From positions 3,224,001 through 3,288,000 of the forward strand of contig NC_088714.1 in NCBI RefSeq assembly GCF_963576615.1: a DNA stretch of 64,000 bases. The letters run 5' to 3'. Source of the stretch: Watersipora subatra (Eukaryota; Bryozoa; Gymnolaemata; Cheilostomatida; Watersiporidae). This document shows, piece after piece, positions 1-64,000 of this stretch. A program made the position numbers and the translations under genes. The stretch's first letter is position 1; every line of letters begins with the position of its first letter. The notes beneath the pieces are model-generated. The model saw nothing but the letters and a program-made list of their open reading frames with translations, had not been told where the DNA came from and did not search any database.

Positions 1-2179
1 GTTTCTGAGGTAATCTATCGAAATATACCACACCACAAAAGCATGTTCTACATGTGTTCTCAACAGGCTAGTGTATGCTAGCAGACGAACCTCGATGAGA
101 GCATCACAGAGAACACGCTTGATCATGCAAAGTTACTTCTTGGCTTTTTCTATTTTACTTTAAATGCGCTTATCAAGCTTCAGAGCTGTTTGTAAAAAGA
201 GTCGACGACTTTGTACAATGATTGAACACTCAGAAATTATGTCCTTCCAATTATTTAAGGCCAAGTGTTTCAATTACAGACGACTTTTAATTTCATGTAC
301 AACATAGAGACTCATGGCTTACATCGGCCTACGTCAAGTTTGACACTATTGTATGGAAATACTGCAAAACAACATACCAATAGGGAATGCAACCAGACTA
401 CAGGATAAGCATATAATGCGTACAAGCAGCAAGACGCCTAAAAGATGTCAAAAAATCCAATAATTGAAAACGTCAAAAGAAAATTAGCAACTTCAGAATT
501 GGAAGAAATCAGTCATGGAAACTGCGTCAACACCACCTGTGGAAACTGCCAACGAGAAGTGGAAACAATTAAACCTACCAACAACCATCACCAAAAAACC
601 TCTAGCGAAACATTAGAGACGAGTGAAATAAATCACAGACAGATCTGCCACTCCTGTCAAACATGACCTAGATACCAGGAGTAAGTCACGAGCTCCACCC
701 TACATGCCGACATCACGAACACCAGCTGAAGACTTACACAAACAAGATATCTTCACGCGCCTGACAGAAAGCATTGAACCTTAACACTCAGCCTACACCC
801 ACAGGATAGCCATCCCACATGCCAGACATCTATAAAAGAGAACAGCTCTAATGACTCGGCATCTCATTCTCCATCTATCTCTATCTCCAGCTCTCTCTCT
901 TTCCGAGGACCTCCTTGGATGCTCTTTGCCTTGCCTGGTGAGGAGTCTCTCTTCCCCCCCCCCCCCGTCTTTGGAGCCTCCCTCTCTCTCCCCTCCCTCT
1001 GGAGCATCTACTCTTTCTACCCTTTTCCTTATCTATGGAGCCTCCTTTGCCATCATCAGCTGATCTTCTTCTACTTCCCTGTCTCAACTACCGAGCCTCT
1101 ACATATAAAGACTGCCATGACTCTCATCTGACAATCGAAACTCGCCAGCCGTATGGACCGAGCAAGCAAACATGGACGACTGTTCGAGTAAGGGTGTAAA
1201 TTTATTAGCTATTTTAACCTCTTGCCATTGATATTATTGTTTAAAATTTTGTTAGTTGTGTATTTTAATTGTTGGACTTATAAAATAAGGAATTAACTTT
1301 TACTGGTAAATATCAGTATTGCTTACAACAGCTCAACAACTTCACTTGTACCTGAACCAGTAATAATCAAATTAGTTCTCACAAGCTACGCAAAAGTGCA
1401 CAAATTAAACACCGTCACAATAGAATAATATGACAAGCAATTTCAACACTGATGTTGTGCATGGATTCAGATTAGTTATGCATAACATAATTTCTCCGCA
1501 ACCACGCATAACAACACTAAGTTATACACATGCGACAGGTGGTCATTTTGCTGCCAGTTACTGAAGGCAATGTGGGCATCATGTATTTACTGATAGATTG
1601 TTTTTAACAGATAACGTTGTAGCTTGTCAATACTATTAAGATTCTATAGATTTTTTAAATTTAGATTACTACAAAAACTATTCCTATCGCAATGGCAGTT
1701 GTTCGTTAGCGATATCTGCGAAGCGATAAACATACAATTCTCGGGTTTAGTAAAACGCATGATGAGGCGTGATGATTAAAAACACTTCTACATAACAAAA
1801 AATCATTCTAAAACACTCATAGATGAGTTTTGGAGGATTTTCAGTTAAGTAAAAAAAATTGCATGACACTGTGAAGGCTAAAAGCAAGCCAGATCATCAT
1901 AAAATTGTTCCCAATGGCTTACCAGATGCATTTTATGTAATATCTCAACAAACTAGAAAAATGTGTGAGGGTCAAAATTGGTCCAAAATTTATTAAAACT
2001 AGCTAAAAGCGCTTTAAAATCAATTGAAAATCGTCAGGAGTAATATTCACACATGCTTGAAAAAAATCGACCTGTATTAGCTTGAAGATAATTTAAACTT
2101 GGAAAGAAAATCGCTGAAAACCTCTACACATTTTTAAAGAAATACGATGCAGTTTGTTCATCTTGGCCTGTTATCCTAG
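1..2179. other. Unassigned left flank
   Basis: No gene could be supported here. Short open frames (for example 445-666 plus, rich in Asn/Thr/Glu) have no family I recognise. A TATA-like CTATAAAAG at about 830 is followed by a strongly CT-rich stretch (850-1080); this could be a promoter or an old terminal-repeat fragment, but no paired repeat or coding support was found. The right part contains copy 1 of a dispersed repeat (1743-2040). Confidence 0.4.
1743..2040 (+). repeat. Dispersed repeat family, copy 1
   Basis: Starts GGGTTTAGTAAAACGC and runs about 300 bp. The same sequence recurs at 51515-51820 (same orientation) and, inverted and shorter, at about 4980-5183. Shared landmarks are ACACTCATAGATGA about 90 bp in and TTCCCAATGGCT about 160 bp in. 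No clear terminal repeats or target duplication were seen, so the class (SINE, MITE fragment or other) is undecided. Confidence 0.6.
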
Positions 2180-3855
2180 ATTTCCAAGAGCCCCTGAACT
2201 TCTAAAGCCAAGCAAAGAAGCCGTACTCTGTGAGGTGGGTTCCCTTTTCTTAATAATATTAATTCTGCTTTTTACTACATGTAGTACTTTTTTCTGGAAC
2301 TGTGATGACAGTTAGCTAGTTGTTGTTTTAAGCTAGAGGAAAATTAAAGAAAAAAATGAGTTAAGTATCATTGATTTGAGTGAATTGTAGATTGAAAACA
2401 TGAAGACTTTCCCACCACCGTGACAATGACATGGATCATATCAATATATGTTTTAGGATGAAAATCAAGCAGCAGCCGTAGGCTCCCATTAGGCCTGCAA
2501 TCGCACTGCTTATACATGTACTAACTGGTTTGATTTTAAGTGTGTACTGACAGTTATATGATATAGTATGTGTGATATATATTTTTGACTAATATTTAAC
2601 AGAAACATTTCGAGGAGCAGTGGTTTACCCTGACTAAGACCAAGAAGAGACGTTTGAAAACTGGGGCTATCCCTACTGTATTTACTCACAAGAGACCACA
2701 CCCTCAGACAGAGAGAGCCAAGAGGCACAAGACATGAAGACCAACACCAGAGCAGTAGCAGCCATGTGTCTCATGCAGTTGCTTCACCCACGACTAGCTG
2801 CCTTGATTTCCATGAGTCTAGCAGTGTTGGACAGTTTGGTGAGAATTAGTGGAGTTTTAATCAAATTTCTTGTTACATTTTCACCTGTGACAAAGATTTC
2901 CTCATGTCGACTACAATTTATTGCTGTGCTCTATTTTTTCAATTGCAGCCAGTTCAGCACACATGTACGTATTTTAAGTGTGTAACTGCTGTGCCTGTGG
3001 TACATAAGTGCATATGGTATTACTAGCATTGCACACGATTCATCTGTTTCAGTAATAGATTTCTGCTACCATCACAATTAACACTAGTTTGTGTTGTACC
3101 TTACTGCACCCTGAAATGCATGGTATGGCTAACATATCACCAAACAGCTAACATTTTCTCTTCTGCATGTCTGGTTGAAGAAATACTAACAGAATGATGC
3201 TAACAAAAATGCTAACAAAATAGTAACAGCCGTGACATTTTTGTCATTTAACCTTCCATCCACCTTACACATCAATTACCTTTTCTTCTCGCAGCTGAAC
3301 ACATGGTCAAGTATGCGGGTCTCTCCATAGTTTCTCTGTCTGAGATCATATGTTTAGACACAAGGAGAAGCACAGGAAATAGAGTGGAAGCTGAGTAATT
3401 GAATATTTTAGGTCGTTCTGCAGAAGCTTAATGTTTATTCCTTAATGTTTATTTTCCTTTCTAGGTCTAGTCTATGATACCAGTGATTCGCAGGTTGACA
3501 TACTCAAACGCAAGGTTATTGACCTTTAAAAAAAACTCAATCAGGTAATTATATATACTATACCTATATACATAATGACATTTTTCAGTAAAGAATAATA
3601 TGTTTACTCATTTTGATCCAATTGTTACAGTGGGTAGTGTTTTTGCACATTAAATCTTGCATGTATTTCTGTAATATGTATCTTGAAATACTTCTATTTG
3701 CTTGGGTTGTGTTCATAATTTATTTGTTTTAGGCACAGAAAGAGAAAATGGTGGATGAAGCCAAGCTTAGACAGGACGAGATAAAGATGCGCAGGGTGCC
3801 ATGCACTGACATCGTCAAGCTGCCAACACCAGCTAGGGCATCGTCTGGCGAAAAG
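2180..3855 (+). pseudogene. THAP-domain / coiled-coil gene, partial and probably degenerate
   Basis: Four exon-like blocks follow one another in phase: 2180-2234, 2603 to about 2727, 3465-3544 and 3733-3855. The first two join to give LCEKHFEEQWF and then RRLKTGAIPTVF, which is the C-terminal half of a THAP zinc finger (the C-x2-H pair, then the basic RRLK..A.PT.F segment). The spacing between the FP motif and C-x2-H is shorter than usual. The last two blocks encode a heptad-rich coiled coil (DILKRKVIDL, then KEKMVDEAKLRQDEIK), also common behind THAP domains. The frame closes just after the THAP block at about 2728 and again inside the coiled coil beside a run of A, and the N-terminal zinc-ligand exon was not found. 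It may be a decayed host gene or a P-like transposase remnant; assembly errors could also explain the breaks. Confidence 0.5.
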
Positions 3856-4396
3856 GTTTGTCACGGTACGACTACACTTTGTGTGTAAAAAAAGCCATTG
3901 AAGAATGATTCGTCTGTTAGCTGTGGGAGTGCTTCAAGGGTGATGTGAGGTGTTGTGCAAGGAATTAGCGTCATCACTGACTCTTAGCCTAAAGCATCTG
4001 TTGAGGAGCAGAACCGAAGAGTGCCTTCTAAGCCGAACTTTCTTTTCATTATTCGCTCTATGTTTATACTTTCTTTCGTTTAATATTTTTCATCTTAAGA
4101 TATTGTCAAAATATTAGTAGTATCCAACTGCTCACCTAAAACCAGTGTTGCGAATGCAGCATTAACCTTTTTGTCAGAATTCCAAATTTCACTGCACTAT
4201 TGTTTTGTTTTTGTTGTTTGTTACTGCTACATAAATTATATTTTTATCTAATCACAGGAAGATGATCTTAATCTCTGTAACTGCTTACCTGAGCCTGGTT
4301 TTGCATATGTATTGCAATACTGTATACAATATATTTTGCATGTATGTTTTGCTTAATTGATTTTCAGCTGATACTACCTTGGTGCGCTTGTGAGAT

Positions 4397-4435
4397 CAAT
4401 GATATACAGCTCCCACAGGGAGCTGTATATCATTG
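4397..4435. mobile_element. Micro-palindrome insertion, copy A (39 bp)
   Basis: A perfect palindrome: arms CAATGATATACAGCTCCC and its exact complement, separated by a 3-base loop. It is flanked on both sides by the 7-bp direct repeat GTGAGAT (4390-4396 and 4436-4442). The same ends recur at 56798-56874 and 58134-58175, also with 7-bp flanking repeats. There is no room for coding sequence. I read it as an ultra-short non-autonomous DNA element; the superfamily is unknown. Confidence 0.7.
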
Positions 4436-4979
4436 GTGAGATGAAGAGTTGAAGGAAAGGTATCCACATACAGTATTCAAATGAATATTGCCACCAGCCA
4501 CAATGTTGTTATATCTGTTTAGCAGCAGCACCTAAGGCTTTTACACAGGCATCACAACATATAATTCTTTTAGAAACCCAAACTAGAAACCGGTTGCAAA
4601 CACAAAACCCATCAGAACTTTAGCTATATGCCAATTTAGGTAAGATGTGCTTTAATTTGAGTCTTAAAAGGGTTATATTGTTTTTGAATTAAAAACATTA
4701 TTGGTAGCTTCTTTTAGGGAAATCTGTCTTCTTTCAAATGTTGTATAATATAACAATCAATTTTAGAGTAACTGCCAATATGAGTAATTTTTGTTGGTTA
4801 ATGTTGCGGCCTCTCCATTACCTCTCCGCTATTCATAAAAATAGTGGGCGTGGCTTGTTTGGAAACAGCGAGCTCCATATATGCTTCCGTTGGTCGCAGA
4901 ACTCTGTGAAGCTGTACGGCTTTAGATTTACAATTATATCATTTAGGCGCTTTATTGAAATAACAATTTGGCAAAGCAG

Positions 4980-5183
4980 TTCTGGTTTGTTGAAACGCAT
5001 CTGGCAAGCCATTGGGAGCAATTTTATGACGGTCTAGCATGATTTAAGCTATCACGCAGTGTCACGCAATTATTTTACATAACTGAAACTCCTCCAAAAC
5101 TCATCTATGAGTGTTGTAGAATGATTTCATATGTTATTTAGAAGTATTTCTAATCATCGCGCGTCACGCGTTTTACTAAACCC
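4980..5183 (-). repeat. Dispersed repeat family, copy 2 (inverted, partial)
   Basis: Read on the minus strand it begins GGGTTTAGTAAAACGC at 5183 and matches the first 200 bp or so of the copies at 1743 and 51515, including the ACACTCATAGATGAG landmark. Confidence 0.6.
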
Positions 5184-6024
5184 GTACAATTATTTCTTTA
5201 CATCGCGTTGACCTTCACATCGCAATTTCACCAATAGACAGAAGGGTCGGCGAAGTTTACGTGCATGGTTTGTTAAAAGTACAATGTAGTCCGATAACCA
5301 ATTTTGACGTCCACTGACAATAAACATAGCCTTCGTTACGAGCATATAGTTAATCGCAACGACAGATTGTCTACACTAGTTGCTTCGTTCAGGACCATGT
5401 ACGCGTCTATGTCGCCGAACACTATTTGTCCGGGCGCCCATAAAGTCGAGCCTAATCCAAACTGATACATTACTGATGAAATTTACTTCGTTGCATAATA
5501 CACCAATTTTTCTCATCTGCTGAATTGGTGACCTTCAATTGTCTGTTAACATATGTATATTTCTTTAATATGATATACAGTTAAAGTTGTTCATAAATAT
5601 CTGCTGGTTTTTCTCCAAAGTCTTTTGATACTTATCCTGTGTTCTATAGCGTAGGTTTATAAAGAGATACATTCATTTTTTAAACTGTCCAATCTGCTGA
5701 TTTACATTTCAATTCATTATACTATAATGACCACTAAGTTGTTTTAGCGAAAGGTTATTAATGTATATCAAAGTTGCCTAATTTTGTTTTACTGAGTCCT
5801 GTTTTATCCTTGTCAATTTTTTGCGTTGCTTGAAGTCGCCTTCGTTTGCTAGAGGTTGACAGTTTTAGTCTAATACATAACTTCTCTATCGTTACAATTA
5901 TTTTTAATAAACGTTACATTTCTCTGCTGATATTTTTTGCTTTAACGTAGCTGGTAAGTAATACTAGCGTAATTTGTTGTAATTTGTGGTTTTAGCACAG
6001 ATATTAGAGGCATCGAAAAGATAT

Positions 6025-28471
<22,447 letters not shown>

Positions 28472-29811
28472 CCTTAACTATTTTTTATTTAAGACACTGC
28501 ATGTATCGGGCTAACCTACTGATCATGCCTAGCAATGAAAATACTGCATAAAATGTCTTACCATTCTGCCTAACCTTTCTAGTGTTGAGTGGCTGGGAGT
28601 TATCTAGGTCATTGTTGTTTATAGCTCAGATTCATCCTAGATTGGCCGGCACTATTTTGAAGTAAAATATAGAAACTGTACTCACTGTACTATCTACAAT
28701 TATTTTTGTTTCATTTTGGATCACCAAAAGGTTTGACATTATTTTAGTATGTTCTAAGTATGTAGTAAGAAATATAAGATTTTAAGTTGAATTGTCCGTT
28801 TTTATACCATCACCAGAGAATATGTCCTGGTGAATACATTCATGCTACAAATGTCCTCTATCATTACCACCATGCAGCGGGTCATCGGAAAGCTAGCTGA
28901 TTTCGTGTCAATGTAGGACTATCTATTAGTGCTATAATCTCATGGGCAGTGTATTGCAGGAGTTATCAGCACCTGAAATAGACGTAAGTATCTAAACAGG
29001 TCACTATTATTACAATATAATTATGCTAGTAAATATGAGTACTCATATAAGTAATGCATGCTGGGTATTTCACTATGGTACAGTGATTTTATGACCTCAT
29101 ATATATATATCTTGAATGTCTGAAAATATGTGTGGCGTTATTAGTATTATCTCACATACTAAATATTTTTGTCACTAAAAAGTGTAGGAAAACTTTGCAT
29201 GTTACGTATGTTCATGTTAACATGGAAATCCTAAATGCTTTGGACCATTTGAAATAAACAGTTAATATCACAAATGATACTAATGAAAAGGATTTAGAGT
29301 TCAGACAACTCCTATATAACTAACAAGTTTTACAAAATAGATTGAAGCTATGATGCTAGAATCAGTGAAGTTTATTTTAACTCTTAACATTTTAGTACTC
29401 TGTGAGTACCTTGTAACAACTAGACAGTGCTGCATTGTTTGTTGACTCCAGCAATGCTATAGCATAGTCGTCACGTATGTAGAGAGTAGGTACTAAGTGG
29501 AGCACTACGTAAGATTCCTCTGTCTGATTATTATCAAGTGTCACAGGATATATAATGAAATATATATCCTTATGTTTATAAGTTTCAGCAAGTCAGTGCA
29601 ATAGAGACGTAACGCAGTCGTTAACATGCCTAAGGAGCAAAATAGGTATTAAGCTAAGAGTGATGAATGTGCAACAGGCTGTGGTTCTTTGTGAATCAAA
29701 TGGTTTTGGTCAATTGTCAGATAAGCTGACGTCAAACCACAGTTCCCATAATCCTTAAGGTAATGCTGGTGTAGTTGTATCATGTATTAGTCTTTCTTCA
29801 AGCAGTCTAAG
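28472..29811. other. Spacer between YME1L1 and lysozyme
   Basis: YME1L1 3' UTR and the lysozyme upstream region. No other gene seen. A possible polyadenylation signal AATAAA is at 29253-29258. No TATA box could be assigned to the lysozyme with confidence. Confidence 0.5.
29253..29258 (+). terminator. Possible poly(A) signal of YME1L1
   Basis: AATAAA about 780 bases after the YME1L1 stop and upstream of the next gene. Motif match only. Confidence 0.25.
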
Positions 29812-30916
29812 ATGCAGTTCGTTGTGCTAGCCACGCTGGCCGTTACATTAGCAAAGAGTATATCAGCTGGGATCACAGATGCATGCATATCATGTCTGGC
29901 AAAGGTAAATTACAGTTGCACAATAAAGAGACTTAATCATATACCTGTATGTGTACATGCTACAACTTCTACAAGAATTGTGATACTGACCTTTTTCAAT
30001 GTTTTTTTGTTGGCAGGTTGAACTAGGGAACCCAAATGCGTGTAATGAAGATCAAGGTTCACCCTCTTGTGGAGTGTATCAGATAAAATTACCATACTGG
30101 CAGGATTGCTATGAGCCTGGGAACTGTAAGCTTCAAAAACTTTGCGTTATAGCTTAGCCTGCTTGCGTTTCTCTAAATCTTACTGTATAACTAGTACATA
30201 TCCCTCATACAGTCTTATTGTACAGCTAGTACATCTCTCTCTCTTTCTCTCTCTCTTACAGTCTTACTGTACAGCTAGTACATATCTCTCCTACAGTACT
30301 ACTGTACAACTAGTACATATCTCTCTCAGACAGTTTTCATGTACAACTAGTACACAATTTCTTCAACATTTTATTATATTGTCTTTAATATAACTATTCT
30401 TTATTGAAGTTCTAAAACAGTTAAGAAAAGTTCAGCTACCCACCATTGTATTATATAAATAAATAACAAGTCAAACGAATAATAGTCTGATTCAATTTCT
30501 TTTGCTTCCCTTCAGCTCTGGAAGAATGTGCATTCAATGAGCAATGTGCAAAGGACTGTGTTAGAGACTACACATCGAGGTACGCTCACCTATGTAAAGA
30601 ACAGCTGGATAAAGATAGACTCTCTTGTGAAGACTACGGACGCATGCACAATGGTGGAGGACCAAGTGGCTGCAGAGGGACATGGACATTACATTATGTT
30701 GACTTGATGAGAAACAAATGCACTCCTGATGAGCTACGAAGCTTAGATGAGCCTGATCCATTGGCATCAAGCAGCGAATCTCGTTCTTTTCCCCCAACAG
30801 AGAATACTTCAACCAGAAGCCATACAACAGAGACAACTTCAACAACCCTCACACCATCGAGAGCTCCTGCTGCAAGTGTGAGAAGATTAGTTCAAATGCT
30901 GCATCGGCATCAATAA
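29812..30916 (+). CDS. Invertebrate-type (i-type) lysozyme, secreted
   Basis: Glycoside hydrolase that cleaves peptidoglycan; i-type lysozymes of molluscs and annelids serve defence or digestion of bacteria, and some have isopeptidase (destabilase) activity. Exons 29812-29904, 30017-30125 and 30516-30916 join in phase to 200 residues. Residues 1-19 are a signal peptide (hydrophobic, ending SISAG). The mature part shows ACISCLAKVE, GSPSCGVYQIKLPYWQDC, CAKDCVRDYTSRY and MHNGGGPSGC, the diagnostic i-type pattern. Catalytic residues by alignment to clam lysozyme are Glu33 and Asp43. Two positions that are usually Cys (in CICxMESGC) are Ala and Asn here, so one disulfide is probably lost as a pair. 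After the conserved domain (ending near residue 135) there is a tail of about 65 residues rich in Ser, Thr and Pro ending in a basic segment, longer than typical for the family. Intron 2 contains CT-rich tandem repeats. Confidence 0.93.
30176..30360. repeat. Tandem repeat in lysozyme intron 2
   Basis: Four degenerate copies of CTGTACAACTAGTACATATC with CT-rich linkers. Confidence 0.65.
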
Positions 30917-32273
30917 CATGTGAGTGACACTCCACAGCAGCATTTACGTAGAATAGTATCTTCAATTGACAAGAGCATTTACTTATAAACACTAAAATTT
31001 ATCCAACTACAATAACAATTGTCTGTTGGAAATTGTTTACATGCATTATCAATTCCATGTATATAGCATGCGTTTATGAATATCTGGAAATTTTATCACG
31101 GGTGAACTTATATGTACAACTGAGATTAGGTTAATAACTGTTTAATTAGTCCGATAAATTTTACAGTGATAAAAGTCAGTTCTAGTGTGAAACTAATCTG
31201 ACCTGTTTGAGCTACTAGGGCGCTGTAGAATAGCCAGTCAAGCAAAGTGAGTCAAGATCTTGAGTGTAGTTGAAAAAGACAGTTGGGAGAGTTTATCATG
31301 AGCTAGCACACTGCTGCTGAGCAGTGGTAAGACTACAGAAAACATTTATTGCAAGTAGGATCAATGCTCACTAGTTAAAGTAGGGAAACTTTAAAATTCG
31401 TGCATGACAAGTCTTACTTGGAGGAACTTGTCTCCTCATGATTTCATAGCTAAGCACTGTTTAGACAACTCCCACTATGGAGTTTTTTGTAGCTAAGCAC
31501 AGTTTAGGCAACTCTGCCATCATGAGGTTTTAAGCAATTTAAAATTGTAGTGATGTTTTAAAGGTGTGTTAATAAAATATAGCATGTCTAATCAGCTGAG
31601 CTTGAGGCTATCATTTTGTTAATTACCAATTGTGGTAGATGCTTATTATACTCGTGCAGAAAGTCTATAAGCAGCCAAAATACAAAATAAAGTTAGCTAA
31701 TATTCCTTACGTTTTTAAAATTCTTGATTTCCCAGAAGCTTTGAAGAGTTTGAAATTTTAACAAATAGTTTCTGTTACACTAGCAGTAGCCATACTTTGG
31801 CGAAGACTACTGTTACGATTGTGGGAACATGATTGTAGTCAGAAACAGACCTGAGTCAGCATTAGATTGACTACAGTGTAGAAGTTGCTATATTGGGTCA
31901 CCAGTTTTCTCATATTCTCTGTGCACCAGTCACTTTACATTTAACATACATGTATTTAGCATATTAATCGTGTTGCAACTTTAATGTATGCTGATTTTGT
32001 TTTAAAAAAATGTATTTTCAAGAATGTTAGAGATGCTAGTCGAAATATGTAAAACATTGACGACTGCATCTTCTTCATCAAAATACTGCAGGTGTTCTCA
32101 TCACAATGGCGCTTCAACGATTCATACAAGTGTGATATTATCAACCATGTTTATAGAGATATTGAATAAATAAATATAAAAAACATACAATTTGGTACGC
32201 AATAAGATACCATGAACATTATAACTCAAGCTGGATTGAGGAAATATGTCGGTAACTGTCTCTCAGGGTATCG
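30917..32273. other. Convergent spacer between lysozyme and CFAP70
   Basis: Holds the 3' ends of two genes that run towards each other. A candidate poly(A) signal for the lysozyme is AATAAA at 31571-31576. A short internal duplication (TAGCTAAGCAC, around 31447 and 31491) is present. No further gene seen. Confidence 0.5.
31571..31576 (+). terminator. Possible poly(A) signal of lysozyme
   Basis: AATAAA about 655 bases after the lysozyme stop. Motif match only. Confidence 0.25.
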
Positions 32274-35200
32274 CTATAGTTCAGGATTCCCAAAACCAAC
32301 TTTGTTTTGGAGTTGTCTGATTTCTGTTAACAAGTGCTCATCCTTCATGTTTAGCTGTAAAGTAACAAGGAAACAGCTATTACCCTTCTGAAGCAAAGTT
32401 ATCTAAACACAGTTATGGAATTAGACTTTTTAAGGTTTTGGCTTATCACTCTACAAATCTTTAACTACCGCACGATATAACTGTAAAATTTAAAGCAGAA
32501 GCAAACACGACTAAGCAGCTCTTGAACTGAACAGGCACAAATCTCGTATTCTCTGTTTCTTGTTTCAAGATGTGTATAGAAAGTTAAAGGGTACATTTAT
32601 GCATTAAGAGTAAAGATAAATTTGAATATGGAGAGATAATATGCCCCGAGTTTGAACACACATGTACCTTAAGAGCATATTTGAAGGCTTGCTCAGCCTC
32701 GAGAGCCCTGCCTGTCCGCAAGCAAACCATGGAAAGGTACCCCCAGACCTCCGGGTCCTCATTGTTCAGTATGTTTGCCTCAGACAGAGCATCTTCTGCA
32801 TCCATTAGCTCATCCAGCTACAAAATACAGTAAGTCTAGGTAAATACTTAAGTACTTACCTTCTAGGCAAACATTTGTTACAGTATGCACAGATATGGCC
32901 AGTTAGTTTTGATCTAATGAACATCACTAGTTTGACTGGTAACTTGCGAGGACCACCCAAACAGAATGAACTATGATGTGGCTGACTAGTAACCTAGCCT
33001 GAGTAACCTAGCGATCAATAGAGGAAAGGCTACTTCTACATGCTGAATGCTATTTCTGTTTGTAACTAAACACCAAGAAATGGTGCTAAACTCACCCTGT
33101 AGCAAGCTATGCCAACACCCAACCATGATATGCATGAAGGAGAACTACGACAGGCTTGTAGGAAGGTGTGCTTAGCCTTAGCAAACTCAGCATCTTGCAG
33201 GTATATAGACGCAAGCCGCAGGTAAATTGAGTGTGTTTCCGAGGGGTCAGTGAGAAAGGACAACGTTCTTTCATAACAGTGTTTAGCTTCTGCTATTTCA
33301 TTGGCTAAGTACTTAAGGTGTCCCATCAGCGACCAGGCGTCCGCATTCTAGAAAAACAAACAGCCTGCTTAGAACATAATGCAACACGAAGGTTTCCTAA
33401 TGAGTTCTGTATAAAAGGCTAAAATGGCAGGACATATTTTTGCTTGATTAAAAAAGGAGGGGAGCAAACATTCCCAAATCATTATTGTTGTAGTGAACCT
33501 TTTAAAGTGAGAATAAAGAGTTTTACAGATAATCAGGCCTCTAATTACTATTACATCAACACGTGACTTTTCCAATATACGTGAAACAATTTTAGCAAAT
33601 ATTTGACTTTACAGCCAAAGTACAGTGATTAAACTCTCTGCACACACGCTATACACACACTACACACGTCACGCATTAGCTACACACGCTGCACACTAGT
33701 TACACACACTACATACTTGCTATGCACATACTCCACACTAAGAACACACACGCTACACATACTATACACTATGTACACGCTACACACTAACTACACACTA
33801 GATACAATCAACTCTTTAACCAACCTGGTAGTCCAACTGTAGAGCATCGTTCAATTCTTCCTCAGCATCAGCCAACTCCTTCTTCTGAAGCTTGAGTCTA
33901 GCCATAGCAATGTGGAAGTCTGCTGAAGGGCCTCCCTCATTTGAGGCGTTTAGCAATTGAATTCCTAAAGCTCTCTCAGTGAATGGAATGGCCTTGACCT
34001 CTAGTAGCCACTCGATAGTTTGCATGTATATGCTGAAAGTAAATGATAGTTAGCATGTATAGATAGCGTGGAGCAGCAGCAGATGAGCAGCATAGCCTGA
34101 AGGACTTGATTGACAGCTGTCACTAGCACAGATTTTCACAAGCCTGCCATATACAGAGGGCAAAAGGAGTGATTTTTATTCATAAAATCTATGAAAGGCT
34201 GTCACAGGTGCTGATAATGCACGTAAGCAGATTTTGTTTAATGCAACATACCTTGTCTGTGGCACAGGAGTTGTCTCCCTAGGTATATCAGAAGATGGTA
34301 CTGCGGCAGTCGCTACGGGTGGATCAGGAGAAGGAGAAAGTGGAGACTTTGTCTGGCTAGGGGGTCGCATTGAGTTCAAGGACTCTTGACTCCTTGTCCT
34401 CGTCTCCAGCTGACTGCCACTCGCGCTGCCTGTCAGCCAGCACAATATCTTGTCAACATGACTAACCAGATGACAAAATAGCAGACTGGGAGGAAACAAG
34501 GTCAATGGGTGAAGGTTAACTTAACAACTAAGAAAGTTCCAACACAATAGTGCGATGGGTAGAGAAGTGAAAAGAGTGGAGTTAGGAGTTGCGTACAGTT
34601 ACGAAGAATGAGGAAAGTATACAACAATGCAGAGTAGGTGTAGAGTAGGTGTAGAGTAGGTGTAGAGTACGCGTGTAGTGTATTCGATACCTTTGGTAGG
34701 ATGCTCAGGTATTGTTGGATGCAGTACTGCAAGAGTTTACAAGAGAAGTGAGCAAACACAGTTATCAAGTGCTCCAGTAGCTATGATAATAATACGATTA
34801 ATAATCAAGACTCCACCAGCTCTGGAAATAATAATGTATAGTAAATATATTAATTAATGGCTGAGATTTACTGTATCTATACTCACAGAACACATGTTCT
34901 AGTATATTCTAGAATGCCATCTGATATTCAGGATAACAAATAAAAACATTCAATAAAAGCTGGTATAGCCATTCTTCAGCTGTAAGACAAAGTTGCTGGT
35001 AGTTACCTGCTTTTTTTGAGGTGTGAGTTGCCTTCTTAGCATCTGCCCTGCTATTTCCTCCTCGGCTAGAGCTCGCTAATTTGCTTGATGAAGCACTCTG
35101 ATATCCACCGGCTGCCCATAACAGAACAACACAAGATTAACAACACCTCATATAGTCGATACATAGCAACAATCTATTTTCCCTTACTTGATTTCTACTT

Positions 35201-38200
35201 TTGTCATGTGCAAGTCGACAGTTAGCTCTGCTAACAATAGTAACAAGAAGGTTGTACTAGTGTTTGCAAATTTCTGTCTTGTTGGCTGTTTAACGTCTTT
35301 TGCTAAGAGGAAGATTTTGCACCAGTATGATAAAATAACTCTATCAAACTTTCACAGCTTGTTAATACTTACCCTGGGACAAACTGTTTACAAACTTAAA
35401 GCACAAATAAGCTGAAAAGTGGTTAAAAAAACGATTTTTACATGATATGTAAGTACCTAGCTGCTATATACAAAACAAGACCTGAAAGATGAGAGCATAT
35501 GGCTTCCATATACAAAACAAGAGCTGACAGGTGAACATATGGATCCTATGTACAAAACAAAAGCTGGCAGGTGGGCAAGTGGTTCCTACATACAAGACAT
35601 GAGCTGATAGGCGAGCATGTGACTCCTATATGCAAGATAAGAGCTGAGAGGTAGGCATGTGGCTTTTATATACAATACAAGAGCTGACAGATGAGCATGT
35701 GGCTCCTATATACAGAACAAGAGCTGACAAGTGAGCATTTGACTTTTAAACACAAAACAAGAGCTGACAGGTGAGCATGTGGCTCCTATATACAGAACAA
35801 GAGCTGACAAGTGAGCATTTGGCTTTTATACACAAAACATGAGTTGACAGGTGAGCATGAGGCTTTTATATACACGACATGAGATGACAGGTGAGTATGT
35901 GACTCTTATATACAAGACATGAGCTGACATGTGGGCGTGGGGCTTCCGTATACAAGACATATGATGGTGCATAAGCCTTTGACTCCTTTGCACTTGACAT
36001 GAGACGGCACGCGAGCCTGTGGCTCCCACACAGCAGGTATCAAAACTAGTAGAACTCTGGCTAGTCAGTGATAAAACTGCACAAGATACTATTTAGACCT
36101 TACCATCGACCACAGACTCAGCCTTTTCCTCCAAGGTTTCAGAGTGAACGGTGGCTGGTGGAATGCTTGTGTCCATTGGAGTCGTCTTCATTTGCGACCT
36201 TCGGCATTGCTCTACATTCTTTTTGTTAGCTTCTATATGTGCCATTTCAGCTCCTATATTTATACAATGTAACGTTTTTTCTAATCTCTGTGACATTTGC
36301 AAGTATTTATCATGCAATTCATTGGTGTTTTGTACGTCCTTGACCTACCATGCGGCTAAAAATTTTAAATCTTACACAGCAGACTTATAAGTTTATCAGA
36401 GTCTCAAGTGGTGTATGTTATGCATAGCCTACATGTAAGTATGCTATGCATAACCTACATATGAGTATGTTATGCATAACCTACATGTACGTATGCTATG
36501 CATAACCTACATGTAAGTATGCTATGCATAATCTACATGTAAGTATGCTATGCATAATCTGCATGTAAGTATGTTATACATAACCTAGATGTAAGTATGC
36601 TATGCATAACCTACATGTAAGTATGCTGTGCATAACCTACTTGTAAGTATGTTATGCATAACCTACATGTAAGTATGCTATGCATAACCTACATGTAAGT
36701 ATGTTATGCATAACCTACATGTAAGTATGCTATGCATAACCTACATGTAAGTATGTTATGCATAACGTACATGTGAGTATGTTATGCATAACCTAAATGT
36801 AAGTATGCTATGCATAACCTACATGTAAGTATGCTATGCATAACCTACATGTAAGTATGCTATACATAACCTAGATGTAAGTATGCTATGCATAATCTAC
36901 ATGTAAGTATATTATGCATAACCTAGATGTAAGTATGCTATGCATAATCTACAAGTAAGTATGCTATGTATAACTTACATGTAAGTATGCTATGTATAGC
37001 CTACATGTAAATATGCTATGTATAAACTAAATGTAAATATGCTATTTATAAACTACATGTATATAGGCATGTACAAGCCACATGTAAGTACAAGCGCAAA
37101 CCATTACCTATGTCATTCTCAATGCCATCATAAAACAGACTGAGCATAGTCCAGGCTAGTACACTGTTAGGAGCAACATTTGTAGCAGCTTCAAAGAATG
37201 TCTCAGCAGCTTCAACTCTCTCCTCCATTGCACAGACTACGCCGTACAGCAGCAACCCATTGAGATGACTCTGATTTATCGATATACACTCCTGCAAGCC
37301 GACAAAATATTAGCATCTGGTGATGCCGCGAGCAAGTAATACAATTGATAATAAAGGAATGACAGCGCTAGACAGCAATGATAAGTTTTTCATAATGAAA
37401 AATGATACAAATTGTAAATAAAACAGTTGTACCATCATAACCTGATTATGATGGTACCTGAGCTGCACCTGAGCTGCAGACATACAGCTAAATCTGGTAG
37501 CTAGATGTATGGTTTTATCTTAGAGTACAGCAGCTCTCACTTCTTTGCCAGATTTTGTAAGCAATGTAATTAGAAAGTCACTCATTACAAAACTAATTAA
37601 ACTATGGTGAACTTCTAATTCTATACACAGATTTATTCAGTAGCGTTTATAACACATTTACATGACGGATGCTCCTAGGCAACTCTAATATCCGCATACA
37701 GTGCACCAAATATATCCCTTTGCTATACCTTGAAGCACTCTTCAGCCTTCTCTATGTCATTGATATAGAGATTGAAAGTTCCATAGTCAAACCAGTGCTC
37801 GGCATCCAACCGGTCCCGTGCTATTCGCTGTAAGGTCAAAGGTTAACAACTGACCAGACAAGAGGAGACAAACAACACAAAATATGTTCTTCAAAAAACA
37901 ATTCATTACTCAATGCATTGTTATATACATGTAGGTATTGCGTTATTTTCAACATAAGTGCAATGATTCAACTTTTTCATTTCGTTTCATTGATGTGTTT
38001 GAATACCATCGAATACATAAACATACTTCTCTAGATATCATATCAACTCTGAATCATGTAAGCTCTACTGCACTCAGTTCATCCTCTGACCTCCAACTAT
38101 TCCTCACCTCTTTGTAGTATTTGTCTGCTAGTTCAAAGTCTTCATTGACCTCTGCTTCTCTCGCAAAGTGCTTTAACTGTGTCGAGTCAGTCAAAGGTTT

Positions 38201-41200
38201 AGGAACGGGAGTTTTGTCCTCTAATGAAAGGAAATTGCTAAGGGCCACGTGCATCTGATCCACAAGGTAAACGTAAAGCTCGCTCAGAAATGTCTGCAAA
38301 TAGAGGCTCGATTGTTAATTTCAAAAGGCGTTAAAAAAATCTAAAAGTGGGTTTAATACATAAATCACCAATTTAATACAGGTGGTTGCAGAGATCCACA
38401 AATCATTTAAGAGACTAACATGAACGAGATGTAAATATGGCTATTTTACAGCAGAGTAGTTCATTACAAATCAGTTAATTCATGAGAATTCCCGCAGGAC
38501 ACGCACAGCAGCAACACAGATCAAAATGACATGATAAGCTCACTTGCAGCTGCTGTTGGCTCGCAAAGGTGGTCGTCTGAAGATACTTCTCTCGCACTAT
38601 CTTTATAACAGAGTGTTTGAGTTGCTCTTTGAATGCAAAGTATTTGCCAGATGAGTTGAGTTCATAAAGTAAGGCCTGTCTCTGCTCCTCTTTCGGCCCG
38701 GTTGTCGTCTGCATTGCCTTTCTCAGCTCTTCAAATGTTTCGCTGTCCCTAAATATTATTAAGCAATTTTAACAGACTTTCAACATTATTAACAATACAT
38801 TTAAATATATTGTTTCATGTTGGCAGATTCACCAAACATTATTTGGCTAAACTGGAGTCTGTTGTGAGTTTCTGGGCTTAAACCATCGTACCTGAATTCC
38901 TCAAGGATTAGCTGTGCCACATTCGCCACTTGACTGTGAAAGTCATCGACAGCTTTCTGAGCTCCATTGAGTCTCTTAGGAAAGGCGGGTCTGGGCGGGA
39001 TGTACTCAGCAACTTTTGCCGCCAGCTCCTGCGGAGGTCTTTTTGGTACCTGCAATAAGATGATTGATAGATGTTAGCAGCCCTTTGATGAGCTCAGTAC
39101 ATTACAATGCAAAAAATTACAGGAAAGAAAAACTCTTTTGATACGCTATTAACCATTAAATTGTAAGAGCTTGCTAAAATCTTTGATTTGACAAAAAAGT
39201 AAGCAAAGTGTATTGTATGCTTTAATAGAATATGTAAAGCTTTCTGTAATAGATGCTAACAGTTTCAAAACAGATAAAAGTTTAAAGGAAACGCATTCAT
39301 TTATGAGAACTTTCTGCGTGGTTGTAGTTCCAACTTTTGAAGGAACACGAGAGGAACCACTCCTACTCCTAGACCAATTCCTACTCACCATGGGTCTGGC
39401 GAGTCTTATCTCTAAGCTAAGATAGCTTTTGTGCTCTACATACTGCTGACCCTCGACATTCTGTGGAGCTTCATTCTCACCACCTCCATCAGGGGCTGCT
39501 GCTTTCAACTGAGCCGATGTCTATAATTTAATCCAATCACATTATCTATGAAGGAGATTAAAGCACTTTTCAGAATTAATTTTTACTAGCAGCCCTAAGA
39601 AAGAACAATATACTATTGTATTATAATTATTGTAAAACAACATATTATTGTATCATATACAGGCTCCACATTCTTATAAAGTATACCGCATGTATATAAA
39701 AGCACATCATGTAGAGGTAAAACATAGGTAAGCATAGTTGGGCCACAGATGCTAGAAAAAGGTTTTTGTAGCAGAAGCAGATAAACTCAAAAATGAAGCA
39801 TCGTAGTTACTGAAGCCAAGAAGGTTCGCTGAAGAAGGTCAGACGCTAACAAGCTACAAATACCGTACAACCTCTAATTGAACGCCACCTCTATTTGAAT
39901 GCCACCTCCAATTGACCGCCTCTAGAGAGGAAGGGTTGAAAAATAGAGCGCCATAGCGTTCAATTACAGGTTTTACGGTAGTAGCAATAACAAAGCAACA
40001 AGAAACAAAGAAGGAGCATCAGCCAGCTTTAATGTTGGCTGATGAATATGGGAGTACCGTCAGATTAACATTGTGAATGTTGACATGAGTAGATGTCTAA
40101 AACAGGAAGTGTTGATGAGACAGACACCAAAGAAGAGAGAGAAGAGAGAGGCGGAAATAATAAACCGAGGTACATAGAACACTATTAACATTAATAAAGA
40201 GTTATATAGAAGCTGAGATTCTTTGCTTCTTTGCTGTAGAAGATAATTAAATTATGCAGCTGTTTTGGAAATGTGATAGACTTACAATATCTCTATAATA
40301 AGTTTTTCCAAATGTAATTTGTGCTTCAAAACTATCGAGTAAATAAGCTCAAAAAAATAGTTTGATGGTTTAATAACATAATAAAAAATATTTATAACCC
40401 AATAATGAAAGCTCGTAGAGATTTATCAACTAAAAAGAAGACAAATCCTAGTTGGCTCAACAAAGCAATAACTTGAAGCAATTTGTAACAAAATCAGAGT
40501 TTTACCAAAGCCATGCATATTAGAAATACATAAATTTTTTACAGGTTTACAGGTAGGGAAGCTTAATCTATATTTAATATTTTATCCAGCACAATTTCAG
40601 TATTCAGAGCTAGCAACAGGAAACAGCGCAAAGAAGTGAGAGAAAAAGAGCGGTGAAACTAACATGTGGTGGGTGAGCATGAGGAGTGGCTTTAGCAAGA
40701 TGAGCGAGTGAAGGACTTGCACCTGTCAGAGGTTGGTTCATTCTACTCTAAAAGCAGCAATTGTTTTCCAAACTAGAGTTGGTTGAATGTGCCCTACTAG
40801 GAAAATATTTCTTATCTATGAAACTAAACTCTCAGGCTAAGAATCTATCTGTTAGTATTACCTTATCCATGAAACTAAACTCTCAGACTAAGAATATATC
40901 TGTCAGTATTATTTTATCTTTAAAACTAAACCCTCAAGCTAAGTTCTAACTTTAACTATATCTCACCCTTACAATACTGATATTGCTGATCTAACAAGAA
41001 CAGTTTGGTATAAAGTATGGCTGTAACACAACTGACTAGTATAACAGTTTATATACTAGCATCTACTTATTAGATAAATCAGGAGAAGATAACTCAACTT
41101 GTCTTGTTTACTATCAAATAAATGAGTCATAGATACATGTAAGTGTGTACAGCAAGGTTGACAATGAGGTAATTTTTGAGCATTGCTTACCCCCTTCTTG

Positions 41201-44200
41201 GGCTCAGATTTTTTATCCTTCTCCCCCTTCTTAGGATAAGGACTTGCTGCCCCTCGATTGATCTGATTATGAACGGCCTTGACAGCGTCATCGGCGGTGC
41301 CATGCTTGCGTCGGGTCTACAAGAGTTATTTACTGCTTGCTACTGATTCAGCTATAGAATAGTTTAGGTTTAAATTAAAACATTTGCCGAGTAGATAACT
41401 CCATTAGCAACTTTACTAATATTTTGAGGTTTTCTTTATCACGCTCAGCAACCCCATTCAGTTATTGGTTCACACACTAAACGGAGTTAGTAAAAGAAGG
41501 ATACATTATACAGAGAATCAGAAGCTCACAGCAAACTTGTTCGCTAACTTTGAAAATGATAATCTCATTTATTCAACAAGCCATACAAATGTGTGCAGCT
41601 GCCCTGTGGCTTTCTATCCACCTGAACTGTGGCACTAAAGTACCCCAAAGTCTTCCATATAACAAATAAACTAAAATTCAAAACATTTAAACGTAATTTT
41701 TGTTTTCAAGGTTTATTCTTTTTTTGGGATTTTATTGTTATGTTTCCATAATACTCACTCTATATAAAGATAGATGTATGCTTGAGATTGTAGGAAAGTT
41801 AGCATATCTTAATTGGTGTTAATTTTTTTCAAAGCATTTTACTAGATTCTTGAATACTTTTTAGATTTTTTTCCTTTTTACTTTCCCAAAACTATAAACT
41901 CTAATCATTTGAGTTTATGGTTCAATCATTTGAGTTATAAGAGCTCATCAAACAATCACAAATATTAGAGTCAATTTATAAAAAAAATTTAACATTTACA
42001 CCACTTAACAATATAAATACATGTAGATAGAATAATAAAAACAGCTACGTAGGTAGGAAAGATTCCAAACTTTAAATAAATACTAAAATTTGAGTTTAAA
42101 AATTTGCTTTATGAAATGTATTACAACTCATTATATCAAAGAAATACCAAATTAGAGTGAAATACTCTGTACATTTGCGCAGAGATGGTCAAATTTCATT
42201 TATCAACACTCAAGTCTTACTTCATCATTTGAGCTATTTTGTATAAGCAACAGAGACAAGCCAGGAATGAACAAAAGCTCTTTTCTAATGAAGAGTTCTA
42301 AACCTCAACTTAACAATACAGCACTGCAAGTAGCTGTGTATTGTAGCAACATCGATAGTGTGTTGGGGTGGTAAGGAAATATCTGATTTTATATTATAAA
42401 CTTAACAAGAGTGCCATACAACCAATCAGGGTAATTGAAGAGAAAGAATCATGCAGTGTGAAGGTGACGAAACCAATATATAGTGAAGAAATACAAGCTG
42501 TGAACAGATATAGCCACATACTGGATACTTCCCATGCACTAGGGCCCTAATTTGCTGTTGAACACAGACAGTTGCAAGTATTAGAAGCAAGACCGAAAAT
42601 GTTAAACTAACGCCATTTACAGTATTTACAGGCTCATATATCATATCTGTTTAACAGCGCGTGAAACGTACAAGACGAGCTTATAGAAGCTCATTTTGGT
42701 TAAACTAACTAAAGATAACTCTCCTAAAATCATATCATACTAACATCTTTCATTTATGGCTGTATATGCAAACAGTAAGTTTATAAACCTCTTTAGCCTA
42801 AGCTTTGAGGTAGTTGAATTTCTAATAAATCAGTAAAGCAGTTGGGGTGGAGGCAGTTCACACCCTCACTATGTCATTGAAGCAGTTAAGAGACTACACA
42901 TCTTCACTATTTAAAAATGATTAATGACTTTTTTTAATAAATCAAATTGGATTTATTTGAAGCTTCAAATGACCAATCAAGTTATAAGCAAGGAATTACC
43001 TTCTCCTGGTACTCATGTTCCATGTAGGGATAAATCTTATAAGCTCCTTTGATTCTGGTCACTAAAAGTTTAAAATAAAATGCTTTAAATTTTTTGGTAA
43101 AGCGAGGAAATGTTTCTGAGTAAGCAGTGGTTTACAACAAAACGGCGACATATTCAAGGTAACTGCAGTTTTGATTTTTTTACAATTTCTTTTTCATACT
43201 GGATGGGAATTGGCGATTGAGTGATAAAAACCTTCTTTTTATTACTGCTCAACCGCTATGGTGCCAGCATATTTAGTTGTATCAATGGCCTACAGCATCA
43301 ACACTATATTAGTATAAAGCCAGCAGTCACGTACCTCCTGGGTAAAGGAGAGGAGCTAGATTCACGTAAGCAACTCCGTGGTAGAACACCTGATGCTCTT
43401 CATCCTAACAATAAAATAACTGACAAAACTTAGCAAACTTGGACAGGAAATTTTAAAAATTTATCAAAAAAGCATGAGACAGCTGATACTCAAACAGAGC
43501 TGTGGGAAGTGTAATCAATAATGCGTAATGACTATGTAGATGTGAGATGGAATTTTCATAACAAACCGCGACAATGATAACAAATTGCGAAACAACGAAT
43601 AAGGCCGAACATAAAGTGAATTAAGAGGAAATAACTAGTGAAACTGAGGAATATGTGGCAGCATATATATGAGGCAGCGGAAAGATCATGCAAGCGTTGC
43701 CAGATTATATGTGTAGTGCATACTGACCACTCGCTGATCCTGCCGGAGGTAGACCTAAACCACAAGCATGGTTAAAAAGTGTTTCGGCAGCCATGCTTGT
43801 CCTTACTCTATGTGGAATAAACTAACAATAAAAGAACTTTGGCCGTAAACAAGAAACTGAATTCACTAATAAACGACTCAACAGGCTACCCTGATGTCTG
43901 CAGATGAGTAATGTAGCTGATACTATGCTGTAAGCCAGTAGCTATGTAGCACCAAATGGAATCAAGCAATGCGATTGGTTAATTTCGTTGCTTTTAAACA
44001 CATATTTCACCAATGATCATTGCCTCAAGTTGCTGTATAACTAAGACAGTACACGTTGTGTGGTAATTAGGGTCAAGAAAAGAGACTAGAGGTTAAGGAG
44101 TTACTACAATGTTGCTACTCAGTAGAAAAATGAAATAGAAGGGGGCCTGGTAAACCGACCCCAAGAACAAGAAAAAATTCTAACAGGCAACAAGCGACAT

Positions 44201-47200
44201 GCTCCTATAGTAAACAAAGTGGAAGCATATAAATTACTTTGCTCGTGGATGTCATCTGTAAAAGAAAGAAGCCATTAGATGGCACGAAACCAAAACAGGT
44301 ATAGATAAACCAACAGAAAACTAAATAAAGAGTTAAATATTAAATTTATTTGATGCAGGTGTTGTCTTTATAGATTTGTTGCTGATCACACGTATTTACA
44401 TCTAGATGCACTTTTACTGCTCGTAGATATACAGCGACATAATTTTTCTTGTGAAGATAGTTCAAGATACGCATACAAGCTGATGGTGTCAAAAATAATG
44501 AACTGATGTGCACATGGCATGTTCGTAGAGGGAATCTAAGGCTTTAGTATGGCACATTCTATTTTTGGAAAACCCACCAAGCGCTTCCTAAAAATGCTGA
44601 TATTACAAACTTTGATATGGTTGTAAAAAATTTGAAAGTCTCAAGAGAGAGAAATGGAAAAAATGGACTAAAATAATTGAAAGGCCTATGAAGCAGTTGA
44701 AGCTAGGGTCGTTAGATTAGCCAAAGTGTTTATTGTATCAAAGGATAGACTTAGATCTTAGATAGACTAGGATGACATAGATCTGGTGCTATTGCTTTTT
44801 ACTGATGTTACATCAGACCAGCCAAACTAAAATCAAATCAACTAACATTTGTATTACTTTTAATTAAACAAGGTCAAGGAGACCCTACGGGCTTCTGCGC
44901 AGCTCAACTCACCTTCTTGCCCTTTCCTCCTGCTGGCAGCGGCATCCTCATAACCTCTACAGGCCAGAGTCTATTTTTTGCAATCTTCTCTTGTAGCCTG
45001 CAAGCAGCATTACACTTGACCTCTAGAGAGGAGTTTTTTCAACCTTAAGCGGTTGTTTTAAGACAACTGAGAACTACTCATATATTTCAAGCATCACTGA
45101 CTGGCAGAAATTCACTTGATAGTCCTACTGACTGGCAGCAACTATTCACTAGCCCTATGAGCATCTTCGAGTCCTGAGATAGATAGGCTGCCAAAGTAAT
45201 AACAATTCTCTATCAAATCACACTAACTTCTATAACATGGGATAAAGCTCTGAAATCTTGGCTGAGATTTTATATTGCTTTCTTCATATGAAACATCATA
45301 ATTGTAAAACACTATATTATAGTGCTGTAAATAACTTACGATTTGCCGGCAGCTGGTTCAAGGAAACATCGCCGCTCAGTATTCCAGAGAACCCTGTTCT
45401 TGTCCTGCTCTGAGACAGTCCGGTGCTCTCTGTCCTCCTGTGACCGATAGTCACCATCTTCCTTGTCAATTGGATCCGTCGCCAGAAAACTATCGTATTT
45501 AGCGATAGCATATCATTATTCTGATATTTTGATTCATTTTTTTAAAATGATTATTTTATGTAACTCAACAAACAAGATTTTATGTACCAGCAGAGATCTA
45601 ATGCAAAATTAGTTAATGGCTGAGAAACCATCAGTTCCTTGATAATAAAAAATTAGTAGACAGACTACAAGAAGGTTTTTAATCAAACTCTGTTAACAAC
45701 ACCTTGACTTACAGAGACATCCTACAAGAGGTTGTGAAACAGCTTCTAAGAGAAGCATACCGTTAGATGTCTTTGATTTTTTAAAGCTATTGGTATCAAC
45801 CTTTCCATAGATGTACTATCCATAGATGTACTATGGAACTATAATAATTTTAATGTGGCGCTTACGGTGTATTATATTTACATTTATATTGCTCTAAGCT
45901 ATTTCAAAGTTAGACTAACCAAAGCTTATACAGGCAGAAAAAGAGGAGGTAACTACCTATATAAATCAATCGCGCAGATATACAGTATCATGTCTTTGGT
46001 GCATATTTGCTTAGGACTTTTCTTTTTGGATAGGACTAACTTTTGGTAACCTGGCAATCTAGTTCAAATCTTCCATGACTTTATGTCTAAAATACACAGA
46101 AAGTTACACAACATACACATACCTATGAGAAATGAAGTTAGCATTCCCTGGAAGAGCACTGGCTCCAGGAAGCAGCCATTTTTTTTCTTTGCACGGAGCT
46201 TCTTTGTCAATTCCTGGCTTGATCACACCGCCGCCGAACACAAGCGTAGATTCTCTCTGAAAATATTAAAAAGGAATAAATCACTGACAAGAATATTATG
46301 TTTATATTTTAGCGATATATTTTATATAATTTTAGTTTATATTTAAAGTGACAGGAAATAAGAAGTTTCTCCAGCTACACATACAGGCAAAAAATAACCT
46401 AGCTGTACGGAGCTAGTATCGATAACTAGGTTGCTTTTTTATAAATTACGTGTACTTTATAAACAAGAAATCATGCATATAACTACTTAAAGATATAAAC
46501 AGATGCCAGGCTACACAGTTGCTAGATATCTCTTAAATAGTTAAGCAAACCTCAGCATTGATGGGAAGGGGTAAGCTCGCCACATAGGCAAACTGCTGAT
46601 TGGAGAGCTGGAATGCCTCGGGCGGTGAGTAAAGGCTCTCTATCGTCACATCAAGAAGGTTTGTCTCTTGTGCAGATGCAGAAGAAATAAGGGGCTCTGT
46701 CACTGACAACTGTAAGTCCAGCTCTGGTTTAGGTATCTCTGAGGCTAAATTTTCTATCGGAGAGCCAGCGACCGAGTGGATAGTCAATGTTTGCTTGTCT
46801 TTCGTCTTGTCGGCTAAAAAATGAGAAAGCATGACTGTGTCAGGTGAACTGGTTCAATCGATAAACCTCATTGGTTGTAGTAAGTAAAGAAAGTTATGAA
46901 CACTTTCAGTTGATGCAACTGTAATCAGGAGCAAGAAACAAGACAAAATAAAGATTCCTTTGAATGCATGATAACTTTACAGATGGAGAGTGTTTAGCTC
47001 TGTCTTCTAGACTATGCTTGCAGAAATACTTGCCATTACCCAAGTGAGTTCCGTCCTAAACCTAATCATTCTCAAAAAGCTTAATTGCACTCCTCTATCA
47101 TGAACTAGTAAGTGTGATGGAGATATTTAACTGCATGTCTAGTATAATGTTACAGAAGAACCTTTAGAGTTAGGACTTATGGGTTTATTTAGTAAACCTC

Positions 47201-50108
47201 AAAGCAGGATTAATTGTGAGGCAACAACTGTAAGTGGTGCAGCTTTCCTTTACTACTCTGTTTAATGAATTACATTATGACATCACGCTCTTTACTGCAA
47301 TCAACTCAAGTGCAAGCATTGAAGAGTATTCTCCACCTTTCTTTTCATTCATCAAAAATAAGAAACCAGATTGCAGGTATTGTAAATACCAGCAAATTTA
47401 TATTTCGCATGATCAATCGCATCGATTACACCAAGGAAGAATGTACAGAAATATTTCACACTAACATGCCATTGGCTTTCATGCTGAACCATTCATACTT
47501 TATGTGAAACTGCTAGTAGCTCTACTCCACCAACTTACATGAAGTTGAACCATAATTCTATATAACTGTTGAATGCAAGAAAAAGAACACTTTTTAAATT
47601 AAGATAGTACGTCACTAATTCTGAAGTGGTTCATCAGCATTCTGATGTGCAAAGCAATACAAAGACGATTTTCATAAGAAAAAAGAACAAAAAACATAAA
47701 ATATGTCAAAAGAATCATAAACATCGAAAAATTTGCTTTATATAAAAATGGATTTAAATAAAACATCGGTTTTTTTTCGAAAAAACACGATTCTCCAAAC
47801 CTGGAAATGATACACAAATATTATGACACAAGTGCTAAAAACTTTTTTAAGTCTAATCTATATTGAATGTTTGTTAATATTTAGTTCCCCACATTCGACT
47901 GTCGATACATAAGTCCGTAATAGACACGGTACGCTCAAAAGTCAACATTGAATTTATACTAGTCAGCAAAAATCACCGTCTAGTTAACATGAGTCACTCA
48001 TCGACAGCGACGGGCACCCCACTAGTAGGAACGTAGCCAATAGTTGACATGGGATAATCCCTAGCTAGCATGGGGTAATCACTCGTCGGCATGGGATACT
48101 CATTAATCAGTGTGGGTCACTTCCTAATCACTTCCTTATGGGTCGCAACTAGTCGGTGTAGCTGTCACAGGTGCAGACTAGTAAAAAGACACACTACAGT
48201 ATGTACTGAACACACATCCTTCAGCAGGCATATAGAAATCTAAGCAGTACTTGCCTGTCAGCATAGGAAATAGGTCAACAGTACACTGTCCTATAAGACT
48301 CACTTTCTCTTCCTTCTGACGCTTTTCTTTGGGCAAAACCTCAATAATAGACACTAAAACAGTTTGCAGTATGTCAGACTTGAAAAAAGCCAACTTTATC
48401 AATTTCGTCAAAGGTGTTGCATATGTGTTGCATAGATAGTTTTGCATTCATCAAATATTGCGAGGTAAGATAGAATGTCAGAAAATAGATTGTTACATGT
48501 AAATATCAGAACTAATATTTTCGAGTTAGAGGCTGTAAAATAATTGAACAGACAACTCCAAAGGTCCCAACTCAATCTGAAACCCAAATTGGGTGCATTC
48601 ATTATCACACAGTATATACCTGCACATTCTGTATATAATTAAATTTAATGATGAGCATATTCACATGATAATATACAAAGACACTGTATTCTTTCAGGGC
48701 TCTGGGGTATTCTGATTACACACTCTTGAGAAACCAGGCTTCAAAAGTCTAATAGCACTGTACACAATCACGGTTCAGGTTATACCAACAAATTCTTTTA
48801 CTGAATGCTTTAAGTATTTGGTGCAACAAATTTTGACATTTTTTGCTGTCTCCATTTCATTTTCAAGAAGCGGCGGGAATCAAAAAATAAATTATAAAAA
48901 AACAAAATCTTTGTTTAATGAAATTTACCTTGAAAAAAGGTGTAAAAGTTATTGGATGTTGTCATTTTATCTGTCGACATTCTGACCGTCAACATTTAGT
49001 CTTGGAAAAAACTGAGTAGTATAAAAAACCTAATTACAGAACCAGACACCAAGTGATTTAGGGCTCCGTATGATTTTTTTCATAAGATAGTATAAAAAGT
49101 AAACAAGCACTCGTGAGACCTGCCACTCACAAAGTATAGGTTTATGCGCGACATCATCAAGATCTCGCGGGTCATCAAAGTTGACAGTGATGGAAGTGGT
49201 GTAGTTGAGCTCAGCCATCTCATCCGGCGTACATTCTATTTTGACACTCTCTCCAAGCACCTTCTCATTCCATTCAACCTTGATCATGGCAATGAGAGAG
49301 TCTCCCCTTAGGCCTCTCTGCAAATAACATACTTTTTCTTATGAGCAAAGATACAGACTCTTGAACTAAAATAACTAGATTCCTAAATAAAATTTGGAGA
49401 TGTTTGTTAGTAAATAATGACTCGATTCCTTGACTTTAATAAACTAACCATCTTTTTCATTTTTATTTATTGATGATGTATTGATGATGTATTGAACTCA
49501 CTTTATGTGATATTTCTTAAGAGTTGTCTTATTAACTTCAACTAACGTCACCCTCACGATATATAAATGTATCATATATTACATTGCTAGTATGATACAA
49601 GCATATCTAATGACAGCGGCTTAATGGTGCAGATAAGCTCTGTTTGGGTGAACATTTGAAAAAACTTATTTACTGCTATTAGCTACTAAAGCACGCAAAT
49701 ACATATTTAGTTTTACAATCTGCAGGCATATGGTAAGCTTGCTAACACACTAAAAGCATACATTCTATTTGCAAAAAGTGGGATGGTATATTAGAGTTAT
49801 GTTATCCAATTTAAAACTTCTATGAACATTGCTTTCAACACTTTAGATAAACTTCACTAACATGTATTTGTCGTTAAACCAAACCAAAATGCCTCAAAAA
49901 TGCTTCCTTTTAGATCCATTTTTTCAGAGTCGACAAAAAACAAAACATTTATATAAAGGTGTTCCAAAAGTCTACCTTCAAGGTCATTTTTTGTCAAGTA
50001 AAACTATAATGATGAAACTGTTGTAAAACAAACCAAGTTCTTGAGACGTAACACAGTGAGGGTGAGTGACTCCGCAGCCCTGGTCTGTTGCAACTCATTG
50101 TCAGCCAT
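32274..50108 (-). CDS. CFAP70: CFAP70 (TTC18): cilia- and flagella-associated TPR protein (24 exons)
   Basis: Axonemal protein of motile cilia, associated with the base of outer dynein arms in studied species. Exons: 50108-50034, 49317-49131, 48353-48255, 46813-46551, 46256-46123, 45489-45340, 44997-44913, 43404-43335, 43061-43000, 41316-41191, 40747-40664, 39520-39389, 39049-38892, 38748-38544, 38293-38108, 37827-37729, 37291-37108, 36253-36104, 35111-35007, 34429-34252, 34032-33825, 33347-33096, 32817-32668, 32354-32274. All phases agree; 1140 residues, near the human length. The N-terminal C2-like region shows [12 protein letters not shown]; the middle shows [24 protein letters not shown] and [17 protein letters not shown]; then [17 protein letters not shown] repeats occupy about residues 650-770 and 915-1110, ending VGFGNPEL. 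Residues about 817-910 are a Ser/Pro/Thr-rich linker. Intron 3 has a GC donor. Exon 11 (40747-40664) has weaker homology support. A candidate 18-bp microexon near 44241-44258 would add six residues in phase. Confidence 0.95.
33635..33805. repeat. Degenerate TACACAC repeat in CFAP70 intron 21
   Basis: CTACACACT/GCTACACAC motifs repeat irregularly for about 170 bp. Confidence 0.6.
34622..34670. repeat. 12-bp tandem repeat in CFAP70 intron 19
   Basis: Four copies of GTAGAGTAGGTG, the last degenerate. Confidence 0.6.
35462..36030. repeat. 40-bp minisatellite in CFAP70 intron 18
   Basis: About 14 copies of a 40-bp unit starting GAGCTGACAGGTGAGCATGT then GGCTCCTATATACAAAACAA, increasingly degenerate to the right. 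Two adjacent units (about 35685-35764 and 35765-35840) repeat as an 80-bp pair. Confidence 0.85.
36412..37065. repeat. 26-bp minisatellite in CFAP70 intron 17
   Basis: About 25 copies of a 26-bp unit TATGCATAACCTACATGTAA GTATGC. Each unit carries two short palindromes, ATGCAT and ACATGT. Units drift towards the right end. Confidence 0.9.
39863..39978. mobile_element. 116-bp MITE with TA target duplication in CFAP70 intron 12
   Basis: Inverted ends CCGTACAACCTCTAATTGAA and CCGTAAAACCTGTAATTGAA, flanked by TA on both sides (39861-39862, 39979-39980). Size and TA target suggest a Tc1-mariner-type MITE. Confidence 0.65.
48030..48125. repeat. Degenerate CATGGGATAATC repeat in CFAP70 intron 3
   Basis: Four variants of CATGGGATAATCCCTAGC spaced about 26 bp apart. 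Confidence 0.5.
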
Positions 50109-51432
50109 TGCAGCTGCCTGCAACAGAATTCTAGCCAATGTAACAAAACAATTTACCGCAATGTGCTAAACAATAGACAATTTTGAAATAATGAACAACT
50201 TAGCAAATTATATATAAAATATATGTAGCTCGAGACAAAACTGAAGCAATGTTAGCCGAATCAGCTGATACAGTAGCATTTACAGATTTGCTGAATGTCT
50301 CACGAACTGCTGAGGTCGATCCTTTAAGGCTGGGGGATGTGTGCCTAACAGTGGAAAATCTCTGGCTCATACTGAAATCTACGCAAAATTGTGAAGAAGA
50401 CCAAATTATAATGTATACAATGTCGCCTTTTGCTTTTGCCTAAACATGAAAAAACTAATAGTAGTAAAAAACAACCCTGCTGATTATAAAACATCAAAAC
50501 TATTAAGTAATTATGTATACCATCATCATTATTATAGAATTAGATTTTATTATTACAAGGATTCACTAAATGTTAAATTAATACATTCCTGCAATCAACA
50601 GACTATTTACTATTTATTCATAAATAACACAAATATTGGCTGATGTTAACTTTAAACTGCTATATTTAACTGTTAGTATTGTTCTTTTACAAAAAAAATA
50701 AGTTTTCCTGATAAAACCTTGCTGAAATTGATATTTAAATTTTTTTTAAATACTTTTAAAGAGTCTTGCAATCAAGCTTAGTTTTTGAATTCAGGTTTAG
50801 GTATGCTAATGAAAGAAAAATGCTTGAGGAAAATTTTTTATAATTTTTCATAGACTTATATTCAACTTGTACTAATTATTGTCACACCAAACCTTCAGAT
50901 TTAATATAAATTCTTTTTACTGAAAGTATGCATTGACTGAGTTGTGAGTCTAGATTACGTAATATTTAAATACAGTTTCACGTCGTCACAGAGAATACTA
51001 GTTTACAATTTACATTGAGTGACATATTAACGACTCATCTAAAAATACATGCTGATTGTTTTGTAAAGGTATAAAAAACATTCTAGAAAGTATTATCATG
51101 TAATACATGCTTTACTTGCAAAACGAGTATGTATACATCATCAAGCTAGTTTGGGCATATTCAATAGCAGTGGTAGTTTTCATGTCTACAAAATATTTTG
51201 AACATACGTACCTATGCAGTTTTTCTTTAGTAAAAAAACTAAAACTTGGGTCTGTGTAAAGCTAACTATTATCGCAAAAACAACTTCTTGCTCAAAAAAC
51301 TGTTCATGCACAGCTTTCGGTTGCTAAAGGTGACAAACATGGCAGCCGCAAACGTTACGTGATTTGCCAAACCTTCAGTAATAGCGCGCGCCTATTGGTT
51401 CGCCAACTCCGCGGGTTTTGTCAGTCGAAGAT
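50109..51432. other. CFAP70 upstream region with candidate divergent promoter
   Basis: 50109-51300 is AT-rich with no gene seen. 51310-51430 is GC-richer, with an inverted CCAAT box (ATTGG, 51394-51398) and GTTGCTAAAGGTGAC at 51320-51334, which loosely resembles an RFX X-box as expected near cilia genes. The block lies 1.2 kb from the CFAP70 start, so an unseen 5' UTR exon would be needed. Confidence 0.35.
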
Positions 51433-51456
51433 ATGGCTAATGACCGCACAGCGCAG
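51433..51456 (+). CDS. Candidate first coding exon of a divergent gene
   Basis: ATG followed by eight codons (MANDRTAQ) ending in CAG before GTAATT, directly beside the GC-rich block. It would join in phase 0 to the candidate exon at 63720. Very short, so support is weak; family unknown. Confidence 0.3.
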
Positions 51457-53589
51457 GTAATTAAATTGACATCGATAATGCTATTTAATAAGTCTGCCAC
51501 GTTCTATACTAACCGGGTTTAGTAAAACGCGTGACGCGTGACGAGGCGTGATGGTCAAAAACACTTATAAATAACGTAGAAGCATTCTAGAACACTCATA
51601 GATGATATTTTGATGGTTTTCAGTAGGGTCAAAAATTTTTCGTGACAACGCGTGATGGCTAAAATCGTCCAGAATCGTCATAAAATCGTTCCCAATGGCT
51701 AACCGGATGCATTCTACGTAATATCTCGACTGACCAAAAAATTTTTTGAGAAAAAAATTTGATCAAAATGTATTAAAATTGTTTAGAAACACTTAAAAAT
51801 TGATTCTACATAGTCAGGAGACATATTTACCGTGCTTAGATTTAGATGCTACTCCTATTTAGATGTAAAACCTATGCTAAGTTAGAGCAACGGTCGTTCG
51901 CATATGTTTTTTTAAAGTATACGTGGTTTGTAACATTCTTATATTTGCACTTTTTAGTTCACATTTTTATTTGTTAAATAAATTTTTTCAACATATATAA
52001 CGGTATAATTATTTTGATAAAGGTTGGTGTTAGGATATACGCCAAGTTGAAATAATTTTTAAAAATTAACACACTTGCAACATTTTAAAGTTTTAGCAGT
52101 TTTTGTGGCTGCTAAAACGTTTATACACTATGCAAACTAGGTTATTAACGTAAAGTTGTAAACCTAGTTGTTTGTGTGATGGATTTGTTTAGCTCAGTTT
52201 TTTAATAGCCATATGCATGGAGCTATCTCGGGATTAGCCTAGTCATACGCAAGCCAGCTTTTATAAAAAGCCAATGAACTAGCACACAACTCCATATACA
52301 AGCAGCTATAAGCCAGTGTTCAAGAGGAGTGGTAAGAAAATGCAATAAGAAAATATATCCTAGCGAGAGAAAGCACAAGGAGCACAGAGCAAGTAACTAC
52401 GAGCTACAAAGCCACGAACTACAAGATTGAGAATTACGTTCCTAATCATCATCATTAAGAACCGCATGGTAACATTAATTTACCTCTGTGCAGCTTTTTG
52501 TTTACATATATATTGTGATACTATGCAACAGTGAATGAACAACTCTCACCTTTAGTTGTGAGTTGTTGAGCAGTCCAGGATAAACACTAGTTGATTTGAC
52601 GTCCGTTCAGTTGTGCTCCCGTCTTCAATGGCGTGTCTGTGATGATTTATTTTTTGACTTTGACATACTATTACACCTCTCTTCCAAGCACATATACTCC
52701 CAACAGGTGCTATCACACCATCAAACTAGAAGCATGAACGAAATTCCATATAGCAAATGTACTTATCTCCAAAATAAAACTTGTCGGTGAGACATAAGTG
52801 GGAAAGCGAGACACGAACAACAAAAGATGTACAGTAAAAACATAAAATTCATTACTGAAACAAGGAAATAAAATGCAGTATTACAGAGGTTCTAGGACAG
52901 TACAATATATAATTTTTTATATAAGGTGCATAGTTTCTGAAAAGGGTAGGGTGTAGACTGTCCCTAAGCAGTCGGTCCTTAAAGACATCGATTTCTGCAT
53001 CTCCAGAAGATGACCTTTGCATTGTTTGGTGTCAGCAAATTAAGGGCATTATTAATTTCAAAGATTCTGCGGTTTTCTATCACTACAATGTCCTTTAATC
53101 TTCCCATTCCACTCAATGTAGAAAGCTGACATAATAGGACTAGCTGTCAGATTGTCGTATTTTTCAATATCCGTGGGGAATATTGTACACGGTATTGGCT
53201 TAAGGTCCAGAAAGCGTAGCTCTTAGAAAGGTTCAAAGATTTGCTCGACAGATAACTAATCGGTATCTACGAAAGCCACTTCCCTTCTAGACTGGTGCTT
53301 ACGGATGAACCTTAGTGGCCCAATTATGATGAATATGTGTTTCCCCGCGCAGACTATTTTAATGGGAGACTATATATTTGGATGCCTGACACCAATTAAG
53401 CCCTTTGATGAATACAGTATTAATATTAGGGGCATTGAGGTTATTCAGAATAGAATTACGTAACACCACAGCCATCTATAACAGAAATGTCGATAGCACA
53501 GAAATAAATGTCATTACTGGTTAGCAAGAGTATCAAAAATGACTTATTGTTACAAACTTAGGCTATGGGGAGGTTTACTTGTTCACCCA
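51457..53589. other. Region between candidate exon and retroelement
   Basis: Holds dispersed-repeat copy 3 (51515-51820). At 52985-53230 the minus strand reads LKPIPCTIFPTDIEKYDNL and SAFYIEWNGKIKGH before stops; I do not recognise it and it may be an outlying part of the neighbouring retroelement or another degenerate gene. Otherwise nothing seen. Confidence 0.4.
51515..51820 (+). repeat. Dispersed repeat family, copy 3
   Basis: Starts GGGTTTAGTAAAACGCGTGA and aligns for about 300 bp with the copy at 1743-2040, including TTCCCAATGGCTAACC and GTCAGGAG at the right end. Confidence 0.6.
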
Positions 53590-56500
53590 GCTCTAGTTTG
53601 ATAGGACATTGTTGTCTTCCCCATTTGCTATCAAAACCGATGATGTAGGGGAAGGTGCTGACATACCTCTGGTTGTTGTCGCAGCTGATGGTGTATGTGG
53701 AGGTGCTGACAAACCGACCATTGATGACGATGCTAGCGCACCTCTGGTTTCTTTCGCAACCAACAATGAAGTTGGTGCTGCCACACCAGTAGCTGACACA
53801 CCGGTAGACATTGGTACTGACACATGCCCGGTTGCTATTACAACTGACGAGTGAAATGGGAACGTAAATTCACTACCCTTTGCAGGTGCTGATACACCTG
53901 GCTCTGGCTCCGTAGTTCCGCTACAATCCTTGTGAAGATCACTTACAGTGTGGTCTAAATATCTGAGCTCGGTTTCTTGGTTTCTCGGTTTTGGTTTCTC
54001 TGAAGAATGATCCATCATTTTTTACTAGAACTTCTCTTCTATTTGTCCCCACAATTGTGGCCATTTGTGGCTTCCTCTTTGCCCCTTCAACAATCTTTAC
54101 TGGTTTGAAGCAAACGCAGGGGCTCCTGTCACGAGCGCGATGGCGACTATTATAGTTGTGTGCCTGGCGAGCTTTGAAGACTGATCTCTACTTGAAAACT
54201 TCTGCTCATCAACAGAACAGTTATTGGAGATGCTATCGAGTTAAGATCACGGTTAAACAAGAGTTAAGCCGAAGAATACTCGGACACTATAGGGTTGTCC
54301 CGGTAATTACACAATGCTGCTTGCAAATTTAAGTTCTTGTTCAATAAACCCTTGACAGTCCGGACGGCCCGTTTTGCCTCTCCATTACTTTGTGGGTACC
54401 TTGGTGCGGATTTGACATGTTCAATATCTCAAAGTCTAAGAAATATCTAGAATTCCTCTCCTTTGAAGTGAGCTGCATTATCAGTTTCCAATATGTGCAG
54501 AATTCCTAGCAAACGTATAACATTGTGCAAAGATTTTTTGCTTCACATGTTTTTACTTTCTCTGTGACAATGTATCAACTGTAGTAATCAACTATCACTA
54601 GGTAACTTTGACCGTCTTTTTCGCACACATTCGCTGCTATCCTCCACCACGGGTGTCCCAGTAGGAGTGTCTGACACAGTGGCTCCTTATGGATTCGTCT
54701 GAACTCAATACATTTTGGGCAGCTTCTTACTCAGTCCCGAATAGCTGTTGTCATTCCTGACCACCACATGACCTCTTTAGCTCGACTTGAGCCTTTGGTC
54801 TCTCCTTGGTGGCTGCGATGTATGTCTTCTACGACCCTTTTTCTCTCTGATGATGGTATGAACACTATCATCTTCGTACACTATACCCTCAAGGGCTGTC
54901 AAGTATTTTTTGTAGCTATAGAATTTTTGTAACTCTGGACACACCTTGTGAAAAGCTGGCCAACCATTGGTGATGTACTGAAGCAGCTCTCTACCCTCTT
55001 TGTCATATAATGTCGACGCCTTCAATCTGGCTAATCTTGCATAAGAAATTGGAAGTGCCTCTACAATCTCATTCATGATGGCATTCTTCTCATCTATTTT
55101 ACGACTCGGCAGGGGTGAGCGCTACAGGGCATCTGCCAAAACCAATTTCTGACCAGGCTTGTATGAAATATCGTAATCGTATGCCATTAGTTCTAGACGG
55201 AAATGCTGAACTCGAATCCGTAGACTGGCTAATTCCTTCTTTCCCAGAATTGAAATGAGTGGTTTGTAGTCGGTGTCGATAGAAAACTTTCTCCCTGCTA
55301 GATTAAAGTCGAACTTTTTACATGCCCAAGCAATTGCGAGCGCTTCTTGCGCTATCTGGTCATATTTGGTCTCAGCGGGAGACATGGTTTTAGACGCGTA
55401 AGCTACAGACACCTTCAACCCTCTGCATTATGACAGCACCAGAGCCATAGGACGAGGCATCAGTGCTTACCATCATTTCTGCCTCCAGCCTATAGGGTGT
55501 GAGGGTGACTGGTGACGCCAGCTTATCCTTCAGTCCTGCAAACTGCTTAGCCTGATCTGCGTCCCAAATTCACTCCTTATACTGCAGAAGCAATTCTTTC
55601 AGGGCATACGTGTCATTTGCTAATGAAGGAGAGAACTTTCCAATATAATTGATAATACTAAAGAATCGCCTCAGTTCGTTTCTGTTCTTTGGCGCCGAGT
55701 AATTTTGTATACCTGCCGTCTTTTCATGGTCTACATTTATTCCATGTTCGTCAATGACATGTCCAAGAAACTTGACACTGGGCTTGCTGAATTCACATTT
55801 GTCTGGGTTCAGCGTAATTCCAGCGGTCTGCAACTTCACCAATACCTTTTTCAGTGTCATGTTCTTCTTTGGTTAGAGCATGCACTAGAATGTTGTACAT
55901 CTGAAAGTTTTTTGCTTCTCCCTTTGAAAAGTTTTGAGGGCTAAAGAGATTCTAAAAGGCAAGCGTTTACAAAAGTATCTACATGTACCAAATGGCATGA
56001 TAAGTGTGGTTACCTTCTGAGACGTAGTATTTAGCTTCATCTGCCAGCACCCGCTGTTTGCATCCATCTTGCTGAAGTGTTTTGCATTCTCTAATTTGCT
56101 GAGTGTCTCTTCCATGATTGGAAGTGGATGGAATTCCTGAAGTACAGATTCGTTCAGTTTTATGGATCTTTCCATTTTTACTTGGGACCACAATACAAAG
56201 TGTGCACCGCACTCTGGGGTTTTCAACTTTTTTAATAACTCCTAGGGCCTCCATTCGCTGTAGTTCCTTAAGCAGTGGCTCTTTTCTTGCTGCAGCTACT
56301 CTTCGTGGTATATCTTGAGCGAACGGTTCAGCATCGTTTTTCAATATAATGTTCAATGACGTTTCCATAGTATTCATTCCGCCAAACAATCTTGGATATC
56401 TTTCGAACCATCCATCAGTGGAGATTTCATCAATAAACTCAAATCATTCGTAATCCTGATATGGCCGGTTTGCCGAGCTAAGGTGTCACCGTAGAGTTAT

Positions 56501-56749
56501 CTCCCCCTAGAGTAATAACTATACGAGCGTTTCCGGTGCCAACAAGGAGCGTTTAAGCCACGCCTCTTTTTTGTGCTAGTCAGTCGTAGTGATTGACTAG
56601 ATCAATAACGTCAGCCATGAGAAGGGTTAAACAAGGATCATGAATTTCCAGTTAAGATAGTAATTAATGCTCATATTAAAGAAATGATGATTATAGTTTA
56701 TTACTCTAATATATGCTTATTATTTAAAGCAATTCAATTCCTACCAGGT

Positions 56750-57310
56750 TCACTAAACATATTATGGAAATGTTTACTTTTTCATATCCATTTCCATCAA
56801 TGATATACAGCCCCCCACAGCCCCATACAGCAATGATATACAGCCAATGATATACAGCCCCATGTATATCATTGTTTCTATAAACATAAATATTTCCATA
56901 ATTTTAGGGAAATGGAAATTTTATTTTAGAAATATGGAAATGTTATTGAAATGGAAATAATATGGAAATGGTATTGAAAAGGAAATAATAGGGAAATGTT
57001 ATAGAAATAGAAATGAATTATGGAAATGATATAGAAACACTATGGAAAAGAAGAAGGGAAATGTTATGGAAATAGAAATAATATGGAATTGAATTATGGA
57101 AATGTTATGGAAATGGAATTAATATGGAAATGAATTATGGAAATTTTATGAAATGGAAATAATATGGAAATAAATTATGGAAATGTTATGGAAATGGAAA
57201 TAATATAGAAATGAAGTAAGGAAATGTTATGGAAATGGAATTAATATGGAAATAAATTATGGAAATTTTATGGAAATGGAAATTGTGACATAAACGTAAT
57301 CCCTGATACC
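56750..57310. repeat. GGAAAT-rich satellite insert in left arm of the foldback transposon
   Basis: Irregular repeats of ATGGAAATGTTATGGAAATG and AATATGGAAATGAATT for about 400 bp (56885-57285). The matching stretch of the right arm (about 58230-58245) lacks it, so it arrived after the transposon. It contains micro-palindrome copy B. Confidence 0.7.
56798..56874. mobile_element. Micro-palindrome insertion, copy B (77 bp, expanded)
   Basis: Begins CAATGATATACAGCCCC and ends ATGTATATCATTG, with two extra internal repeats of CAATGATATACAGC. Flanks are TTTCCAT (56791-56797) and TTTCTAT (56875-56881), a 7-bp direct repeat with one mismatch. Confidence 0.6.
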
Positions 57311-58133
57311 TGCATGACTTGCAAAGGCACTGAATAGATAGTGATAAGTAAATGAGTTAATGCAATCAGTTACTCATAGATAAGATAGATAGTCATACGG
57401 GGGTTGTATTACATTAGTGTGATGGGAAGCTAATTGACTGCCATCAACTATTAGCTGTACTAACCGAGTTGCCCGAGTAATAAAAAGGTCTTTGGACAGA
57501 AAATTTATTTTTATATAACATTTACCATTCTAACTTTTAAACTTCATATAATGAGAAAATATTTTTAAGCAGTTCAAATGAATTAATAGGAAAAAGAAAA
57601 CAACCGTAAAGGTTCTCAAGCTTTTTCAAAAAACTACAACTTTTAAATTTCATATCATGAAAGAAGTGTTTTGAAATAAATTGGGAAAAAAAACTGTAAA
57701 TGTGTTTAAATGTAAAATAATTAGCAAGTAATGGCTAAATATAATCTGCTTAGCTATGATTACAATAAAAAATTATTTAATAAATAAAGTAATAAAAAAG
57801 TCTATTTTATTTTTAAATAATTATAATTTAGTATAATTTATTTTTATCTAACATATAACAACATTTGCCACTCTTTCAAGCTTTTTGCTTGCTTACATCA
57901 AGCAACGATGTCCACTAACTAGTTGACATCTTTGCTTCAAGCTAGTTTATGTATTTGATTGATATGTATTGAAATCTAATATTACATGCAAGGGCTGTTT
58001 GTGGACTGTGGGTCAATGAATCACTCTATCACCATACAATGTTAATACTTTCAGTTGATGGCAGTCGATTAGCTTCCCATCACACTAATGTAATACAACT
58101 CCAGTATGACTATCTATCTTATCTATGAGTAAC

Positions 58134-58175
58134 CAATGATATACAGCCTCCATGTGTGGGGGCTGTCTATCATTG
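58134..58175. mobile_element. Micro-palindrome insertion, copy C (42 bp)
   Basis: CAATGATATACAGCCTCC and GGGGGCTGTCTATCATTG form imperfect arms around six bases. Flanked by a perfect 7-bp direct repeat GAGTAAC (58127-58133, 58176-58182). The opposite arm of the same foldback transposon keeps the uninterrupted site (GTTACTC once, 57369-57375), which shows a clean insertion with 7-bp duplication. Confidence 0.8.
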
Positions 58176-59020
58176 GAGTAACTGATTGCATTAACCCACT
58201 TACTTAACACTATCTATTCAGTGCCTTTGCAAGGCATGTAGGTATTGAATTGCTTTAAATAATAAGCATATATTAGAGTAATAAACTATAATCATCATTT
58301 TTTTAATAGGAGTAATAATTACTATCTTAACTGTGGAAATTCATGATCATTCTCATGGCTGATGTTATCGTTTTGTCAATTACTACAATTGACTAGCACA
58401 AAAAAGGGGCGTGGCCTAAACGCTCCTTGTTGACACCGGAAACGCTCGTGTTGTTGAATGCACAGTTATTACTCTAGGGGGAGATTACTCTATGGGTGTC
58501 ACTAACTCTTCGATAAAGTAGACATTTTCAAAAGTTTTTCTGGATTCATACGTTAGTAGTATCTGGGCAGATCTGCATACAGTAAGCTCTTGATTACCTG
58601 CTGGTATCAGCTTCTTGATTGCCTTCTGAAGTGACACTCCTAACTTTCTAGACCATTTCGCTGTGAGAGCTGTCACAGACACCCCCTTGTCAACTTTAAA
58701 GCATTTTTATGTCATTTGAGCTCAGGTCGCAATACTATGCTTTTCCGGTTTCTTGAATGCTGTTCAGTGTATACCCATAAAACCCATATAGAAAGATTCG
58801 AACCTCAAAAATAAGCCATCGGCAAATTCTGACGCAATGCTCAGCTCTGATACAGCCTCATTTACTGGCTTACCTGCCGGCTTCTGACAGAGTGTAGACC
58901 TTGCCCTATGCCTTCTCTCTCCACATGCTTTGCAGGTTGCGAATTTTTGCCGGGCACTGTCCAAACCTGTGGAATGCCCACATGCATGCTTTGCGTGCAT
59001 GTGGGCCAAAGTAATAATGT

Positions 59021-59158
59021 CGCAACCTTACATCCTTACAATCTACAATAGCCTTACATCCTTACAGTCTATAATGGCCTTACAATCTACAATAGCCGTA
59101 CATCCTTACAAACTACAATAGCCTTACATCCTTACAATCTACAATAAGCATTACATCC
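59021..59158. repeat. 26-bp tandem repeat
   Basis: About five copies of ACATCCTTACAATCTACAAT AGCCTT, located within the gag part of the retroelement fossil. Confidence 0.75.
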
Positions 59159-59640
59159 TTTTGCAAGGGTGCTTGGATGAAGGGAATTTCTCATTGGCAT
59201 GGTGAGGCACTCTGGCAGTATTGTGGATGTTATCTATACTGTCAGGTATTTAGGCAGATTCTGCCAGTTTGGACATTTGTTGATGATTGGCAATCCACTG
59301 CTTCGCTTTTTGAATGCGCTTGTTTAAATCTCAGTCATCGATGTCCATGAGATGCTCTCGGAGTTTCACGTCATTGACACCTACGACAATTCTATCACGA
59401 ATCAAGTCGTTCTTTACTGAACCATACTCACATTGGTCTGCCTGTTCTTGTAGAGCCACAATAAACTAGTGAATGCTGGCATTGCCTTGCTTCATGGCAT
59501 TGAACTCAGCCTTCTCATATATCATGTTCGTTTCCGGCTCAATGTGATTTTCAAATAATTTTATTGTATTGTCAACTGTTTTCTTTTTACCATCGTCTGA
59601 CTCATACACAAACTTTATAAAAATTTTACCCTTGAATATT

Positions 59641-62270
59641 TACTGTAAATTTAAAAATGAACACATATATTCAATTTGGTTAGGAATCTGTGAGAGTGCT
59701 GTTATTTACCCATGTTTCCGGCTCTGATGTCATATCATTGTCTAGTTTCATTATAGTTTTTGTGTTATTGCTTTTGCAGAAAAGCTATTGATACCAGCTG
59801 ACTTTATATTAGAGAATTTTTCAGCTCAAAAAGACTAACCGATATGAGATCGGAATGTTTGCTAGCAGGTTCAATTAATTGTGTTAATGGATAAAATTGA
59901 ATAATCCTGTGTACAGCAAATCAACTTGGGCTTGAGTTGTCTTCAGATAATTGTCTCACTGAAGTGAGTGAACTCCGGGGTGACCTGACAGTAAACTGAG
60001 ATGACTAGTGCTTGACCTTTTTCAGATGATTCATTATTATCATCATGCAAACCTAGCAATATGCGCTAAATCTGTCTCAAATGTTCAAATGTATTGTAAA
60101 ATTAGTATGAAAGCTTTTTTGTACCAATAATACTTGTCTCACTATATCTACAAACGTTAAAATTAGGTTGTATTGTGTGAACGCTTTGTTTTTCACACAG
60201 ACTAAAGAGGACAACTGGCTTTAGGTTGGACATAGTATGTTTTCTCTCAGTTACCTCTTTGTTACCTCAGTGTCAATATATTTGTTTCGTTTAGCTTAAA
60301 GCTGCAATCAAAGCTTTTGTAAGTGATACTTCAATGAAAAATACACAAAGTTCTGCGGTTGTTTGTTTTCTGACAACCGCTGCAAAAAATTACATGCACA
60401 CATCCAAATTGGGACACAACTGCTGATAATGTTACTACAAGTTATTTGATTCTTGATTGAACTCAATTTTCATAGTTCAAAGCATTAGAGGTCTTAGAGC
60501 TATGCAGTCATTTCATATTTTAATTTCTCTTTTCTTTCATGATATTATTGTCTAATCATCTTAATAGTTATCACAAATTTTGTCATTTAGTGCCATTTGT
60601 GCACTTTTATTCTGAAACCATTTTAGTCCAAAAAATTACGAATGTATGATCACCATTAACATGTTCACCCACAATCATAAAATCTCATTCACTATCAGCT
60701 CTATCAATTTATTAAACTCATGAAAAGATGAATGATGAACTAAGTAGTTTTATAGTTCAATCAGTGTCGGCATTATATTATTGATTTGACATTCATTTGA
60801 TTTTTATTGAACTGCCAAGTATAGAAAAACGCTCTTGTCTTTCTTTTTTATTGTTATTTAGTCAAGTCTTCTCTCAAATACATTACGATAACACCTTGAG
60901 GTAGAAGTTATTCGTTCTATAATCAAGATATGTATTAATCAACTTTTACAGTGCGGCCGGGGTTACGATGTCTTCGTTGTACGGTTTTTTTGCTTTACGA
61001 TGTTTTGTCGTTCCCAAAATTCGGCATATTTTTTCACCATACGATAACAACAAAAAAATTTCTCGAAATTAAAATTTGGCGTTTAGTGTGCTGAATAGTC
61101 ATAATAACGAAGATGCTGATATGTTGTTCGCCGAAATCCCTCTCACGACTCTTGAAAGAAATACCATGCTTGCTCTCTCGGTTCAGCATTATTCGTTCTA
61201 AGCTATAGTGAAAACGAAACTAGAAACAGATAGGTGATGAACTCTTAAATTATGACAAAGTTGAAGTTTAGTAGTATTGATACTAAAACTTAAGTAGTGT
61301 TTAGTAAGCTAAATTTATTTAAGTTAACTTTAACATTTATGTTATAGCCTACGACTGTCTCAAAGGTAAGAACTCTCTTCGGTACGTACTGCACTAAAGT
61401 TTATTTTAATTTCATTTTATTGCAGATCATAATCATTAAATACACTAAAGTTACTGTAGGTAACTATAGTTACTAAGGTTATATTATTTTGTTGCTAATT
61501 TTAATATGTACAGTATGTATATAAAATTTTGATGATTTTTACCAGGGGCTGTTTGCATTAGATATTTACTATGGGTTTCTATACCCCTCTACAAAATGTT
61601 CGCTTTATAGTGCCAACACTGGAACGAATTAAAATTGTTTGGTGAGAGTCCACAGTATGTCAATTGAATTTATCCCATTTTAAATAACAGAAAAATGTCG
61701 TAATGTGTTTCAAGCCTGAAAAAAAAAACAGCGATACCACTTTTGTTTTTGGGCTAAAGTTTGATAAAGAGGTCTATACATAATTACTCCCTATGTGTAG
61801 CGGCTTACACAATTATATAAGTCCAGTCCGGTTACAGAGTAAAAGTTGGCTGCAGAATGAATGAGTTAGGCAACAGGAGTTAGTGAGTTAAGAAGATTGC
61901 CCTAGTTGTATGCTTGGAGGGCTTAGTTATGCTTTGTATTATAGGATTCTCCTAAATGACGTTTCCAGTTACTCTTTAATTGAATTTAATTTAGTTACAC
62001 AACAATTGAAACACTGCCTTGTTAGAGGTAGTGCTTCAATTAATGTGTAGCGGTAGTACATAGTAAATGATTATCAATACCAGTGTTGAAACCACTCACA
62101 GGCGCCTTTAAGTTAGCATGTAATCATTCAGTTACTATTAACTGTCCATCATGTGATGATTTGTACAATAAGATGCCAACTGTATATTGTTTCTGAGATT
62201 GGTTGTTGAAAACTTTTGAATTTGTTTCCTTTCTAATAAACTTCTTGCTTACTCCTAAGAATTTCGGTGA
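59641..62270. other. Gene-poor AT-rich region
   Basis: No exon, transposon terminus or tandem repeat could be supported. If the candidate exons at 51433 and 63720 are real, this is intron. Confidence 0.4.
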
Positions 62271-62284
62271 ATGCATGTGATAAC

Positions 62285-63700
62285 ATTAGTGTACAACAAC
62301 TTAGTTAAGTGCACAAAAGTGCACACCAACTTATCTAAGGCACACAAAAGTGTATACCAACTTAACTGAAGCATGCAATTGTGTACTCAAACTTAACTAA
62401 GGCACACACAAGTGTACACCAACTTAATTAAGGCTAAAAAAATGTAAAAATGCTAACAAACTTAACTACGTCGCACAAAAGTGCACACTAATTTAATAAA
62501 GGCCCACAAAAGTACACCTATTTAATTAAGGCACACAAAAGTGTACATTGACTTAACTTCGGTACACAAAAAGCGTACACCAACTCAACTGCATAAAAAT
62601 GTACACCAACATAATCAATGCAAACAAAAGTATTCAACAACCTAACCAAGGCCCACAAAAGTGCATACCAACTTGAAGGTTGATTTGCAACAGAATTCAC
62701 ATTACAATTATTCAGTATCAAATGATTCACCATATTTTACTCTGCTGTGTTGTAAGTACAAAATATGTAGAAATGTGATTACAAGCTCTTAAAAGCTCAA
62801 AAAGGAACAGTTAATCGCAGCCATCACGAAAACGCCGTAGATTGGAATCCCTTTCCAAAATGGCTCAAATAGGACATAGTTGAACATGATGGCTTCTGTT
62901 TACACTTTCACGCAACCTCATTCATCGAAATATTTTCACAAATATACTTCACGCATTCAATAAAACCACGTCTATTGTTCTTATGCATCTATTTCATCAT
63001 CATTGTAATGCTGTCACTTTGAGAACTGATATCTCAAAACCTACCATAAAAATTCGTTCAATTTTTTAATCTTAGCTCAAAGGAGTGCATATCGTCCTCT
63101 GATAAGCATGATCTAGTCATAATCTGATCATGTGACCCATATTTCCTGCCAAATAGCGCGAACATTTTCTCCAGCGTTTTCTGATCATCACAGGTGACCC
63201 AGCAGGCTCTTCATATTTATCAGAGGATGATATGCACCTCCTAGAGCTAAAGTTGAAAAATTAAACGAATTTTAATGGTAGGTTTTGAAATATCAGTGTT
63301 CAAAGTGACAGCATTACAATGATGATGAAATAGACGTGTAAGGACAATAGACATGATTTTATTGAATGCATGAAGTTTATTTGTGAAAATATTTTGACGA
63401 ATGAGGTTGCATGAAAATGTAAACAGAAGCCATCGTGTTCAACTACGTCCCATTTGAGTCGTTTTGGAAAGGGATTCCAAAATACGGCGTTCTCGTGATG
63501 GCTGCGATTAACTGTTCATTTTTGAGATTTTAAGAACTTTTAACCAAGTTTCCACATACTTTGCACCTACAACACAGCAGAGTAAGACATGGGAACCTTT
63601 TGATACCAAATAACTGTAATATGAATTTTGTTGCAAGTAAACTTTTAACTAAGGCATACAAAAGTGTACACCAATTTATTTAAGGCACATAAAAGTACTT
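62285..63700. repeat. 31-bp minisatellite split by a transposon
   Basis: About 12 copies of a 31-bp unit (AACTAAGGCACACAAAAGTG then TACACCAACTT) at 62285-62672, resuming for about two copies at 63649-63700 after the TTAA foldback element. The target TTAA is part of the unit. Confidence 0.85.
62677..63644. mobile_element. TTAA foldback element, copy 2 (968 bp)
   Basis: Inverted ends AGGTTGATTTGCAAC and AAGTTTACTTGCAAC, flanked by TTGA (62673-62676, a one-base variant of TTAA) and TTAA (63645-63648). Arms of about 450 bp pair along nearly their full length around a short centre near 63150. The right half matches 21240-21714. TTAA targets are used by piggyBac and Kolobok superfamilies; no transposase is present. 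Confidence 0.8.
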
Positions 63701-63719
63701 TCCTTTGATATTTTTACAG

Positions 63720-63756
63720 ATGACCTCCACCATCGCAGAGACGCTGTCTGCAGCCG
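63720..63756 (+). CDS. Candidate exon of a gene extending beyond the window
   Basis: A good acceptor (TTTGATATTTTTACAG) precedes ATGACCTCCACCATCGCAGA and a GTAAGC donor follows. Phase 0 reading gives MTSTIAETLSAAG, which joins in phase to the candidate exon at 51433. Family not recognised. Confidence 0.3.
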
Positions 63757-64000
63757 GTAAGCAATTTAGCTACCATTGTAACAAATAATTAATGACTTGT
63801 TATATCGTTGAAAACTGATTATTAAGGTTTAAGCTGTTGAGCTGATTTTATTGGTTTGTATTTAAGCTGCCCTCGAGTAACAAAGTTTGCTCATAAAACT
63901 AGTTTTCTAGCATACTCTATGTGAACATGAAACATGTCTCACAGTAGGCTTGTATGTATGGAATTAGCTGCATCCTGAGGTCTTACCTTCATTCCATCTT
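63757..64000. other. Right edge, nothing recognised
   Basis: If the exon at 63720 is real this is the start of its next intron. No other signal seen. Confidence 0.4.

Follow-up and report, generated by a model that had tools for sequence, protein, structure and literature searches.

The short hairpins in the genome of Watersipora subatra, one of which the earlier note had described as a mobile element of 39 bp, are very probably the excision footprints (donor-site scars) of DNA transposons of the P superfamily, and not a mobile element of that size. Their arms are the tips of a P-superfamily element, which bears out the view that they are transposon-derived palindromes. The proposal that the 39-bp hairpin is itself mobile has to be given up, since the centres differ at independent sites, the arms stop near the cut of the P transposase, and similar hairpins also occur for another P family of this genome. 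Taken together, the constant arms, the private centres, the duplications proper to each site and the limit on the inner side of the arms argue for excision and against an amplified 39-bp master.

In the window, as we call the whole 64-kb stretch of DNA analysed, copy A is a putative excision scar at 4397..4435, a 39-bp hairpin (CAATGATATACAGCTCCC-ACA-GGGAGCTGTATATCATTG) with arms of 18 bp and the loop ACA, placed between a left (4390..4396) and a right (4436..4442) 7-bp target duplication GTGAGAT. The 18-bp palindrome with its 3-base loop between identical heptamers, as first described, is therefore exact at 4390-4442. Both arms carry the same C-to-T variant, which implies either a parent element with variant tips or that one arm was templated by the other. 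Of the two further copies of 39-42 bp with 7-bp repeats that had been claimed, copy C agrees with the description and copy B shares the ends but neither the length nor the exact repeats. Copy C (58134..58175), also a putative excision scar, has 42 bp, arm mismatches at two positions and the target duplication GAGTAAC on its left (58127..58133) and right (58176..58182). A larger inverted repeat has copy C inside one of its arms (58053-58245), and the opposite arm (57306..57449, minus strand) is the same sequence without copy C and without one of the 7-mers, that is, an empty site with a single GAGTAAC (as GTTACTC) at 57369-57375. Copy B (56798..56874) is a scar-like derivative of 77 bp composed of recurring stretches of the transposon tip, with tip sequence at both ends; its left flank TTTCCAT (56791..56797) matches its right flank TTTCTAT (56875..56881) at 6 of 7 positions. 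We read it as a scar with a long templated filler, and its layout recurs at C1:89690. No strand applies to the hairpins, their flanks or the repeat that hosts copies B and C. When the 64-kb window was scanned for hairpins between exact 7-bp repeats, only copies A and C were returned, and none was found in six Markov-model controls; neither Rfam families nor tRNAs were detected in the window.

The window holds several other features, and its genes have an animal-like appearance. Two more hairpins lie at 26802-26965, with a sequence unrelated to copy A and without a direct repeat of at least 4 nt at their flanks, and one of them is nested in 55-nt arms. A large inverted repeat is found at 62730-63592 (382-nt arms, 87% complementary, 99 nt between them), and a tandem array at 10529-13439 contains 65 copies of a 45-bp unit with 96% matches and has long open frames on the minus strand. 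From their translations, we take the exon-like pieces at 18695-23384 (plus strand) to be those of an AAA-type protease gene reading like YME1L, and those at 32587-39520 (minus strand) to belong to a TPR-rich gene, possibly ciliary, for example CFAP70. The broken pol-like fragments at 54780-56443 (minus strand) presumably come, again from translations, from a gypsy-type retrotransposon.

Copies B and C lie within a repeat of about 2 kb with inverted ends (approximate extent ~56482..58502), relatives of which, in the 11 loci compared, give long alignments that are 85-93% identical. Both copies are in part passengers of this repeat, and they are among the scars for which later multiplication within other repeats was observed. 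The entire copy number of the hairpins could in principle be explained in this way, a single hairpin, or a few, having been amplified as passengers within larger repeats. Consistent with this, the gagtaac flank of one repeat, the one that contains copies B and C, borders 15 of the 50 hairpins listed on C1. However, the flanks of 31 among these 50 resemble those of no other site in the set, and nearly all of these 31 have a duplication and a centre of their own. Passenger amplification is true for part of the copies, about a third of the scars being carried in other repeats, and is refuted at the sites sampled because their flanks are private; as an account of the whole copy number we regard it as scarcely credible.

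Genome searches covered an assembly of 783.7 Mb in 239 contigs. The exact tip CAATGATATACAGC occurs 5630 times (2791 + 2839), against 1 + 1 for the control with the reversed pattern, and hairpins with exact arms and a length of 28-58 bp number 1064, with none in the control. The whole-assembly search for the tip followed closely by its complement, which had been proposed as a check, thus found many copies. Hairpins of 59-88 bp with exact arms are only 63. We inspected 23 of these, some over 80 letters only, and they show extended fillers assembled from pieces of the tip, long runs of C, or a pair of hairpins side by side; the element interior AAGGATAG was present in none of these 23, with the same 80-letter limit for some. 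Tips that run on into AAGGATAG, which are intact element ends, number 397 + 387 genome-wide, and about 2700 of the 5630 exact tips lie outside exact hairpins and lack the continuation into AAGGATAG. The hairpin patterns had no match in viral contigs or in the contigs of other genomes, and a blastn search against plasmids gave none either. In the portion of the literature available as text, the letters of the tip matched three times, apparently as primers.

For the hairpins with these tips (family 1), a set of independent sites was obtained from 90 pairings, which fell to 61 when identical flanks were removed and to 39 when similar flanks were removed. The 39 sites comprise 31 of the 50 hairpins listed on C1, seven from single tips, and copy A. 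The compound hairpin L048 was excluded from the counts of centres and lengths (n=38) and included in that of duplications (n=39). At the 38 sites, with unrelated flanks, the arms are constant, the hairpin length is 30-53 bp and there are 36 different centres. The 7-bp duplication is exact at 30 of the 39 sites and 6/7 at 4 more, whereas left flanks paired with the right flanks of other sites gave no exact match and 1% at 6/7. The duplications that the earlier note had asked to be tabulated are thus real, and neither of the outcomes it had named as refuting (few copies, or flanks unmatched at 7 bp) occurred. Five of the 39 sites fall below 6/7, among them L054, with an exact 8-bp repeat, and the compound L048. 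The motif of the duplications, rTnnnAy, is common to hairpins and long copies of the element, with T at position 2 in 28/30 of the hairpins and 20/22 of the long copies, and A at position 6 in the same proportions (28/30 and 20/22).

It could be argued that the hairpin is a minimal MITE of 39-42 bp, with tips of about 18 nt that are recognised and moved by a P transposase. The exact 7-bp duplications, the more than 1000 copies and the sharing of tips with a P element able to act in trans would suit such an element, as would the two centres that each recur at two unrelated sites. The copies of one master would, however, share a centre, and 36 centres were counted at 38 sites in spite of partner tips that, for the single tips retrieved, mostly stay within 0-2 mismatches; no internal sequence common to the hairpins at unrelated sites was found. 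In addition, Drosophila P derivatives are reported, in the part of the source available, to require 138 and 216 bp at their ends (PMC1562414). Recurrent joins and transposed hairpins would both produce such repeated centres, so that rare movement of a scar may occur, but as an explanation of the hairpins in general we consider a minimal MITE very improbable.

Longer elements with the same termini do exist. Several tips have a partner at a distance of about 800 bp, and the copy at C1:71826-72640 has 815 bp, GTGACAC on both sides and terminal repeats of about 75 bp. A DNA search with this form, in which the best 40 of 1424 candidates were scored, gave 39 copies besides the query, 92-96% identical. 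Among 26 long copies examined, both ends were measurable in 24, and the 7-bp duplication is exact in 22/24 and 6/7 in 2/24. The 815-bp form corresponds to the first 75 and the last ~751 bp of an element of 5053 bp, at 91-92% identity. It has the features of a MITE, namely similar non-coding copies, terminal repeats, duplications, and ends shared with the 5053-bp element, and is a deletion derivative of that element, common in the genome. A copy of about 776 bp (L078, C1:3076428-3078841) contains a filler-like stretch within one of its terminal repeats, as might result from the cutting and rejoining of one end while the element stayed in place. Another form, of 67-78 bp, is internally deleted and keeps AAGGATAG or a close variant (L001, L066, L068, L071, L072, L073); it lies in another repeat, at a site resembling gtgtggg, and is a passenger deletion derivative, not a scar.

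The 5053-bp element (C4:50369748-50374800) has exact tips at both ends and the flanks ATCCTAT/ATCCTTT (a 6/7 duplication). It was reached from a transposase locus on C4 (L106) with an exact family-1 tip at its edge, one of three transposase loci fetched (L104, L105, L106). Its 551-aa frame contains the THAP (PF05485), HTH (PF12017) and RNase-H N-terminal (PF21787) domains and the GTP-binding insertion (PF21788), the RNase-H C-terminal domain (PF21789) is encoded in a further frame, and the transposase frames of this copy are interrupted. Against the structure of the P transposase (6p5a), the 551-aa frame gives an alignment with E 3e-12, in which two aligned acidic residues are presumably catalytic. 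A public protein search returned many proteins with the same set of domains. The element thus combines THAP, P-type HTH and RNase-H with a GTP-binding insertion, and the target duplications are of the length expected in the superfamily, 7 bp in 22/24 of the long copies. To judge from these sequences, the family-1 tips belong to a P-superfamily transposon, the source that had been named as a candidate; of the longer elements with the same termini that were to be looked for, one (5053 bp) carries a transposase.

The P-transposase RNase-H N-terminal domain, PF21787, has at least 175 matches in this genome (best 150 of 342 candidates scored), and none was found in 14 control genomes. The 175 places hold many families of P transposase, some with a repeated long open frame (612 aa, 544 aa), and these two are possibly recent families. 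Neither owns the family-1 tips: in the family with the 612-aa frame (L104) the tip is absent and no terminal repeats were found, and in that with the 544-aa frame (L105) the tips differ.

We propose the following origin for the hairpins. A P-type element with the ends CAATGATATACAGCCCC(C)AAGGATAG would insert and duplicate 7 bp of the target, a structure seen in the long copies. Its transposase would then excise it with a long stagger, of about 18 nt between the cut at the element end on one strand and the internal cut on its partner, such that a 3' transposon tail of about 18 nt would stay on each chromosome end; the limits of the scars and the Drosophila P precedent suggest this step. The two tails would be end-joined, probably through short homology or through filler copied from the tails, as in joining of the polymerase-theta type, to leave a duplication, about 18 nt, a junction, about 18 nt and a duplication. 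The scar would be a hairpin of 30-53 bp because the two tails are inverted copies of each other. In agreement with a footprint, a duplication on each side (6/7 or 7/7) with the inner remnant of both ends is found at 34/39 family-1 sites.

The length of the arms bears on the position of the cut. In family 1, of 76 hairpin ends, 75 match the element over no more than 20 nt and the remaining one over 22 nt, so that remnants no longer than the overhang are the rule, whereas the repeat of the element has ~75 bp; about 16-20 nt of each inverted repeat are retained. For 31/76 ends the match extends to 19-22 nt, and since the junction falls in a run of C residues that varies in length and precedes an A, the cut can be placed only to 16-20 nt. 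The sharp limit of 18 nt rests on a second family of P elements. The transposase element L105 (on C2) has terminal repeats CAGAGCCATCGAGTGTAAGAG, unrelated to family 1, and a duplication of 8 bp, also of the length expected in the superfamily. A prediction was set before looking, that hairpins of its first ~17 nt should exist, and the search used arms of 14 nt. We found 27 such hairpins genome-wide and none in the control. Their flanks have exact duplications of 8 bp (18 sites) or 9 bp (2 sites) or match at 7/8 (5 sites), which amounts to 25/27 sites, and mismatched pairs of flanks gave no exact match and 2/702 at 7/8. The retained ends measure 18 nt (25), 17 nt (16), 16 nt (10) and 14 nt (3); all 54 are thus within the 18-nt overhang, and the G at position 19 was reached by none of them. 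Ends of up to 18 nt imply a tail of at least 18 nt, one above the figure reported for Drosophila P. Neither the 18-nt limit nor the hairpins of a second family is predicted by a minimal MITE.

The same limit tells against the view that the hairpins are the long element after extreme internal deletion, whether through gap repair that was interrupted or through replication slippage. Deleted classes do occur in this genome, the 815-bp form and the 67-78-bp passenger form that keeps AAGGATAG, but the endpoints of deletions should spread, whereas no family-2 end (0/54) goes past nucleotide 18 and the family-1 hairpins are concentrated at 28-58 bp (1064 against 63 at 59-88 bp); a smooth distribution of lengths was not seen in the two ranges counted. 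On the concentrated lengths and endpoints we rejected an internal-deletion origin for the hairpins, for which it seems very improbable, and retained it for the 815-bp and 67-78-bp forms.

The junctions of the proposed scars are variable. While 36 of the 38 family-1 centres are distinct, the family-2 joins have an overlap of 1-2 nt in 19/27 cases, are blunt in 2, carry a single extra base in 1 and a longer filler in 5. Fillers of 5 nt or more in family 1 have a mean longest match to the tail of 5.0, against 3.6 when shuffled (0/2000 shuffles; 17 fillers, 33 sites). This test left out L063, L074, L079, L083, copy A and L048, since mutated arms were counted as filler at some of these sites; with them the mean match is 6.2 instead of 5.0. 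In family 2, the fillers of 5 nt or more have a mean longest tail match of 7.6 against 3.7 shuffled (0/1000; 5 fillers). Templated insertion is described, in the available parts of the sources, as a mark of end joining by polymerase theta (PMC2895639; PMC4490562), and by analogy this polymerase may have been the joiner here.

Excision footprints of P are already known from experiments, and what is unusual here is the scale. According to the sections of the literature at hand, the two strand cuts made by the P transposase are offset, one lying at the element end and its counterpart 17 bp into the repeat (PMC7776569), and the junctions left by excision of Drosophila P{wa} begin and end with the target duplication, between which stand up to 17 nt from each P end, separated by short homology or by copied filler (PMC2895639). 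Since the two tails are inverted repeats of one another, a scar of the fly type is a hairpin of ~34 bp plus filler. The P{wa} footprints thus have the anatomy of the Watersipora hairpins; they were made in the laboratory at a single site with an 8-bp duplication (PMC2895639), whereas those described here are inherited, lie at many sites, and have duplications of 7 bp (family 1) and the 18-nt limit (family 2). Galileo of Drosophila, also of the P superfamily, shares the 7-bp duplications, the motif GTANTAC (shaped like rTnnnAy), the THAP domain and a P-type transposase, but has long repetitive inverted repeats and different tips, and footprint hairpins are unmentioned in the available part of its description (PMC4168063). 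The P elements and P-MITEs of Anopheles are alike in their THAP/P transposase and in the short non-autonomous relatives that share ends, and unlike in their 8-bp duplications and in keeping subterminal sequence; the words footprint and palindrome are absent from the part of that report available (PMC1562414). Zebrafish Pdre2/THAP9 is P-type outside insects, with internally deleted copies and demonstrated THAP9 excision, but has 13-bp terminal repeats and 8-bp duplications, with scars in the genome undescribed in the text at hand (PMC10983969). The Tc1 footprints of natural C. elegans isolates are likewise germ-line end-joining scars with templated inserts attributed to polymerase theta; they have mariner ends and come, as far as the accessible text goes, from natural deletions numbering fewer than 10, which did not suffice for a systematic analysis of junctions, against hundreds here (PMC4490562). 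In rice, the accessible part of one report gives 94 excision footprints from genome comparison (PMC4423477). A genome-scale set of P scars was not found in the literature searched, which left subscription journals mostly outside its reach.

A repeat annotator would label these hairpins as a family of mini-transposons, and repair scars are the better reading. Each scar would record the joining, in a germ cell, of one pair of ends whose ancestral sequence is known to the base. As 31 of the 50 listed hairpins are independent, the genome would hold, if these are typical, several hundred natural junctions, in which the germ-line use of short homology, of templated filler and of trimming could be measured without a mutant, and which make it testable whether the stagger of P is 17 or 18 nt outside flies. 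Hundreds of independent inherited junctions at chemically identical breaks, together with scars that outnumber the remaining elements, may mean that P-type breaks in this germ line have commonly been closed by end joining instead of being repaired from the sister chromatid, and that P-bearing assemblies are unread catalogues of repair, a generalisation to which we give even chances. If it is true, such catalogues would be recoverable by looking for hairpins built from the outermost ~18 nt of the terminal repeats, a recipe that worked on the second P family of this genome and may work on the P families of other genomes.
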